Assembly: GCA_028689775.1 (NCBI GenBank)
Contig: JAQVCM010000004.1
Location: forward strand, 142,298 to 206,297
DNA from: Crocinitomicaceae bacterium
Lineage (GTDB): Bacteria; Bacteroidota; Bacteroidia; Flavobacteriales_D; Crocinitomicaceae
Direction: 5' to 3'
Length of the DNA: 64,000 nt
The notes below the pieces were generated by a model that saw only the letters and a list, made by a program, of their open reading frames with translations, was not told the DNA's origin and did not search any database. Of the stretch, positions 1 through 64,000 are shown in pieces; the first letter of the stretch is position 1; each line of letters opens with the position of its first letter. Position numbers and translations under genes: made by a program.

Positions 1-1014
1 TTGTGTTGACTGACCGATAAAGTATTTCCAGTAGTTAGCAACTTGTGCATGTTTAGATGAATAGTTCAAACGAACCTGAACATCTTTGTCCATGTACTTT
101 TTCATTACTTCTAATTTCTTCGCACGAACTTCAACAATTTTCGGTTGTTCCAAAGAAACTGCTTGCTCAACTCCAAAAGAAGTCAAATATCTGTTTGTTC
201 TTCCTGGGAATCCCATGATCATTGCATAGTCATTTGCTTTCACTCCTTTCAAAGAAATTGGCAAACTGTGTTTAGGTGCAAATGGAACGTTTGCTTCATT
301 ATAGTCTGCTGGTTTATTATCAGCTCCTGCATAAATTCTAAACATCGAGAAATCTCCCGTATGTCGTGGCCACATCCAGTTGTCTGTATCTCCACCAAAT
401 TTCCCTACGGATTGAGGAGGCGTACCTGTCAAACGGATATCTTTAAATGTTTCATTTACAAATAAGTAAAACTCATTTCCTTCAAAGAAATCACGAACGA
501 AAGCGGTATAATGCGTTCCTTCAGTTGCTTGTGCTGTCAATGTTTTAGAAAGTTCAGCAATTTTAGCAGCTCTTTCTTTCAACGTCATACTTGCAGTCAA
601 CTCTTTGTTAATTGTTTTAGAAACATCTTCAATTCGAATTACGAATGTTGCTGTCAATCCTGGAATTGCAATTTCTTCTTTGAAATTTTTAGCCCAAAAT
701 CCATTGTCCAAATAATTTTTTTCTGTTGAGGAAACTTCTGCAATTGCATCGTATCCACAGTGGTGGTTGGTTAATACCAATCCTTGATTTGAGATTACTT
801 CTCCAGTACAAAATCCACCGAAAGAAATAATCGCATCTTTCATGGATGATTTATTAATGGAATAAAGCTGATCAGCAGTCAATTTTAAACCGTGTTTTTT
901 CATATCGGCATAATTTCTTCCCAACATGAATGGCAACCACATTCCTTCGTCTGCCTTGGCTACAACTGATGTAAACATCAAGCCAATCAACGCTAAAACT
1001 TTAAATTTTCTCAT
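1..1014 (-). CDS. S46 family dipeptidyl-peptidase (DPP7/DPP11 type), partial at left edge
   Basis: Exported serine exopeptidase of family S46, which removes dipeptides from the N-terminus of peptides; the family is typical of Bacteroidota that feed on protein. Only the first 338 residues are here, about half of the usual 700 or so; the gene runs off the left edge. Seen: a signal peptide (residues 1 to about 21), the His motif LTNHHCGY with the catalytic His near residue 85, and HTGDF with the likely catalytic Asp near 221. The Ser motif and the residue that separates DPP7 from DPP11 specificity lie outside the window, so the subtype is open. The ATG lies 104 bp downstream of the ung stop. The leader holds a small hairpin with a GAAA loop at 1036-1049. 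It is not on the list of closed frames because its stop lies outside the window. Confidence 0.93.
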   Translation of the reverse strand, partial: MRKFKVLALIGLMFTSVVAKADEGMWLPFMLGRNYADMKKHGLKLTADQLYSINKSSMKDAIISFGGFCTGEVISNQGLVLTNHHCGYDAIAEVSSTEKNYLDNGFWAKNFKEEIAIPGLTATFVIRIEDVSKTINKELTASMTLKERAAKIAELSKTLTAQATEGTHYTAFVRDFFEGNEFYLFVNETFKDIRLTGTPPQSVGKFGGDTDNWMWPRHTGDFSMFRIYAGADNKPADYNEANVPFAPKHSLPISLKGVKANDYAMIMGFPGRTNRYLTSFGVEQAVSLEQPKIVEVRAKKLEVMKKYMDKDVQVRLNYSSKHAQVANYWKYFIGQSTQ

Positions 1015-1118
1015 TTTTAATTTGGTTTTTTAAAGAATCCTTTCGGATTGAATTATTATAAGCGTCGTAAATTTAATGATAAATTTTAGAATCAATCTAC
1101 TCAAGGTTTTAATTTCTA

Positions 1119-1814
1119 TCAACAATCCCAAACAATTGGTGCTTTTCCATGTTGAAGAAGGTATTGATTGCTTTGACTAAAAGGCTTACTTCCTTGAAAG
1201 GACACAAAATCCTTCCCTGATTTGGTAACGCCCAACGGAGAAGGATGAGAACTTTTGATAATCAAGTTTTCTTCCCCATTCAAATTCGCTGCTTTTGCAT
1301 GCGCATATCTTCCCCACAATAAATAAACGGCATGCGTTTTCTTTTCATTCAAAATCTGAATAATTGCATCGGTAAATCGTTCCCAACCTTTCTTTGCATG
1401 ACTATTAGTTACACCTTCTCGAAGGGTCAATATAGAATTGAGGAGCAACACACCTTGATTCGCCCAATGGGATAAATCACCAGAAACAGGCGCAGGTATT
1501 CCTAAATCTGCTGTCAATTCTTTAAAAATATTCACCAAACTTTTGGGAAGAGGTCGCACATGTTCATCAATTGAAAAACACAAACCGTGCGCATGGCCTT
1601 TGGTTGGATAAGGATCTTGACCCAAAATCACTACGTTTACCGCTTCAAAAGGACAAGCATTCAAAGCACGAAAAACCTCCGTTTCTTTCGGGAAAATTTG
1701 ATCAGGATGCAATGCCCTTTCTTCCTGCACATAGCGCATCAATTCAATAAAATAGGGTTGATTCATTTCCGTTTTGAGAAGTTCTCCCCAAGTTCCTTTG
1801 ATTGGATTTTCCAT
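1119..1814 (-). CDS. ung: Uracil-DNA glycosylase
   Basis: Family 1 uracil-DNA glycosylase, which removes uracil from DNA and starts base-excision repair in the cytoplasm. The 231 residues match the usual family length. Seen: the water-activating motif GQDPYP (residues 65-70, Asp67), GVLLLN (121-126) and the DNA-intercalating motif HPSPLG (190-195). The start is the ATG at 1814, the first residue of the conserved N-terminal region, only 4 bp from a strong -7 element, so the mRNA is probably leaderless. It sits alone, divergent from the lipoprotein gene at 1932. Nothing unusual in the protein. Confidence 0.97.
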   Translation of the reverse strand: MENPIKGTWGELLKTEMNQPYFIELMRYVQEERALHPDQIFPKETEVFRALNACPFEAVNVVILGQDPYPTKGHAHGLCFSIDEHVRPLPKSLVNIFKELTADLGIPAPVSGDLSHWANQGVLLLNSILTLREGVTNSHAKKGWERFTDAIIQILNEKKTHAVYLLWGRYAHAKAANLNGEENLIIKSSHPSPLGVTKSGKDFVSFQGSKPFSQSNQYLLQHGKAPIVWDC

Positions 1815-1818
1815 GGAA

Positions 1819-1848
1819 CAAATTTAAGAGCAATAATTTGGAAACCAA
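1819..1848 (-). promoter_or_regulatory. Promoter of ung
   Basis: Bacteroidota-type promoter read on the minus strand: TTG, 19 bp, then TAAATTTG, which fits the TTG/TAnnTTTG consensus. The -7 element ends 4 bp before the ung ATG, so transcription should begin at or next to the start codon. Confidence 0.75.
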
Positions 1849-1894
1849 TTTCGTTTAAAAGATATTTAAATGCCATTTTAATTCCTTGAAAGGA

Positions 1895-1927
1895 TTTGAT
1901 GGAATACATAATTTCCGATTATATTTG
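1895..1927 (+). promoter_or_regulatory. Promoter of the lipoprotein gene at 1932
   Basis: TTTG at 1895-1898, 21 bp, then TATATTTG at 1920-1927. The -7 element is followed by 4 bp and the ATG at 1932. This argues against the upstream in-frame ATG at 1896, which would place the promoter inside the coding region. Confidence 0.65.
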
Positions 1928-1931
1928 TAAC

Positions 1932-2726
1932 ATGAATGCAAGGAACCTTTTTTTAATGATACCGATTACTTTTTTATTTGCATGTACAAATCAAGAAGTT
2001 GAAACTGAAACCGAAGAGCCAACAAAAGTGGTTGTAAACGAGAAAAATTTGAGTTTTGAAGAAAGAGCAGAGCGACACATTACGGGTTCACTCTCTATTC
2101 CAGCAACCGAAAAAATAAGTATTCAATATTATAAAGCACATTTGAATGCAGATAATAACGAAGATGCCATCATCGTTGTAAATCGTTTGGAATTTGCCAA
2201 AGCTGAGGTAAATAAATTACCAAATGCGGCATACATCAGTAAACTGGGTTACATGGGAAATTACAATTATTTCGTTTTATACGATGGAGCAAAAGACAAA
2301 TTTTCAGTTCCAATTGCAACACCTTCAAGTGCTTTGACTCCTTTAAAAGTGAAATTTGAAAACATTTACTCCGATATTTATTCCAATTTGACCATCGAAT
2401 ACCGCATGCGGAACTCTGCATTTAAGAATTTTTACTTCTTAGAAAACGGAATTCTTCAGAAAGTATTTCAAACAAAAATCTACGATTACATTGGAACAGA
2501 TAAACCAGAAGCATTTTTTATAGAATATACCAAAGGAAGTATCAGTGCACCAAAAGACATGTTGGTGTATGAAGGTGTTATCAAAGATTATTCAGCTGAC
2601 ATCAAGGACATTTACGATTACAATCCAATCATTGAAAAAAAGAAAAATGCAAAGTTGGTGCTGACGTGGTTTTACAATCCAGCAATTGCGGCGTATATGA
2701 CACCGGAAACGAAACCTAGGGATTAA
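1932..2726 (+). CDS. Hypothetical lipoprotein
   Basis: Not recognised beyond being a lipoprotein of 264 residues. The N-terminus has a short hydrophobic stretch ending in the lipobox-like LFAC, so Cys would be acylated and the protein anchored in the envelope. An acidic linker rich in Glu and Thr follows, then a mixed alpha/beta region with aromatic residues and no motif I can name. The start at 1932 rather than 1896 is chosen because it gives a clean signal peptide and because a promoter -7 element lies at 1920-1927. It is monocistronic, between ung (divergent) and a weak terminator-like hairpin at 2744. Confidence 0.75.
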   Translation: MNARNLFLMIPITFLFACTNQEVETETEEPTKVVVNEKNLSFEERAERHITGSLSIPATEKISIQYYKAHLNADNNEDAIIVVNRLEFAKAEVNKLPNAAYISKLGYMGNYNYFVLYDGAKDKFSVPIATPSSALTPLKVKFENIYSDIYSNLTIEYRMRNSAFKNFYFLENGILQKVFQTKIYDYIGTDKPEAFFIEYTKGSISAPKDMLVYEGVIKDYSADIKDIYDYNPIIEKKKNAKLVLTWFYNPAIAAYMTPETKPRD

Positions 2727-2743
2727 GCTATTCAGCGATAATT

Positions 2744-2767
2744 TATTGACTGTCAATATTTTTTTTT
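2744..2767 (+). terminator. Weak intrinsic terminator
   Basis: TATTGA, loop CTG, TCAATA, then a run of nine T interrupted only by the base closing the stem. The stem is short and AT-rich, so the call rests mainly on the T-run and on its place just after the lipoprotein gene. Confidence 0.45.
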
Positions 2768-2861
2768 CGAAAATGTAAGGATGAGATTTTTAAACCATTC
2801 TTATTCTCTAAAGTAGAAAGAGAGGCGGACTGTGCTCCTTATATTCTCACTGAAAATTGAA

Positions 2862-3437
2862 ATGAAAACACATCAGAAAAAGACATATAAAAACATTGAC
2901 TTTACAGGGAAAACGTTACGAAATACGGAGTTTTATCAATGTATTTTTGACGGTTGTAATTTCACTGATAGCGACCTTACGGGAAATAGTTTTGAAGATT
3001 GTAATTTTGAAAATTGCAATTTCTCGATGTCTAAAATCAGAAATACTGGCTTTAGAAATGCCATCTTTCGGGAATGCAAACTAATAGGTCTTGATTTTAG
3101 TGCTTGTAATCCATTTTTATTCTCTTTTACATTTTACAGCTGCAACCTCGAATTTTGCACTTTTTTTGGCGGAAAATTACAGAAAACAAACTTCGACAAA
3201 TGTTCGTTGAGAGACACCGATTTTTCTGAAGCAAATCTGAGTAGTGCCGTTTTTTCTGAATGTGATTTAAGTGGTGTTATCTTCTACAATACGATTCTAG
3301 AAAAAGCTGATTTTCGAACTGCTAAAAACTACGCCATCGATCCGGAAGTCAATAAAATAAAGAATGCTCGGTTTTCTGGATTTAACTTGGAAGGTTTGCT
3401 CAACAAGTACCAATTGAAAATTGAATACGAACACTAA
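2862..3437 (+). CDS. Pentapeptide-repeat protein (Qnr/McbG-like fold)
   Basis: A 191-residue protein built almost wholly of five-residue repeats with Phe or Leu at the central position (for example NFTDS, DLTGN, NFENC, DFSEA, NLSSA, DLSGV). Such repeats fold into a right-handed quadrilateral beta-helix; some members mimic DNA and protect gyrase, but most have no known role, and nothing here shows a gyrase link. The C-terminus (IDPEVNK to the end) resembles the capping end of chromosomal Qnr-like proteins. It is unusually rich in Cys. I use the ATG at 2862; the GTG at 2832 would add ten residues without a repeat. It stands alone. Confidence 0.85.
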   Translation: MKTHQKKTYKNIDFTGKTLRNTEFYQCIFDGCNFTDSDLTGNSFEDCNFENCNFSMSKIRNTGFRNAIFRECKLIGLDFSACNPFLFSFTFYSCNLEFCTFFGGKLQKTNFDKCSLRDTDFSEANLSSAVFSECDLSGVIFYNTILEKADFRTAKNYAIDPEVNKIKNARFSGFNLEGLLNKYQLKIEYEH

Positions 3438-3485
3438 ATAAGCATTATCAAGCAGAAATTATTGCTTTTTAAAACACAACGATTC

Positions 3486-4415
3486 TTAGTGTGTAATTTT
3501 TCCAGCCAATAAATAAATCACGGCCATTCTGATCGCAACTCCATTTTCAACTTGATCCAAGATGATTGATTGTTTGCTATCTGCCACGTCAGAAGTAATC
3601 TCTACACCACGATTGATTGGCCCTGGATGCATCACAATAATTTCTTTATCCAATGAATCTAAGATCTCTTTGTTCAAGCCAAACTGCATGCTATATTCAC
3701 GCAAAGAAGGGAAAAATTTGATGTCTTGTCTTTCCAACTGAATGCGCAACATGTTTGCAACGTCACACCATTCCAATGCTTTTCTAAGGTTGTGCTCTAC
3801 TTTCACTCCCAATTCGTGAATGAATTTAGGAATCAACGTCGTTGGCCCGCAAACCATGACTTCAGCACCTAACTTTTGCAGGCAATAAATATTTGAAAGG
3901 GCAACGCGAGAATGCAAAATATCGCCAATGATGACAACTTTTTTACCGGCAACATCACCATATTTTTCGCGGATGGAAAATGCATCCAACAAAGCTTGTG
4001 TTGGGTGTTCGTGTGTTCCGTCTCCAGCATTGACAATTTTTGCTTTCACTTTTTTAGAAAGGAATAAAGCGGCTCCCGGATTTGGGTGACGCATCACCAC
4101 CATGTCTACTTTCATCGCCAAGATGTTGTTGACGGTATCCACCAACGTTTCTCCTTTGGTAACCGAGCTGCTTGAAGCGCTGAAATTGATGACATCAGCA
4201 GAAAGTCTTTTTTGTGCCAACTCAAAGGATAATCTCGTTCTGGTAGAGTTTTCAAAAAACAAATTGGCAATGGTAATATCTCGAAGCGAAGGAACTTTTT
4301 TAATAGGTCTGTTGATCACTTCTTTAAAACTATCAGCCGTTTGAAAAATCAATTGAATGTCTTTTTCAGTAAGGTCTTTTATCCCTGTTAAATGTTCAAC
4401 GCTTAAATTATCCAT
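3486..4415 (-). CDS. pyrB: Aspartate carbamoyltransferase catalytic subunit
   Basis: Makes N-carbamoyl-aspartate from carbamoyl phosphate and aspartate, the second step of pyrimidine synthesis. The 309 residues match the family. Seen: the carbamoyl-phosphate loop FENSTRTRLSFE (residues 54-65), HPTQALLD (137-144) and HPGPINRG near residues 263-270. The start overlaps the end of pyrR by 8 bp, so the two are cotranscribed and probably translationally coupled. No regulatory subunit pyrI is nearby, which fits the PyrR-associated type of ATCase. Confidence 0.97.
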   Translation of the reverse strand: MDNLSVEHLTGIKDLTEKDIQLIFQTADSFKEVINRPIKKVPSLRDITIANLFFENSTRTRLSFELAQKRLSADVINFSASSSSVTKGETLVDTVNNILAMKVDMVVMRHPNPGAALFLSKKVKAKIVNAGDGTHEHPTQALLDAFSIREKYGDVAGKKVVIIGDILHSRVALSNIYCLQKLGAEVMVCGPTTLIPKFIHELGVKVEHNLRKALEWCDVANMLRIQLERQDIKFFPSLREYSMQFGLNKEILDSLDKEIIVMHPGPINRGVEITSDVADSKQSIILDQVENGVAIRMAVIYLLAGKITH

Positions 4416-4956
4416 TGTGATCTGGTGTGTATAAAACTACTTTGTCTTCTCCTTCTATTTCTTTCCATTCTACCGAAACACGTTCAGAAGCAATGGTGTC
4501 AATTATTTTGCCAACGTAATCAGCCTGAATCGGTAAATCTCGTTTAAATCTTCGATCGATAAACGTAACCAATTCAACACTTTTGGGTCTACCAAAAGCC
4601 ATCAAGGCATCAATTCCTGAGCGTATTGTTCGTCCAGTAAATAGAACATCATCTACCAAAACCACTTTTTTATTTTCAATGATAAAATCGATGTTGGTAG
4701 CACTTGGTATAATTGGGTTCTCTCTTCGTCTAAAATCATCCCGGAAAAAGGTGATATCCAGGTTTCCGCAAACAACGGGTGCTCCTAGGATTTCTTCCAA
4801 TCGAGATTTCAAACGATTCAACAAATGAATCCCGCGAGGCTGAAGTCCAATCAATACCGTATTTGAAAAATCGTTGTGATTTTCGATGAGTTGATAACAA
4901 AGTCTATTGAGCGTTAACTCGATGCGCTTTTCGTTTAGAATGACTTGTTTTTCCAT
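4408..4956 (-). CDS. pyrR: Bifunctional pyrimidine regulator / uracil phosphoribosyltransferase PyrR
   Basis: PyrR-type phosphoribosyltransferase; in Firmicutes it binds pyr mRNA to attenuate transcription and also makes UMP from uracil. The 182 residues carry the PRPP-binding motif VVLVDDVLFTGRT (98-110). The ATG at 4956 is chosen over a TTG at 4965 because that TTG lies inside the -7 element at 4963-4970. It leads a two-gene operon with pyrB. I see no attenuator in the very short leader, so RNA-binding regulation of this operon is not supported here; the enzyme role is safer. Confidence 0.95.
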   Translation of the reverse strand: MEKQVILNEKRIELTLNRLCYQLIENHNDFSNTVLIGLQPRGIHLLNRLKSRLEEILGAPVVCGNLDITFFRDDFRRRENPIIPSATNIDFIIENKKVVLVDDVLFTGRTIRSGIDALMAFGRPKSVELVTFIDRRFKRDLPIQADYVGKIIDTIASERVSVEWKEIEGEDKVVLYTPDHNG

Positions 4957-4962
4957 CGGTAG

Positions 4963-4970
4963 CAAAGATA
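4963..4970 (-). promoter_or_regulatory. -7 promoter element of pyrR-pyrB
   Basis: TATCTTTG on the minus strand, 6 bp before the pyrR ATG and just downstream of the aminotransferase stop at 4980. No convincing TTG lies at the expected -33 spacing. It suggests that pyrR-pyrB can be transcribed apart from the upstream gene with a near-leaderless mRNA. Confidence 0.55.
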
Positions 4971-4979
4971 ATTAAAATT

Positions 4980-5852
4980 TTAATTTTCTGGTTGCACTTC
5001 CAATTCTCTTTCCCAATGATCGTTTAAAAGAGCTTGAATTTTTCGTGCAGTCACGTTAAAATAGCGTTTGGTTCTGTATCCGCCAACCCAAGAAATTCCT
5101 CGAATTGCATTGGTTAAGAAAATTTCATCCGCCGCTAATAAATTTTGAGGTAAAATAGCACATTCATACACTTTGATACCGTGTTTAACGGCCAAGTTGA
5201 TGATTTGCATGCGCATTGTTCCAGCTAAACAACCTTCGTCGAGTCCTGGCGTATATAAAACTCCGTTGCTGACAACAAATAAGTTTGAATTTGAACTCTC
5301 AATGATGATTCCTTTTTCGTTGCTGATCAACAAATCGTCCAATTGTTTTTCTTTTGCTGAAATCGCAGTCATCACATAAAGTAAACCATTCTTAGTCTTA
5401 TAATTGGCTAGAAAATTGTTTTGCTTTTTCATGTCGATGGAAATATCAATTTCCAAACCTTTCGAGTTCAATTCAAAATAATTAGCTTCATACGGATAAA
5501 CTTCTATAAAGTAGGAAACTTCATTGGTTTCCGGAAAATAAGTTCCGCCAGAAGATCGATCTATGGAAACACGACACTTTCCTCCTTCTTTGATCTCGGA
5601 TTTATCAATTAATTCTTGAATTTTTTCCTCAAAAAATAAAGGTGTATAATAAACAGGCAAACGCATTCTCAACGCTTTTGCGCCTTCTTGAATTCGATTG
5701 AAATGATTGGAAATGTTGATGGGTTTTCCATTCATAATGCGAATACTCTCGAAAAGTCCATCACCGTACAAATACGATCTGTTTCCTGCTGAAATGGTTG
5801 CGCCATTGTTTGGTAAAATGACTCCATTGCTATTTACGTACGTTTCTGCCAT
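4980..5852 (-). CDS. Class IV PLP aminotransferase / aminodeoxychorismate lyase-like
   Basis: Fold-type IV PLP enzyme of 290 residues, the family of PabC (4-amino-4-deoxychorismate lyase, folate pathway), D-amino acid and branched-chain aminotransferases. Seen: the N-terminal RSYLYGDGLFESIR block (residues 25-38), the PLP lysine in NYKTKNG (Lys152) and the conserved Glu in the IIIESSNSNLFVV stretch (from about 178). Sequence alone does not fix the substrate; the PabC-like role is the common one for single copies in this phylum. It lies 24 bp upstream of pyrR on the same strand. Confidence 0.85.
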   Translation of the reverse strand: MAETYVNSNGVILPNNGATISAGNRSYLYGDGLFESIRIMNGKPINISNHFNRIQEGAKALRMRLPVYYTPLFFEEKIQELIDKSEIKEGGKCRVSIDRSSGGTYFPETNEVSYFIEVYPYEANYFELNSKGLEIDISIDMKKQNNFLANYKTKNGLLYVMTAISAKEKQLDDLLISNEKGIIIESSNSNLFVVSNGVLYTPGLDEGCLAGTMRMQIINLAVKHGIKVYECAILPQNLLAADEIFLTNAIRGISWVGGYRTKRYFNVTARKIQALLNDHWERELEVQPEN

Positions 5853-6165
5853 TTACTTTCAAAAATTGAATTAAGTTGCGTTTTCCAAGGTCAATATTAA
5901 CAATTATAAATGTATATTCATTCCAATTTTTCATAAGAAAAAGGAATTTTAGTATAGATTATCGCTTTTTTTGCTTGAAATTGATTCAATATTTCCTTTT
6001 TACTCAAAGTTCAAGCTTTCAATCGCTTTGAAATTTGTAGAACCAATTTATTTTGCGCGTAAAATAACGAATCTCTGATCAATAAATTTTCAAATGAGAT
6101 CGAAGATTTCTCGATGCAAAAAAGTATCGTCGAAAAGACAGGAATAAAGAGTAGTTAGTGTTTTT

Positions 6166-6321
6166 TTTCCACTGAACCTTTCTTTCCGAAAAATTTCAAT
6201 AGAAATTTGAGGAAACTTTGTAAAGTGAAAATTTAAATCAATTAAAATACTGACTATCAATACTTCTTACTTATTTGTTCGGTTTTTATGAAACAAGATT
6301 GCCGTAAAATATGTACTTTTA
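6166..6321 (+). repeat. Dispersed intergenic repeat, copy 1
   Basis: This part of the 514-bp gap before the gene at 6367 is clearly similar to the reverse complement of 53649-53814. Shared blocks include CCACTGAACCT, AGAAATTTGAGGAA, TGACTATCAAT, GGTTTTT and GTACTTTTA. A hairpin AAATTTC, 4-nt loop, GAAATTT (6191-6208) is kept in both copies with a changed loop. The rest of the gap (5853-6165) is AT-rich and holds nothing else I can name. Confidence 0.7.
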
Positions 6322-6366
6322 CATGATATCTTTTACTTCACTTCAATTCGTTTATATCATCAACGT

Positions 6367-6864
6367 ATGCGCATCTTAAAACTTTTTATTTTCTCCACTT
6401 TTCTATTATTTTGTTTGACTGTCATTGGAGGTGGATTTTATGCCATTTACAAAACCACTTATCTGCAGAAAAATGGAATTCATGTAACTGGAACTGTGGT
6501 CGGAATTAAAATTTCGGATGCACGAAGCAACAGCGAACAAATGCGTGAAAACAAAGTTGATTATACCTATTATCCGATCTTTAAATATCCAACTCAAACG
6601 GATAGTATTTCGTCACTTTCGATGAATGGTGGAAACGAAATCAAATGGAAAGTTGGAGATACTACTTCCTTGATTTATCATCCAAAAAAGCACGCGATCT
6701 TTGTCGAAGCAGATTCTATTTCAACAGGATATTGGACTGGAATAATCACTTCTCTTTTTGGAGGAGCATTGCTCGCTTTGGTTATTTACCTTCGAAATCG
6801 TTTCAGCGAAAAAAGTCGCATCAAGGAATTTGAAGGAGAGTTTAAAAAGGATGAACCCGCTTAA
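6367..6864 (+). CDS. DUF3592-type membrane protein
   Basis: A 165-residue protein with one membrane segment at the N-terminus (about residues 5-30) and a second near 122-142, flanking a soluble beta-rich domain. The pattern (a small domain with VTGTVVG, a YYPIFKYP stretch and WKVGDTTSLIYHPKKH) fits the DUF3592 family, whose function is unknown. The last codons overlap tail-to-tail with the rhomboid gene at 6861. The start is the first ATG and gives a good membrane segment. Confidence 0.75.
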   Translation: MRILKLFIFSTFLLFCLTVIGGGFYAIYKTTYLQKNGIHVTGTVVGIKISDARSNSEQMRENKVDYTYYPIFKYPTQTDSISSLSMNGGNEIKWKVGDTTSLIYHPKKHAIFVEADSISTGYWTGIITSLFGGALLALVIYLRNRFSEKSRIKEFEGEFKKDEPA

Positions 6865-7472
6865 AATATTTGCGCAAAAAATTCTTTTCCTTTGTCGATG
6901 TTGATAATCAAGATATAAACAATTCCAAAGAGCGCTCCACCTATGTGCGCATCGTGCGCAATGTTACTTCTTCCTTTTCTAAATGCATAGTATTCAATTG
7001 CTAAATATAAAGGTCCAAAAATGTAGGCTTTGATTGGGAAAAGTGCCATGATGTACAAACTTTCATTCGGCGACCACAATACAAACGCAAAAATCACTGC
7101 AGAAACAGATCCCGAAGCTCCTAAAGATTGGTAGTTTGGATTGTCCTGATTTCTAGAATATGGCCACATCGTTGCAAATAATCCACCGATGAAAAACAAC
7201 ACCAAAAAGTGAATGCTTCCGGCTTCCATTCCGTATGTCATTTTTAACATCATTTCCATGTAACTTCCAAAGAAATAAAATGAAAACATGTTGAAAAATA
7301 AGTGACCCCAATCTGCATGAATCATCAAATGTGAAATAAATCGACTGTATTGATTGTGGTGTTTCACATCATACGGAGAAAAAGTCATTTTATTGATCAT
7401 CGACTGTGAACTGAATCCTTGGACAGAAACTAGTACAATTACAGCCATGATGATGTAAGTAATTATGGGCAT
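6861..7472 (-). CDS. Rhomboid-family intramembrane serine protease
   Basis: Polytopic membrane protein of 203 residues that cleaves substrates within the membrane. Seen: the WGHLFFNM stretch (residues 55-62), the catalytic GASGS (Ser120) and the catalytic His in AHIGGA (His176), each in a predicted membrane helix. The length fits the minimal six-helix rhomboid core without extra domains. The 3' end overlaps the convergent gene at 6367 by 4 bp. Substrates unknown. Confidence 0.93.
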   Translation of the reverse strand: MPIITYIIMAVIVLVSVQGFSSQSMINKMTFSPYDVKHHNQYSRFISHLMIHADWGHLFFNMFSFYFFGSYMEMMLKMTYGMEAGSIHFLVLFFIGGLFATMWPYSRNQDNPNYQSLGASGSVSAVIFAFVLWSPNESLYIMALFPIKAYIFGPLYLAIEYYAFRKGRSNIAHDAHIGGALFGIVYILIINIDKGKEFFAQIF

Positions 7473-7529
7473 TTAAATGGGGATTTTTAACATTTACTAT
7501 CCGGTAAAATTAACTAATTTCACAACGAT

Positions 7530-9092
7530 ATGAAAGCTTTTATTACATCCATTCTCTTAATATTACTTGCCGTTTCTTGTGGATCTCCACGAATTGAAGA
7601 ATCTTTGTCAAACAAATTAATCAGCACCGAGAAAAAAATTGAATACATCCTCAGTCCAGAATTTGACATCGACCTCGGCTTCAATGCCGAAGGAAAAGAG
7701 TTACTTCTGAATTTTTATCGAGACAGAGGATTTAAATCGCTTTGGATCGAAAAAGATTCTTTGAGTGAAAAAGGAAAAACATTACAGCATTATCTTAAAA
7801 ACCCAATTTTATTTGGCATGTCTAAAAAACGACAAGGTGCTATAAAATGGTCGAAGGAATATGCTACTGAAAATGAAGTGATCATCACGTATCTATTAGC
7901 GAGCATGCATCCTGATTTAAAGCACGGCATCCTCGACTCTTCCAGAACTCAATTCAAACCGACTCAATTTGTTTCTCTTGAGTCATTAGATACCCTGCTC
8001 GATTTCACAGCGGATGCAAAAGAAATAGCGCACAAAATCATCAAATGGGGACCAACGGATACCACGTATCAAAAGCTAGCATTCGGACTTTTTGACTATG
8101 CAGCTACTCATAATTTAAGCGCGAAAAAAGTGGAAATGCCTTCTCAAAAGGAAGATTCTATCCAATCTTTTGAAATGGCGAGACAGATTTTAATCGAAAA
8201 ACACTATTTGTCAGAAGCTGATAGTTTGGCGCGAACCAGCATAGCTCTTAAAAAATTTCAAGCAGACAATGGAAATAAAAATGACGGAATCATTGGACAA
8301 AGTACCATCGATGCGTTAACCGAAACGGATTTACATAAATGTCAGCGCGCTGCATTGGCAATGGAAAAATGGCGCTGGAAAAATGCATTTCCGAATCGAT
8401 TTATCTGGGTAAATATTCCGGAGTACACGTTGCGATTTTACGACCAAGATACCTTGCGCAGCGAAAACAAAGTCATCGTTGGTCGATATGCGAATCAAAC
8501 GCCAGAGTTCAACGCAAAATTAAACTCCATCGTGGTTTATCCCTATTGGAATGTTCCTTATTCGATCACCAGCAAAGAAATGTTGCCAGAAGCCAAAAAG
8601 AATCCGAATTATTTTGAACGGAATCATTTGAAACTCTTCAAAAAAGAGGAAGAAATAGATCCAAACTCGGTCAATTGGAGTAAAATAAAAGATGAAACTT
8701 TTCCGTACAAAGTGCGCCAAGAACCAGGTTTTCACAATTCTCTGGGTATTTTAAAGTTAGAATTCAGTAACAATTACTCCGTTTACATTCACGACACGCC
8801 AAGTAAAAGCTTATTCAACACCATCGAAAGAAATTATTCGCATGGCTGTGTACGATGTCAAAACGTCGTTGATTTAGCAAAAACCATCTTAATTGCTGAT
8901 GAAAACAAACACCTTCCAGATTCCTTAGATACTTTACTTTTTCGTGCTACTAATTACACAATTTCGTTGAAAAAGCGTATTCCAATCTACTTGGATTACA
9001 TCACGGTCATGCCGAAATATCCAAATAAATTACTTTTCTTAAAAGATGTTTATTTGAAAGATGAAAAATACATATCGATTCTATTTTCTTGA
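7530..9092 (+). CDS. L,D-transpeptidase, YcbB/LdtD-like lipoprotein
   Basis: Envelope enzyme that forms 3-3 peptidoglycan cross-links or attaches proteins to the wall. In 520 residues: a lipoprotein signal (LAVSC near residue 16), an N-terminal scaffold region, a peptidoglycan-binding-like stretch (about 225-262, with ALKKFQADNG and GIIGQSTIDAL), then the YkuD catalytic domain with the nucleophile motif YSHGCVRC (Ser437, His438, Gly439, Cys440). Size and order match YcbB-type enzymes rather than short YkuD proteins. It stands alone. Confidence 0.92.
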   Translation: MKAFITSILLILLAVSCGSPRIEESLSNKLISTEKKIEYILSPEFDIDLGFNAEGKELLLNFYRDRGFKSLWIEKDSLSEKGKTLQHYLKNPILFGMSKKRQGAIKWSKEYATENEVIITYLLASMHPDLKHGILDSSRTQFKPTQFVSLESLDTLLDFTADAKEIAHKIIKWGPTDTTYQKLAFGLFDYAATHNLSAKKVEMPSQKEDSIQSFEMARQILIEKHYLSEADSLARTSIALKKFQADNGNKNDGIIGQSTIDALTETDLHKCQRAALAMEKWRWKNAFPNRFIWVNIPEYTLRFYDQDTLRSENKVIVGRYANQTPEFNAKLNSIVVYPYWNVPYSITSKEMLPEAKKNPNYFERNHLKLFKKEEEIDPNSVNWSKIKDETFPYKVRQEPGFHNSLGILKLEFSNNYSVYIHDTPSKSLFNTIERNYSHGCVRCQNVVDLAKTILIADENKHLPDSLDTLLFRATNYTISLKKRIPIYLDYITVMPKYPNKLLFLKDVYLKDEKYISILFS

Positions 9093-9200
9093 ATTTTTGT
9101 TGCGTAAATCACTTTCATTCTCAAATTTTAGTACCTTTAAATTCTATTCAAATACGGATGCTAATCTTTAAATCTATGAACATCCCTCAAAAACAATTGT

Positions 9201-11231
9201 ATGAATTATAAAAATCTATTTGTTTACACTTTAATGAGTACCGCCATGCTTTCATCATGCAAAGAGAAACCATCACTCGACAGTAAATCGACAGAAGTAC
9301 AAGTAACAACAGCGAGCAACTTCGTAGATCGATTTGCAGACATTCAAGTACTTCGCTACGATGTAGAAGGATTTGATAAACTGAGCTTGGATCAAAAGAA
9401 ATTAATTTATTTCCTTACGGAAGCTGGTTTATCAGGAAGAGACATTCTTTATGACCAAAACAATGCATTCAACTTGGAGATCAGAAAAGCGTTGGAAGAC
9501 ATTGTTTCGAACTACAGTGGCGACGCAAAAGATGAAAACTACCAGAAGTTTATGACCTACGCAAAACAAGTTTGGTTTGCAAACGGGATTCATCACCATT
9601 ACGGAATGGACAAAATTATGCCCGCTTTCCCTCAATCGTATTTTGAAAAACTAGTCAAAGAATCCAACGGAAGCATCAGTTCTGAAGCTTTAGTAGCGAT
9701 GTTCAGCACCACGAAATATATGAAACGCAAAGTAAAAGATGCAAGTGTGGACATGGTTGTTGCTTCAGCAAATAATTTTTACGGTCCAGGCGTAACACAG
9801 AAAATGGTAGAAGATTTCTACGCTGCACGCATCGATAAAAACGATCATACTCCAATTGAACATGGATTAAACTCTACCTTAATTTTAAAAGACGGAAAAT
9901 TGTACGAAGACGTTTGGAAATTAGGTGGCAGATATGGCAGAGCTATTGACAACATCATCTATTGGTTGGGAAAGGCAGTTACAGTTGCTGAAAATGACCA
10001 ACAAAAAGAAGCGTTCGTCAAATTGATCGAATACTTCAAAACAGGTGATTTGAAAACATGGGATGACTATAATATCTTGTGGGCTAAATCAACGAAAGGG
10101 GATATTGACTACATTTTAGGATTTATCGAAATCTACGGAGATGCACTTGGAAAAAGAGCAACTTTTGAAAGCGTTGTTCAGATGACTGATTTCGAAGCTT
10201 CCAAACAAATGAAAGTTTTGGCTGAAAATGCGCAATGGTTTGAAGATAATTCTCCTTTAAATCCGGAGCATAAAAAGAAAAATGTAAAAGGTGTTACCTA
10301 TAAAGTTGTTCAAGCAGTGAGTGAATCAGGAGATTGTTCTCCGGCAACGCCAATTGGAATCAACTTACCAAACAACGAATGGATTCGCGAACAACATGGT
10401 TCTAAATCTGTCAGTTTAGGAAACATCATTGATGCATACGAAAAAGCAGGTGGTTCGGGAATGTTGCAAGAATTTGCCTACGACCAAGCCGAAATTGACC
10501 GTGGAAAAGCACACGGAGCTTTGGCAGGAAAACTTCACACTGCATTGCACGAAGTAATTGGTCACGCATCTGGACAAATCAATAAAGGCGTTGGAACAAC
10601 TTCTGAAACTTTAAAAAACTTCGCAAGTACGTTGGAAGAAGCACGTGCAGATTTAGTTGGATTGTACTTCATCATGGACCAAAAAATGATTGACATCGGT
10701 TTGGTTCCGAGTTTTGAAGTTGGTAAAGCTGAATACGATGGATACATTCGCAACGGTTTGATGACCCAATTGCAACGTTTGGATCTTGGCAAACAAGTCG
10801 AAGAAGAGCACATGCAAAACCGTCAATTGGTTGCTGCTTGGGTTTTTGAAAAAGGCGCGAAAAATAAAGTAGTCGAGCGATTTAACAAAAACGGTAAAAC
10901 GTACTACAAAATCAATGACTACAATAAATTACGTTCTTTATTCGGAGATTTATTAAGAGAAATTCAACGCATTAAATCCGAAGGTGATTACGCTGCTGGA
11001 AAAAGTTTGGTTGAAATTTACGGAATGAAAGTAGATCAAAAAATCCATAAAGAAGTTTTGTCTCGCGTTAAACCGCTTAACATTGCTCCTTATAGTGGAT
11101 TCGTGAATCCGATTTATAGCATTGTTACCAATAGCAAAGACGAAATCATCGATGTGAAAATGGAAAATAAACAAACATTTGTAGAACAGATGCTTTTCTA
11201 CGGAAACAAATATGGTTTCTTGCAAAAATAA
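9201..11231 (+). CDS. M49-family (dipeptidyl-peptidase III-like) zinc peptidase, lipoprotein
   Basis: Zinc exopeptidase of 676 residues. Seen: a lipoprotein signal (SSCKEK near residue 20), the zinc motif HEVIGH (His450-His455), which has the extra residue typical of M49, and EEARAD (from Glu479) carrying the third ligand. DPP III enzymes release dipeptides from oligopeptides; bacterial members are often exported and some have been mislabelled as dihydrofolate reductase. The protein is probably anchored in the envelope and may work with the S46 peptidase. A strong terminator follows at 11263. Confidence 0.9.
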   Translation: MNYKNLFVYTLMSTAMLSSCKEKPSLDSKSTEVQVTTASNFVDRFADIQVLRYDVEGFDKLSLDQKKLIYFLTEAGLSGRDILYDQNNAFNLEIRKALEDIVSNYSGDAKDENYQKFMTYAKQVWFANGIHHHYGMDKIMPAFPQSYFEKLVKESNGSISSEALVAMFSTTKYMKRKVKDASVDMVVASANNFYGPGVTQKMVEDFYAARIDKNDHTPIEHGLNSTLILKDGKLYEDVWKLGGRYGRAIDNIIYWLGKAVTVAENDQQKEAFVKLIEYFKTGDLKTWDDYNILWAKSTKGDIDYILGFIEIYGDALGKRATFESVVQMTDFEASKQMKVLAENAQWFEDNSPLNPEHKKKNVKGVTYKVVQAVSESGDCSPATPIGINLPNNEWIREQHGSKSVSLGNIIDAYEKAGGSGMLQEFAYDQAEIDRGKAHGALAGKLHTALHEVIGHASGQINKGVGTTSETLKNFASTLEEARADLVGLYFIMDQKMIDIGLVPSFEVGKAEYDGYIRNGLMTQLQRLDLGKQVEEEHMQNRQLVAAWVFEKGAKNKVVERFNKNGKTYYKINDYNKLRSLFGDLLREIQRIKSEGDYAAGKSLVEIYGMKVDQKIHKEVLSRVKPLNIAPYSGFVNPIYSIVTNSKDEIIDVKMENKQTFVEQMLFYGNKYGFLQK

Positions 11232-11262
11232 TCTGATTTTAAATAGTCGAATTTTAAGAAGA

Positions 11263-11292
11263 GGTTGTCTAATTTTTAGACAGCCTTTTTTT
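11263..11292 (+). terminator. Intrinsic terminator of the M49 peptidase gene
   Basis: GGTTGTCTA (11263-11271) pairs with TAGACAGCC (11277-11285) with one G-U pair, followed by seven T. Confidence 0.85.
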
Positions 11293-11340
11293 GTTCCTGT
11301 AGAATGAACTTTCGAAGAAAAATCTTCACAAAAAAATTGT

Positions 11341-11348
11341 TACATTTG
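11341..11348 (+). promoter_or_regulatory. -7 promoter element of gcvT
   Basis: TACATTTG matches TAnnTTTG and lies about 110 bp before the gcvT ATG. The -33 box is not clear. If used, the leader would be about 100 nt and would begin just before the hairpin at 11354. Confidence 0.5.
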
Positions 11349-11353
11349 CGCAC

Positions 11354-11378
11354 ACAAAAAAGTGCTTTACTTTTTTGT
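11354..11378 (+). other. Perfect inverted repeat in the gcvT leader
   Basis: ACAAAAAAGT and ACTTTTTTGT form a perfect 10-bp stem with loop GCTTT, right after the predicted transcription start of gcvT. No T-run follows the stem, so it is not a standard terminator; it could be a stability hairpin or an operator. It does not resemble a glycine riboswitch. Confidence 0.5.
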
Positions 11379-11456
11379 AAGAGAACCCAAAAAATGACTT
11401 CAAAAACTCTTTTTAATTGGTTCATTTAGAAACTTATTATTCAATTTTAATAGATT

Positions 11457-12539
11457 ATGAAAAATACGCCGTTATTTGATAAACACGTAGCTCTTGGAGC
11501 GAAAATGGTTCCTTTTGCAGGTTACAACATGCCTGTTCAGTATGAAGGAGTGAATGCTGAACACGATGCTGTCCGAAATGCAGTTGGTGTGTTTGACGTT
11601 TCACACATGGGTGAATTTTTATTGACAGGTGAAAACGCTTTGGCATTAATCCAAAAAGTGGGGACAAACGATGCTTCAACCATTGAAATTGGTCGTGCGC
11701 AATATACGTGTATGCCAAATGGAAAAGGTGGAATTGTAGATGATTTAATCGTTTACAGAATGAAAGAAAATCAATATTTATTGGTTGTGAATGCATCTAA
11801 CATCGATAAAGATTGGGCGTGGATTTCTGCTCACAATGACCTAGGTGTTGAAATGAAAAATCTTTCTGACGATTACGCTTTGTTAGCCATTCAAGGACCA
11901 AAAGCAATTGAAGCGATGCAAGCATTAACATCCGTAAACCTATCTGAAATCAAACCATTTAGTTTTGTTGTTGGACCATTTGCGGGTGCGGAACACGTGA
12001 TCATCTCTGCAACTGGTTACACAGGAAGCGGAGGTTTTGAAATCTATTGCAAAAATAACGAAGTGCTAGAAATCTGGAATAAAGTTTTTGAAGCAGGAGA
12101 TTCTTTCGGCATTAAGCCAATTGGTTTGGCTGCGAGAGACACTTTGCGTTTGGAAATGGGATTCTGTTTGTACGGAAACGACATCGACGAAACAACTTCT
12201 CCACTTGAAGCTGGTTTAGGTTGGGTAACAAAATTCACTAAAGATTTTGTGGACGCTGATTTCTTGAAGAAACAAAAAGAAGCTGGTGTTACTAAAAAAT
12301 TGATTGCATTTGAAATGGTTGACCGTGGAATTCCGCGTCACGATTACAGAATTTTGAACGAAAATGGAGATGTAATTGGACGCGTTACTTCTGGAACACA
12401 ATCTCCATCTCTTAAAATTGCAATCGGAATGGGTTACGTTGATACTGCTTTGGCAACAGCTAATACCGAAATCTTCATTGAAATTAGAGAAAAAGGTGTA
12501 AAAGCGAAAATCGTTAAATTGCCTTTCTACAAGAAATAA
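11457..12539 (+). CDS. gcvT: Glycine cleavage system T protein (aminomethyltransferase)
   Basis: Transfers the methylene group of the aminomethyl arm of H protein to tetrahydrofolate, releasing ammonia. The 360 residues match the family. Seen: the N-terminal region with [10 protein letters not shown] and [23 protein letters not shown] (about 184-196), and [18 protein letters not shown] (about 222-239), the folate-binding core. No gcvH or gcvP lies in the window, so the operon is split, as often in Bacteroidota. The start is the first ATG, about 110 bp after a -7 element, and a strong terminator follows. Confidence 0.97.
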
Positions 12540-12555
12540 GAATTTAAATAAATTC

Positions 12556-12594
12556 AAAAAAGGTTGTGTTTCTTAGGAAGTACAACCTTTTTTT
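12556..12594 (+). terminator. Intrinsic terminator of gcvT
   Basis: AAAGGTTGT pairs with ACAACCTTT around a loop of about 15 nt; the run of seven T after ACAACC completes it. Because of the A-run on the left side it could also work for the convergent gene at 12623. Confidence 0.8.
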
Positions 12595-12622
12595 ATGTCT
12601 GAAATATTTTAAAACCACAGTC

Positions 12623-13150
12623 CTAAAAATTCAATTTATTGTTTTTCAATTCCGTTAAAACAATCTTTAAAAATTGGATTATATCTTCGATGGTATAAAT
12701 CCAATTCTCAAATGCTATGTGAAATTCAAATACGATTTCAGGATGAGCTTCTTGTTTTTGATAAAAAATATTTGGAGAAAAATTTTGAGTTTTCATCATT
12801 GTATCAAAAACCGTCAAGGCATTATTCTCAAGAAAATATTTGAACGTTTTACTTTTGCATTTTACTTTAAACCTACTTTTCCTGCGAAAGAATAAATTTT
12901 CAAATGGGCTTATACTTTCGATTTCAAAGTCAACAAGAGGAGTAGCATTAGGAATTGATGATACTATTTTCACAGAATCACTTAAACCAATTTCAATCAG
13001 GATTTCAATGACTGAATCATCGTATTGAAATTGAAGCTTGTGAGCTGATTGAAGTCGTTTTGAACCATCGGGAAAAGCAACTTGAAGCTGTTCACAGCTA
13101 TAATTGCCATTTTCAGTAGTTGCTATATTTTGTAAGTAGGTTTCGATCAT
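12623..13150 (-). CDS. Hypothetical protein
   Basis: Not recognised. A soluble 175-residue protein without signal peptide or membrane segment, rich in Phe, Ile, Asn and Glu, with a mostly beta-stranded first half and a helical end. No catalytic motif is visible. It is the last of three minus-strand genes (13654, 13171, 12623) with gaps of about 20 bp, so it may be cotranscribed with the NlpC/P60 hydrolase and the small membrane protein. Coding is supported by length, spacing and a clean ATG. Confidence 0.6.
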   Translation of the reverse strand: MIETYLQNIATTENGNYSCEQLQVAFPDGSKRLQSAHKLQFQYDDSVIEILIEIGLSDSVKIVSSIPNATPLVDFEIESISPFENLFFRRKSRFKVKCKSKTFKYFLENNALTVFDTMMKTQNFSPNIFYQKQEAHPEIVFEFHIAFENWIYTIEDIIQFLKIVLTELKNNKLNF

Positions 13151-13170
13151 TCAAGGTAAAATTATTGCAA

Positions 13171-13632
13171 TCAAATATACTGTTCCAAAATAGATTGCAT
13201 CCGCAAATTATTTTTCGATTGCAATATTACTACTTTCTCATCTCCGTGAATCGTTCGAAACTTGACATATAATTTAGATGAAAACCTTCCTTTTTTAAAC
13301 TCAGTTTGCATGATATTTCCCAATGGAATACGATGTAACATGTCATTTTCATGGGCAATGTGTGCGAAGAATAAATTCGTTTTAAAAATTAGTTCTTGAT
13401 CAGTTATGATGATATGCAACATCTTGGTTGTTCCAGCTCTTCTTGTTTGTGTTTGTCTCACGACGTGACCAGAAGCGTTCTTCTCTGAATAGACGATCTT
13501 ATTGAAATCAATATCTACGAATTGCTTCAAAACCTTCTTTCCACGCGTAATCAAAAAGGTAAAAAGTAGAATTGCCAGGCCAAGCCAGATATAGAACAAA
13601 TATTTGCCTAAAAATTCTCCGAAATATTCCAT
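13171..13632 (-). CDS. Membrane-anchored hypothetical protein
   Basis: A 153-residue protein with one N-terminal membrane segment (about residues 11-28, YIWLGLAILLFTFLI) and a basic, beta-rich cytoplasmic domain of about 110 residues. The domain (MLHIIITDQELIFKTNLFF, then RIPLGNIMQTEFKKG) recalls the bacterial PH/GRAM-like fold, in which the protein surface or lipid headgroups are bound; this is a guess from the strand pattern. It lies 21 bp downstream of the NlpC/P60 gene, so it is probably in the same operon. Confidence 0.65.
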   Translation of the reverse strand: MEYFGEFLGKYLFYIWLGLAILLFTFLITRGKKVLKQFVDIDFNKIVYSEKNASGHVVRQTQTRRAGTTKMLHIIITDQELIFKTNLFFAHIAHENDMLHRIPLGNIMQTEFKKGRFSSKLYVKFRTIHGDEKVVILQSKNNLRMQSILEQYI

Positions 13633-13653
13633 TTAAATAAGTCCTATTTTGAT

Positions 13654-14562
13654 TTATTTGATAAAGGTACCAAAACCAGCGACTCTCTTGGACCAATAGT
13701 CTGTTGTTTCGATGTTGGTAATGACGATTCCTTTACTGGTACTTGAATGAATCATGGTCAAAGGTTCTCCTTTTCCAGAAACAATAATCCCAACGTGATT
13801 CACGCCAGATCCGCTGTCAAAAAACACCAAATCACCTTGTTGCACATTTTTCTTTTTCAATTTCTTAGAATCACTGAATTGCTCTGAAGCTCTTCTTGGC
13901 AGTTCTTGCTCATTCATTTTCATCACATACGAAACAAAACCACTGCAATCAAAACCTTTTGGATCATTTCCAGCATAGCGATAAGGTACGCCAATTTGTT
14001 TTTTTGCATTTTTCAAGATCAATTCACGTTGATTCCGAATTTCTTTGTTCTCAGCTTCATCCAATTCTGCAACTACATCCGATGCTTTCACTTCTTTGCC
14101 ATGATCTACATCTGGAACTCTATCAAACAAACCTTTCATAGCAGCAGTAGCCAAATCAAATTGTTTTTGGTTTCCAGCACGTTGTAAATCATCCAACCAA
14201 GAACCCAAATCTAGTTTCAATGCGGAAACTTCATACATGTGTGAATTTATAATTTTCATACCGTCTTGCGATGAAAAAACTTCTACCAACAAACTCCGAG
14301 CTTCCTGCAAAAGGTGTGGTCTTCTTTTTAAATAGCGCTCATTTTGAACCAATTGAAACAAAGCCAGTCCTTTGTAATATTTCGGAAGCAGCGAGTAATC
14401 GTAATCTGGTTGGTCTAATAAATGATTTGCTTGACGTAAAACGGATTTATAATGTCCTTGTGTGTAATACATTTCCATTCGGTCAAATTCCTTTACTTGC
14501 GTAAAAGATTGAAAACTAAGTAGAAAAAGCGCTACCATTAAAAGCCAAAAACGTTGTGTCAT
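13654..14562 (-). CDS. NlpC/P60-family cell-wall peptidase
   Basis: Exported peptidoglycan hydrolase of 302 residues that cleaves stem peptides. Seen: a signal peptide (residues 1 to about 21), a helical N-terminal region of about 150 residues (TPR-like in composition, with ALFQL and LLVEVF), and the C-terminal NlpC/P60 domain with YRYAGNDPKGFDCSGF (Cys206 nucleophile) and the His motif NHVGIIVSG (near residue 255). The last residues GFGTFIK close the domain. It leads the small operon 13654-13171-12623. Confidence 0.92.
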   Translation of the reverse strand: MTQRFWLLMVALFLLSFQSFTQVKEFDRMEMYYTQGHYKSVLRQANHLLDQPDYDYSLLPKYYKGLALFQLVQNERYLKRRPHLLQEARSLLVEVFSSQDGMKIINSHMYEVSALKLDLGSWLDDLQRAGNQKQFDLATAAMKGLFDRVPDVDHGKEVKASDVVAELDEAENKEIRNQRELILKNAKKQIGVPYRYAGNDPKGFDCSGFVSYVMKMNEQELPRRASEQFSDSKKLKKKNVQQGDLVFFDSGSGVNHVGIIVSGKGEPLTMIHSSTSKGIVITNIETTDYWSKRVAGFGTFIK

Positions 14563-14674
14563 AATTTAGTATCTTACTTTACAAAGTAACGCAAAATCAA
14601 GGCGTTTATAATACCAAACCGACAAAATCGGTGAACAATTAAATGTTTATTAAAATCATTTAGATGTTTCGACT

Positions 14675-14682
14675 TATCTTTG
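14675..14682 (+). promoter_or_regulatory. -7 promoter element of the FUSC gene
   Basis: TATCTTTG followed by 4 bp and the ATG at 14687, the same leaderless geometry as ung and the lipoprotein at 1932. The -33 box is not clear. Confidence 0.6.
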
Positions 14683-14686
14683 TGCC

Positions 14687-16804
14687 ATGCAAATATCTGG
14701 AAAAAGATCAGCTTCAACACTTAAACATTTTTTACTCGGTCAATACTTTTACGATGGTATAAAAATTACGTTTGGTGTATTATTGCCTTCCATCATCTGT
14801 TACCAATTGGGTTATCTACAAACTGGAATCACCATTTCTTTGGGAGCATTGATTATTAGTATCACGGACAATCCAGGGCCAGCAACACACAAACGAAATG
14901 CGATGATGATTACCAATGTTGGCGTTTTTGTTATGGCAGTTCTCATCGGTTTTACGAATAATTTTCCCATTCTACTCGGAATCGAAATTGCCTTTTTCTT
15001 CTTCTTTTTTTCCATGTTTAATGTATACGGAGTACGTGCCTCTTCCGTTGGAATCGCCATTTTACTAGTCATCATTCTGGGAATTGATCAGCACCTGAAA
15101 CCTTTAGATACCTTTTTACATGCAGTTTATCTCTTGATCGGAGGTGTTTGGTACATGTTGTTTAGCATGCTCTTGGCACAAATGGCACCTTTCCGCGCAG
15201 CACAACAAACGCTTGGAAAATGCATGCAAGAAGTAGCGAAATTCATTTTATTAAAAGCAAATTTTTACGATAAAAAAACGGACATCGAAGCGAACAATGC
15301 GAAAATTATTGCGCAGCAAATTGCAGTCAATCTCAGTTTGGAAGAAGTGAGAGAAATCTTATTTAAAACCAGAGAAATTCTTAAAGACTCGAGTGCAACC
15401 GGTAAAAAAATGATCTTGTCATTCATTGATTTAGTGGATTTATATGAACATGCTACAGAAAGTCACTTGAAATACGATGACATTCAACATAAATATGGAG
15501 AATATAAAATCCTGATTAACATCAAAAACACGATTGTAAACGTTGCCAATGAAATTTCGTACATTGGGACGTGCATACACAACAACGAAGTACCAACCAA
15601 ATTTCCGCTTTCAAACCAACTTCTCGTTGGCATCAAATCTCAGATTGACGCGCTGGAAATGAAAGAAGTGAATACCGTAACTTTGAAAAAAGCATTGGTC
15701 AATTTGAGAAATATTGTACAACGTTTGGAACAAATTTACGAATACCAACGCGCCAAAGTTTCCATCGAATCTGAACGTAGAAACGAATTGAAACGCTTCA
15801 CCACGACACAAGATTTTGACATTCAGATTTTATTGAAAAACCTTTCTTTTAAATCTGAAATTTTCAGGCATGCCATTCGCGTTTCAGTTGTTTGTTTGTT
15901 GGCATTCATTTTTGCACGTCTTTTTTACACAGGTCAATATAGTTACTGGATACTTTTAACCATCTTAGTAATCCTAAAACCTGCTTTTAGCTTGTCTAAA
16001 AAACGAAATTATGAACGCACCATCGGAACAGTGATTGGTGGCTTGATTGGAATTGTGGTGTTGCATTTTGTTCACGACCAAACGATGAAGTTTGTCATTC
16101 TGCTGGTTTTCATGTTGCTCTCCTACTCTTTTATGCGCTTACAATACATTGTCAGTGTACTCTTTATGACGCCATTTATTGTCATTGCCTTTAGTTTCTT
16201 AGGACAATCTGATGACTTGATGTTGGTTAAAGAACGAATCATCGACACATTCTTAGGTGCTGGAGCGGCAACCTTGGCGAGTTATTTCATACTTCCATCT
16301 TGGGAATCTAAGAAAATCAGAAAAACAATGTCTGAAATGGTCCTTAAAAACTTGAATTATTTCCTCAAGACCTTTGAAAGAACCAACGAAGAATACAACA
16401 CCCAAGTAGCACAAAGATTGTCTAGAAAAGAACTGTATGTCGCCAGTTCCAACTTAGCTTCCGCTTTTGAGCGCATGATGAATGAACCTAAACGCAAACG
16501 TCAAAATGCCAATGATGTCAATAAATTCATTTTACTAAACAATCTTTTCTCCGCCAATGTTGCTGCCATTTCCCAACTGATACACGAAGGAGAAACGATG
16601 GGCGAACAACAAATTCGAGAATTTCGAAAGGTCGTCAATGGAATGAAAGAAAACTACGCGTGCCTGAATCCCGAGCCATTGGAAATAGAATATACCGTTC
16701 CAAGTCTTGGCAACAATTCAATTGAATTACAAGAAAGCTTGGTATCACTCGTTCAACACGTTGGAGAAATTAAAAAGATTTGTTCTCATCATTTAGAATC
16801 TTAA
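14687..16804 (+). CDS. FUSC/YccS-family inner-membrane protein
   Basis: Large membrane protein of 705 residues with the layout of the YccS/FUSC (aromatic acid exporter-like) family: a first bundle of about six membrane helices (residues 20-165), a long soluble helical region (about 180-385), a second bundle (about 395-520, with SYWILLTILVILKPAFSLSKKRNYERTIGTVIGG, the family hallmark, here cited in part) and a helical C-terminal domain. The role is usually inferred as efflux or envelope homeostasis; no substrate can be read from sequence. It stands alone behind its own promoter. Confidence 0.85.
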   Translation: MQISGKRSASTLKHFLLGQYFYDGIKITFGVLLPSIICYQLGYLQTGITISLGALIISITDNPGPATHKRNAMMITNVGVFVMAVLIGFTNNFPILLGIEIAFFFFFFSMFNVYGVRASSVGIAILLVIILGIDQHLKPLDTFLHAVYLLIGGVWYMLFSMLLAQMAPFRAAQQTLGKCMQEVAKFILLKANFYDKKTDIEANNAKIIAQQIAVNLSLEEVREILFKTREILKDSSATGKKMILSFIDLVDLYEHATESHLKYDDIQHKYGEYKILINIKNTIVNVANEISYIGTCIHNNEVPTKFPLSNQLLVGIKSQIDALEMKEVNTVTLKKALVNLRNIVQRLEQIYEYQRAKVSIESERRNELKRFTTTQDFDIQILLKNLSFKSEIFRHAIRVSVVCLLAFIFARLFYTGQYSYWILLTILVILKPAFSLSKKRNYERTIGTVIGGLIGIVVLHFVHDQTMKFVILLVFMLLSYSFMRLQYIVSVLFMTPFIVIAFSFLGQSDDLMLVKERIIDTFLGAGAATLASYFILPSWESKKIRKTMSEMVLKNLNYFLKTFERTNEEYNTQVAQRLSRKELYVASSNLASAFERMMNEPKRKRQNANDVNKFILLNNLFSANVAAISQLIHEGETMGEQQIREFRKVVNGMKENYACLNPEPLEIEYTVPSLGNNSIELQESLVSLVQHVGEIKKICSHHLES

Positions 16805-16824
16805 ATGGATCTAAAAAGCGTACT

Positions 16825-17481
16825 TTAAAGAGCTGCCGGATTTCCCCATTCTTGGTGAAATTGGGTTAAAAACAAAATCATAAAATCGTGTCTTTCTTGC
16901 GCTAATTCTCGTGCGGTTTGCGTGTGCATTCGGTCTTTCAACAAAAGTAATTTTTCGTGAAAGTGATTAATGGTATGACTTTTAGAATTGGCATATTCTT
17001 CAAACGAATCGTGTAATTCAGCATTCACTTCTGGCGAATACATGGGTCTACCTCTGCTTCCACCGTAGGCAAAAGCGCGAGCAATTCCGATAGCACCAAT
17101 GGCATCCAAGCGATCCGCATCTTGAACAATTTTCGACTCCAGACTTGAATTTTGATCAGAAACACCTGCACCTTTGAAAGAAATTTCATCAACCAAAGGA
17201 GCAACTAATTCGATGAGGTCTTTATGAACACCTATTTTGTGCATGATAATAGCGGCTTCAATGCCACCTTGATTGAGTTTTCCACCGTTTAACTTGTGAT
17301 CAGAAACATCGTGTAAAATTGCTAGCAAACTCACCACCTCCGAATTACCTCCTTCTTTTTCTTGAATTTTCATCGAATTCGAGTGAACACGCTCGATGTG
17401 GTGCCAATCGTGACCAGAAAAATCATTCTGAAACTTACTTCTAATCTCTAAAATAATCTGTATGAAGTTATTAACATTCAT
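16825..17481 (-). CDS. HD-domain phosphohydrolase
   Basis: Metal-dependent phosphohydrolase of the HD superfamily, 218 residues. Seen: FSGHDWHHIERV (His24 and following), the HD pair in LLAILHDVSDHK (57-58) and the downstream Asp in VQDADRLDAIGAIGIARA (about 117-134). The arrangement matches the YedJ/YpgQ-like group, which includes nucleotide pyrophosphatases; the substrate here is not defined. A -7 like TAATTTTG lies at 17518-17525 on the minus strand, about 36 bp before the ATG. Confidence 0.88.
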   Translation of the reverse strand: MNVNNFIQIILEIRSKFQNDFSGHDWHHIERVHSNSMKIQEKEGGNSEVVSLLAILHDVSDHKLNGGKLNQGGIEAAIIMHKIGVHKDLIELVAPLVDEISFKGAGVSDQNSSLESKIVQDADRLDAIGAIGIARAFAYGGSRGRPMYSPEVNAELHDSFEEYANSKSHTINHFHEKLLLLKDRMHTQTARELAQERHDFMILFLTQFHQEWGNPAAL

Positions 17482-17562
17482 CGCTTAAAAAAAACAGGTT
17501 TAAATAGGTTCTATGTTCAAAATTAAAGTAATTTAGCTAGGAATCAATTAAATTATCTAATT

Positions 17563-18393
17563 ATGAAAAAAATTATTTTTACAGTCGGAGTACTATTAGC
17601 ATCATACGGTGCAAGTGCACAAGGTTTTTATGGTGACTTTAATGTTGGTTATGGATTAGGACTTCCTAATTATGTAATGGGAACAACGAGAACGGTTACA
17701 CTTTCCCCAACCCTTGTAACTACTGATGTCAAGGATGAAAACATTTACGGATCTATTGGACAAGGGTTTAACCTTGCATTGACACCAGGATATATGATCA
17801 ATGAACACATCGGAATAGAATTGGGATTCAACTACTTTATGGGTGCTCAAAAAACAATTCAAGAAACCAAAACAAACAATGCAAGTATACACAGTACACG
17901 AAAAGCACAATCGAATCAATTGAGACTTATCCCTTCCGTGGTTGTTTCTTCAGGAGGAGATAAAATCAGTGTCTATGCGAAAGGAGGTTTAGTTCTACCT
18001 GTTATGGGAGTTACAAACATCGAGATTGATGGTAGTGAATTAGTAATGACTGGTGGTGGATTAATGACTAAAACAACGCATGTTGAATCTGAATTTAAAG
18101 GAAAAGTTTCTTTAGGATTTAGAGGTACTTTAGGAGTTGATTACTTAATAAACGATAGACTAAGCATGTTTGGTGAACTTCAACAAACAAACTTGTTTAT
18201 CAAACAAGATAAAAACACAATCGTTGCATACAAAGTGAATGGCGTAGATGTATTAGGAACATTTACAGGTGATCAAAAAGAAACAATTTACGTTGACGAG
18301 ATCAATAGTCAATCTAAACCAAATGAAGCATTGGCTGGAAAAACAAACTTCAACCAATTCGGAATTAACGTCGGAGTTAAATACAGATTCTAA
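17563..18393 (+). CDS. Outer-membrane beta-barrel protein
   Basis: A 276-residue exported protein with a signal peptide (MKKIIFTVGVLLASYGASAQ) and alternating strands typical of small outer-membrane barrels, ending in YRF as expected for barrel insertion. Glycine- and aromatic-rich strands such as GFYGDFNVGYGLG and the final NVGVKYRF support this. Function unknown. It is the first of two tandem relatives (the second at 18591); their signal peptides begin alike and their terminators are nearly the same. Confidence 0.85.
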   Translation: MKKIIFTVGVLLASYGASAQGFYGDFNVGYGLGLPNYVMGTTRTVTLSPTLVTTDVKDENIYGSIGQGFNLALTPGYMINEHIGIELGFNYFMGAQKTIQETKTNNASIHSTRKAQSNQLRLIPSVVVSSGGDKISVYAKGGLVLPVMGVTNIEIDGSELVMTGGGLMTKTTHVESEFKGKVSLGFRGTLGVDYLINDRLSMFGELQQTNLFIKQDKNTIVAYKVNGVDVLGTFTGDQKETIYVDEINSQSKPNEALAGKTNFNQFGINVGVKYRF

Positions 18394-18415
18394 TCCAATC
18401 TGATCCAAGTTATTG

Positions 18416-18447
18416 AAGGAGAAATCGAAAGGTTTCTCCTTTTTTTT
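18416..18447 (+). terminator. Intrinsic terminator of the first barrel gene
   Basis: AAGGAGAAA (18416-18424), loop of 8, TTTCTCCTT (18433-18441), then T-run. Almost the same hairpin follows the second barrel gene at 19315. Confidence 0.88.
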
Positions 18448-18559
18448 ATGTCAAATAAATAAGGATTTACAGCAGTTTATCAGCTATAAAAATACCGTTA
18501 AAAAAGGTTAAATACCCGTTAACAAACGATTCATCATCGATTTGGCACCAAAACCTAAG

Positions 18560-18567
18560 TATATTTG
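18560..18567 (+). promoter_or_regulatory. -7 promoter element of the second barrel gene
   Basis: TATATTTG, 23 bp before the ATG at 18591; a TTTG at 18541-18544 lies 15 bp upstream, slightly short for a -33 box. Confidence 0.6.
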
Positions 18568-18590
18568 CAGGACAATAAAAACGAATAATT

Positions 18591-19292
18591 ATGAAAAAAA
18601 TTATCTTTACAGCAGCAGCCGTAATTGCCTTAGCAGGTAGTTCATTTGCTCAAAAAGCAACCTTAGACAATCCTTGGTCATTAGAAGGAGGAATTAACTT
18701 TTCAGGAGCTAATGGAATTAATTGGCAAGCTCCAACGATTCGCGCTCGTTATTTCGTAAACGAAAACATTGCAGCGCGCGTACAATTAGGTTTAGGTGAT
18801 GGTGCTGGTACACCGATGTCAAAAACGGAAAGAGTAAACGAATTTAACAATGGAACTGGTGGTGTTGGTGAAATTGTAACTAAAAACAATACTTGGAATG
18901 CTCAACTTGGTGGTGAATATCACTTAGCTGGAACAGATCGTTTGTCTCCTTTCTTCTCTTTAGGAATTAACTTTGGAGGTGGAAATGTTACCATTACAGA
19001 AGAAAATGTGAACTTTGGTGCTTTTAGCTCGGGATGGACTTCAGAAGAAAAAATCAAAACAAACATGTTTGGTGTAGCAGTTGGTGCTGGAATCGACTTT
19101 TATGTGGTTGAAAACCTATACATCGGTTTGGAATTAGGTCTTAATTTTAACAGACAAAACTTCAAAGATGAAGAATATGTTAAAACTAGTCCAGGTGGAG
19201 TTTCTGTAAAAACAATTACTGCAGGAAAAACACAAACCGTTTTGGAAACAACAGCATTGAACACAGGTTTGCGTCTAGGTTGGAGATTCTAA
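18591..19292 (+). CDS. Outer-membrane beta-barrel protein, tandem relative
   Basis: A 233-residue exported barrel with signal peptide MKKIIFTAAAVIALAGSSFA and C-terminal RLGWRF. Strands such as RYFVNENIAARVQLGLG, AQLGGEYHL and LYIGLELGLNFNRQ follow the eight-strand pattern of OmpW/OprF-like barrels. The N-terminal MKKIIFT and the terminator are shared with the gene before it, which suggests an old duplication, although the mature parts differ. Function unknown. Confidence 0.85.
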   Translation: MKKIIFTAAAVIALAGSSFAQKATLDNPWSLEGGINFSGANGINWQAPTIRARYFVNENIAARVQLGLGDGAGTPMSKTERVNEFNNGTGGVGEIVTKNNTWNAQLGGEYHLAGTDRLSPFFSLGINFGGGNVTITEENVNFGAFSSGWTSEEKIKTNMFGVAVGAGIDFYVVENLYIGLELGLNFNRQNFKDEEYVKTSPGGVSVKTITAGKTQTVLETTALNTGLRLGWRF

Positions 19293-19314
19293 TCTAAAAA
19301 ATACAAGTGTAGAA

Positions 19315-19346
19315 AAGGAGAAATCAAAAGGTTTCTCCTTTTTTTT
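19315..19346 (+). terminator. Intrinsic terminator of the second barrel gene
   Basis: AAGGAGAAA (19315-19323) pairs with TTTCTCCTT (19332-19340), followed by T-run. The end of the T-run (TTTTTTGG) doubles as the -33 region of the rpsP promoter. Confidence 0.88.
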
Positions 19347-19375
19347 GGTAATTACTGAAAAATGAGTTACTTTTG
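19345..19375 (+). promoter_or_regulatory. Promoter of rpsP-rimM
   Basis: TTG (19345-19347), 20 bp, TACTTTTG (19368-19375), a good match to the phylum consensus. The leader to the rpsP ATG is about 50 nt. Confidence 0.7.
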
Positions 19376-19398
19376 CACCTTAATTAATTATTATTAAC

Positions 19399-19415
19399 TG
19401 GAGTTTCGTACTCCA
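19399..19415 (+). other. Leader hairpin upstream of rpsP
   Basis: TGGAGT, loop TTCGT, ACTCCA in the 5' leader of rpsP, 15 bp before the start codon and next to an A-rich stretch. It is small but perfect; a role in S16 autoregulation or leader stability is possible but unproven. Confidence 0.5.
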
Positions 19416-19430
19416 ACTTATAAAAAAAGT

Positions 19431-19994
19431 ATGGCAACAAGAATTAGACTGCAAAGACACGGGAAAAAATCAAAAGCATTTTTTCATTTAGTTGTCGCAG
19501 ATTCAAGATCAAAAAGAGATGGTAAATTCATCGAAAAATTAGGGACTTACAACCCAAACACAAATCCAGCAACTGTTGAATTGAACTTCGAATCTACTTT
19601 GAAGTGGGTACAAACTGGAGCTGAAATGTCTGACACTGCAAGAGCATTGTTGTCTTACAAAGGAATCTTGTACAAAAACCACTTGATCAATGGTGTTAAA
19701 AAAGGAGCTTTGACAGCTGAAGACGTTGAAACTAAATTTGCTGCATGGTTGGCTGAAAAAGACAACAAAATCAATGCTAAAAAAGACGGTTTAACAACAA
19801 ACGCTGCTGCAACAAGAGCTGCTGCATTGAAAGCTGAGGCTGAAGTGAATGCTGCGAAAGCTAAAGCAATTGAAATCAAAAATACGCCAGAGGTAGTTGA
19901 AGAAGAAGTTACGGAAGCACCAACTGAAGAAACAACTGAAGAAGAAACTCCAGCTGCTGAAGCAACTGAAGGTACTGACGAACCACAAGCTTAA
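19431..19994 (+). CDS. rpsP: 30S ribosomal protein S16, long C-terminal tail
   Basis: S16 stabilises the 5' domain of 16S rRNA in the small subunit. The first 85 or so residues (MATRIRLQRHGKKSKAFFHL, then KFIEKLGTYNPNTNP) are the conserved S16 core. The protein has 187 residues because of an Ala/Lys then Glu/Thr-rich tail of about 100 residues, low in complexity and negatively charged, which is usual in Bacteroidota and rare elsewhere. It is followed 23 bp later by rimM, as in many bacteria; trmD and rplS are not here. Confidence 0.96.
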   Translation: MATRIRLQRHGKKSKAFFHLVVADSRSKRDGKFIEKLGTYNPNTNPATVELNFESTLKWVQTGAEMSDTARALLSYKGILYKNHLINGVKKGALTAEDVETKFAAWLAEKDNKINAKKDGLTTNAAATRAAALKAEAEVNAAKAKAIEIKNTPEVVEEEVTEAPTEETTEEETPAAEATEGTDEPQA

Positions 19995-20017
19995 GATTTC
20001 TTAAGAAACATATTTGA

Positions 20018-20548
20018 ATGAAAAAAGCAGATTGCTATCATTTAGGATATATAGCGAAACTTCACGGATTTAAAGGTGAAGTTTCGTTTTTTTTAGACGT
20101 GACAGATTCTTCCGAATATGCGTCTTTAAAATCGGTATTCGTTGACATCAACGGCCAATTGACTCCTTTCTTTATCGAATCCATTGTATTAAAACCAAAA
20201 AGTTTTGCAGCAGTAAAATTAGTTGGTGTAAGTTCTGAGAACGAAGCAAAATCATTGGTTCGCAAAAACGTCTACCTTCCACTTTCAACCTTACCCGCTT
20301 TATCAGGAACTGAATTTTACGATCACGAGGTGGTCGACTTTCAAGTCGTTGATGTGAATTTTGGTCCTGTTGGAACCTTGGTACAAGTGATCGATTTAGC
20401 AGTAAACCCATTGCTTCAAGTCAACGCTCCGAGTGGAAAAGAAGTATTGATTCCTTTTGTGAAAGGATTGGTTCAAAAAGTAGATCGCGAAAATAAAGTA
20501 TTGACAATCTCATCTCCCGAAGGTCTGATTGCCTTGTATTTAGATTAG
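20018..20548 (+). CDS. rimM: Ribosome maturation factor RimM
   Basis: Binds S19 and helps 16S rRNA processing and 30S head assembly. The 176 residues have the N-terminal RimM domain with YHLGYIAKLHGFKGEV (residues 6-21), the family signature, and the PRC-barrel domain from about residue 100 (FYDHEVVDF, then VLIPFVKGLVQKVD). It is probably cotranscribed with rpsP. The 5' part of the coding region contains a terminator-shaped hairpin with eight T (20055-20094, codons 13-26), see the separate entry. Confidence 0.95.
   Translation: MKKADCYHLGYIAKLHGFKGEVSFFLDVTDSSEYASLKSVFVDINGQLTPFFIESIVLKPKSFAAVKLVGVSSENEAKSLVRKNVYLPLSTLPALSGTEFYDHEVVDFQVVDVNFGPVGTLVQVIDLAVNPLLQVNAPSGKEVLIPFVKGLVQKVDRENKVLTISSPEGLIALYLD
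20055..20094 (+). terminator. Terminator-shaped hairpin inside the rimM coding region
   Basis: CGAAACTTCAC (20055-20065) and GTGAAGTTTCG (20076-20086) form a perfect 11-bp stem around a 10-nt loop, followed directly by eight T (20087-20094). This is the standard shape of an intrinsic terminator, but it lies within codons 13-26 of rimM and covers the conserved LHGFKGEV motif. It could trim rimM mRNA relative to rpsP. Shape is seen; function is inferred. Confidence 0.6.
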
Positions 20549-20612
20549 CAAATCAGATTCTGTTTGAATCCTTGTCCATTTTCTTTCTTTACACGTCAAT
20601 CTGCAGGAGAAC

Positions 20613-21314
20613 ATGTCTATCTTTAAATTTAAACAGTTCAACATTGATCAAACCAATTCGGCCATGAAAATTGGAACCGATGCGATGATTTTTGGTGCTT
20701 TAATTGAAACAACTGATAAAAAGAACGGACTAGACATTGGAACTGGAACTGGAGTTTTAAGTTTGATGGTTGCTCAAAACAATCCATCCCTTCAAATCAA
20801 AGCCATTGAAATTGAAGAAAATGCCTTCTTGGAAGCCAAAACTAATTTTGAAAAAAGTCCGTTTCAAAATCAACTTCAAGCAATTTATAGCGACATCAAG
20901 GAGTTTCATTCCGAAAATCAATTTGATTTAATTTTCACCAATCCTCCTTATTTTGCAAATTCTTCGAAATCAGTTTCAGGTGAACGAAATTTAGCCAGAC
21001 ATACAGATGCGCTTTCTTGGAAAGAACTCGCTTTAAAAGTATCTGAACTTCTATCAGACGACGGTGATTTTTGGGTCATACTTCCCTTGGAAGGAATGCA
21101 GTTGCTTCGAGAACAGCTGCAAGAACTAAACTTCTTCTTAAACCAAGAAATCATTCTTTTTGGAAAAGAAAATCAAGCCATGAGAAACGTCTATAGTTTC
21201 TCTAAAACCCAAAAACAAACTACAAAACGAGAAATTATCATTCGACAAGCTGACAATCAGTACACCGACGCTTACAAAAAACTGACAATCGAATATCATT
21301 TCAATACCTTGTAA
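20613..21314 (+). CDS. trmN: tRNA1(Val) (adenine-N6)-methyltransferase-like protein
   Basis: Rossmann-fold SAM methyltransferase of 233 residues. Seen: the SAM-binding GLDIGTGTGVLSLMVAQ (about residues 38-54) and the adenine N6 motif FTNPPYF (about 109-115). In E. coli the family (YfiC) modifies A37 of tRNA1(Val). The N-terminal FKFKQFNIDQTNSAMKIGTD is typical of the family. It lies 64 bp after rimM on the same strand; a bidirectional terminator follows. Confidence 0.9.
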   Translation: MSIFKFKQFNIDQTNSAMKIGTDAMIFGALIETTDKKNGLDIGTGTGVLSLMVAQNNPSLQIKAIEIEENAFLEAKTNFEKSPFQNQLQAIYSDIKEFHSENQFDLIFTNPPYFANSSKSVSGERNLARHTDALSWKELALKVSELLSDDGDFWVILPLEGMQLLREQLQELNFFLNQEIILFGKENQAMRNVYSFSKTQKQTTKREIIIRQADNQYTDAYKKLTIEYHFNTL

Positions 21315-21322
21315 AACAAAAA

Positions 21323-21357
21323 ATCTCATCTTAGTTTCCTAAAATGAGATCTCTTGT
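21323..21357. terminator. Bidirectional terminator between trmN and the SOD gene
   Basis: ATCTCATCTTAG (21323-21334) pairs with CTAAAATGAGAT (21339-21350) with one mismatch and a TTTC loop; A-rich on the left and T-rich on the right, so it can serve both converging genes. Confidence 0.75.
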
Positions 21358-21387
21358 TTTTTGAATTTTGAATTTCTAAACTTTCCC

Positions 21388-22119
21388 TTAAAAAGGTTTG
21401 GACTTGATGGTCTCTTGTGCAATCTTTTTAAGCACTGGATTTTGTTTGGCTTCCTCAAACTTAGCAGAAATCACGTTCCAATCTAAAACAGACCAAATAG
21501 AATCTAAATATTCACCTCTTTTGTTTTGGTATTTCAGGTAATATGCGTGTTCCCAAACATCAATTCCCATGATTGGAATACCGCGAACTTCAGAACCAAG
21601 CATGATTGGATTGTCCTGATTTGGAGTAGATGTAACCACTAATTTTCCACCTGGTGTTAAAACCAACCAAGCCCAACCCGAACCAAAACGAGAAGCAGCA
21701 GCTTTATTCATTTGCGCTTTCAACTCTTTCATTCCTTTAAAATCAGCATCGATTGACGCTTGAAGGGATTTAGATGGTTCTGTGTTTAGTTTTGGTGAAA
21801 GAATATCGAAAAATAAATTGTGATTATAAACTCCTCCACCATTATTTCGAATGGCAACAGGCAATTTTTCTCCCAATAACAACAACTCTTCAAGTTTCAA
21901 AGCAGCAAAATCTTTGTTTTCTTTCAATGCTTCATTCAGGTTATTGACATAGCCTTGGTGATGTTTTGAATGATGAATCTCCATGGTTTGCGCGTCGATG
22001 TATGGCGCCAGCGCATTGTATTCATAATTTAATTTCTTCAAAACATAAGGTGCTTGTGCATTCACTTCGTGACTTAAAACGATCGCCAAGGATGCAATTA
22101 ATATGGAAATGTATTTCAT
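21388..22119 (-). CDS. Exported Fe/Mn superoxide dismutase, Mn-like
   Basis: Converts superoxide to oxygen and hydrogen peroxide. The 243 residues include a signal peptide (residues 1 to about 22), so the enzyme acts outside the cytoplasm, which is less usual for this family. Metal ligands by alignment to the family: His49 (MEIHHSKHH), His100 (VYNHNLFF), Asp187 and His191 (GIDVWEHAYY). The active-site Gln in PNQDNP (Gln168) is at the place used by Mn enzymes rather than Fe ones; cambialistic activity cannot be excluded. It has its own promoter (22147-22154). Confidence 0.93.
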   Translation of the reverse strand: MKYISILIASLAIVLSHEVNAQAPYVLKKLNYEYNALAPYIDAQTMEIHHSKHHQGYVNNLNEALKENKDFAALKLEELLLLGEKLPVAIRNNGGGVYNHNLFFDILSPKLNTEPSKSLQASIDADFKGMKELKAQMNKAAASRFGSGWAWLVLTPGGKLVVTSTPNQDNPIMLGSEVRGIPIMGIDVWEHAYYLKYQNKRGEYLDSIWSVLDWNVISAKFEEAKQNPVLKKIAQETIKSKPF

Positions 22120-22146
22120 TTTTATTTGATTTTATTTGATTGAACT

Positions 22147-22154
22147 CAAATATA
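22147..22154 (-). promoter_or_regulatory. -7 promoter element of the SOD gene
   Basis: TATATTTG on the minus strand, 27 bp before the ATG. No clear -33 box at standard spacing. Confidence 0.5.
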
Positions 22155-22281
22155 ACAAAAAAGGATTTGCTTCACGAGCAACAAGCTAATTTTTATAGTT
22201 TGTTTAACGTTAGATCAGATGCGTTTGTTTAATTTTTTTTAGCTGTAACAATGGATCTCTGGTGAAAATAGATCTAAACGC

Positions 22282-22316
22282 AAAAAGATGCCTTCTGTTC
22301 AGAAAACATCTTTTTT
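22282..22316 (-). terminator. Intrinsic terminator of the TonB-like gene
   Basis: On the minus strand AAAGATG pairs with CATCTTT, with an inner TTCTG/CAGAA stem, and the run of T follows on the CATCTTTTT side. It lies 28 bp after the stop of the gene at 22344. Confidence 0.7.
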
Positions 22317-22343
22317 CAATCAATTCAGGTTTGTTGTAATCTA

Positions 22344-23219
22344 TTATTTCAGTGAAAAGTTAATCGGCATCACGAAATAACTGTCCACTTTTTGTCCGTC
22401 TTTAATCGCCGGTTTCCATTTCGGCATTTTTTTAATCACTCGAATTGCTTCTTGATCGCATTCAACACAGTCTGGTACAGCACGAACAATTTTAACATCT
22501 GAAATTTCTCCTTGTTTGTTGATGATGAATTGTAAATGACATTTACCTTGAATTCCATATTGTCTTGCAATTTCAGGATAATTCAAATTAGAGGTTAAAT
22601 AAGTAATCATCTTCTCTCTTCCGCCGGGATATTCAGCTGAAATATCTGGGTCTCTCGTAGGAATTTGAAGTTCTTTCTGCCCTCCAGTTCCGGTTCCAAC
22701 TTCAGTTCCACCACCAGCTGGATTCGTAAAGCCAGTCGAACCAGTTCCTTTTTCATCCGTTGGACCTTGAATTTTATCAGTATCTAATAAATCAACTTTT
22801 TTTCCTTTCGTTGGATCATCGGTCACCACATAAACTGGCGTCTTCACCATGTCTATTTTAGTTTTCTTAAGAAATCTATCATCGATATAAGCTACATCAA
22901 TTTTAATAGTTGGAGGATTCATTGTAAGTGTTTCATCATCGGGTAAAAAACGCTTCAAATCAATAGCAATTGGATCGCTTTTGAAGAAAAGATAGGAACC
23001 ATACGTAGTAGAAATAGCGAGCACAATTCCCAAAAGAATCAAGGTCATTTCTCGGTTATAATCCCGACGAATGGTGTACGCACCATACGCTTTATTTCGT
23101 TTCTCAAAAACAATGTCGTTTCGAGAAGCGGAAGTACTTTGTTGCCAATTTTTGACTGAGTAATAATCGTATAAAGAAATAGCCAATGCTATCGCCACGA
23201 GACTGAATAGAACATCCAT
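22344..23219 (-). CDS. TonB-family energy transducer
   Basis: Inner-membrane protein that spans the periplasm to power outer-membrane receptors. In 291 residues: a short N-terminal membrane segment (about residues 3-20), RNKAYGAYTIRRDYNR, which is the usual cytoplasmic/juxtamembrane signature in Bacteroidota TonB proteins, a second membrane segment (about 52-72), a Gly/Thr/Pro-rich linker (about 150-185) and the TonB C-terminal domain (about 200-291, with YPEIARQYGIQGKCHLQF and MPKWKPAIKDGQKVDSYF). ExbB/ExbD genes are not in the window. Confidence 0.92.
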   Translation of the reverse strand: MDVLFSLVAIALAISLYDYYSVKNWQQSTSASRNDIVFEKRNKAYGAYTIRRDYNREMTLILLGIVLAISTTYGSYLFFKSDPIAIDLKRFLPDDETLTMNPPTIKIDVAYIDDRFLKKTKIDMVKTPVYVVTDDPTKGKKVDLLDTDKIQGPTDEKGTGSTGFTNPAGGGTEVGTGTGGQKELQIPTRDPDISAEYPGGREKMITYLTSNLNYPEIARQYGIQGKCHLQFIINKQGEISDVKIVRAVPDCVECDQEAIRVIKKMPKWKPAIKDGQKVDSYFVMPINFSLK

Positions 23220-23569
23220 GATATCAATTTTTAATTCGTTAATACTGTACTAAAATGTAAAAAGAGTAGAAAATGAGATGCAGCGTTTTAATTCTCATTT
23301 TCAATAAAAAATTTTGATTGAGAAATAATGCATTCTTTCTCAGTCATCTATCCGGATAGGGTAATCGATTATACCAAACTTAAAAAAATATCACATTCAT
23401 TTTGAAAAATAAACCTCTAACGTTATTTCTACTGATTGAAATGTAGGAATTGGATGAATTGATGTAAGAGATCGCGAAAAAAAGTACTCAAAAAAAGATT
23501 TTTACGGATTCAAAGCTTGTTTTTGACCTGATGAGACTGAATAACAAAGTCAATTTCCATTCAAATACG
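23220..23569. other. Intergenic region, 350 bp
   Basis: AT-rich gap between divergent genes. It holds a perfect 12-bp palindrome CTATCCGGATAG at 23348-23359, which could be a regulator site, and a short TTCTCA/TGAGAA inverted repeat near 23296-23324. No open frame or RNA gene is supported. Confidence 0.4.
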
Positions 23570-23577
23570 TACCTTTG
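23570..23577 (+). promoter_or_regulatory. -7 promoter element of the pseudouridine synthase gene
   Basis: TACCTTTG, 21 bp before the ATG at 23599. It overlaps an in-frame TTG at 23575, which is therefore not the start. Confidence 0.6.
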
Positions 23578-23598
23578 TGGAAATTATTCTTTGCATCA

Positions 23599-24492
23599 AT
23601 GAAATACAAAACAAATCGCGTCCCTGGTAAAGCTACCAAAAAAGACCTTAAATTTACAGTAAAAGAAAATACGACTTTACTGGAATTCTTAATGCTTTCA
23701 TTTGCAGGTAAAAGCAGAAACGCGATTAAATCTTTGTTGGGCGGAAGTTTAATTTTAGTAGATGGAAAATTGATTTCTCAATTTAATCATCCCTTGAAAG
23801 TTGGTCAAGTGATGACTGTTTTAGCAGAAAAAGTGGCACCTGAAAGACCGATGATTGGATTGAAAATCATTCATGAAGATGAGTTGATGATTATTGTAAA
23901 CAAACATTCTGGTTTACTCACAAACAGTTCATCGAAAGAACGAGTGAAAACTGCTTACGCAATGATCAACAGTTACGTTCAAAAAACAAGTGCTACAAGC
24001 CGCGTATTTGTTGTGAATAAACTGGATCGTGAAACCTCAGGAATTATCATTTTCGCAAAAGATGAAAAAACACAGAAGTTTTTAATCGAAGATTGGGAGA
24101 AATCAATCCCCGAACAGGTTTATGTTGCTTTGGTTGAAGGAGAAGTTCGCAAAGAGAAAGATTCCTTGACTTCGTACATGAAACAAAGTAAAGCGTTGAT
24201 CGTTCACTCAAGTCAAAACGAGACTTATGGAGAAAAGGCAATTACCAATTACGAAGTTTTTAGACGTAAGAAAGGTTCCACACTTTTAAAAATCAACATC
24301 GAAACGAAGGTGAAAAATCAAATCCGAGTTCACATGCAGGAAATGAAACATCCAATTGTTGGTGATAAAAAATACGGAGCTAAAACCAACGCGATTGGAA
24401 GAATGGCGCTGCATTTAAAAACCGTTCAGATTACGCATCCGGCGACGAAAAAGAAAATTACGTTTGACACCGAGATTCCGAATAAGTTTTAA
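23599..24492 (+). CDS. RluA-family pseudouridine synthase
   Basis: Isomerises uridine to pseudouridine in rRNA or tRNA. The 297 residues have an N-terminal S4-like RNA-binding region (about residues 15-75, with SRNAIKSLLGGSLILVDG) and the catalytic domain with NKLDRETSG, catalytic Asp143; the usual H/R before LDR is Asn-Lys here, a small departure. IRVHMQEMKHPIVGDKKYG (about 243-261) completes the active site. The target site cannot be told. The ATG at 23599 is chosen because the upstream TTG overlaps the promoter. Confidence 0.92.
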   Translation: MKYKTNRVPGKATKKDLKFTVKENTTLLEFLMLSFAGKSRNAIKSLLGGSLILVDGKLISQFNHPLKVGQVMTVLAEKVAPERPMIGLKIIHEDELMIIVNKHSGLLTNSSSKERVKTAYAMINSYVQKTSATSRVFVVNKLDRETSGIIIFAKDEKTQKFLIEDWEKSIPEQVYVALVEGEVRKEKDSLTSYMKQSKALIVHSSQNETYGEKAITNYEVFRRKKGSTLLKINIETKVKNQIRVHMQEMKHPIVGDKKYGAKTNAIGRMALHLKTVQITHPATKKKITFDTEIPNKF

Positions 24493-24719
24493 TTTTGATC
24501 CAAAAAAGGTGAAATCGCTGCTGTAACCATCACAGCAACAATCATAATCATAAAAATGACTACAAATATATTGAGCAGATAATTACCTGCAACCAATGCA
24601 TATTCATTCTCATATTCTGATTTAACAATCGCTTTTACCTTTTTCAGATTTCGATACTTAATGAACAAGATCAACCAGCCCAAAGGATTTAAAATTAGAT
24701 AGGCAAAAAGAATTTCCAC
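24489..24719 (-). CDS. Small membrane protein
   Basis: A 76-residue protein with two membrane segments (about residues 3-20 and 48-70) around a basic loop (KYRNLKKVKAIVKSEYENEYA). No family recognised. Its stop overlaps the convergent pseudouridine synthase gene by 4 bp. The strong hydrophobic pattern and a clean ATG support coding. Confidence 0.6.
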   Translation of the reverse strand: MEILFAYLILNPLGWLILFIKYRNLKKVKAIVKSEYENEYALVAGNYLLNIFVVIFMIMIVAVMVTAAISPFLDQN

Positions 24720-24787
24720 GCTGAAAGTTTAGGTTAAACAAGATTTAATGATGGTTTAAACATCGTTTAAAAGCACATAAATTTCGG

Positions 24788-25171
24788 TTATTTTAAATAA
24801 GCTTTCAAGCCAATCGCATCTGTTCTAATTTCGCTTCTCCAATCCTTTCCTAACTTTTCGTCCAAGTATTTGAAAACTTCTTGGTTATATGCGGATTCAT
24901 TATCACCCGCAAACCGAACGCAACCTTGACTGAAAAACGAAATACCATATTTTTCCTCAAAAGCTGCATCTCCTGGAAGTTCGGAAGCTGCTACAAATCC
25001 GCCAGGTAGAATGATTTTTATCATCCCGTTTTTAATATCCTTGAGTGCTTTTTCAGAATTGCAAACTGGATAATACATCTCTTTTTGATTTGTACTGTCT
25101 AAAACTTGTTTTTGCGCAGAGGCGCCATTTGCAAGGACTATGAAAAGTAGAATTTGAATTGTTTTTGTCAT
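24788..25171 (-). CDS. Exported hypothetical protein
   Basis: A 127-residue protein with a signal peptide (residues 1-19, ending ASAQ). The mature part is acidic and mixed alpha/beta, with FEEKYGISFFSQGCVRF and a C-terminal KYLDEKLGKDWRSEIR, a pattern I have seen in small exported Bacteroidota proteins annotated as FEKKY-type hypotheticals. Two Cys residues may form a disulfide. It lies 12 bp after the barrel gene at 25183 and is likely cotranscribed. Confidence 0.65.
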   Translation of the reverse strand: MTKTIQILLFIVLANGASAQKQVLDSTNQKEMYYPVCNSEKALKDIKNGMIKIILPGGFVAASELPGDAAFEEKYGISFFSQGCVRFAGDNESAYNQEVFKYLDEKLGKDWRSEIRTDAIGLKAYLK

Positions 25172-25182
25172 AATCTTAAGTT

Positions 25183-25764
25183 CTATTTAAACGTATAACC
25201 AACACTTACGCCTGGCCATGGAAAAACAGGATAGCCAATTCCAACCACATCACTCAAGGTAGAAATACTAAATCTCGAAAATCCAAGATGATTTGAATTA
25301 CTGACTGTCAACAAGTCAATCATAGCAGTTGCGCTGGCTCTAAAAAACAAACCTCCTTGAGGTCTTTGGAAACGGTAACTTATCTTTGGAGAAGCATATA
25401 AATAAAGAAATTGATCGTTATAGCTCGCATACGAATTAACGTACATTGCAGTCAGTCCAACACCTAATTCTAAATGATGGCTCTTTTTACCTAAAATCCA
25501 ATTGTATGAAACTGGAATTCCAAGATATGTTCCATCTCCAAACTCAACAACATCTGGAACAAATACAAAACCTGCAGTAACCGAATTCATAAAGGTTTTA
25601 TCTGTATTAAAAATTCGATCGTAATTCAAAGACCAAGCAAAACCTTGTCCAAAAGCTTCTGCATAAATCGTATTTTTTTCGATGTCGTCTGGTCTGGATT
25701 TAGCTTGTCCAAAAAGAGTCGTAAAAGAGAAAATCAGCAAAGAAGAAATAACAAGAACTCTCAT
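25183..25764 (-). CDS. Putative outer-membrane beta-barrel protein
   Basis: A 193-residue exported protein: signal peptide MRVLVISSLLIFSFTTLFGQ, then strands alternating polar and non-polar residues (YAEAFGQGFAWSLNYDRIF, HHLELGVGLTAMYV) and a C-terminal VSVGYTFK, as in small barrels. I use the ATG at 25764, since the frame above it (12 more residues) spoils the signal peptide. Function unknown. Confidence 0.7.
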   Translation of the reverse strand: MRVLVISSLLIFSFTTLFGQAKSRPDDIEKNTIYAEAFGQGFAWSLNYDRIFNTDKTFMNSVTAGFVFVPDVVEFGDGTYLGIPVSYNWILGKKSHHLELGVGLTAMYVNSYASYNDQFLYLYASPKISYRFQRPQGGLFFRASATAMIDLLTVSNSNHLGFSRFSISTLSDVVGIGYPVFPWPGVSVGYTFK

Positions 25765-25851
25765 AGGAATTGATTTAGAATGAATACTGTAGAGTGACAA
25801 ACTTAAGTTTTAAGATCGATTTAAAAATAACGTTTTACCATAGTCCTTATT

Positions 25852-26409
25852 TCACTGAACAAAATTACTAATCCATCCAACAATCAGAATTTCATTACTA
25901 AAAAGATGCAAGTTTGCTCCTTCTTGATTTTCAGCAATTAGCAAGTCATTTACATTCAATTTAAATTCTTGCTCATTAATTTTTACGCTTGTTTCTTCAA
26001 GCGTAAAAATGAAAACAACACTAGATTCCAAATCGTCATTCAAGGTTTTTACTTCCAAATTAAATGGTCGTCCCTCCTTTTGAATCATCAAATTAAAATC
26101 AGTTCCCAAGGAAAAAGATTGTATCTGATCTGCGGAGTCAAATGCAAAGATCTCATTCTTTGAATATGCTTCAGCAACGTCATTTCGCTTGATTTTCAAA
26201 TCATTGCCCAACATCACAAGATAACGCTTATATCCTTGAAAGTTTGTAAAATTGGATGGAGTTTTTTCAATGCTTGCACTGCTGATTCTGAAATCAAAAT
26301 CTCGCGCGGCATAAGTAGAATCAGCAGGTGAGATTACGTATTCGTAAGTCTTTCCTCCGTCCCAGATACTGGGTGTGATGTCGTTTTTCGAGATGATTTT
26401 AATGTTCAT
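25852..26409 (-). CDS. HutD/Ves-family protein
   Basis: A 185-residue cupin-like protein. WDGGKTYEYVISP (about residues 15-27), DFDFRISSASI and FQGYKRYLVMLGNDLKI match the HutD/Ves pattern, in which a double beta-barrel binds a small molecule such as formylglutamate; the role of most members is not known. No other hut gene lies here, so histidine catabolism is not supported. The start codon overlaps the stop of the upstream gene as TAATG, which signals translational coupling and fixes the start at 26409. Confidence 0.75.
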   Translation of the reverse strand: MNIKIISKNDITPSIWDGGKTYEYVISPADSTYAARDFDFRISSASIEKTPSNFTNFQGYKRYLVMLGNDLKIKRNDVAEAYSKNEIFAFDSADQIQSFSLGTDFNLMIQKEGRPFNLEVKTLNDDLESSVVFIFTLEETSVKINEQEFKLNVNDLLIAENQEGANLHLFSNEILIVGWISNFVQ

Positions 26410-27536
26410 TAGCGTATCATTATCCATTCTAACTTAGACGTTAAATTTATGGGCGCACTTCCTTCTTTATATTCCGCATAAACACCAATTCTATCTTCAT
26501 CCGTAGTTTTAAAAACCAACTGAAAATCATTTTTCTGATCGTAAATTTCTTCCCACTCCATCAGTTCATTGATTTGAACTTTGACGTTCGGATAAAGCGA
26601 AGAAACTTCCTGCACTTTCATTCCAACACGAACGCTAGAGACTGTCTGAAAGTTTTCATTCATTACGATTATTGCCAGGATTGAATCTGTTTCTAATGCA
26701 GGAATTAATGCAAATACCGGTTCATCTTTATAAAAATAAACTTGAGCAACGCCTCCACCATCATATCCAAATTGATAGGCATCCGTTTCTCTCTTTTTAA
26801 GACTTTTTAATTGTTTTTCGTAGTCCCGAATGGATGTGCCTACCTTGATATTTCCCGCTCTCCCTTTTGAAATTGGGTAATCCAAAAAACTAAAAGCTGT
26901 TTTCTTTGCTGCTTCTAGCTCAAGGTACTTCAAGTAATTTTCAAAATCTTCTTTGGTTAAGGTAGCGCGATGGTATTCCAAATCCAAGTTTTCAATTAAA
27001 ATTGGATCCGTCGGATCTTCTTCATGCAATTCATACGCTTGAATGTATTGGGGATGATTGCGAAACTGAGTTTTAACAAGCGACAAACTTGAAATACTAA
27101 AAATAACAAATCCTAAAGCGGTAAATAACAAGACACGTAATGAAATTTCACGGTTGTATTTGCTTTTGGTTTTAAAGTATTTATACACATTGAAAATCAA
27201 AAACATTGTCAACAAAATCAATCCTGTTCTCAGATGAACGTCTCCTCCTGGCCAAAATTGGAGTTTAAATAATATTCCTGTACATACAACCCCGAAAGCA
27301 ATTCCAAGTCCTACACCGGCAAAAACTTTCGTTTGAGGAAGTGTATCGTAGGTGTCCGGATTCACCATCTGCTTAAAATCAAGTTTATTGAAATAAGCAA
27401 AACCGAAAAGAATATAATAAATGGCCAAAAAGGACATCGATAAAACCAATAAAACTCCGCCTCCAGGAATCAGAAAGAATTCAAATATTACTGCAATCCA
27501 AGCGTTTACGGACAAAACCCTAACGGTTGTATTCAT
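26409..27536 (-). CDS. Polytopic membrane protein with soluble C-terminal domain
   Basis: Not recognised. A 375-residue protein with four or five membrane segments in the first 160 residues (around 10-30, 38-55, 70-95, 102-118 and 133-155) followed by a soluble domain of about 215 residues rich in Glu, Lys and Tyr, ending near LEWIMIR. The soluble part has no motif I can name. It is coupled to the HutD-like gene through TAATG. Start at the ATG 27536; the TTG two codons earlier is less likely. Confidence 0.65.
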   Translation of the reverse strand: MNTTVRVLSVNAWIAVIFEFFLIPGGGVLLVLSMSFLAIYYILFGFAYFNKLDFKQMVNPDTYDTLPQTKVFAGVGLGIAFGVVCTGILFKLQFWPGGDVHLRTGLILLTMFLIFNVYKYFKTKSKYNREISLRVLLFTALGFVIFSISSLSLVKTQFRNHPQYIQAYELHEEDPTDPILIENLDLEYHRATLTKEDFENYLKYLELEAAKKTAFSFLDYPISKGRAGNIKVGTSIRDYEKQLKSLKKRETDAYQFGYDGGGVAQVYFYKDEPVFALIPALETDSILAIIVMNENFQTVSSVRVGMKVQEVSSLYPNVKVQINELMEWEEIYDQKNDFQLVFKTTDEDRIGVYAEYKEGSAPINLTSKLEWIMIR

Positions 27537-27589
27537 TGTCAACGAGTTTTATTGGTTTTAAATTATAAGTTGAAAGTCTCTTGAAAACC

Positions 27590-30019
27590 TTATTTTTGAC
27601 TTTCCATTACTCTATTCTTCACGTATTTATCCAACCACTGATCTTGTTCCCAAAGTAGGTGTAAAATACTTTCTTTTGCTTTGTAACCGTGACTTTCTTT
27701 TGGTAAAATCACCAATCGAACTGTTGCTCCTAAACCTTTCAAGGCATTGAAGTAACGCTCACTTTGCATTGGATAGGTTCCCGCATTGTTGTCATCTTCT
27801 CCGTGAACCAATAACAGTGGCGTTTTCATTTTATCTGCTTGCTGGAAGGGCGACATCGTGTTGTAAACTTCTGGTGCTTCCCAGTAATTTCGCTCTTCAC
27901 TTTGGAAACCAAAAGGTGTTAAGGTTCTGTTGTAAGCGCCACTTCGTGCGATTCCTGCTGCAAATAAATCAGAATGTGAAAGTAAGTTCGCAACCATAAA
28001 TGCGCCGTAACTGTGTCCACCAACTGCAATTCTATTTCGATCGATATATCCCAATCCATCCACGTAATCAATCGCAGCTTTTGCATTTGCAACCAATTGT
28101 TTTACATACGTATCATTTGGTTGTTCGTCTCCTTCACCAACGATTGGGAAAGATGCGTCATCCAAAACGACATACCCTTTTGTTACCCAATAAACCATCG
28201 AACCGTAATACGGAAATGTAAATGCATTCGGGTTTTGTGTACTCTGTGCAGCGCTTGATTTATCTTTGTATTCAGCTGGATATGCCCAAATAATCATCGG
28301 CATTTTCTCTTTCTTTTTCACGTCATAACCAAGTGGCAAATACAAGGTTCCAGAAAGCGCCAATCCATCGTCACGTTTATAATTAATCACTTCTTTGTGA
28401 ACATTTTGAATGCTGATAAATGGATTTTCGAAATGCGTGATTTGAGTCAATTTATTTCCTTTCAAATTTCTGAAAAAGTAATTTGGATATTCTGTTGGAG
28501 ACTCAATTCGCACCAACAATTCATTTTTCAGGTGATCATACGAACGTAAATCTTCTACTTTATCGGTGTACTTCGATTGATAAATTCTTTTCTTTTTTAA
28601 ATCTTTTAAATTGATTTGATCCAAGAAAGGAAATTGTCCTTTTGCGGTGTGACCTTCGCCTAACAAGAACGCATTTTCATTAGAAATCGACAAAACATTT
28701 TTACCAAAATTATTTCTTTCAGTAACGAAACTTCCTGGATCGCTGTATTTATCTTGGTAACTTCTATCTGATAAAATTTTAGCCTCTTGCGATGCATCAG
28801 AAGGATTGAATAAATACGTTTTAGTATTTCTCGTATTCCACCAAGAATCATAGGCAATTGCGAGGGTATTATTTGCCCATTGAATGTAGCTCACACGGTT
28901 AATCGTTTTCAAAATACTTTTGTCATTTCCTTTGAACGGATATTCCATTTCAAAAACCTCATCTCTAAATGGAACAACCGTCTCAGGATCTCCGCCATCT
29001 AAAGCGGTTACGTACACCAATGTTGAAGGTTTATCGCTTCGCCAAGAAAAATTTCTTTTCCCAGTTCGTACCGCCATAAAACCTTGTGGTAAATCTTCGA
29101 TTAAGGGCACTTCTAATACCGTTTCAACTTGCTTACCATCTTTGGTGAAAACAGTTGTTTTGGAAGGGAAACGTTGATACGTTACCAAGTAAGAAAATGG
29201 TTTTTCAATCGTTTCAATCAATACATAATTTCCATCTGGTGAAAAGTTAACACTTGTATAAATCGCACTTGAAAGCCATTTTTCCATCTTTCCATTCAAA
29301 GAAACTTTGTAGATTTCTGATTGCGCCAATTGCTCAAAATTATGCTCGTCGTTTTTGTTTTTCAACAAATCTTGATACGTTCTATTTTGAGCTTTCTTGC
29401 CGTCGTTTACCGAAATCGTTGGTCCAGAAGGAACAGCCGTTTTGGTATTAATCAATTCTTCTCTTTTTTCAGAAACAATTTTAACCAACAAAGCTTGTCC
29501 GTCAGCAAACCAATTGATAACATCACCAACGTTTGCATTTGCTTTATCACTTACGATTTTGCTTGCTGTTGCAGAAGCGATATCCAAGATCCAAATCTCA
29601 ACACCTTTGGAAGTGGTATTTGTCAACGCAATTTTCTTTTGATCAGGTGACCAACTGAAATTCGTTAATTTTGGATTGCTTGGCAAACCTTTCACCTCAA
29701 CGATGGTTGCATTTTTTGTTTTAAGATTTTTAATCTGAAGTTTATTGAAATACGTTACACGACTTCCAATATTCGTTTTTGGATCAATTCTTAAACCGCC
29801 CAAGCGTAATTCTTCTTGCGAAAGATCTTCAATGGATTCATACGAATCTCTCGACAACAAAACCATGTAATTCTTGGCTTCGTCAATCAAAACGCTTGGC
29901 GCTCTTGGAACATCTACGAGGTCCATAATCGCTTTCGGCGGCTTTTGATATCCTGCATTTTCTTGTGCGTGAATTGGAGCCATGGCTAAAGTAAGGATTA
30001 AAAAAACGAGTTTTTTCAT
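27590..30019 (-). CDS. S9-family prolyl oligopeptidase, exported
   Basis: Serine peptidase of 809 residues: a signal peptide (1-19), a beta-propeller region (about 90-500) and a C-terminal alpha/beta-hydrolase domain with nucleophile motif GGHSYGAF (Ser670), Asp in HGEDDNN and His in ESHGY. The domain order and the insertion-rich N-terminus resemble glutamyl endopeptidase-like and PreP/S9C-type enzymes of Bacteroidota; specificity not defined. Likely periplasmic or surface peptide degradation, with the S46 and M49 peptidases. Confidence 0.93.
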   Translation of the reverse strand: MKKLVFLILTLAMAPIHAQENAGYQKPPKAIMDLVDVPRAPSVLIDEAKNYMVLLSRDSYESIEDLSQEELRLGGLRIDPKTNIGSRVTYFNKLQIKNLKTKNATIVEVKGLPSNPKLTNFSWSPDQKKIALTNTTSKGVEIWILDIASATASKIVSDKANANVGDVINWFADGQALLVKIVSEKREELINTKTAVPSGPTISVNDGKKAQNRTYQDLLKNKNDEHNFEQLAQSEIYKVSLNGKMEKWLSSAIYTSVNFSPDGNYVLIETIEKPFSYLVTYQRFPSKTTVFTKDGKQVETVLEVPLIEDLPQGFMAVRTGKRNFSWRSDKPSTLVYVTALDGGDPETVVPFRDEVFEMEYPFKGNDKSILKTINRVSYIQWANNTLAIAYDSWWNTRNTKTYLFNPSDASQEAKILSDRSYQDKYSDPGSFVTERNNFGKNVLSISNENAFLLGEGHTAKGQFPFLDQINLKDLKKKRIYQSKYTDKVEDLRSYDHLKNELLVRIESPTEYPNYFFRNLKGNKLTQITHFENPFISIQNVHKEVINYKRDDGLALSGTLYLPLGYDVKKKEKMPMIIWAYPAEYKDKSSAAQSTQNPNAFTFPYYGSMVYWVTKGYVVLDDASFPIVGEGDEQPNDTYVKQLVANAKAAIDYVDGLGYIDRNRIAVGGHSYGAFMVANLLSHSDLFAAGIARSGAYNRTLTPFGFQSEERNYWEAPEVYNTMSPFQQADKMKTPLLLVHGEDDNNAGTYPMQSERYFNALKGLGATVRLVILPKESHGYKAKESILHLLWEQDQWLDKYVKNRVMESQK

Positions 30020-30161
30020 ATTTGTTTTTTGTTTATTGATGATTTTGTTTCAGCTTTTGAGTCTGAACTAGCTTCAAAAACTAATCGATGATTTATAGTC
30101 TAAAATAATTTTAGCTAAAATTAAGCTTTATTTTGGGATGGACAAAAGAACAGAAATATTA

Positions 30162-30875
30162 TCACTCAAAACCAAACAACTTCAACAACCATCTTTTGTT
30201 GATTTTAAATTTACCGCTCGCAGAATTCTTTCTTTCCGTCAATTGCTGCAGATTAGCTGGCTTTAGCTTTTTCAATTTTCGAGTTTCGTTGATTTGATTT
30301 TTAAACTTTTCTAGGAAAGTCGGAGGATCTTGTACAATCCATTCAATCAATTTGTTGACGACTTCTCTCCTTTCAAAATGCCAGTCGTATTCACACGCAG
30401 CTTCGCTCAGTTGTTTCAATGGTGGAAGCGCTTTCTCGTAGTTTTCAGTAAGTGCATACAAAATCGCAAGGTCGTATGCGTAATAGCTTTTATCTTTCTC
30501 CTTCTCAAGAATTTCGATTGCTGACCAAATATCTTTAAAATTTCGTTCAAGTAGCTGAAAGCGCTTAATTGCCTTGTCACATAATACTTCTACCACTTTT
30601 ATGAACTGATCTTCATCCGTAAATTCAATGAAGTCACTGACTCTATTTACGTAAGAATAGGCAAAGTTTTCTCTCGGATAAAAATGAAAATCCAGTCCAA
30701 CATTCAGATAGGAACCTTTTGACCAAGCAGAAGGTTGAAATTCAATCACGAATGTTAACCATTCTTTGTCGCAATGAAATGAGCGCGATTTCCCTTTTTG
30801 GATAAATCCATACAGTTTCAACCGATCATTGGCTATTGATTTAAGAAGTTTGTTAAAGTCTATTTCTGGTTCCAT
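30162..30875 (-). CDS. DUF4304-like protein
   Basis: A soluble 237-residue protein. The first 120 residues (FNKLLKSIANDRLKLYGFIQ, then SRSFHCDKEWLTFVIEFQPSAW) match the general form of DUF4304, found in many scattered genes and in some toxin-immunity loci; the rest is helical, ending in a basic tail. No signal peptide. The role is unknown; no partner toxin is visible nearby. Confidence 0.65.
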   Translation of the reverse strand: MEPEIDFNKLLKSIANDRLKLYGFIQKGKSRSFHCDKEWLTFVIEFQPSAWSKGSYLNVGLDFHFYPRENFAYSYVNRVSDFIEFTDEDQFIKVVEVLCDKAIKRFQLLERNFKDIWSAIEILEKEKDKSYYAYDLAILYALTENYEKALPPLKQLSEAACEYDWHFERREVVNKLIEWIVQDPPTFLEKFKNQINETRKLKKLKPANLQQLTERKNSASGKFKINKRWLLKLFGFE

Positions 30876-30908
30876 TGGATTTGTATCGGTCGACTTTAAA
30901 GGTACGAA

Positions 30909-31796
30909 TTAATCATTTTCAATTTTTGAAATGCAAAATTTAATTCGTTCAACATAATCCCGTGCCTTTTCGTATTTACTTAAAGTCTCTAGATCTTTAA
31001 AATACCTTTCTTGGATTTTCGATTTCTTGAAATCAGTTGCTATTTCATCTATGAGTTTGTTGACATCTATACTTTTTAAATTACCCGATTCGGCGATAAA
31101 ATTTGATGCACCAATCATAAAATCACGGAGTGCGTATTGGTAATTTTCTCTAAACAAATACGATAAACCTCTATTGTAATAAGCGTCTTCATCATGAGAA
31201 TCTTGACTTATCAGATTTGTATATAATTCAATCGCTTGACTAAAACACCTTTTTCGATTGAGTTTAGCTCCCAATTCGTAAGTGTTAGTCGTTCTCACTT
31301 CTTCACAATTATTTGATTCGACAACCTGAATATCTTTCATGTAATATGTATATCCAAAAATTCCTTTAATCACTTTTACATCTACGCTATCAAAATCAAA
31401 ACATTTATTTACCGCTACTTCCGTTTTAATTGTTCCATACGCTGTTTCAAAACCGTTGAAGTATTGATTCTTTCCAACGATTATCACAACGCCAGTATGT
31501 TTCATGCGAATAAGATCTGAACGGAGAGGCAGTTTGTTAATTCCGAAAAACAAGAAAACAATGAATGAAATTCCAAATATGACGATACCAACAGTGTATT
31601 TCTGAAGTTTCCAAATGAAAACAATACTCAAAATAAAAATCACAATCAGAACAATTAATAATATATCGGCTATGTCACTTCCATTTTCTGTTCGATAAAT
31701 TATTTTCTCTGTCAAAGAATAATAAAGAAGAAACGCAAGAACGACCAACAACACGTTGATTGAAAAGATTGTAATTAATTTCTTTGTTTTCAGCAT
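30909..31796 (-). CDS. Membrane-anchored TPR protein
   Basis: A 295-residue protein with three membrane segments in the first 95 residues (about 8-27, 44-63 and 70-88), a beta-rich domain (about 95-165) and a TPR-like helical end (about 175-250, with ELGAKLNRKRCFSQAIELY and DAYYNRGLSYLFRENYQYAL). TPRs bind partner proteins; no partner can be named. It is one of a run of minus-strand membrane genes between 30.9 and 34.7 kb. Confidence 0.7.
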   Translation of the reverse strand: MLKTKKLITIFSINVLLVVLAFLLYYSLTEKIIYRTENGSDIADILLIVLIVIFILSIVFIWKLQKYTVGIVIFGISFIVFLFFGINKLPLRSDLIRMKHTGVVIIVGKNQYFNGFETAYGTIKTEVAVNKCFDFDSVDVKVIKGIFGYTYYMKDIQVVESNNCEEVRTTNTYELGAKLNRKRCFSQAIELYTNLISQDSHDEDAYYNRGLSYLFRENYQYALRDFMIGASNFIAESGNLKSIDVNKLIDEIATDFKKSKIQERYFKDLETLSKYEKARDYVERIKFCISKIEND

Positions 31797-31846
31797 ATAG
31801 ATTATCCAGTAGAAGTTGAAATGAATACGAATTTAAGTTTTAAAAA

Positions 31847-32242
31847 TCAATTCGCATTTTGTTGGTATTCCTCGAGCACTTTTAAAGTGAAGATTCCGAC
31901 AGGCAAGAAAAACAAACTGATTACTCGTAAAAAACCATTCTTTTTCCCTTTCAGTTCGTGTGTTGTATTGAAGATAAACAGCATCGTAAGCGTACTATAA
32001 AATACAGCGACAACTGTTAAACCGATTCCAATTGTTGCTATCAAAAAAGCCATGATGGAAGCATCCAAAAAGTGGAAATATCCAGCGATTGATAAAAGTA
32101 CTATTCCGATTATACTATACAAGGAAATCTGTCGCACGGACTTAAGCTCTGACAAAGCATAACTTGGGATCTTGATGGAATAACTGACTATCAAACAACA
32201 AATCCATTGAATAGTGATGTAGGCAAATAAAATTTCTGGCAT
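31847..32242 (-). CDS. Small polytopic membrane protein
   Basis: A 131-residue protein made of four hydrophobic segments (about residues 4-22, 37-55, 62-82 and 105-122). No family recognised. It ends 50 bp upstream of the TPR gene start and begins 13 bp after the SGNH gene at 32256, so it is probably the third gene of the MBOAT operon. Confidence 0.65.
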   Translation of the reverse strand: MPEILFAYITIQWICCLIVSYSIKIPSYALSELKSVRQISLYSIIGIVLLSIAGYFHFLDASIMAFLIATIGIGLTVVAVFYSTLTMLFIFNTTHELKGKKNGFLRVISLFFLPVGIFTLKVLEEYQQNAN

Positions 32243-32255
32243 GCGTTCGTATTCG

Positions 32256-33224
32256 TTAACGTGACGTGTCGGAATGAACCTTCAATCGTGATTGATATTC
32301 CGCTTCTATGAATTTTTGTTTGTCTTTTTTGTCCAGAAGACCTTTTTGTAAAAGTCCATTAAACCATGTAGAGAAAATCTTGGCGCCTTTGTAATTCAAG
32401 TGTTCTAAATCTGCAAATTCGGAATCTTGCAGTCGAAACTTTGAAAAATCAAGGTATTCAATGTCAGAAAAATTCTCTTTTCGAATCTTTTGATAAGTGG
32501 ATTCAAAATCATAATCCTCGTATCGATCGTGTAAAGGACTGCGAATTAAGTAAACTTTCTTACCTTTCTGTTGACAGGATGCAATTATCTTTTTCAAATC
32601 TTGAATGCTTCGAGTTGAAAATTTTAAGTTTTGACGGAATTGTTTGAGTTCTTCCACAGTTGGCAAAGGAAGTTGTACAAGTGAATCTGTTTTGTCTCTG
32701 TCCAAATATCTAAAACCGCCAAGCGAATAGTTAAATTGCCGTTTGATGGCGCGATTTATATTTGAACTGGAAGATAGAAACAGTACATTGATGAATCCCG
32801 AAGTATTATTGGAAGCGAGAAAGGATCTATCTTTCTGACTCATAAATGGAGAATAAATGGTGTACTGTGCTTCCAAAAACATGTCGTCATACGCCCAGTC
32901 GTCCATTTTACTGGTGATGTTATTATTGGCAAACTCAATGAATACCGTTTCTACTCCGGGATTATCTTTCAGGATTTCTTTCAGCTTGAATGATGCATAA
33001 AAATACGGTTCACCAGAATTCGAAACATTCTGAAGATCTTCAATTAAAGAGTCGTTAAAAGCACACTCTGGATGCGAATGACCGACAATCAAATGCTTGG
33101 TATTTTCTTTTAACTCAAAAACAGCATTTTTTCGTAAAACAGATTCACTGATTAAAACTGGAACTATAAAAAAGAGTGCCAGAATGACTAAAAAAACGGT
33201 GGTCAATTTTATAAATCTCTTCAT
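32256..33224 (-). CDS. SGNH-like protein paired with MBOAT acyltransferase
   Basis: A 322-residue protein with one N-terminal membrane segment (about 7-28) and a periplasmic domain of the SGNH-like type (DltD/AlgX/AlgJ-like). Seen: LIVGHSHPE near residues 45-53, standing for the GDS-type block, and DLEHLNYKGAKIF near 280-292, which fits the Asp-x-x-His end of this fold. Such proteins finish acyl transfer started by an MBOAT partner. It begins 3 bp after the MBOAT gene, a tight operon. Ser is replaced by His-Ser in the first block, so catalysis is not certain. Confidence 0.75.
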   Translation of the reverse strand: MKRFIKLTTVFLVILALFFIVPVLISESVLRKNAVFELKENTKHLIVGHSHPECAFNDSLIEDLQNVSNSGEPYFYASFKLKEILKDNPGVETVFIEFANNNITSKMDDWAYDDMFLEAQYTIYSPFMSQKDRSFLASNNTSGFINVLFLSSSSNINRAIKRQFNYSLGGFRYLDRDKTDSLVQLPLPTVEELKQFRQNLKFSTRSIQDLKKIIASCQQKGKKVYLIRSPLHDRYEDYDFESTYQKIRKENFSDIEYLDFSKFRLQDSEFADLEHLNYKGAKIFSTWFNGLLQKGLLDKKDKQKFIEAEYQSRLKVHSDTSR

Positions 33225-33227
33225 ATC

Positions 33228-34664
33228 TTAAAATTGAAAATAGATGAATTCTTGTTGTTTTCCGTGTGAAAACAAGATGAATAGACCGATAACCACATAA
33301 ATTCCCCACCTGTAAATGCGTTTGTCGATTTGAAAAACATCCGCCAGCGCATGTTGTCTTTCTCTACTGATCCATTCTAACGTAAAGAAAATCAAAATCA
33401 TAAGAAGCAGTCCGATTGGCAAATATTCAGGTGCTGAAAAAAGTGAGGAAGAGAAAATCGTTGAGATATAACTTCCGGCGTGACTTAAACTTTCTGCTCT
33501 AAAAAATATCCAAGCGAAAACAGTTAAACCGAATGTCAATGTCATTTTTGAAAACTCCTTGAAACGAGGCAATTTTCTGTCTTTTGCAATCCCGTCTAGA
33601 TTTACTCGGTTGCTATCCGTAAGCAATAAAGGAAGGAAATAAAAAGCGTTCAAAGCTCCCCAAACAACAAAAGTCCAATTTGCTCCGTGCCAAAATCCAC
33701 TGACGAGAAAGATGATAAACGTATTTCGGATTTTCATCCACGTTCCTCCCCGACTTCCTCCCAAAGGAATATACAGATAATCTCTAAACCACGTTGACAA
33801 TGAAATGTGCCAACGTCTCCAGAATTCAGCAATGTCGCGCGAGAAATACGGATAATTGAAATTTCGCATCAAATCAAATCCAAAAAGTCTGGATGTTCCG
33901 ATCGCAATATCTGAATAACCTGAAAAATCGCCATAAATCTGAATGGTGAAAAAGACTGCACCTAAAACCAAGGTACTTCCAGATAAATCGGCAGAATTAT
34001 TGAAGATCATGTTGGCGTATTCTGCACAACTATCTGCAATGATTACTTTTTTGAATAATCCCCACAAAATTTGACGCATTCCGTCAACCGCCATTCCATA
34101 ATCAAACTTTCGCTTCTTGTAAAACTGTGGCAACAAGTGCGTCGCTCTTTCAATTGGTCCGGCAACAAGTTGAGGAAAGAAACAAACAAATGCCGTAAAT
34201 GCAATGAAATCTTTCGTTGGTTCCAACTTTCTTCGATAAACATCAATGGAATAACTTAAGGTTTGAAAGGTGTAAAAACTAATTCCAACCGGTAAAATGA
34301 TGCTCAACGAACTGGCTCTAATCTCTGTTCCAAAAAATGAAAATGCACTCACAAAATTGTCAATGAAGAAATTGTAATATTTGAAGAATCCAAGAAATCC
34401 GAGATTTACGAGGATACTTGTCCACAGCAACAATTTTCGTTTCGTTTGATTTTCTTGACTTAATAAACCTCTTCCGATAAAGTAATCGACCAAAGTGCTG
34501 AATAAAATCAAGGATAAAAATCGCCAATCCCACCAACCGTAAAAGAAATAACTTGCAACAACGATTAAGAGATTTTGGAATTTCAAACTTTTATTTGTCA
34601 AATACCAATAGAGTATAAAGACAATCGGCAGGAATATCGCAAAATCAACGGAGTTAAAAAGCAT
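33228..34664 (-). CDS. MBOAT-family O-acyltransferase
   Basis: Polytopic membrane enzyme of 478 residues that moves acyl groups to envelope polymers such as polysaccharide, teichoic acid or lipid (AlgI/DltB/PatA group). Seen: about ten hydrophobic segments, the long YFSRDIAEFWRRWHISLS block (about 275-292) and the catalytic His in SGFWHGANW (about 320-328). The substrate is not known; AlgI-like proteins with an SGNH partner often acetylate a surface polysaccharide. The operon continues with the SGNH protein and a small membrane protein. Confidence 0.92.
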   Translation of the reverse strand: MLFNSVDFAIFLPIVFILYWYLTNKSLKFQNLLIVVASYFFYGWWDWRFLSLILFSTLVDYFIGRGLLSQENQTKRKLLLWTSILVNLGFLGFFKYYNFFIDNFVSAFSFFGTEIRASSLSIILPVGISFYTFQTLSYSIDVYRRKLEPTKDFIAFTAFVCFFPQLVAGPIERATHLLPQFYKKRKFDYGMAVDGMRQILWGLFKKVIIADSCAEYANMIFNNSADLSGSTLVLGAVFFTIQIYGDFSGYSDIAIGTSRLFGFDLMRNFNYPYFSRDIAEFWRRWHISLSTWFRDYLYIPLGGSRGGTWMKIRNTFIIFLVSGFWHGANWTFVVWGALNAFYFLPLLLTDSNRVNLDGIAKDRKLPRFKEFSKMTLTFGLTVFAWIFFRAESLSHAGSYISTIFSSSLFSAPEYLPIGLLLMILIFFTLEWISRERQHALADVFQIDKRIYRWGIYVVIGLFILFSHGKQQEFIYFQF

Positions 34665-34688
34665 TTATGTTTTGTTAGTAATGATAGA

Positions 34689-34726
34689 AGTTCTTGCTAC
34701 CCCATCCAGGTTGAGATAGCAGAACT
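34689..34726 (-). other. Hairpin in the leader of the MBOAT gene
   Basis: AGTTCTTGCTA (34689-34699) and TAGCAGAACT (34717-34726) pair over 10 bp with one bulged base and a 17-nt loop, about 25 bp upstream of the MBOAT ATG. No T-run follows on either strand. It may be an RNA leader element or a remnant terminator of lost upstream DNA. Confidence 0.4.
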
Positions 34727-34823
34727 AATTCAATTTTCCTCAAAAATAAAAATTAAAGTCAAGTAATACACGTTAATTGAAAGCTAATTGCATTCCAGTG
34801 TCTCTCGGTCCTTTTAGAACGAA

Positions 34824-34883
34824 TTATTTCCCCAAAGTATATCTCACTCCTAAAGAAACGCTAGGACCATAATGGTACATTTT
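34824..34883 (-). pseudogene. C-terminal remnant of an outer-membrane barrel gene
   Basis: Read on the minus strand, the last 19 codons before a TAA spell KMYHYGPSVSLGVRYTLGK, the look of a final barrel strand (alternating residues, GVRYTLGK end). Just upstream an in-frame TGA and AT-rich DNA end the frame, and no ATG-led barrel gene is present. It seems to be the tail of a gene deleted together with the DNA now between it and the broken nuclease gene at 34941. Confidence 0.45.
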
Positions 34884-34940
34884 ATTTATTCAAATTATGA
34901 TACGTTCACACAATAATATAAGTTTCTTAAGTCAGGTTAA

Positions 34941-35955
34941 TCAATCATTTTGTGACAACCTATTTCTTGCTCGTTCTATAGATTGCTGTAATTTGCTTTC
35001 CAATAATTTTATTTCTGGAAGATGAGTGAGATATTCAGCGATTTTTATATTACTTTTTTCGAGTTGCATTAATTCAACATGCTCTTCATTCTTATTTGCA
35101 CAAAGTATTAATCCCAATGGTTTATTCTCGTTTACAATCATTTCATATTTCTCCAACCAAGCCAAATACAATTCCATTTGTCCTTTGTCGGAAGCTTGAA
35201 ATTTACCTAGTTTAAGATCTATAACTATTAATCGTTGTAATCTTCTATGATAAAATAATAAGTCGATATAATAATCTTCATTATCTATCGTAATTCTTTT
35301 TTGACGTGCTAAAAATGCAAAGTCAGAACCTAGTTCGATTATGAAATTTTGTAATTCCATTAGAATAGCTGACTCTAAATCCTTCTCAGAATAGCTATTA
35401 TGCAAACCTAAAAAGTCCAAAAAATAAGGGTCTTTAAAAACTAAATCTGGAGTAAGTTGCTGCGTGTCTTTTAATTTGTTCAACTCGTTTTGAATGGTTT
35501 CATTTGGTTTCTTACTGATAGCAGTTCGCTCATATAACATTGCATCAATACGCTCTTGCAATGTTCTTGTGCTCCATTTTTCCATTTTACACATTTCAGC
35601 ATAAAATGAACGTTTGAGATTATCATTGATGTAAATTAAAGTTTTTAAATGTGTCCAACTCAATTTTGCACTCAGTGCGTGCAAAATCTTTTCATCTTCA
35701 TAAATTTCCGAAATACGAACGCAATTTCTCAGCTGTCTTTCACTCCATCCTCTGCCATACGATTTCGTTAATTGACTTGCAAGAATTGAAATAACTTGCT
35801 TGCCATATTCTGCTCGTTTTTCTTGTAAAACATCTTGATTAATGCGCTTACCAAGATTCCATTACATTTGCAGTCACAGACACTTCATTTTTGCCTTGCT
35901 CTACAATGTTTCTTATTTCATTAAACAATGCTTTATTTGATGCCGATTTAATCAT
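34941..35955 (-). pseudogene. DUF1016/YhcG-type nuclease gene, frameshifted
   Basis: PD-(D/E)xK nuclease family protein, broken. The frame from ATG 35955 reads MIKSASNKALFNEIRNIVEQ and 34 or so codons later meets TAA within GESW-type sequence. The homologous reading continues in another frame as NLGKRINQDVLQEKRAEYGKQ, then GRGWSERQLRNCVRI, and runs to 34941 without a stop; the next usable start is only a TTG at 35684. Thus the N-terminal DUF1016 domain is cut by a frameshift plus a lost Tyr codon, while the C-terminal nuclease part with YYIDLLFYHRRLQRLIVIDLK is intact. The two frames differ by one base over 1015 bp. Confidence 0.8.
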
Positions 35956-36015
35956 TGCTTGATTGCATATTTTAAAAATTACATATAAAGCTAATAAAAT
36001 TCCTATCATCAAACA

Positions 36016-36065
36016 CAAAAACTTTATCTCATTCTCCAGGTTAAATCCTCAAGAACAAGATAAAG
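36016..36065 (-). terminator. Possible terminator of the argS operon
   Basis: On the minus strand CTTTATCT pairs with AGATAAAG, with an inner AGG/CCT pair in the long loop, followed by TTTTT. It lies 32 bp after the argS stop. The loop is long, so the call is tentative. Confidence 0.45.
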
Positions 36066-36096
36066 CTTTCCTATCTTTAGAATCGATTAAATCTTC

Positions 36097-37992
36097 TTAC
36101 ATCTTCTCCGGAACATCAATTCCCAACAAAGACATTCCACTATTGATCACTTTTCCAACGTTGATGCAAATAATCAAACGCAAGTTTTTATTGGCAAGAT
36201 TCTCTTCGATGTGAATTGGAACAGACTGATAAAAGTGATTAAAAGCTTTCACCAATTCATAAACGAAATTTGCAATTAAAGCCGGTGAAAGTTCTTTGGC
36301 TGCTTCTTGAATTACAGCTGGATATTGAGATAATAACTTGATAATTTCTTTTTCCTCAGCTCCTAGATTTGCTCCTTCAAAAGAACCGATGGATTCTGCT
36401 CTGGTAACCAACGAATGAATTCGCGCGTGTGCGTATTGGATGAATGGCCCGGTGTTTCCGGTTAATTCGATAGACTCTTCTGGGTTGAACATCATTCTTT
36501 TTTTCGGATCTACTTTTAACAAATAGTATTTCAATCCGCCCAAGCCAATTAGTTTGAACAAGCTTTCTTTTTCAGCTTCGCTCATTCCTTCCAAATGTCC
36601 ACGTTCGTTGGTCATTTCCTTAGCTTTCTCAACTACTTCGTCGATCAAATCATCTGCATCCACAACGGTTCCTTCCCGGGATTTCATTTTACCTGAAGGC
36701 AAATCAACCATTCCATAAGATAAGTGGTAACAGCTTTCAGCCCAAGAATAACCCATTTTTTTCAAAATCAAGAACAATACCTTGAAGTGATAATCTTGTT
36801 CATTTCCAACGGTGTAAACCATTCCTTCCATGTCTGGAAATTCTTTGAAACGCTCGATCGCAGTTCCGAGATCTTGGGTCATGTAAACGGATGTTCCGTC
36901 GCCACGAAGTAATAATTTCTCGTCTAATCCTTCAGCAGTCAAGTCAATCCAAACAGAATTATCCTCTTTCTTAAAAAGAACTCCACTCTTCAATCCTTCT
37001 TCGACCACATTTTTACCCAACAAATAGGTATCTGACTCATAATACAAGGTGTCAAAATCAACTTGCATTTTCTCGTATGTCACGCCGAAACCATCGTACA
37101 CCCAAGAGTTCATCATTTTCCACAATTCAATGGTTTGCGGATCACGCGCTTCCCATTGTACGAGCATCTGCTTCACGTCTTTCATTAAAGCCGTTTCGTT
37201 TTTTGCAAGTTCTTTTATTTTATCGTCGAGTGTTGCGATTGCTTTCTCGTCTTTATCTTCTTTGGCTGCAGTGAATTTTTTATATTCCGCAACAGCATTT
37301 TCAGAAAAACCATCAAATGCTTGCTTATCCCATTTTGCGATTACTTCTTTTGCTTCAACGTTTAAGTTTTTATCAAATTCAACGTAGTATTTTCCAACCA
37401 GCTTATCGCCTTTCAAGCCTGTATTTGTTGGAGTTTCACGTTCACCTTGTGCGTTTACTGGAGAAAAACGTTCCCAAGCCAACATGCTTTTGCAAATGTG
37501 AATTCCACGGTCGTTGATGATTTGCGTTTTCACCACTTTATGTCCGTTTGCTTTGTAAATCTCCGCAACGGCATAACCTAAGAAATTGTTTCTCAAGTGA
37601 CCTAAGTGCAATGGTTTATTGGTATTTGGCGAAGAATATTCCACCATAATCGTCGCTTTCGAATTCGCTGTTTCAAAACCAAATCGTTCATCCTGATTAA
37701 TTTCTGAAAGTTCCTTTAACCAATAAGAAGGAGCAATTACGATGTTCAAAAATCCTTGGACAACATTGAAACTTTCAATTTCAGCAATTTTATCTTTCAG
37801 CAATTCTCCAATTTTGTTCGCTGCATCAATTGGAGAAGATTTCATCAACTTTGAAAACGGAAAAACCACCAAGGTGATGTCGCCTTCAAACTCTTTCCTT
37901 GTCAATTGAAATTGAATCATTTTCTCATCAATCGCACACTGAAATGTCGATTCAAAATTCGCTAATAAAATAGCCTTAATCTGTTGTTCCAT
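36097..37992 (-). CDS. argS: Arginine-tRNA ligase
   Basis: Class I aminoacyl-tRNA synthetase charging tRNA-Arg; 631 residues. Seen: the N-terminal Add-1 domain, the HIGH-type motif in NKPLHLGHLRNN (about residues 121-132), the KMSKS counterpart GKMKSREGTVVDADDLI, where the usual second Lys is shifted as in many ArgRS, and the C-terminal anticodon-binding domain with NTGPFIQYAHARI. It is followed upstream in the operon by the arginase-family gene, 11 bp away, an unusual but sensible pair since both deal with arginine. Confidence 0.97.
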   Translation of the reverse strand: MEQQIKAILLANFESTFQCAIDEKMIQFQLTRKEFEGDITLVVFPFSKLMKSSPIDAANKIGELLKDKIAEIESFNVVQGFLNIVIAPSYWLKELSEINQDERFGFETANSKATIMVEYSSPNTNKPLHLGHLRNNFLGYAVAEIYKANGHKVVKTQIINDRGIHICKSMLAWERFSPVNAQGERETPTNTGLKGDKLVGKYYVEFDKNLNVEAKEVIAKWDKQAFDGFSENAVAEYKKFTAAKEDKDEKAIATLDDKIKELAKNETALMKDVKQMLVQWEARDPQTIELWKMMNSWVYDGFGVTYEKMQVDFDTLYYESDTYLLGKNVVEEGLKSGVLFKKEDNSVWIDLTAEGLDEKLLLRGDGTSVYMTQDLGTAIERFKEFPDMEGMVYTVGNEQDYHFKVLFLILKKMGYSWAESCYHLSYGMVDLPSGKMKSREGTVVDADDLIDEVVEKAKEMTNERGHLEGMSEAEKESLFKLIGLGGLKYYLLKVDPKKRMMFNPEESIELTGNTGPFIQYAHARIHSLVTRAESIGSFEGANLGAEEKEIIKLLSQYPAVIQEAAKELSPALIANFVYELVKAFNHFYQSVPIHIEENLANKNLRLIICINVGKVINSGMSLLGIDVPEKM

Positions 37993-38003
37993 TAATTATA
38001 ATC

Positions 38004-38963
38004 TTATTTCGTTTTTTCAAACTGTTCTACTACTTCATTCAGAATGCCAAAGGTAACTTCGGCCATTTCATTCTTTTTGTCATCCAAGCAAGGATTCACT
38101 TCTACGATTTCAAAACAAACGATTTTTTCGCTTTTCATCAATCCTAAAATCAAGTTTTGTGCTTCTGCTGGCGTCAATCCGTTTTTAACAGGCGTTCCCG
38201 TTCCGTATGAAGTGATGTCTGGATCCATTGAATCCACATCAAAAGAAATGTATAAAATATCGCAAGCGGATAATTGTGCATTGATCGCATTTAAAATACG
38301 TTCAACTCCATCTTTACGAACCGTTTCTACTTTATGATTGGTGATGTTCAAGCGTTCAATCAACGCATCTTCTTGATGTTCCGTATCTCTTACACCTACA
38401 AAAATCAAATCCGAAGGCAACACTTTCGGTGCAACACCGTGCATGTTCTTCAGTTCATTCCACAAATCGCTGGTTTCTGCATCGACATCGTTGGATTTAC
38501 AAGGCAAATTATCCTCGTTAATCACCGTTGATAAAGGCATTCCGTGCATGTTCCCAGAAGGAGTTGTGTACGGCGAATGTAAATCGCCATGGGCATCGAT
38601 CCAAACAACACCCAACCGTTTGTTCGGATATGCTTTCTTAATTCCTGCAATTGTTCCACCAGCCGAACCGTGATCCGCAGCCAAAACAAGTGGAAATTCT
38701 CCTGCTTGGATGGTTTTGTAAACGGATTCAGAAATCGTTTCGTAAACTTTCACCAAACCCTTGATGTTTTTGGCAAACGGATGCTTGTCAGAATGGTCTA
38801 ACAAATGATTTTGATCAGAAATGATCTCCATTTCACGGATTCCAAACAAGGTACTTTTGGCTTTTCTCGCCGCCGTCATGATTGCATAAGGTCCTAAAGA
38901 TGAACCTCTAGTTCCTGCTGTAATTTCAGAAGGATTGACGATAAATTTGATTTTATTGCGCAT
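38004..38963 (-). CDS. Arginase-family hydrolase
   Basis: Binuclear manganese ureohydrolase of 319 residues. Seen: ADHGSAGGTIAG (about 95-106), the metal-binding WIDAHGDLHSPYTTPSGNMHG (cited in part; DAH near 125) and SFDVDSMDPDIT (about 236-247). The family includes arginase, agmatinase and formimidoylglutamase; the GNMHG block with Asn at the substrate loop and the neighbour argS make arginase the best guess, but agmatinase is possible. Likely sets the balance of arginine for protein synthesis and for nitrogen recovery. Confidence 0.88.
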   Translation of the reverse strand: MRNKIKFIVNPSEITAGTRGSSLGPYAIMTAARKAKSTLFGIREMEIISDQNHLLDHSDKHPFAKNIKGLVKVYETISESVYKTIQAGEFPLVLAADHGSAGGTIAGIKKAYPNKRLGVVWIDAHGDLHSPYTTPSGNMHGMPLSTVINEDNLPCKSNDVDAETSDLWNELKNMHGVAPKVLPSDLIFVGVRDTEHQEDALIERLNITNHKVETVRKDGVERILNAINAQLSACDILYISFDVDSMDPDITSYGTGTPVKNGLTPAEAQNLILGLMKSEKIVCFEIVEVNPCLDDKKNEMAEVTFGILNEVVEQFEKTK

Positions 38964-38979
38964 AAAAATGATTGTGCAA

Positions 38980-38987
38980 CAAAGTTA
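38980..38987 (-). promoter_or_regulatory. -7 promoter element of the arginase-argS operon
   Basis: TAACTTTG on the minus strand, 16 bp before the ATG at 38963. No convincing -33 box. Confidence 0.45.
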
Positions 38988-39036
38988 CTGAAAGTTATTT
39001 TAATTGTTAATGATTCAAGTTTTAATTGTTAATGCG

Positions 39037-39085
39037 AGTATGGACTAGTATGGGCGAATACAATTCGTCCTTACTAGTCCATACT
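39037..39085. repeat. Long near-perfect palindromic hairpin element
   Basis: Two 23-bp arms (39037-39059 and 39063-39085) around a 3-nt ACA centre, with one mismatch (T51/T71 pairing) and one G-U pair. The outer part is AGTATGGACTAGTA with its exact complement; the inner part is GGGCGAAT with ATTCGTCC. It sits between two divergent genes. Size, symmetry and the GGGCGAAT core recall REP-type elements; it is not followed by a T-run. Confidence 0.75.
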
Positions 39086-39121
39086 TCCACGATGTATCTT
39101 ATTTTTCATTATTTTAGCACC

Positions 39122-39757
39122 ATGAAGTATTTTATTTTCATCTTATTGATTGCTTGTCTCACGTATGTAAACGCACAAACAAACAAGCCTTTTCAAGGTA
39201 CGTTTCATTATCGGATTGACTTTCAACCTCATCCAGATAGTGTTGCCATTCCCTATTCCAAAATGACGGTTTACACCAATGACACCATTGTTCGTGTGGA
39301 TTCTGAAACGGCTCACTTGGGTGAACAAAATTTGATTACGCATTTGGAACTTCAGAAATATTATTTGTTATTGGAATTTGATTCTAGAAAATTTGCAATT
39401 CAAGGATATTTACCAAAAGATTCACTTGCATCAGCATACACCTTCAAGAAAAAGATGGGTAGAAAGAAAATCGCTGGAATCAAAGCAAAAAAGGTTTTGG
39501 TAAGCGCTTCGTTTTTCCCAACACCAATCACGATGTGGTACGCTCCAAGTATTTCACCTAAATATTTATCCGTTTTAAAAGGTATTAAAGGTTTGCCTTT
39601 GGATTATTATGTTCAGATGGAAGACGGATATTTACATTATGTCTTGGAAAGTGCCGATTTATCGCCTGTCAAAAAAGATATTTTTGGAATTGGCTCAGAT
39701 TATCAGAAAGTTACCTTTGATCAATTCATCGAACAAACAGCTGGAAATGTTGAATAG
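39122..39757 (+). CDS. Exported hypothetical protein, GLPGLI/DUF4412-like
   Basis: A 211-residue protein with signal peptide MKYFIFILLIACLTYVNA and a beta-rich mature part: repeated strands around KMTVYTNDTIVRVDSET, HLELQKYYLLLEFDSRKFAIQG, and TPITMWYAPSISPKY, like the lipoprotein-localisation fold used by GLPGLI and DUF4412 proteins. Role unknown. Start at the ATG 39122; the 32 codons above it carry the hairpin element and spoil the signal peptide. Confidence 0.7.
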   Translation: MKYFIFILLIACLTYVNAQTNKPFQGTFHYRIDFQPHPDSVAIPYSKMTVYTNDTIVRVDSETAHLGEQNLITHLELQKYYLLLEFDSRKFAIQGYLPKDSLASAYTFKKKMGRKKIAGIKAKKVLVSASFFPTPITMWYAPSISPKYLSVLKGIKGLPLDYYVQMEDGYLHYVLESADLSPVKKDIFGIGSDYQKVTFDQFIEQTAGNVE

Positions 39758-39815
39758 GAAAAGTTTTTTTAATAAAACGGATGAACAATGAACTGTTTAA
39801 AGATGGTTTAATCTG

Positions 39816-39848
39816 TTGGGCTTAAACTTAAAATGATTTTTATCTTTG
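39816..39848 (+). promoter_or_regulatory. Promoter of ftsK
   Basis: TTG at 39816-39818, 22 bp, TATCTTTG at 39841-39848; the ATG of ftsK follows at 39866. Confidence 0.6.
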
Positions 39849-39865
39849 TAAAATAGTCTTTCGAA

Positions 39866-42442
39866 ATGGCAAAAGAAAACGCATTCATCCCCAAAGAGGA
39901 TATCAATAAAGAAGAAATAAAAAAGGAAAAAACAGAACCAAAAGCTCCGAAAAAAGCTGAAAAAACTCCAAAAGAGGGTTCTAAAAATACGCCTATAGAT
40001 ACCTTAATCAATAGATTAGATAAAAAACGCACCAAAACAATTTTAGGCGCGATTTTAATCTTGTTCTCATTTTATTTTTTCTTAGCTTGTTTTTCATACA
40101 TTTTTACGTGGACTGCTGATCAGGATCGCGTTCTAAACAAATCGCTGTTTGATTTCTTGATGGAAACCAATGAAGAACCTGTTTCCAATTGGTTTGGGAA
40201 AATGGGTGCTTGGGTTTCACATTTGTTCATTTACCGCTGGTTTGGAATTTCGTCGTTCGTTTTCCCCTTTCTTTTATTCATCGTTGGCTTTAAATGGATG
40301 TTGGCCATTCAACTTTTCCCGCTAAAAAGAACCATTTTTGTTTCGTTAGTCTTGATGATTTGGTCTGCAATTTTCTTCGGGTTTTTTGCTTCTGCCGTTA
40401 ATTACATTGGCGGTTCCTTCGGATATCACATCAACAATTGGCTCTATTTCACCTTTGGGAAATTCGGTGCTTTCTTGTTTATTTTCTTAATGCTCTACAT
40501 TGTTTTGGTTGCTTTATTCAACCCGGATTTTAAAGCCTTGTGGAATAAATACATCGCGCGAAATGTGAAGCAAGAAGACGAGGAAGAAATAGTTCCAACC
40601 GAAGCTGCTGAAGCTGGAAATTCGTTCACAGACATTCGCATCATCAACCCGATTAAAGATCAAGAAATCATTGAGGAACAAATTGTAAAACCTGTTCACT
40701 TCGATGAAGAAGATGAAGACGAAGATGATTTGGCAGACAGTGATTTTGAAGTAACGATGAAACCTGCAAAATCAGCAAAAACATCGCCTGATACTGATTT
40801 TGAAATCGAAGTTCCGCAAGAAGAGCCGATGGTGACAAAGAAAGATGATGAATTTGTAATCGATGTGCCTGAAAGTGAGCAGATGTTGTCTGATGACGAA
40901 ACAGACCGGTTGAAAGAAGAGTTTGGCGAATACGATCCAACTTTGGATTTATCAGGCTACGTTTTGCCATCGATTGATTTATTAAGAGATTGGGGAGGAA
41001 ACGGAAGCGTGAACATCAACAAACAAGAATTGGAAGACAACAAAAACAAAATTGTTGAAACACTATCTCATTATAAAATTGACATTGCCAAAATCAAGGC
41101 TACAGTTGGTCCAACGGTGACCTTATATGAAATCATACCAGCGCCAGGTGTTCGTATTTCAAAGATTAAAAACTTGGAAGACGACATCGCTTTGAGTTTA
41201 TCTGCGCTCGGAATTCGGATCATCGCGCCGATTCCAGGAAAAGGAACGATTGGGATTGAGGTTCCGAATAGCAACCCAGAAATGGTTTCGATGCGTTCGT
41301 TGATCGCGTCTGAGAAATTCCAGAATTCTGATTACGAATTACCTGTTGTGATGGGGAAAACCATTACCAACGAAACCTATACGTTTGACTTGACAAAAAT
41401 GCCTCACTTGTTGGTGGCAGGGGCAACTGGACAAGGAAAGTCTGTTGGTTTGAATGCGATTTTGATTTCCATTTTATACAAAAAACACCCTTCACAAGTC
41501 AAATTCATCTTGATTGACCCGAAGAAAGTGGAGTTGACTTTGTACAATAGAATCGAACGACACTTTTTGGCGAAATTACCGGGCGAGGAAGAAGCGATTA
41601 TCACCGATACTTCGAAAGTTGTCAATACCTTGAATTCACTTTGTATCGAAATGGATACACGTTATGGCTTACTAAAAGATGCACAAGTTCGAACCATCAA
41701 GGAATACAACGCCAAATTCATTGCTCGTCGTTTAAATCCTGAAAAAGGTCACCGATATTTACCATACATCGTGGTATTGATTGATGAGTTTGCGGATTTA
41801 ATTATGACTGCTGGAAAAGAAATCGAAATGCCGATTGCACGTATTGCACAATTAGCTCGTGCGATTGGAATTCACTTAATTGTTGCCACACAAAGACCTT
41901 CTGTAAACGTAATTACTGGTATGATTAAAGCCAACTTCCCAGCTCGTATCGCTTTTCGAGTTCAATCTAAAATTGACTCCAGAACGATTTTAGATACTTC
42001 TGGCGCTGATCAATTAATTGGACGTGGAGATATGTTGATTTCAACTGGTTCTGATATTATTCGTTTGCAATGTGGATTCGTTGACACACCAGAAGTCGAT
42101 GCAATCTGTGCATTTATTGGTGATCAAAGAGCATATCCTGAAGCGATGTTACTTCCGGAATATTCAGGAGAATCAGCAGCTGCTGGAGATGGAGATTTTG
42201 ACGCTACAGATATCGATCCAATGTTTGCGGATGCAGCAAGAATCATCGTTGGAAGTCAACAAGGTTCTGCGAGTTTATTGCAACGCAAGTTGAAATTAGG
42301 ATACAACCGTGCAGGGAGAATCGTTGATCAAATGGAAGGTTTTGGAATTATCGGACCTTTCCAAGGAAGTAAAGCCAGAGATGTTTTGTACCAAGATTTG
42401 GAGCAATTAGAAGAGTTTTTAAGAGTAAAAGGAATTGAATAA
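39866..42442 (+). CDS. ftsK: DNA translocase FtsK
   Basis: Septum-located motor that moves DNA at cell division and helps resolve chromosome dimers; 858 residues. Layout: a basic N-terminus, four membrane helices (about residues 50-75, 105-135, 145-175 and 190-220), an acidic linker rich in Glu and Asp (about 225-355), the alpha-beta motor domain with Walker A GATGQGKS (519-526) and Walker B VVLIDEFADLIM (about 633-644), and the C-terminal winged-helix gamma domain (about 790-858, LLQRKLKLGYNRAGRIVDQM). Normal family length and order. Confidence 0.97.
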   Translation: MAKENAFIPKEDINKEEIKKEKTEPKAPKKAEKTPKEGSKNTPIDTLINRLDKKRTKTILGAILILFSFYFFLACFSYIFTWTADQDRVLNKSLFDFLMETNEEPVSNWFGKMGAWVSHLFIYRWFGISSFVFPFLLFIVGFKWMLAIQLFPLKRTIFVSLVLMIWSAIFFGFFASAVNYIGGSFGYHINNWLYFTFGKFGAFLFIFLMLYIVLVALFNPDFKALWNKYIARNVKQEDEEEIVPTEAAEAGNSFTDIRIINPIKDQEIIEEQIVKPVHFDEEDEDEDDLADSDFEVTMKPAKSAKTSPDTDFEIEVPQEEPMVTKKDDEFVIDVPESEQMLSDDETDRLKEEFGEYDPTLDLSGYVLPSIDLLRDWGGNGSVNINKQELEDNKNKIVETLSHYKIDIAKIKATVGPTVTLYEIIPAPGVRISKIKNLEDDIALSLSALGIRIIAPIPGKGTIGIEVPNSNPEMVSMRSLIASEKFQNSDYELPVVMGKTITNETYTFDLTKMPHLLVAGATGQGKSVGLNAILISILYKKHPSQVKFILIDPKKVELTLYNRIERHFLAKLPGEEEAIITDTSKVVNTLNSLCIEMDTRYGLLKDAQVRTIKEYNAKFIARRLNPEKGHRYLPYIVVLIDEFADLIMTAGKEIEMPIARIAQLARAIGIHLIVATQRPSVNVITGMIKANFPARIAFRVQSKIDSRTILDTSGADQLIGRGDMLISTGSDIIRLQCGFVDTPEVDAICAFIGDQRAYPEAMLLPEYSGESAAAGDGDFDATDIDPMFADAARIIVGSQQGSASLLQRKLKLGYNRAGRIVDQMEGFGIIGPFQGSKARDVLYQDLEQLEEFLRVKGIE

Positions 42443-42460
42443 AATCCTAAATCGTTTATT

Positions 42461-42925
42461 TTGATTGTCCCTTTAAACCTTCCCAAAGCCAAACTCAAAC
42501 TTTCGCGTAAGAATGAACTGCTTTATGTTTGGTGTGTTTCACGAAAGAAAACCTTGCTTTTAACGCCAGAAGAATGGGTTCGTCAACACGTGATTCATTA
42601 CTTGGTAGAACATAAAAATGTTCCGCTTGGACTCATTATTTCTGAACAAGGAATTCAAATCAACGACTTATTTAGACGCTGTGATGTTGTGGTTTATGGA
42701 AGAGATCAGAAAGCCAAATTGGTGATCGAGTGCAAAGCCACAGATGTTGCATTAAACAAACAGGTTTTGCATCAAATCGCGCATTATAATGCCAAACTTG
42801 AAGTAGATTATTTATGGATTACAAACGGCATCAAACACGTTTTCTATCACATCAATCGCAAAGATACAAGCTTGAATATTTTGGAGGAGTTACCAGATTT
42901 TGAGGTTTTGAATGGGAAGCATTAG
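42461..42925 (+). CDS. HsdR_N-like PD-(D/E)xK protein
   Basis: A 154-residue protein with the N-terminal nuclease fold of type I restriction subunits: TPEEWVRQHVIHYLVE near residues 35-50, then Asp in RRCDVVVYGRD and the E-x-K block in LVIECKA (about 88-94). Single-domain forms like this are common and conserved in Bacteroidota beside DNA-replication genes; no hsdM or hsdS is here, so a restriction system is not indicated. The only start is TTG at 42461 (18 bp after the ftsK stop); no ATG is available in frame. Confidence 0.8.
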   Translation: MIVPLNLPKAKLKLSRKNELLYVWCVSRKKTLLLTPEEWVRQHVIHYLVEHKNVPLGLIISEQGIQINDLFRRCDVVVYGRDQKAKLVIECKATDVALNKQVLHQIAHYNAKLEVDYLWITNGIKHVFYHINRKDTSLNILEELPDFEVLNGKH

Positions 42926-42935
42926 GTGTCTCTTA

Positions 42936-43610
42936 TTACCTCTTATTCAACTCACTACTTCTCATTTCCCAACTTACCGAATTATTCTTGCATTGAAAAA
43001 CTCGTTCGTTCAAACAACAAGCGCCAGCGTGTGAAAATGTCGTAATGGTTTTGTTTTTTAAATCTATCTTGGATGGAAAGAAGCGCATTGTATCAGACAA
43101 AAATTCATTGAGGAGGAATTTATTGTTTTCTGATTGAATGTAAAAATTGTATTCTGAACCACCATTTCCTCCTGAATTTCGAATCACAGCCAAATCTTCT
43201 AATCCGTCAAAATTTAAGTCACACACGATTACGTCTCCAAAATAGTTGTCTTGAATTTCAAAATCAAGGTTGAAGGAACTTGTATATGAAACTGCATTCA
43301 GACAGTTTTTCATAACTTCATCGAAATAGTAGTCCGAAAAAACACGTAGACTATCCACCACATTAGTGCTCTTTTTATCGATAATCTTTACTTGTAAAGA
43401 ACAAGAATCAAACATCGAAGAAGTTTTTCAATATCGCCTAAAATCGACAGAAAAATTAAATTTATTAGACAACTGATGATACTCGCAACGCGTATTTTTC
43501 ACCGAATAAGAAGCTACAAATCCATTGGATGAACGTGTATTTTGAAGGTCTTTAGATTTAGAAATACACGAAGAAAAAACAAAAATCAATACATAAAATG
43601 CTAGTCTCAT
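42936..43610 (-). pseudogene. Lipoprotein gene interrupted by one in-frame TGA
   Basis: Two open pieces, 43610-43428 (60 codons, lipoprotein signal ending SSCIS) and 43415-42936 (159 codons), lie in the same frame and are separated only by TGA and four sense codons (KTSS). Together they would form a protein of about 224 residues; the second piece has DLNFDGLEDLAVIRNSGGNGGSE, an FG-GAP/XAC2610-like calcium-binding pattern (cited in part). A single base change, for instance Trp TGG to TGA, explains the break. Other genes here use TGA as stop, so recoding is unlikely. Confidence 0.75.
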
Positions 43611-43632
43611 TTAAGTTTGGAGTTAATCAACC

Positions 43633-45222
43633 CTAAGACAACTTAAAATCGGAAGTTCTATGGAATTTAAGATCTGGATAATCTTGTTCTGCGCGATCCA
43701 ATAAGTACGGCGTTTCAGCAAGGAAAACCCAATTGTCATCTTTGTCTTTCGCCATGTTCCCCGTTTTCGCATTCAAGAAGGATTTCAATTGCACCTCATT
43801 TTCTGTGGTGATCCAGCAAGCAATGTGGTAATTTCTTGGTACGAAACGACAATTTGCGCCGTATTCATTCACCAAACGGTGAACAATTACCTCAAACTGC
43901 AATTGACCAACCGTACCAACAATCTTTCTGTTTCCCGGTTGTTGGATAAACATTTGCGCAACACCTTCGTCGGTTAATTGACGAATACCTTTTTCTAATT
44001 GTTTTGATTTTGAAGGATCTAAATTTTCTAATTCTTGGAAAATCTCTGGTGAGAAAGATGGAATTCCTTTAAACATAAACTTTTCACCTTCGTTCAAGGT
44101 ATCTCCAATTTTGAAGTTACCCGTGTCATACAAACCAATTACATCACCTGGAAACGCTTCATCGATCACACTTTTATCTTGTGCCATGAAGGAAGTTGGA
44201 TTCGGAAATTTGAATTTCTTTCCCAAACGAACGTGGTTGTAAAACGTATTTCTTTCAAACTTTCCAGAAACGATTCTCAAAAATGCAATTCGATCGCGGT
44301 GTTTTGGATCCAAGTTGGCGTGAATTTTAAAAACAAATCCTGAGAATTTCGGATCGCTTGGTTCAATTCTTCTTAAATCTGTTTCTCTTCCTCTTGGAGA
44401 AGGAGAAATTTTGATAAAAGTATCCAACAATTCCTGAATACCAAAGTTGTTTACCGCCGAACCGAAGAAAACTGGCGCAACATCACCAGCAAGGTAATCC
44501 GCTTTATCGAATGGATTGTAAACGCCATCAATCATTTCAACGTCTTCACGCAGTTCGTTGGCAACGGCATCTCCCAACAATTCATTCAATTGTGGATCTG
44601 CTAAATCAGAAATTGAAACAATCTCTTTGGATATTTTTGTTTTATTCGCTTGGAATAAGTTGATGTTGTGGTCGTATAAATTGTAAACTCCTTTGAAACG
44701 ATCTCCCATTCCAATTGGCCACGTCAATGGTCGAACTTTTAGATCTAATTTATCTTCCAATTCATCCAGTAAAGTAAAAGCATCCTTTCCTTCACGGTCC
44801 ATTTTGTTTACAAAGATAATTACAGGAGTTTTACGCATGCGACAAACTTCCATCAATTTTTCAGTTTGCATCTCCACCCCGTTTGCACAGTCAATTACCA
44901 AGATTACACTGTCTACAGCAGTCAAGGTTCTGTAGGTGTCCTCGGCAAAATCCTTGTGTCCAGGAGTATCCAAGATGTTTACTTGTTTACCACCGTATTC
45001 AAACGCCATTACCGAAGTAGCAACCGAAATTCCACGTTGTTTTTCAATTTCCATGAAATCCGACGTAGCCGCTTTTTTGATTTTACTATTTTTTACTGCA
45101 CCAGCTGTCTGAATTGCACCACCAAAAAGTAGCAACTTTTCTGTCAAAGTCGTTTTCCCAGCATCTGGGTGAGCTATAATTCCAAAAGTTCTACGTTTTT
45201 CTATTGATTCTTGATGCTTCAT
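43633..45222 (-). CDS. prfC: Peptide chain release factor 3
   Basis: GTPase that recycles RF1/RF2 from the ribosome after termination. The 529 residues are the same length as E. coli RF3. Seen: G1 [13 protein letters not shown] (18-30), the DTPGH block (about 90-94), NKMDREG (about 144-150) and the typical RF3 C-terminal domain with [18 protein letters not shown]. The true start is the ATG at 45222; the frame continues open for another 88 codons upstream, but those codons run through a repeat (45311-45410) and have unprotein-like composition. Confidence 0.97.
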
Positions 45223-45252
45223 GAAGAGATGTTCTAAAAATAAAATTGCGTG

Positions 45253-45260
45253 CAAAGTTA
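45253..45260 (-). promoter_or_regulatory. -7 promoter element of prfC
   Basis: TAACTTTG on the minus strand, 30 bp before the prfC ATG; -33 box unclear. It also supports the short start of prfC. Confidence 0.45.
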
Positions 45261-45310
45261 CGAAATTCAACTGGATATGGAAGTATGATGTTTGGGGAAG
45301 TTTTGTTGTG

Positions 45311-45410
45311 GTTTTTTTTGGGGAGCGTGTTATTTTAACCACTGAGTTCACGGAGGAAGGCATACTTGTGCAGAGAGGAGCCGAAGTAGAGGGAACGGAG
45401 CTGGGTGGAG
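45311..45410 (+). repeat. Dispersed GAG/CAC-rich repeat, copy 1
   Basis: This G-rich stretch shares an ordered set of blocks with 63683-63757: a T-run then GGGGA, CGTGTT, ACCAC, GAGGAAGGC, GCAGAG, ACGGAG and GTGGAG. It is longer than copy 2 by an inserted segment. Base use (G-rich in direct GAG repeats) is unlike the surrounding genes. It lies just upstream of the prfC promoter. Confidence 0.6.
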
Positions 45411-45438
45411 AACGATAATTTAAATTGAGTTTCAATTC

Positions 45439-45477
45439 AAAAAAAAGCCTCTCCTGACCGAAATCGAGAGAGGCTTT
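45439..45477 (-). terminator. Strong terminator of the riboswitch-controlled gene
   Basis: AAAGCCTCTC (45444-45453) pairs perfectly with GAGAGGCTTT (45468-45477); on the minus strand the stem is followed by a run of eight T. It lies 20 bp after the stop at 45497. Confidence 0.9.
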
Positions 45478-45496
45478 CTTGGGCAAGGTGTGTAAT

Positions 45497-47227
45497 CTAT
45501 TCTAAAATCAATTTTTGGGTCGAAATTCCATTGTTTTCACTTAGCAACTGAACGTAATAGAGTCCTTTTGGTAAATGAGAAATTTGAATATCTGTTGAAG
45601 TTGAAGTCGCATTGAAACTCATCACTTCTTGTCCGTTGATGTTGAAGATTTTACCGCCAATCAAAGAAGTTGATTCAAGGGTAATGAAATCAGTTGCTGG
45701 ATTTGGGTAAATCAACGTGCTGTTTGCTGTTAAATCAGCTAATCCTGCTGTTGAGCAACTAACAACTACAACTTGATTTTGTTGCGTAACATTTCCTGCA
45801 GCATCCGTGTAGAGCCAAACAAGTGTGTATGTTCCCGCTGTTGCATAGGTCAACGGACTTGTTGTAGTTCCTGTCAAAGCAAGATCGCAATTATCTGTCG
45901 CCGTTGGGAAATTTGTAATTGCTACATTGCACGCAATTTCTATGCTGGGTAAAGTCTGTACAGCAGCAACTGGAACAGAAACGTCGTGAACTTCTACTGC
46001 TTGCGTTTGCGTGACAGTGGTACCGTTATTTTCATAGGTCCAAGTTACTACATAATCACCTTGTACACTGTAAACAATAGGATCTGTTGTAGTCGCAGTA
46101 ATCGTTCCACCATTTGCTGTTGGTGCGGTAAGTGTTACTGAGCATTGACCTGTTGCGGTTGGCAAAGTTGCTAAATCTGGTGTTGGGGATTCGAACGTTT
46201 GCAAATAACATCTGTTTGGACTTGCAGCACCAGCAATCGAGCCAGAACCAATAACAGTAAAGGTCGTTCCATCAACCACTTCATAAGGAGCTGGGGCAAC
46301 AAACGCATCTGCAGAACAAATCACAAAATCACCTGTATTTTTATCCACATCAAAAGATCTTCCATAACCAAAAGACCAAGATCCACCAATCATAGTACTG
46401 GTATAAACTGGTGTCAATGGCAAAGTTGAAAGCGTTTGCGTATCGTAGATAAACAGTTGTTTGTTTGCCAATTTCCAGAAATACAGTTTTTGATTGTACG
46501 TTCTTAACAAACTCACGCCAGAAGTTCCCGTTACGACCGGAGTTCCGAGTGCATCGCCATTTAACACATCAATTGAAATCAACGTTCCTGTTCCGCTCAG
46601 TGCCCAAAGCTTTCCTCCTATTTCGTCGAAAACAATACCGGCAATCGTTCCAATCCCTGGTGTTATTACGCCTGAAACAGCATTGGTTACTGTATCAATT
46701 TTCACAATTTTAGCAGCAATTTGCACGTAAATCGTTCCGTTACCATATACCATGTTTTGCGTATTTCCGGAGAAATCATTGTTTGCATCAGCAACTGGTG
46801 TCATGGTATTATTAATCATGTCAACCAATTGAAATGATCTTGGATTTGTCATGTGCACGTACCCTTTTGTAGCACTTGCCATTGCCAACGTTTGTGGCGC
46901 GTTTGAAGTCGGAAAAGTATGAAGTGCGGTCAAATCTGGGTAGGAAGTAATAATTACACGTCCTACTCCGGATGGTTTTTCAATCATCAAGGCTTTGTTT
47001 CCGCAATAACCGAAATCTTGCAAAACATTTAGTCCGGCAGTGTTGTTGGTAGCTTGATAAACTCCAGCTATTGTTGTTGCAGGACTAACGGTTGTGTTAA
47101 TTCTAAAAACATCCGCGTTGGTTGATCCAAAGTTTCCTTCGGCAGCTACGTCCAGTTTAAAGGTTTTTTGACTGAAACCAATCCATGAGATCAGTAAAAA
47201 TGATAGGGTAATAATTTGTTGTTTCAT
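45497..47227 (-). CDS. T9SS-secreted beta-propeller protein under B12 riboswitch control (BtuG-like candidate)
   Basis: A 576-residue secreted protein: signal peptide (1-19), a YncE/DUF5074-like repeat region (about 20-350) with blocks such as [21 protein letters not shown] and [14 protein letters not shown] that suggest propeller blades, two HYR-like domains (about 355-495, each with a CSVTL or CNVAI strand) and a type A T9SS sorting domain (about 500-576, with [14 protein letters not shown] and [11 protein letters not shown]). A cobalamin riboswitch lies in its leader. In Bacteroides the B12-binding surface protein BtuG is a YncE-like propeller under the same kind of control; here the anchor is T9SS rather than lipid. 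B12 binding is inferred. Confidence 0.8.
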
Positions 47228-47276
47228 TTTATAAATGATTAAAATAAATAAAATGGAAAAACAATAGATTGGTCAA

Positions 47277-47290
47277 GTAGAGGCCTCTAC
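47277..47290 (-). other. Perfect palindrome in the riboswitch expression region
   Basis: GTAGAGGCCTCTAC is a perfect 14-bp palindrome between the riboswitch aptamer and the start codon. As RNA it could form a hairpin only in part, or pair with a second site; no T-run follows, so a transcription terminator is not supported. Confidence 0.55.
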
Positions 47291-47329
47291 CTGGACATTC
47301 TACTTTTTCTCCGAAAGCGAATTGTTTAC

Positions 47330-47485
47330 TCCTAGGCAGGTCTCCTGACTCAGTCCTTCAATCAGCCTTCCCACCAGCCCGGGGCTGACAGTGACATATT
47401 TGATTGAATATAGACTTTTACAGTTGCGGGAACAGTCTCTGATTTACACAGAGTTCCCTTTTAATTCACAAAGTGAAACCAAAAA
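47330..47485 (-). promoter_or_regulatory. Cobalamin (B12) riboswitch
   Basis: Read on the minus strand: the start GGGAACTC, then AATCAGAGACTG, TCCCGCAACTGTAA, a paired arm with GTCAC and the large stem around CAGCCCCGGGCTG, ending in the B12 box GAGTCAGGAGACCTGCC. The order and the conserved boxes are those of the cobalamin class. The limits are approximate. It controls the T9SS protein at 45497; about 100 nt separate it from the ATG. Because no terminator lies between them, translational control is more likely. Confidence 0.95.
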
Positions 47486-47491
47486 GCAGTG

Positions 47492-47499
47492 CAAAAGTA
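47492..47499 (-). promoter_or_regulatory. -7 element upstream of the riboswitch
   Basis: TACTTTTG on the minus strand, placed so that transcription would start at about 47487, just before the riboswitch. The -33 box is weak. Confidence 0.5.
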
Positions 47500-47606
47500 C
47501 GTATTTAATGTTGATTTTGGGTGAAAAAATTGCTCGCTGTTATGAATCGAGATTTTAATTTATAAAAACTAACAAGCAGTTGCTAAAAAAATCGAGATTT
47601 TAGGAA

Positions 47607-47801
47607 TTATTTCTTTCGTTTGGTATTTCGATTACTAGACCCAAAAAAAAGTAAAATAAAAAAGACAAAAGCGATGGATGCAGGAATCACAATGCCATCT
47701 TGAAGGTATTCATATCCTTTTACATCTTGTCCAATTACATACATGAGGATAGCTGCGGTAGATGTAAATAGAAAAATGACCAGAAATAAAATTCTATTCA
47801 T
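47607..47801 (-). CDS. Small membrane protein
   Basis: A 64-residue protein with two membrane segments (about residues 4-23 and 37-53) and a basic tail (NRNTKRKK). No family recognised. It sits alone between the tRNA-His terminator and the riboswitch promoter. The hydrophobic pattern and positive-inside tail make a true gene likely. Confidence 0.55.
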   Translation of the reverse strand: MNRILFLVIFLFTSTAAILMYVIGQDVKGYEYLQDGIVIPASIAFVFFILLFFGSSNRNTKRKK

Positions 47802-47856
47802 TCAGTTGTTTATTAATTATTTGCATCTAAAGTAGTTAATTCTTGAAATATAGGAC

Positions 47857-47889
47857 AAAAAAAAGTCGTTAAATTTTACTTTAACGACT
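47857..47889 (-). terminator. Terminator of tRNA-His
   Basis: Perfect 10-bp stem AGTCGTTAAA (47864-47873) with TTTAACGACT (47880-47889), loop of 6; on the minus strand it is followed by a T-run. It begins 4 bp after the tRNA. Confidence 0.9.
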
Positions 47890-47892
47890 CTG

Positions 47893-47967
47893 GGAGACTG
47901 ATGGGTCTCGAACCCACGACCTCCGGCACCACAAACCAGCGCTCTAACCAACTGAGCTACAATCTCC
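47893..47967 (-). tRNA. tRNA-His (GTG)
   Basis: Full cloverleaf on the minus strand. Acceptor stem GAGATTG/CAGTCTC, D arm GCTCAGTTGGTTAGAGC, anticodon stem-loop CTGGT-TTGTGGT-GCCGG with anticodon GTG, T arm GTGGG-TTCGAGA-CCCAT. The extra G at position -1 opposite C73 is present, the identity element of histidine tRNAs. CCA is not encoded. It is a single-gene unit with its own promoter and terminator. Confidence 0.96.
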
Positions 47968-47978
47968 ATTTTCGAGTG

Positions 47979-48007
47979 CAAATATAGTAATAATCTAGAT
48001 ATTGCAA
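47979..48007 (-). promoter_or_regulatory. Promoter of tRNA-His
   Basis: TTG, 18 bp, TATATTTG on the minus strand, a near-ideal match; the -7 element ends 11 bp before the tRNA. Confidence 0.75.
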
Positions 48008-48064
48008 CACATATTCAAAAAAAATTTATAATTTAGGATAAATATTTAATAAGCAAACAGCGTT

Positions 48065-48565
48065 ATGAGTACCAAAAACCTAGCAATTAGTGAATTTGAA
48101 AAAAGAGTCTTGGATGAAAGTTATTCCAAAATCTTCAAATGTCTATCCATGTTAGACGATACATCCATTTGGTTTTCACCAAACAAAAATATTCCTTCCA
48201 TAGGAAACATCATTCTTCACTTGAGTGGAAATTGCAGACAATGGATTCTTTCTGGCTTAGGTGGACAAGTTGATAATCGAAACCGAGATGAGGAATTTAA
48301 ACCACATGCCAACATCCGAAAATCAGATTTGATCTTCTTAATGGAAAATGTGAAAACCAACATTCGATATGTTTTAAAAGACTTGGAAGAAAGTCAGATG
48401 GAAAAAATTCATACCATTCAAGGGTTTAAATTGACAGGATTTTCTGTTTTGATGCACGTGATGGAACATTTTTCTTATCACACAGGACAAATTACCACCT
48501 TGACAAAAATCATCACCAATAAAAGTACCGGATATTACGACCAATTTGATCTTTCCAATAATTAA
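48065..48565 (+). CDS. DinB-family (DUF1572-like) protein
   Basis: Helical-bundle protein of 166 residues in the DinB/YfiT group, metal-dependent proteins often linked to thiol transfer or stress. Seen: His in ILHLSGNCRQW (about residues 58-68) and the paired His in VLMHVMEHFSYHTGQI (about 133-148), which fit the three-His metal site. Function here unknown. It follows the divergent tRNA-His. Confidence 0.85.
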   Translation: MSTKNLAISEFEKRVLDESYSKIFKCLSMLDDTSIWFSPNKNIPSIGNIILHLSGNCRQWILSGLGGQVDNRNRDEEFKPHANIRKSDLIFLMENVKTNIRYVLKDLEESQMEKIHTIQGFKLTGFSVLMHVMEHFSYHTGQITTLTKIITNKSTGYYDQFDLSNN

Positions 48566-48651
48566 CTTGAAAATCGATCTTGGTGGAGTTGAAAGTATTC
48601 AGATTGTTGAAAAGTAGGCACTAAATGCTTTCTTTACTTTATTATTCCGAT

Positions 48652-48659
48652 TATCTTTG
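48652..48659 (+). promoter_or_regulatory. -7 promoter element of the oxidoreductase gene
   Basis: TATCTTTG, 15 bp before the ATG at 48675. It contains the in-frame TTG at 48657, which is therefore not the start codon. Confidence 0.6.
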
Positions 48660-48674
48660 CAAAAACACGTTTCC

Positions 48675-49661
48675 ATGTTAAAAATAGGGGTTATTGGCGC
48701 AGGTCATTTAGGCAAAATTCACATTAAACTGATTTTAGAATTATCTACTCGTTTTGAGTTGGTTGGTTTTTTTGACCCAAGCAATCACAACGCAGAAGAA
48801 GTTTGTGAGAAATTTAAGATTAAAAGATTTACCAACCTTTCTGAATTAATCGATCTGGTTGATTGTGTTGACATTGTTACCCCGACATTCGCGCATTATG
48901 AAGTTGCCAAAGCAGCCATCATTAAAAGCAAACATGCATTCATCGAAAAACCAATCACGCAAACGATTGAAGAAGGACTTTCTTTGATGAAATTAGCAAC
49001 CGAAGCTGGTGTAAAAGTACAGGTTGGACATGTTGAACGATTCAATCCTGCATTTAGAAAAGCGATACCGCATTTTAACAATCCACTTTTTATTGAAACG
49101 CATCGTTTGGCGCAGTTCAATCCGCGAGGAACAGATGTACCAGTGGTTTTGGATTTAATGATTCACGACATTGACATCATTTTAAGTGTTGTGAAATCGG
49201 GCATTAAGCAGATCTCAGCTTCTGGAGTTTCCGTAGTTTCAGATTCACACGACATCACCAATGCACGTATTGAATTTGACAACGGTTGTGTGGCAAACTT
49301 AACTGCTTCTCGAATTTCGATGAAGAACATGCGAAAATCTCGCTTCTTTCAGAAAGATGCCTACATCGCGGTTGATTTTCTAGAGAAAAAAATGGAAGTA
49401 TTGCAAATGGAAGACATTGAAGGAGAAGCAGATCCTTTTGACATCGTGTTGGAACTTGGTGATAACAAAGGAAAAAAGAAAATACTTTTTGACAAACCGG
49501 ACATTGAAGATGTAAATGCCATTCAAGAAGAATTGAAAGCCTTTTATCAATGCATTGTCGATGACACCACGCCAGTTGTGTCTATTGAAGACGGTTTCCG
49601 GGCGCTAGAAGTAGCCAATCAGATTTTGGAAAAAATAAATGGCTCAAACAGTATTTTATAA
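48675..49661 (+). CDS. Gfo/Idh/MocA-family oxidoreductase
   Basis: NAD(P)-dependent dehydrogenase of 328 residues acting on sugars or cyclitols. Seen: the Rossmann start KIGVIGAGHLGKIH (residues 3-16), the EKPITQT block (about 91-97) and VGHVERFNPAF (about 116-126). The neighbours (a lipoprotein and a sugar-phosphate transferase) suggest a role in making a nucleotide sugar for surface polysaccharide, possibly like WlbA. It leads the trio 48675-49706-50572. Confidence 0.9.
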   Translation: MLKIGVIGAGHLGKIHIKLILELSTRFELVGFFDPSNHNAEEVCEKFKIKRFTNLSELIDLVDCVDIVTPTFAHYEVAKAAIIKSKHAFIEKPITQTIEEGLSLMKLATEAGVKVQVGHVERFNPAFRKAIPHFNNPLFIETHRLAQFNPRGTDVPVVLDLMIHDIDIILSVVKSGIKQISASGVSVVSDSHDITNARIEFDNGCVANLTASRISMKNMRKSRFFQKDAYIAVDFLEKKMEVLQMEDIEGEADPFDIVLELGDNKGKKKILFDKPDIEDVNAIQEELKAFYQCIVDDTTPVVSIEDGFRALEVANQILEKINGSNSIL

Positions 49662-49705
49662 GACAATATCAGAACTAATTTCTCGTTCTAAAATAAAATT
49701 AAAGA

Positions 49706-50572
49706 TTGAAAACAAAAATCACATTACTTATCGGAATTGCACTTGTTATATTAACCTCTTGCGTTAAGAATAACCCAAAACCCGCTTGGATTAAAATTGA
49801 AAAATGGCAATTAGAAGCCAATCCTTTATTGAGTGGTTCGGAAGGTGACTTGATTCATAACTTTTCAGAAGCTTGGGTTTACGTTGACAATAAAGTTGTT
49901 GGTGTTTTCGAACTGCCGATCAAATTGCCGATTTTACTCGAAGGCGCAAAAGAAATCGTGATTTTCCCTGCCATCAAAAACAATGGAATTGCAAAATCAA
50001 AAAAAATATATCCGTTTGTAGAATCATACCGAGCAACCATTAATTTGGTAGCAGGTCAAACAGTACTTTTAAATCCAACTACACGTTACTCTTCCATCTC
50101 TAACTTCTCATTTGTTGAAGATTTTGAGTCTGCTTCAATCAAATTCGTAACAGATCCAAATTCAAATGCAAGCATCAGCCAAGTTCCGCACACCGATCCA
50201 GGAAGAACTGGATATTGTGGACACATTGCATTGACACAATCCGATTCGCTTTGGACAGGAACTACAAACGATGGAATGGTGTTGCCAAAACAAGGTGCAG
50301 AAGTATATTTAGAAATCGAATATAAAAACACCAACGATATTTTAACGGGTGTACTTGCCATTACAATCCCAAGTTCGATTGTAACACATCCATACATTCG
50401 TTTGAACAAACAAACAAATCCCGTTTGGAAAAAAACATACATTGATCTGAAGGAAATCGTTTCTTATTCTCCGTCAACCGATTATTTCGAGCAATTTCTT
50501 CAAATATTGCTCAACAAGGGAATGGTTTCATCCGATGTATACATCGATAACATTAAAGTGATTCATTTTTAA
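49706..50572 (+). CDS. Lipoprotein with beta-rich domain
   Basis: A 288-residue protein with a lipobox (LTSC near residue 19) and a mature part that looks like a jelly-roll carbohydrate-binding fold: long beta strands around FSFVEDFESASIKFVTD, GYCGHIALTQSDSLW and VYLEIEYKNTNDILTG. No named family. The start is a TTG at 49706, the only codon in place for the signal peptide. Its stop overlaps the next gene as TAATG, so the two are translationally coupled. Confidence 0.7.
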   Translation: MKTKITLLIGIALVILTSCVKNNPKPAWIKIEKWQLEANPLLSGSEGDLIHNFSEAWVYVDNKVVGVFELPIKLPILLEGAKEIVIFPAIKNNGIAKSKKIYPFVESYRATINLVAGQTVLLNPTTRYSSISNFSFVEDFESASIKFVTDPNSNASISQVPHTDPGRTGYCGHIALTQSDSLWTGTTNDGMVLPKQGAEVYLEIEYKNTNDILTGVLAITIPSSIVTHPYIRLNKQTNPVWKKTYIDLKEIVSYSPSTDYFEQFLQILLNKGMVSSDVYIDNIKVIHF

Positions 50573-51966
50573 TGGAAATATCAAAAAAGTCTTTTCTTCT
50601 CCTCCTACTCGACTATTTATCGGGTGCAATTGCCTGGGCTTTATTCTATTTTTTTAGAAAAGTTTACATTGAAAAAGTTTCAGTAGAAATTGACGAAATG
50701 TTCTATTTAGGCGCTTTGTTTATCCCGTTTTTTTGGATTTCACTTTACTACTTGCAAGGAACTTATTTCGATATCAAGCGCTTGTTTCGAATGAAGATTT
50801 TAAACTTAACCTTCATTGCATCCGTTATCGGAACAATCATCTTGTTTTTTGTTTTTCTATTGGATGATGCCATTACGATTTACAACTTATATTACCAATC
50901 CTTGTTGGCATTATTTGTCATTCACTTCCTCGTTACCTTCATTCCAAGAATCATTTTTACCAGTATTTTAGTAAAGAATGTGCATGCAGGAAAAATAGGT
51001 TTCAACACCATCATCATCGGTGGAAGTGAAAAAGCTGTTGGAATTTACAGTGAAATCAAAATGCTCCACAAAGGAATTGGTGCCAATTTTATAGGTTTCG
51101 TAAAAATCAATGGAAGCGATACACAATTAGAAAATGAACTAACGCTCTTAGGTCACGTAGATAATTTGGAGCGACTGCTGGAAGAACATCAGGTTGAATC
51201 CATCATCATTGCCATCGAAAGCTCAGATCACCAACGCTTGAATCAATTTGTATCTCGCATTCACGGCAAAGGAATCAAAATTCATTTGTTGCCAGATATG
51301 TTCGACATCACTTCAGGTTCTGTGAAGATGAATAACATTTTTGGCGTTCTTTTGGTTGAACTCAATTTAGAAGCGATGCCATTTTGGCAAATGAAAGTCA
51401 AACGTTTGTTAGACATCCTGATTTCAGTTGTTGCCATTATCCTTTTGATTCCTGTCTATCTGATTCTTGCAGTCTTCGTAAAATCCTCCTCAAAAGGTCC
51501 AATTTTCTTCACGCAAGAACGTGTTGGCTTGAACGGGAAGCCTTTCAATATCATCAAGTTTAGAACCATGTATGTCGATGCAGAACTTCAAGGTCCGCAA
51601 CTCTCAAGCACACACGATCCAAGAATTACCAAATCTGGTAAAATCATGCGAAAAATGCGCCTGGATGAATTTCCTCAGTTTTTTAACGTCGTGAAAGGAG
51701 ATATGAGTTTGGTTGGCCCAAGACCTGAAAGACAACATTACATTTCCTTAATCGTTGAACGCGAACCGCAATTCACCCAATTAAACTCTGTTAGACCCGG
51801 AATTACGTCTTGGGGACAAGTTAAATACGGTTACGCTGAGAATGTGGATCAAATGGTGCAACGCATGAAGTACGATTTGCTATACTTGAAGAACATGTCG
51901 TTGGCATTGGATTTTAAGATCATGCTGTATACCATTTTGATCGTACTGAAAGCAAAAGGCAAGTAA
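50572..51966 (+). CDS. Undecaprenyl-phosphate sugar phosphotransferase (WbaP/WcaJ type)
   Basis: Initiating glycosyltransferase of 464 residues that places the first sugar-1-phosphate on undecaprenyl phosphate for exopolysaccharide or O-antigen. Layout: four membrane helices (about residues 8-30, 42-62, 80-102 and 108-132), a CoA-binding-like domain (about 140-260), a membrane re-entrant helix (about 278-304) and the catalytic domain with FTQERVGLNGKPFNIIKFRT, MRKMRLDEFPQFFNV and SLVGPRPER. Together with the upstream oxidoreductase and lipoprotein it forms a small polysaccharide cluster. Confidence 0.93.
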   Translation: MEISKKSFLLLLLDYLSGAIAWALFYFFRKVYIEKVSVEIDEMFYLGALFIPFFWISLYYLQGTYFDIKRLFRMKILNLTFIASVIGTIILFFVFLLDDAITIYNLYYQSLLALFVIHFLVTFIPRIIFTSILVKNVHAGKIGFNTIIIGGSEKAVGIYSEIKMLHKGIGANFIGFVKINGSDTQLENELTLLGHVDNLERLLEEHQVESIIIAIESSDHQRLNQFVSRIHGKGIKIHLLPDMFDITSGSVKMNNIFGVLLVELNLEAMPFWQMKVKRLLDILISVVAIILLIPVYLILAVFVKSSSKGPIFFTQERVGLNGKPFNIIKFRTMYVDAELQGPQLSSTHDPRITKSGKIMRKMRLDEFPQFFNVVKGDMSLVGPRPERQHYISLIVEREPQFTQLNSVRPGITSWGQVKYGYAENVDQMVQRMKYDLLYLKNMSLALDFKIMLYTILIVLKAKGK

Positions 51967-51976
51967 ATCGAGGACA

Positions 51977-52135
51977 TCCATTCAACTATATTCCATGAAT
52001 GGATTACTGCTTGTGGACCAAAAAGTGGAAGGTAATTCATCGCAGATAGACTTTTCAGCAGTTCGCACAGGAATCTATATTTTAAAAATCAATACAGATA
52101 AGGGAACCGTGACCAAGAAAGTTTCGAAATTATAA
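51977..52135 (+). pseudogene. Orphan T9SS C-terminal sorting-domain remnant
   Basis: Right after the sugar transferase stop, the + strand reads IQLYSMNGLLLVDQKVEG, then SQIDFSAVRTGIYILKINT and KGTVTKKVSKL before TAA. This is the second half of a type A T9SS sorting domain (the pattern x-Y-x-x-x-G, then G-x-Y-x-x-K-I-x-T). No start, passenger or first half is present. It is the tail of a lost secreted protein; the break lies within about 10 bp of the transferase stop. Confidence 0.8.
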
Positions 52136-52552
52136 ATTCGATCTAAAAACCTGAGTTCGATTATACCATCGAATTTATACCGCTGATTATAAGATTATAA
52201 TAAACTATTCAAAATCCTCTTGTTTAAGAAGCAATGGGATTTTTTTGTTTAGGTGATCCGTTATCTTGTTTCAAATGCTTAGAACATGAGCCAATCGCCA
52301 TCGTTTTTTATCGAATACTTCAAGCGAAAATACAATCTATCGTTTCAATGAAATATTTCTCAAAACGATTTTGGTTCCACTTGCGATACGCTTACCAATT
52401 CAACTCCAAACAAAAACAATTAAAATTTGACTGTTTAAAACTATCTCAACTTTGCTTCGGGCTTCATCGGAATATGGCGATATTTGAATTTGGTTGAATC
52501 GAATTTCTTCATTTGAAGAGGATTTTCGGTCAAACCATTTAAAATCAAACAG
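52136..52552. other. Intergenic region, about 420 bp
   Basis: AT-rich DNA between the T9SS remnant and the OmpA-type gene. A weak terminator-like hairpin (AAATCC with GGATTT and T-run) lies near 52210-52242, probably from the lost gene. No gene or promoter is convincing; a sequence CGATATTTG near 52478 is off the consensus by one base. Confidence 0.4.
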
Positions 52553-53518
52553 ATGAAAAGATCAACACTTTATTTAACAGTGCTTCTTGGCTTGCTTTCC
52601 GCTTGCGTACCTGCTAAGAAATACAACGATTTAGTAGAAAAGGAAAAACTTTGCTCGGAAGAATTATTGCAATTCAAGAATAACTCCATCGAAAATGAAG
52701 GTCGTGCAAAGGATATTCAGGCAAAATATGCGGTATTGAAAGATGAAGTTGCTGCTTTGCGAAAAGACACCAACAACATCGGAGATAAATACAGAATGTT
52801 ACAAGCTCAATACGATAAAATCGTGATTCAAAGCATGGCCTACGAAAAACGATTGGATCAAGAACGTAAAACAGGTTCACAAACTACCATTGCGCTTCAA
52901 ACTGATTTGGATGCATCCAACATGGAATTGCAACGTAAACAAGGTGTTTTAAATGACTTGGAGATTGAATTGAAAACCAAACAAAATTTATTAGAAGAAC
53001 GTGAGAAACGCGTCAATGAATTGGAGGAAATGATTCAACGCAAAGACGAAGCAGTAAAAGCCTTGAAAGAAAAAGTTGGAAAAGCATTACTTGGTTTTGA
53101 AAACAAAGGATTAAGCGTTGTTGAGAAAAACGGAAAAGTGTACGTCAGCTTGGAAGCAAAATTACTTTTCAACTCTGGAAGTACATTTGTTGAGCCAGAA
53201 GGTAAAAAAGCACTAATCGAATTGGCGAAAGTACTTGAAAAAGAAACGGATTTAGAAATAATCGTTGAAGGTCATACCGATACGGACAAACTATCTTCCG
53301 CTTCTCACCCAAAATCCAACTGGGAACTTTCAGTTTTGAGAGCAACATCAGTCGTAGACATCATGATTTCAAATTCAAAAGTGAATCCAGCCTTGTTAAT
53401 GGCTGCAGGTCGTTCCGAATTTCACCCAGTTGACCCGAAAGACAAAGCAAAAAACAGAAGAATCGAAGTAATTATTTCTCCGAATTTGAATGCATTGTTT
53501 GAATTGATTAGTAAATAA
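52553..53518 (+). CDS. OmpA-family lipoprotein with coiled coil
   Basis: A 321-residue outer-membrane lipoprotein: lipobox LLSAC (Cys18), a long coiled coil (about residues 25-170, Lys/Glu/Gln-rich heptads) and a C-terminal OmpA domain that binds peptidoglycan, with VEGHTDTDKL and RATSVVDIM and NRRIEVIISP. It probably links the outer membrane and the wall, like Pal. It is monocistronic and followed by a strong terminator. Confidence 0.9.
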   Translation: MKRSTLYLTVLLGLLSACVPAKKYNDLVEKEKLCSEELLQFKNNSIENEGRAKDIQAKYAVLKDEVAALRKDTNNIGDKYRMLQAQYDKIVIQSMAYEKRLDQERKTGSQTTIALQTDLDASNMELQRKQGVLNDLEIELKTKQNLLEEREKRVNELEEMIQRKDEAVKALKEKVGKALLGFENKGLSVVEKNGKVYVSLEAKLLFNSGSTFVEPEGKKALIELAKVLEKETDLEIIVEGHTDTDKLSSASHPKSNWELSVLRATSVVDIMISNSKVNPALLMAAGRSEFHPVDPKDKAKNRRIEVIISPNLNALFELISK

Positions 53519-53536
53519 TAGATCATTCTTTAATTG

Positions 53537-53570
53537 AAAAGACCAAGCGATAATTCGTTTGGTCTTTTTT
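53537..53570 (+). terminator. Terminator of the OmpA-family gene
   Basis: AAAAGACCAAGCGA (53537-53550), loop TAAT, TCGTTTGGTCTTTT (53555-53568), a 14-bp stem with one G-U pair and a T-run. Confidence 0.9.
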
Positions 53571-53648
53571 ATTTTGAATACTTCTCTCTCTTAATCATTT
53601 GAAAACAAACCTTGAATTCAACTAGATAACACCGCGTTTTAAAATAAA

Positions 53649-53814
53649 TAAAAGTACTTTTTCACAGTTGTCCGATAAAAAACCAAAAGAACAACTGAAA
53701 CCCATTGATAGTCAATAGTTCTGAGTGAAGATTTTTTTAAGTGTAAATTTGTCATTCAATAAAGATTCCTCAAATTTCTTTTGAAATTTTCCAAAAAGAC
53801 AGGTTCAGTGGAAA
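53649..53814 (-). repeat. Dispersed intergenic repeat, copy 2
   Basis: Reverse complement matches 6166-6321 over its whole length with scattered changes and small gaps. The AAATTTC/GAAATTT hairpin is kept with loop AAAA instead of AATA. It lies in the 438-bp gap between two terminators, so neither neighbouring gene needs it. Confidence 0.7.
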
Positions 53815-53902
53815 GGAATTGTTGCTTTTTAATATTACGCAGAAAAATTCAATTCATTATTCTTGAAAAGAATTTCATTGGCAAACGATCTCTTATCACC
53901 AA

Positions 53903-53938
53903 AAAAAGCCTTGTAGAAATCAATCCACAAGGCTTTTT
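53903..53938 (-). terminator. Terminator of icd
   Basis: AAAAAGCCTTGT (53903-53914) pairs perfectly with ACAAGGCTTTTT (53927-53938), 12 bp, loop 12; T-runs on both strands, so it can act in both directions. Confidence 0.88.
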
Positions 53939-53956
53939 ATTACTATTTACTTTGAA

Positions 53957-56200
<2,244 letters not shown>

Positions 56201-56245
56201 TTATTTTATGAGCAAATGCTCGATTTTCGTATTTTTTCTGCATGG

Positions 56246-56253
56246 CAAAGATA
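56246..56253 (-). promoter_or_regulatory. -7 promoter element of icd
   Basis: TATCTTTG on the minus strand, 54 bp before the icd ATG. The expected -33 region falls at the edge of the palindromic element 56264-56330. Confidence 0.55.
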
Positions 56254-56263
56254 ACAATATTTT

Positions 56264-56330
56264 ATTTGTAGGGGCGCATCTCCGTCGGCGTATTATTATA
56301 TACTCGAATAAACAATACGCCCCTATAAAT
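56264..56330. repeat. GGGGCG palindromic element upstream of icd
   Basis: Arms ATTTGTAGGGGCG (56264-56276) and CGCCCCTATAAAT (56318-56330) match with one mismatch; an inner pair GGCGTATT (56287-56294) and AATACGCC (56314-56321) competes for the same right arm. G-rich arms stand out in this AT-rich genome. It may be a REP-type element like the one at 39037, and it lies where the -33 box of icd should be. Confidence 0.65.
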
Positions 56331-56336
56331 AGTTTT

Positions 56337-56681
56337 TTATTTGTCGTGTCCTCCAGGCTGGCAGCATTCTGGAAGCTTGCTTTGTCCTTCTGGATTTGCT
56401 TTCATGTCGTCGATGTCATATCCGATGTTGGATACAACCGTCTTCACTTCTTCCAAACTAATTTTAGCTGGTTTAAATTTAACGGTCAGTATCTTCGTTC
56501 TGTTATCTAATTCAGAATAAATAACTCCTTTCGTGTAATTCAACTTTTCTTCAATTCGTTCTTTGCAATCACCACATTGAGCTGTTGTTTGTAAGGAAAC
56601 CTCCATGGTTTTAGGTTGTTTTTGTGCGGATGCAAAATTCATCGCAACAAAAGTAAATGCTATTAAAAGTACTGTTTTCAT
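56337..56681 (-). CDS. Exported heavy-metal-associated (HMA) domain protein
   Basis: A 114-residue protein with signal peptide (1-19, ending ASAQ) and one HMA domain (about residues 24-92). The metal site is CGDC (36-39) in place of the common CxxC of CopZ/MerP, still a Cys pair; a second Cys pair CC near 106 and a final GGHDK may also bind metal. It likely carries copper or a similar soft metal in the periplasm. It is 51 bp downstream of the TonB receptor gene and in the same direction, so probably the same operon. Confidence 0.85.
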   Translation of the reverse strand: MKTVLLIAFTFVAMNFASAQKQPKTMEVSLQTTAQCGDCKERIEEKLNYTKGVIYSELDNRTKILTVKFKPAKISLEEVKTVVSNIGYDIDDMKANPEGQSKLPECCQPGGHDK

Positions 56682-56732
56682 AATGGATTGTTTTAAAAAT
56701 GATTATTTTGTAATTAATTGTTTTGTAATTGA

Positions 56733-58946
56733 TTAATGTGATTTATGTTTGATTTTGAAACGGACTCCTGCATACACATTCACACCGTGTAAAGGCGCCC
56801 AAACACGTGTTGCGTCAAAATACGATCCAAACGGATTCTCAGCATCGATGATGGCATCTTTCTGCATGTAGTTGGTCAAGTTTTCTCCACCAACATAAAA
56901 ATCCCATCTCCCATAAACGTGTGTTATTTGCGCATTTAACATGGGATATACTTTGGATTCATTATTTGTAGATACAGCTCCTGGAGCATACTCAACTGCG
57001 TGCAAACGACTTTTACCAAATACAGACAGAGTTGCATCGTATTCCCAACGTTTGTTTCTTGTTTTGTAAGCTAAATTGATAAATCCACGCTGTTTTGGAA
57101 TCATCACTTGTTGTTGCATTTTTCCACCGTAATTTGATTTCACATCTAGATATTTATACGCGATGCGAACATCAAAATTAATTAAAATAGGCAACGTCAA
57201 TTCTACTTGAAAACTATTGGAATACGATTTCCCTGTTAAGTTTAATAAGTAAAGATTGTTGAAGTCTTGATCACGATCTACTACGAGTTGGTTTTCAAAC
57301 AAGGTATGATAATAGTCAAAGCTGATGTTTGCTTTGCGTTTGAAAAACTTGAAATCTTGTACCAATGATCCGCCCATGTTCCAAGAAACTTCTGCTTGAA
57401 TACTTGGGTCGATCACCCAATTTCGCGAAGTTGCCAATAAAGAGATGTTGTCGATAATCACGTTTGGCGCTCTAAATCCTCGTCCTGCTGTGAATCTAAA
57501 ATCCAAATATTCATTGACTGTAAATTTCCCGTGCAAGCGAGGTGATGCTTGAAAACCATATAAGTTATGATAATCTCCTCTCAAACCAAGAACTCCTGTA
57601 AATCGAGTCCCTGTATAGGTGTACTCACCAAAAGCTCCCGGGACGTATTCGATTCTTGGAATCAACATCGTGTCTAACTTTTGATTCATATCAACATAGA
57701 CAAAACTCAAACCAGTTCTGATTTTATGATTGGTGTTGCCAATGATTCCATCAAAAATAGCATTGATATAGCCTCGTTTCTCATCACCTTTAAACTGACG
57801 ATTTCCGAAAAGCGCATCTGTTTCTTGGTATTTTAGATTGTATACAATACCGATGGATTGATATGGTTTATTGGCAAAAAGGAAACCTGTTTTGGCAAAT
57901 ACATCAATGTGCTTGCTTTCGATATTCACACCATATTTACCGGAATTATTTCTTGGCTGATATCCTAATTGTCCACCAACTTTATTTTCATAATAGGAAT
58001 TGACTCCCAATTGAGCTTCCATCCGTTTCCCTTGATACGACCATCGATTTAAGAAAGACAAATTTTTCCCCAAAGGAATATCTCTAAAACCATCTTTATT
58101 TTGATCGATCTCACCAAACATTCCAGATGCATGTGCAAAATATCCTGTGTGCCACTTCTTCCCTACTGCATGTCCGCCATGTAAGTTGATTTCTCCACGA
58201 CCAAAGATACTTCCGTATGCATTTACATACAATTTCTCCATCGATTCTGGCTTCCGTAATTCCAAGTTCACCAGTCCAGCCATGGATTCGTAACCATTCA
58301 CGACATTTCCTGTTCCTTTCGTTATTTGAATAGACTCAACCCAAGTTCCAGGCAGAGAACCCAATCCGAAAGCACTTTCCAAACCACGCATGTACGGAAT
58401 GTTTTCCAGCTGAATTTGCGTATAAACACCATCCAAGCCCATCATTTGAATTTTCTTCGCACCCGAAACGGCATCTGTGATATTCACATCAACCGAAGCA
58501 TTGGTTTCAAAAGATTCAGATAAATTACAGCAAGCAGCTTTTCGCAGTTCGCCTTCACCAATCATTTCAACGTGTAAAACTTGAAGTTTTAAAATTCCGT
58601 GACTTTGTCTTTTAGCTTCAACGACGAATTCCTCCATCATTCCATCGGAATATAGATCGATTTCATACAAAGCAAAACGATCTTTTTTGTCGACGATTAA
58701 CGTGTCATTTCTAAAACCAAAAACAGAGAATACCAAGGTATCAGGAAGTTTTTTTCCTAAAATGATTTCAAAAGTACCATCTTCTTCTGTAAAAACACTC
58801 GTTTGTTGATTTTGCAAAGATTTTACGCGAACGCCGAATAGCGCTTCTTTTACATCGTTGGCAGATTTGCCGTAAACGACTCCTTTCAATTGTCCAAACC
58901 CTTGCAGAAAGAACATTGAAAAACAAATAATTAAAATGTATTTCAT
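56733..58946 (-). CDS. TonB-dependent outer-membrane receptor
   Basis: Outer-membrane gated channel of 737 residues. Layout: signal peptide (1-19), a carboxypeptidase-D regulatory-like domain (about 20-100), the plug domain (about 120-230, with NLSESFETNASVDVNITDAV and GLDGVYTQIQLENIPY, cited in part) and the 22-strand barrel ending HGVNVYAGVRFKIK. The AACC pair before the plug and the HMA neighbour suggest a metal, perhaps copper, as cargo; there is no riboswitch, so B12 is not suggested. Confidence 0.93.
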   Translation of the reverse strand: MKYILIICFSMFFLQGFGQLKGVVYGKSANDVKEALFGVRVKSLQNQQTSVFTEEDGTFEIILGKKLPDTLVFSVFGFRNDTLIVDKKDRFALYEIDLYSDGMMEEFVVEAKRQSHGILKLQVLHVEMIGEGELRKAACCNLSESFETNASVDVNITDAVSGAKKIQMMGLDGVYTQIQLENIPYMRGLESAFGLGSLPGTWVESIQITKGTGNVVNGYESMAGLVNLELRKPESMEKLYVNAYGSIFGRGEINLHGGHAVGKKWHTGYFAHASGMFGEIDQNKDGFRDIPLGKNLSFLNRWSYQGKRMEAQLGVNSYYENKVGGQLGYQPRNNSGKYGVNIESKHIDVFAKTGFLFANKPYQSIGIVYNLKYQETDALFGNRQFKGDEKRGYINAIFDGIIGNTNHKIRTGLSFVYVDMNQKLDTMLIPRIEYVPGAFGEYTYTGTRFTGVLGLRGDYHNLYGFQASPRLHGKFTVNEYLDFRFTAGRGFRAPNVIIDNISLLATSRNWVIDPSIQAEVSWNMGGSLVQDFKFFKRKANISFDYYHTLFENQLVVDRDQDFNNLYLLNLTGKSYSNSFQVELTLPILINFDVRIAYKYLDVKSNYGGKMQQQVMIPKQRGFINLAYKTRNKRWEYDATLSVFGKSRLHAVEYAPGAVSTNNESKVYPMLNAQITHVYGRWDFYVGGENLTNYMQKDAIIDAENPFGSYFDATRVWAPLHGVNVYAGVRFKIKHKSH

Positions 58947-58994
58947 AAATATATAGAATTGATTTGAAACTCAATAAATTGAATGACAAATTTT

Positions 58995-59435
58995 CTATAT
59001 CGTAAAGATTTGATTTTGGATCAGTAAATCTTTGCCCGACTTGGGTATGGGCTGTCTGAAATTGAAATATTGAAAATCAGGTTCAAAACTCGAAGTCAAT
59101 ACCGCAAATACAATGATTGGTTTGAAAACAGATACAGAAACAAACTGATTTGGATTCAGCTCTTTTTGAAAGATTTCAGAAGCAATTTTAAAAGATGTCA
59201 CTTGATCTGAACAGCAATCTTCGTTCAACTGTTCTTCAGATTTTGAAACTTCTTTTTTAATTACACAACAACTTTCTACTGCTTCTTCTTTGTTGCAATG
59301 ATCGTCTTTTGGAACAATGAAACTATAATCAACTCCATCAATTTTACAATAATGGGCAAATACATTCACACCAACAGTTCCGAAAAAGATAACTGATGCA
59401 AAAAATAGAATGAGTACTTGTCTGAAAAATTTCAT
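58995..59435 (-). CDS. HYC_CC_PP-family exported protein
   Basis: A 146-residue protein with signal peptide (1 to about 27, ending NVFA) followed by HYCKIDGVDYSF, then HCNKEEAVESCC and DCCSD: the HYC, CC and Pro-rich blocks that name this Bacteroidota family. The His/Cys pattern suggests metal binding; the C-terminus has RQPIPKSGKD. Function is not established. Its place beside the TonB receptor and HMA genes supports a metal-handling cluster. The start at 59435 is chosen over 59483 for the signal peptide. Confidence 0.85.
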   Translation of the reverse strand: MKFFRQVLILFFASVIFFGTVGVNVFAHYCKIDGVDYSFIVPKDDHCNKEEAVESCCVIKKEVSKSEEQLNEDCCSDQVTSFKIASEIFQKELNPNQFVSVSVFKPIIVFAVLTSSFEPDFQYFNFRQPIPKSGKDLLIQNQIFTI

Positions 59436-59499
59436 CGACGTAAAATTACAAAAATGAATCAGATATAAATCAATCTTATCCATTAATTAACAAACTACG

Positions 59500-60162
59500 T
59501 TATATTTTAAAATACTTTTCTAAAATATCTTTCGCTCCCGCACCAAATTGATCGTTGCTCCACATTTGATCCGGCATGTTGTTTTTGACCATCACAAATG
59601 TCGGAAAAATATAGTTTGCGATTGCAGCAACTGAATCAGCATTCGACGCCAACTGAACATCAAAACTAGATCCGATGTGTCTTTTGAAAGGTTTTAATTC
59701 TTTCGAACTACTATCACAAACCACCATTCTGATGCGCATGTTTGGGTTTCGCTTTTTCATTCGTTTCAACATGGGAATTGATTCGTGGCAAAACGGACAA
59801 CCTGGTTTTACGATCACCAATAAATCGGTATGAATAAAATCTGGATAAAGAATTTGTTTGTCGATTTGTTTCGCTTTTTTCGCAAAATCACCTTGGTAAA
59901 TCGGATTGAATGCAAATCCAATGGAGAAAGGTAAAACTAAAATCAACCAAAGCAAAACCTGCTTCATTTTGTTCTGGATCATCACATTTTTTCGGAACCA
60001 CAACGCAAGCATCATTCCGGCAATGATGAGTATTAAATACGGCGCTAACTTTGAAAAACTCCAAGACACAGAAGTTCCAATTAAGTAATGTTCCAATCCT
60101 CTAAACTGGAAAACTGTTAGGATAACTAATAAGATGTAAAGAATAAATCGAATCCATTTCAT
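59500..60162 (-). CDS. Membrane-anchored thioredoxin-fold protein
   Basis: A 220-residue protein with three membrane helices (about residues 4-22, 30-55 and 70-90) and a thioredoxin-like domain (about 110-220) with the redox pair CPFC (about 129-132) and a cis-Pro block IFPTFV. It probably reduces or oxidises periplasmic partners such as the Cys-rich neighbours. I use the ATG at 60162, because the start 15 codons earlier (60207) would lie in a terminator (60177-60204). Confidence 0.8.
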   Translation of the reverse strand: MKWIRFILYILLVILTVFQFRGLEHYLIGTSVSWSFSKLAPYLILIIAGMMLALWFRKNVMIQNKMKQVLLWLILVLPFSIGFAFNPIYQGDFAKKAKQIDKQILYPDFIHTDLLVIVKPGCPFCHESIPMLKRMKKRNPNMRIRMVVCDSSSKELKPFKRHIGSSFDVQLASNADSVAAIANYIFPTFVMVKNNMPDQMWSNDQFGAGAKDILEKYFKI

Positions 60163-60176
60163 AAAACAAAGAAAAC

Positions 60177-60204
60177 AAAAAAAGAGAGACCAAAGCCTCT
60201 CTTT
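60177..60204 (-). terminator. Terminator of the small lipoprotein gene at 60214
   Basis: On the minus strand AAAGAGAG, loop of 8, CTCTCTTT and T-run (60181-60188 and 60197-60204). Confidence 0.8.
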
Positions 60205-60213
60205 CATTTAATA

Positions 60214-60423
60214 CTATTTCAATTTGCAGGTTTTAGTAATACCCATTGAAGTTCCAGAACCGTTTTCACAGGCCTTTTTGGCATCTACTAAAGTTCTATT
60301 TTTAATATCACTGGAAGTTACTATTGTTGGATTTTCACCCGTTTTACATTCACAGACATAATCTTTCTTGCAGGAAGCTAAGGAAATCATTCCTATTGCC
60401 GCGATTGCGATTCCTTTTAACAT
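60214..60423 (-). CDS. Small lipoprotein, tandem copy 2
   Basis: A 69-residue lipoprotein: MLKGIAIAAIGMISLASCKK with lipobox Cys18, then a Cys-rich mature part (YVCECKTG, KKACENGSG, TKTCKLK) with four Cys. It is a close relative of the gene at 60512, a tandem duplication; the Cys positions are kept. Function unknown; binding of a metal or a disulfide-rich fold is possible. Confidence 0.75.
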   Translation of the reverse strand: MLKGIAIAAIGMISLASCKKDYVCECKTGENPTIVTSSDIKNRTLVDAKKACENGSGTSMGITKTCKLK

Positions 60424-60511
60424 TGTAATTATTTTAAATTATTATTTTCTGTTTCAAACAGTTTGAATGAAACCTAAGTTTTTCAAAGATTAAAAATCAA
60501 ATGAAATTTAA

Positions 60512-60724
60512 TCACCAATCAATCTTACATGTTTTGGTTACTCCAAAAGAAGTTCCAGACTTTGCTTCACATTCTTTTTTAGCATCTTTCAATGTTTTGT
60601 TTTCAATTTTATCCGTTGTGATAATTGCTGTTTCATTACCAGTTCTACACTCACACGTATAATCTTTTTTACACGATGCTAATGAAATCATTCCTAAGGC
60701 TGCTATTGCGATTACTTTAAACAT
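60512..60724 (-). CDS. Small lipoprotein, tandem copy 1
   Basis: A 70-residue lipoprotein with the same plan as the gene at 60214: MFKVIAIAALGMISLASCKK, then DYTCECRTGNETAI, KKECEAKSGTSFGVTKTC. Cys and Gly positions agree with the other copy. A -7 like TATTTTTG lies at 60759-60766 on the minus strand. No family recognised. Confidence 0.75.
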   Translation of the reverse strand: MFKVIAIAALGMISLASCKKDYTCECRTGNETAIITTDKIENKTLKDAKKECEAKSGTSFGVTKTCKIDW

Positions 60725-60821
60725 AATATTTGGTTTTAAGGGGTTTAATTTTATGACTCAAAAATAAGCTGTCTTGTTCGAAGCGTTCCTATAAATTAAC
60801 TTTTGTTTGATGCTTTTGTGC

Positions 60822-60852
60822 TTTGTTAAGAAAATCTTAATTTATATCTTTG
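60822..60852 (+). promoter_or_regulatory. Distal promoter of the rplM operon
   Basis: TTTG (60822-60825), 19 bp, TATCTTTG (60845-60852), an excellent consensus match. It lies 150 bp before rplM. Confidence 0.75.
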
Positions 60853-60925
60853 TCCAAGATTAATCACCTTCAAGCGCAAGCAATTCAACAAAAAAACCCA
60901 ATAAGTTGAATTATTTTCCAAATCC

Positions 60926-60957
60926 TTTGTAATTAAAATCTTTAAGTTGTATCTTTG
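60926..60957 (+). promoter_or_regulatory. Proximal promoter of the rplM operon
   Basis: TTTG (60926-60929), 20 bp, TATCTTTG (60950-60957). The start of transcription would fall at about 60962, in the CCCC of the short hairpin at 60961. Confidence 0.75.
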
Positions 60958-60960
60958 CAC

Positions 60961-60974
60961 CCCCAAATTAGGGG
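60961..60974 (+). other. Short C4/G4 hairpin at the start of the rplM leader
   Basis: CCCC, loop AAATTA, GGGG at the predicted 5' end of the proximal transcript. Four G-C pairs in an AT-rich leader may cap the mRNA or form an L13 site. Confidence 0.4.
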
Positions 60975-61001
60975 AATTGTCTTATTTAATTAATAATAAT
61001 T

Positions 61002-61457
61002 GTGGATACATTAAGTTACAAAACGAAGTCTGCCAATACAGAAACCTCTGGAAAGAAGTGGTTATTGGTAGATGCCGAAGGCCATACAGTTGGTCGTTTG
61101 GCGAGTGAGGTGGCGAAATTGATTCGTGGAAAACACAAACCAAATTTCACCCCACACGCAGACTGCGGCGATAACGTCATTGTTATCAATGCTGAGAAAA
61201 TATCATTTTCTGGTGATAAATTAGTGAACAAAGAATACGTTCGTCACACTGGATTCCCAGGTGGTAGAAGAGTTCTTACTGCTGAGCAGATGTTGGAAAA
61301 ACATCCTGAGCGTTTGATCGAAAAAGCCGTTAAAGGAATGTTACCAAAAAACACATTAGGTCGTGGTTTATTCAGAAACCTAAAAGTGTATGTTGGTTCA
61401 GAGCACAAACAAGAGGCACAAAAGCCTGAAGTGATCACTTTTGAATCCAAAAAATAA
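61002..61457 (+). CDS. rplM: 50S ribosomal protein L13
   Basis: Early assembly protein of the large subunit, 151 residues. Seen: [25 protein letters not shown] (residues 20-44, cited in part) and [22 protein letters not shown], the family marks. It starts with GTG at 61002, no ATG being available in a good place. It is followed 3 bp later by rpsI, the classical pair, and the operon goes on to rpsB and tsf. Confidence 0.97.
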
Positions 61458-61460
61458 GTT

Positions 61461-61847
61461 ATGGAAATAATTAACACATTAGGAAGAAGAAAAACTTCCG
61501 TTGCCAGAGTTTACATGAAAAAAGGTACTGGTAAAGTTATCGTAAATAAAAAAGAATATACTGAATTCTTTCCTGTAGCGATGTTACAGTCTAAAATTCA
61601 ACATCCTTTCAGATTAACAGATACTGTTGATCAATATGATGTAACAGTAAATGTTATGGGTGGTGGAATTAACGGACAAGCAGAAGCTATTCGTTTAGGA
61701 ATCTCTAGAGCTCTTGTAAAAATCTCTGAAGATATGAAACCAGTTCTTAAAGCTGAAGGTTTAATGACGCGTGACCCAAGAATGGTTGAACGTAAAAAAC
61801 CAGGACAACCGAAAGCTCGTAAGAAATTTCAATTCTCCAAACGTTAA
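61461..61847 (+). CDS. rpsI: 30S ribosomal protein S9
   Basis: Small-subunit protein whose C-terminal tail contacts P-site tRNA; 128 residues. Seen: LGRRKTSVARVYMKKGTG near the start, GGGINGQAEAIRLGISRAL, and the basic end KKPGQPKARKKFQFSKR with the final Arg. It is 3 bp after rplM. Confidence 0.97.
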   Translation: MEIINTLGRRKTSVARVYMKKGTGKVIVNKKEYTEFFPVAMLQSKIQHPFRLTDTVDQYDVTVNVMGGGINGQAEAIRLGISRALVKISEDMKPVLKAEGLMTRDPRMVERKKPGQPKARKKFQFSKR

Positions 61848-61866
61848 AAAATTATTTTGGCGGTTG

Positions 61867-61925
61867 TTTAGTATCCAAGCAGATGAGCAAATGCTTCTAG
61901 CTCCCTCGTTTAGCTGATTACTAAA
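61867..61925 (+). ncRNA. Branched leader upstream of rpsB (candidate S2 regulatory RNA)
   Basis: In the 107 bp between rpsI and rpsB an outer helix TTTAGTATC (61867-61875) pairs with GATTACTAAA (61916-61925) with one bulge, closing over two inner hairpins: AAGCA/TGCTT (61877-61881, 61892-61896) and AGCT/AGCT (61899-61902, 61912-61915). A three-way junction of this kind is typical of ribosomal-protein leaders; I cannot assign it to a described family. Confidence 0.55.
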
Positions 61926-61954
61926 GGAACGTAAACAATTAAAAAAAAACTAAC

Positions 61955-62776
61955 ATGTCAAAAATAGGTTTTCAAGAATTATTAGACGCTGGTGTTCACT
62001 TCGGACACCAAAAAAGAAAGTGGAATCCAGCAATGGCGCCATACATCTTTGATGAGAAGAAAGGTATTCACATTATCGATCTAAATAAGACAATCGCTCA
62101 TCTTGATCAAGCGTGCGCTGCGATGACACAAATTGCAAAGTCTGGTAAAAAAATATTATTTGTAGCTACAAAAAAACAAGCGAAGGAATTAGTTGCTGAG
62201 CGCGTTAAAGCTGTAAATATGCCATACGTTACTGAACGTTGGTCTGGTGGAATGTTAACAAACTTCCAAACAACTCGTAAGTCTATTCGTAAGATGGCGA
62301 CTATCGACAAAATGCAAACAGATGGTACTTGGGAAACACTTTCTAAAAGAGAGCGTCTTTTCAAAACTCGTCAACGTGATAAACTGGAAAAAACTTTTGG
62401 TTCTATCGCTGACATGACGCGTCAACCAGCTGCAATTTTCTTGGTAGATATCTTAAAAGAAAACATTGCAATGCACGAAGCAAAAAGATTGAACATTCCA
62501 ATCTTTGCAATGGTAGATACCAACTCAAACCCAAAATTCATCGATTTCCCAATTCCTGCGAATGACGATGCAACTAAATCAATTGCGATCATCATGGATG
62601 CTATCTGTGACGCTATCAAACTTGGTTTGGAAGATCGTAAGAGCATGAAAGACAAAGCTGACAAAGCAGATAAAACTGCTGAAGCTGCTGAGGCTAAATC
62701 AACTGAAGCTCCTGCAGCAAAAGCGGAAGAAGTAGTTGCTGAAGCTCCAGCGAAAGAAGAAACGAAAGAAGATTAA
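61955..62776 (+). CDS. rpsB: 30S ribosomal protein S2
   Basis: Small-subunit protein needed for S1 binding; 273 residues. Seen: LLDAGVHFGHQKRKWNPAMAPYIF (residues 9-32, cited in part), WSGGMLTNFQT and IPIFAMVDTNSNP. The last 45 residues are an Ala/Glu/Lys-rich tail of low complexity, as in other Bacteroidota. It is followed 26 bp later by tsf, the usual pair. Confidence 0.97.
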   Translation: MSKIGFQELLDAGVHFGHQKRKWNPAMAPYIFDEKKGIHIIDLNKTIAHLDQACAAMTQIAKSGKKILFVATKKQAKELVAERVKAVNMPYVTERWSGGMLTNFQTTRKSIRKMATIDKMQTDGTWETLSKRERLFKTRQRDKLEKTFGSIADMTRQPAAIFLVDILKENIAMHEAKRLNIPIFAMVDTNSNPKFIDFPIPANDDATKSIAIIMDAICDAIKLGLEDRKSMKDKADKADKTAEAAEAKSTEAPAAKAEEVVAEAPAKEETKED

Positions 62777-62802
62777 TTATAAACATTAAAAATTTTACTA
62801 TC

Positions 62803-63633
62803 ATGGCAATTACAGCTGCAGAAGTAAATAAATTGCGTCTACAAACAGGCGCTGGAATGATGGATTGTAAAAACGCTTTGGTTGAATCCAATGGTGATTT
62901 TGAAACAGCAATCGACATTCTAAGAAAAAAAGGTCAGAAAATTGCTGCTAAACGTGGCGATAACGAAGCGAAAGAAGGATTGATTTTCTCTCAAGCTTCT
63001 GAAGACGGCAAATCAGGTGTTATCTTGACATTAAACTGTGAAACAGATTTCGTTGCGATGAATGACAATTTCAGAGGTTTCATGCAGTCATTAGTTGACA
63101 TCGCATTGAAAAATATGCCAAACACAATCGAAGAATTAGTTGCTCTTCCTTACGACGAAAAACTAACAATTGCTGAGAAAATTACTGAGCACGTTGGAGT
63201 TGTTGGAGAGAAATTAGATCTTTCTGGTTATGCTAAAATCGCTGCTGAACAAGTTGCTGCTTACAACCACCCAGGTAACCAAATTGCTACCTTAGTTGGT
63301 TTAAACAAACACTCTGAAGAAGCTGCTGATGCAGGAAAACAAGTTGCAATGCAAGTTGCTGCTATGAATCCATTGGCATTAAACAAAGAAGGAATCGATG
63401 AAAACACGATTTCTAGAGAATTAGAAATTGGGAAAGAATTAGCGATCCAAGAAGGGAAACCTGCTGAAATGGCTGAGAAAATTTCTCACGGTAGATTAAA
63501 CAAATTCTTCCAAGAAAACACGTTGTTAAGCCAACCTTTCGTTCGCGACAATAAAGTTTCTGTAGAGGAATTCTTGAATTCTACTGAAAAAGGATTAACA
63601 GTAACTTCTTTCTTCCGTTTCGCGTTGAAATAA
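62803..63633 (+). CDS. tsf: Elongation factor Ts
   Basis: Guanine nucleotide exchange factor for EF-Tu; 276 residues. Seen: VNKLRLQTGAGMMDCKNAL at the start, the UBA-like N-terminal domain, GVILTLNCETDFVAMND (about 72-88), and the C-terminal KVSVEEFL. It ends the ribosomal operon, followed by a terminator at 63655. Confidence 0.97.
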   Translation: MAITAAEVNKLRLQTGAGMMDCKNALVESNGDFETAIDILRKKGQKIAAKRGDNEAKEGLIFSQASEDGKSGVILTLNCETDFVAMNDNFRGFMQSLVDIALKNMPNTIEELVALPYDEKLTIAEKITEHVGVVGEKLDLSGYAKIAAEQVAAYNHPGNQIATLVGLNKHSEEAADAGKQVAMQVAAMNPLALNKEGIDENTISRELEIGKELAIQEGKPAEMAEKISHGRLNKFFQENTLLSQPFVRDNKVSVEEFLNSTEKGLTVTSFFRFALK

Positions 63634-63654
63634 GCAAAAATAGATTTTTTTGAG

Positions 63655-63689
63655 AAGGCTGAACATTTATTTGTTTGGCCTTTTTTTTT
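63655..63689 (+). terminator. Terminator of the rplM-tsf operon
   Basis: AAGGCTGAACA (63655-63665) pairs with TGTTTGGCCTT (63672-63682) over 11 bp with two wobble pairs, then nine T. The T-run merges into the repeat that begins at 63683. Confidence 0.8.
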
Positions 63690-63757
63690 GGGGATACGTG
63701 TTGTTTTTTTACCACAAAGAACACTGAGGAAGGCGCAGAGGGCACGGAGTTGTGGAG
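63683..63757 (+). repeat. Dispersed GAG/CAC-rich repeat, copy 2
   Basis: Shares with 45311-45410 the order T-run, GGGGA, CGTGTT, ACCAC, GAGGAAGGC, GCAGAG, ACGGAG, GTGGAG. It follows the tsf terminator directly. The segment between it and the IS end (63758-63874) has no gene I can support. Confidence 0.6.
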
Positions 63758-63874
63758 GCGTTTTAGGTAAATCGCGGAGAAGAAAATTCGCCGTAGGTTT
63801 AGGCATTTAAAGTCTGCCGTTGATTACTCGTTTTACGCCGTCTTTGAGTAGGCATTCATTGAAGTTGTTGAGCA

Positions 63875-64000
63875 GGGAGTGTTCAATGAACTGTGTCAAC
63901 CAGCTATTTAATTCTATCACCAAAGTAGTGATTTAAATCATTTCTAATAGCAGCCCAAGCAAATATTTGTCCATCCCATTTTGTATGAGCATTCTGTATT
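63875..64000 (-). mobile_element. IS256-family insertion sequence, 3' end only
   Basis: The right edge cuts into an IS. A candidate terminal inverted repeat, GGGAGTGTTCAATGAACTGT and following (63875-63900), begins with the GGG and holds the ACTGTGT block common in IS256 elements, and lies directly beyond the stop of a transposase tail (63904). The other end and any target duplication are outside the window. Confidence 0.55.
63904..64000 (-). CDS. IS256-family transposase, C-terminal end (partial)
   Basis: The last 31 residues of a protein that continues past the window edge: TKWDGQIFAWAAIRNDLNHY, then FGDRIK and TAG. This fits the usual end of IS256 Mutator-type transposases (a KW..pi.nW.....L..yF..R pattern). 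The catalytic DDE residues lie outside. A neighbouring frame is also open for 41 codons here, so the reading is not beyond doubt. Confidence 0.5.
   Translation of the reverse strand, partial: IQNAHTKWDGQIFAWAAIRNDLNHYFGDRIK

Follow-up and report, generated by a model that had tools for sequence, protein, structure and literature searches.

The gene described here lies on the minus strand of the window, by which we mean the whole 64,000-nucleotide stretch that was analysed, and it encodes a protein of 576 amino acids (Table 1). The original prediction placed a cobalamin riboswitch in front of this gene and this is confirmed. The match to the Rfam model RF00174 is full-length (model positions 1-189, all covered), its score of 105.7 bits (E 1.9e-25) exceeds the gathering score of 31.5, and the 3' end of the riboswitch is 90 nt upstream of the ATG. 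The interval under study, 45497..47485, has the stop codon of the gene as its left end, and its right end falls 13 nt short of the 5' end of the riboswitch.

There is a 14-bp hairpin with a U run directly 3' of the stop codon. Folding of a 73-nt stretch gives a minimum free energy of -21.8 kcal/mol with a z of -2.98. This suggests that the gene is probably transcribed as a monocistronic unit, and the hairpin led us to reject the alternative that it is the start of an operon. The neighbouring same-strand gene downstream presumably encodes a protein resembling release factor 3, as judged from its ORF. The gene had been put forward as the only target of the riboswitch. The single gene and the terminator-like hairpin favour this; the hairpin was absent from the output of a pattern-based terminator scan.

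Table 1. Coordinates of the riboswitch, the 576-aa gene and its predicted domains in the window, and of a second T9SS-tailed family in other genomes
Feature	Position	Strand	Description and basis
Cobalamin riboswitch aptamer (RF00174)	47318..47498	-	5' leader of the 576-aa gene; Rfam model match
CDS, 576 aa	45497..47227	-	Propeller protein with T9SS tail, riboswitch target; ORF and homologues
Putative N-terminal signal peptide	47168..47227	-	Residues 1-20, ending in GFSQ, no lipobox; inferred
BtuG-like beta-propeller domain (predicted)	46223..47161	-	Residues 23-335; AlphaFold2, fold comparison and profile matches
Counterpart of the BtuG2 clamp loop Asn54-Thr64	47111..47143	-	Residues 29-39 (11 residues); alignment mapping
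HYR/Ig-like spacer	45758..46192	-	Residues 346-490; Pfam HYR_4C and alignment
T9SS type A C-terminal sorting domain	45506..45712	-	Residues 506-574; PF18962, TIGR04183
Intrinsic-terminator-like hairpin and U run	45441..45480	-	Folding energy
Second T9SS-tailed family, member	L110:6713-7987	-	
Second T9SS-tailed family, member	L091:558-1847		
Second T9SS-tailed family, member	L094:6772-8148	-	
Second T9SS-tailed family, member	L108:6708-7988	-	

The C terminus of the protein matches the type IX secretion system (T9SS) type A sorting domain in both Pfam (PF18962, 3.1e-14, 53.5 bits, cut-off 27) and NCBIfam (TIGR04183, 4.3e-13, 49 bits, cut-off 23), in agreement with what had been predicted. A strict lipobox pattern was not found in the first 40 residues of any of the 54 family members, the 576-aa protein included. 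A looser pattern occurs in eight of the 54, always early in the hydrophobic core, and the 576-aa protein is not among these. Among relatives of the BtuG of the source genome (the genome from which the window is taken), the strict pattern is present in 43 and the looser one in 97 of the best 120 of 1358 matches. The sorting-domain matches and the lack of a lipobox support the proposal that the protein carries a T9SS tag instead of a lipid anchor. Two HYR-like domains had also been proposed. One of them, HYR_4C at residues 430-487, is above the Pfam cut-off, but the second, N-terminal of the first, is visible in the alignment only and lies below every Pfam cut-off. The number of HYR/Ig-like units differs among homologues, from none to about four when counted by eye in the alignment.

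The region N-terminal of the spacer had been described as YncE/DUF5074-like. Scans with Pfam and NCBIfam found no named domain in the N-terminal 335 residues of the protein, and DUF5074 (PF16819) gave no match in the Pfam scan. However, at a limit of E 1 five out of 16 family members match DUF5074, the L045 and L053 proteins are above its Pfam cut-off, and the family profile of this region matches nine BtuG-type PDB sequences at about 1e-15. Seven of the nine are BtuG2 or BtuG3 (8bmy, 8p97, 8bmx, 8okv, 8bai, 3dsm and 8bn0), as judged from their titles and from PMC10404256 and PMC6143338. The other two, 8baz and 8puj, are named no more precisely than 'Surface layer protein' and 'YncE family protein'. 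An AlphaFold2 model of residues 23-335 (mean pLDDT 90.5, pTM 0.87) supports a propeller, as the original prediction anticipated, and the solved folds closest to it are those of the B12 binders BtuG1/2/3 and BtuK1. The profile matches and the predicted fold point to a seven-bladed propeller of the BtuG type. With hhalign, the match between the family and a set of source-type BtuG sequences is weak (probability 29%, E 6e-4); this set was drawn from the best 120 of 1358 matches and is therefore biased toward the BtuG of the source genome. On the strength of the profile matches we regard the N-terminal domain as a homologue of BtuG, with a predicted propeller fold like that of BtuG.

The BtuG2 paper names the clamp loop Asn54-Thr64 and the residues Trp194, Tyr239, Trp272, Tyr316 and Tyr335 (PMC10404256). 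We mapped these positions onto the family with a HMMER profile alignment, and the named letter was found at each numbered position. The counterpart of the clamp loop is near-invariant among the 54 homologues: E30, G31, G34 and D39 are identical in all 54, N32 in 52 and N37 in 50. Tyr316 corresponds to Tyr288, which is kept in 54/54, and Tyr335 corresponds to position 309, which is Phe or Tyr in 54/54. The contacts Trp194, Tyr239 and Trp272 are in loops that have no counterpart in the family. As the clamp loop and two aromatics are kept and three contacts are absent, the pocket is partly kept. The propeller of the 576-aa protein carries a net charge of -4, and values from 0 to -35 were obtained for 16 family members; BtuG2 is described as strongly negative, at -18e (PMC10404256). 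The fold alone does not settle B12 binding, because BtuK2 of Bacteroides thetaiotaomicron is similar in sequence to the B12-binding BtuK1 and yet is reported not to bind B12 (PMC12751083). We infer from sequence that the propeller may bind cobamides in its central pocket.

The riboswitch is a regular companion of the gene. An RF00174 match lies just upstream at 18 of 18 strong homologue loci (13 loci from named genomes, those of G014, G017 and G028, the window and L064 in G075). Eight more strong matches have bit scores equal to those of counted loci; they were taken to be the same genomes and left out of the 18. The idea that the pairing of riboswitch and gene is a one-off was rejected on this count. 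Identity to the 576-aa protein is 24 to 60% over 15 aligned loci, and the hosts, according to record titles, include Brumimicrobium, Taishania, Taibaiella and Flavobacterium subsaxonicum. Neighbouring genes vary among the groups, so the riboswitch is the constant partner of the N-terminal domain. A conserved role unrelated to B12 had been raised as a possibility; with a riboswitch at all 18 loci, a B12-related role does not rest on one locus. Four weak family matches (G008, G054, G076 and G119, E 2e-11 to 5e-7) fall outside this count. None of the four has a riboswitch within the 1.5 kb examined, and the one in G008 overlaps with the BtuG in a btuB operon that a riboswitch leads.

A strong family match was found in 12 of 150 genomes of Crocinitomicaceae, the source genome included, and in none of the four other genomes of the source genus among those listed. 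In G017 the gene is broken (L052:8698-9720, minus strand, contig C31) though its riboswitch scores 113 bits; copies in other genomes are intact. The patchy distribution and the broken copy indicate that the gene is dispensable. Glaciecola amylolytica is a gammaproteobacterial name. The record CP034120.1 (L042) bears it as its title and yet carries the gene family, so the title looks wrong; G110, in Crocinitomicaceae, seems to be the same genome, with an equal riboswitch score. Separately, Brumimicrobium glaciale has an Acido-Lenti-1 RNA match at L038:15435-15481 (46.8 bits, gathering score 37).

The original prediction noted that no BtuB is nearby. This is correct locally: a BtuB profile run against ORFs of at least 150 codons detected no transporter anywhere in the window or adjoining the gene at 16 homologue loci. 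At L042, L050 and L051 there is a BtuB-profile match several kilobases downstream of the gene. It does not hold for the genome, however. The source genome has four cobalamin riboswitches, and one of them leads an operon of a T9SS-tailed DUF4465 protein, a BtuB-like TonB-dependent transporter, a BtuG-like DUF5074 protein that matches BtuG1 at 6.9e-59 and a T9SS-tailed protein of 329 aa. The possibility that BtuB is absent from the source genome was therefore rejected. The other riboswitches lead nrdB-nrdA (from the ORF reading), a 4HBT thioesterase gene and the 576-aa gene. The genome also has three ORFs with a B12-binding domain, and matches to PorU (1174 bits) and PorV (359 bits) indicate that it encodes both the sortase and the shuttle of the T9SS.

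Across the 17 genomes holding the family (one copy broken), there are always at least two cobalamin riboswitches. A match to the BtuB of the source genome at E up to 1e-15 is present in 11 of the 17 and absent from six. The operon of G028, one of the six, includes a more distant BtuB, and no BtuB was found in the riboswitch-led stretches examined in G169, G171, G172, G173 and G175.

Two of the other riboswitch targets in the source genome recur elsewhere. The nrdB-nrdA pair (L005:11635-14339, minus strand, contig C25), which presumably encodes a B12-independent ribonucleotide reductase, is also found behind a riboswitch in G010. The thioesterase gene (L007:13500-13973, minus strand, contig C43) follows a riboswitch at L007:14156-14347, and the same pairing is seen in G003, G009, G011 and G014. 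More genomes share it, with the thioesterase gene either by itself or preceded by others. Our guess is that the thioesterase might relieve a build-up of acyl-CoA when a B12-dependent mutase is without its cofactor.

We surveyed the source genome and 39 relatives for T9SS tags behind cobalamin riboswitches. A riboswitch was found in 38 of the 40 genomes and, after two matches below the Rfam cut-off had been dropped, there were 52 riboswitch-led stretches, defined by our own rule as same-strand ORFs with gaps of up to 180 bases. In this count the stretch in G012 is truncated where its contig stops, and the broken copy in G017 is scored as tail-less. A T9SS-tagged protein is present in 33 of the 52 stretches and is the first gene in 32. 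A transporter matching the BtuB profile is present in 36; in 27 of these it is accompanied by one or more T9SS-tailed proteins, and in the remaining nine by none. DUF4465 proteins occur in 22 stretches and are T9SS-tailed in 20. To give the scale, the source genome has 83 T9SS tails above the Pfam cut-off in 3.47 Mb. The T9SS-tail profile was built from 21 tails, two of them from the btu operon of the source genome, and Pfam confirmed the tails in the members submitted. The BtuB profile was derived from 34 operon members that phmmer had identified, and two of its 36 stretches (G013 and G033) were not matched by phmmer. The T9SS route is thus not peculiar to the 576-aa gene.

The genome of Flavobacterium subsaxonicum (G174, reached via L048) has a riboswitch-led stretch with BtuB, a lipoprotein-like BtuG, a T9SS-tailed BtuG and a member of the 329-aa family. 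The T9SS-tailed BtuG (L152:4218-5501) has 427 aa, retains more of the BtuG sequence than the 576-aa protein does and matches DUF5074 (8.7e-16), PF18962 (4.4e-14) and BtuG3 (1.3e-33). In the tree the lipoprotein-like and the T9SS-tailed BtuG of this stretch group together (98/88), and the T9SS-tailed one is placed outside the family of the 576-aa protein. This suggests that T9SS tails have been joined to BtuG-type propellers more than once.

Other T9SS-tailed proteins accompany B12 riboswitches. The 329-aa family (L006:7970-8959, plus strand, and relatives) recurs in riboswitch-led btuB or btuG operons, and the member scanned has no Pfam domain besides its tail. A T9SS-tailed repeat protein opens riboswitch-led btuB operons at L090:590-2125 (plus strand) and in G003 and G018; three units can be seen by eye in the 511-aa forms, and the L090 protein has no Pfam domain beyond the tail. 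In G020, G029, G034 and G037 the gene that directly follows the riboswitch encodes a member of a second T9SS-tailed family, of 424-458 aa. This family looks BtuG/BtuK-like by eye, but its AlphaFold2 model was made from four sequences only (pLDDT 56.1). Its profile, run against the PDB at E up to 1, matched T9SS tails only, and one member matches two BtuG-type chains weakly (E 0.84-0.86). It is possibly another propeller.

Taken together, the data suggest that the gene probably encodes a T9SS-tagged BtuG homologue that captures scarce cobamides outside the cell for a BtuB-BtuG system whose genes lie at another place in the genome. Under control of the riboswitch, the gene would be expressed at low cellular B12 and repressed when B12 is plentiful; repression by B12 of about 70-fold is reported for a locus of B. 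thetaiotaomicron (PMC6143338). The signal peptide would carry the protein across the inner membrane, where PorV and the T9SS are predicted to take it up and export it, and PorU would trim it and attach it to the surface. The Ig-like domains may serve as a stalk, and the propeller would bind cobamides and hand them over to the BtuB-BtuG lid. This hand-over is the least supported part of the explanation, because of the six family genomes that lack a BtuB match at 1e-15.

The same data leave room for other readings. The family may have kept its riboswitch and lost cobamide binding, as BtuK2 may have, and may now play another part in B12-starved cells, for example as an adhesin or in holding on to producer cells, organic matter or another source of B12. 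The three aromatic contacts without a counterpart and the weak charge of the propeller fit such a loss and tell against capture, as do, in the one case, the variable Ig-like units, a kind of unit common in surface adhesion proteins, and, in the other, the behaviour of BtuK2 as a close relative of a B12-binding propeller, the weak hhalign match and the patchy occurrence of the gene. However, across the 54 homologues the clamp loop and the positions of Tyr316 and Tyr335 are kept and the Ig-like region and the tail vary, which argues for selection on the BtuG-type pocket face, and we consider a loss of binding unlikely. A further reading concerns the riboswitch regulon, in which the gene, as with those for the reductase, methionine synthase and thioesterase, could belong to a wider response to low B12 that has nothing to do with uptake. 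The riboswitches in front of nrdB-nrdA and the thioesterase gene in the source genome, and in front of a gene in relatives that we take from a motif to be metE, are in line with this. The products of those genes are, by kind, cytoplasmic enzymes, whereas the 576-aa protein is a predicted extracellular homologue of BtuG, and this makes the reading very improbable.

A form of the preferred explanation differs from it in the final location of the protein, which would be released to the medium or onto vesicles as a soluble B12 scavenger or shared store and would not be a surface receptor. T9SS type A cargo is not always attached and can also be released. In B. thetaiotaomicron, vesicle-borne BtuJ proteins are reported to deliver cobalamin (PMC12751083). 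The presence of a PorU sortase gene counts against release, since it makes surface attachment possible, and we view release as rather doubtful, if less so than a loss of binding.

The T9SS is best known for enzymes and adhesins, and the capture of B12 at the surface of Bacteroidota has so far been known from lipoproteins of gut species. We see about even chances that Bacteroidota from outside the gut run a second display route, in which riboswitch-controlled B12-binding modules are T9SS-tagged instead of lipid-anchored, and in which the 576-aa protein is the most independent form, feeding BtuB in trans. The modules would comprise propellers of the BtuG type, jelly rolls of the DUF4465 family and perhaps members of other families that are still uncharacterised. 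The proteins would be displayed on the outer surface or set free, alongside the lid that the lipoprotein BtuG forms on BtuB. If so, secreted proteins may allow environmental Bacteroidota to compete for B12, to store it or to release it, and this would bear on how B12 is exchanged in non-gut microbial communities.

Searches of open-licence PMC full texts, as far as these were accessible, returned no description of a T9SS-tagged protein that binds B12 or is led by a B12 riboswitch, and no T9SS cargo described as B12-related. In the same texts BtuG and T9SS are mentioned together only in PMC12578637, and PMC13108260 was the one paper to combine type IX secretion with vitamin B12 and cargo. DUF4465 was not found together with Flavobacteri, nor DUF5074 with cobalamin. 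Type IX secretion and a cobalamin riboswitch are mentioned together only in PMC9723704, where the riboswitch precedes a TonB-dependent transporter.

Among known systems, BtuJ1, BtuJ2 and other DUF4465 proteins are described as B12 binders with an accessory role that are encoded in riboswitch-led operons (PMC12751083, PMC13398666). They share the riboswitch setting with the 576-aa protein but have a jelly-roll fold in contrast with its propeller, and those of B. thetaiotaomicron are lipoproteins, unlike the T9SS-tailed DUF4465 protein that opens the btuB operon of the source genome. The main text of PMC13398666 has no occurrence of T9SS or type IX. BtuK1 (PDB 9s6c) is described as a lipoprotein within a btu operon (PMC12751083), unlike the 576-aa protein, and is more distant from it in sequence than BtuG, being absent from the ten profile matches listed. 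With T9SS type A cargo (TIGR04183/PF18962) the protein has the C-terminal sorting domain in common. BtuG1/2/3 of B. thetaiotaomicron (PMC6143338, PMC10404256) have a homologous propeller and also a cobalamin riboswitch, and BtuG2 shares the clamp loop and two pocket aromatics, with the loops of three others missing from the family studied here. Nearly all of 114 BtuG homologues have a lipobox and a lipoprotein export signal, and btuG is present in 106 of 109 btuB operons (PMC6143338). The 576-aa protein has a T9SS tail and an Ig-like spacer and no lipobox, and its gene is a single-gene unit that does not lie beside btuB. Without the lipobox and the place beside btuB it is not classed as BtuG. 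What is new here is the export route, the free-standing gene and the finding that T9SS tags are common in the B12 regulon, and the nearest description of the protein is a T9SS-displayed relative of BtuG.
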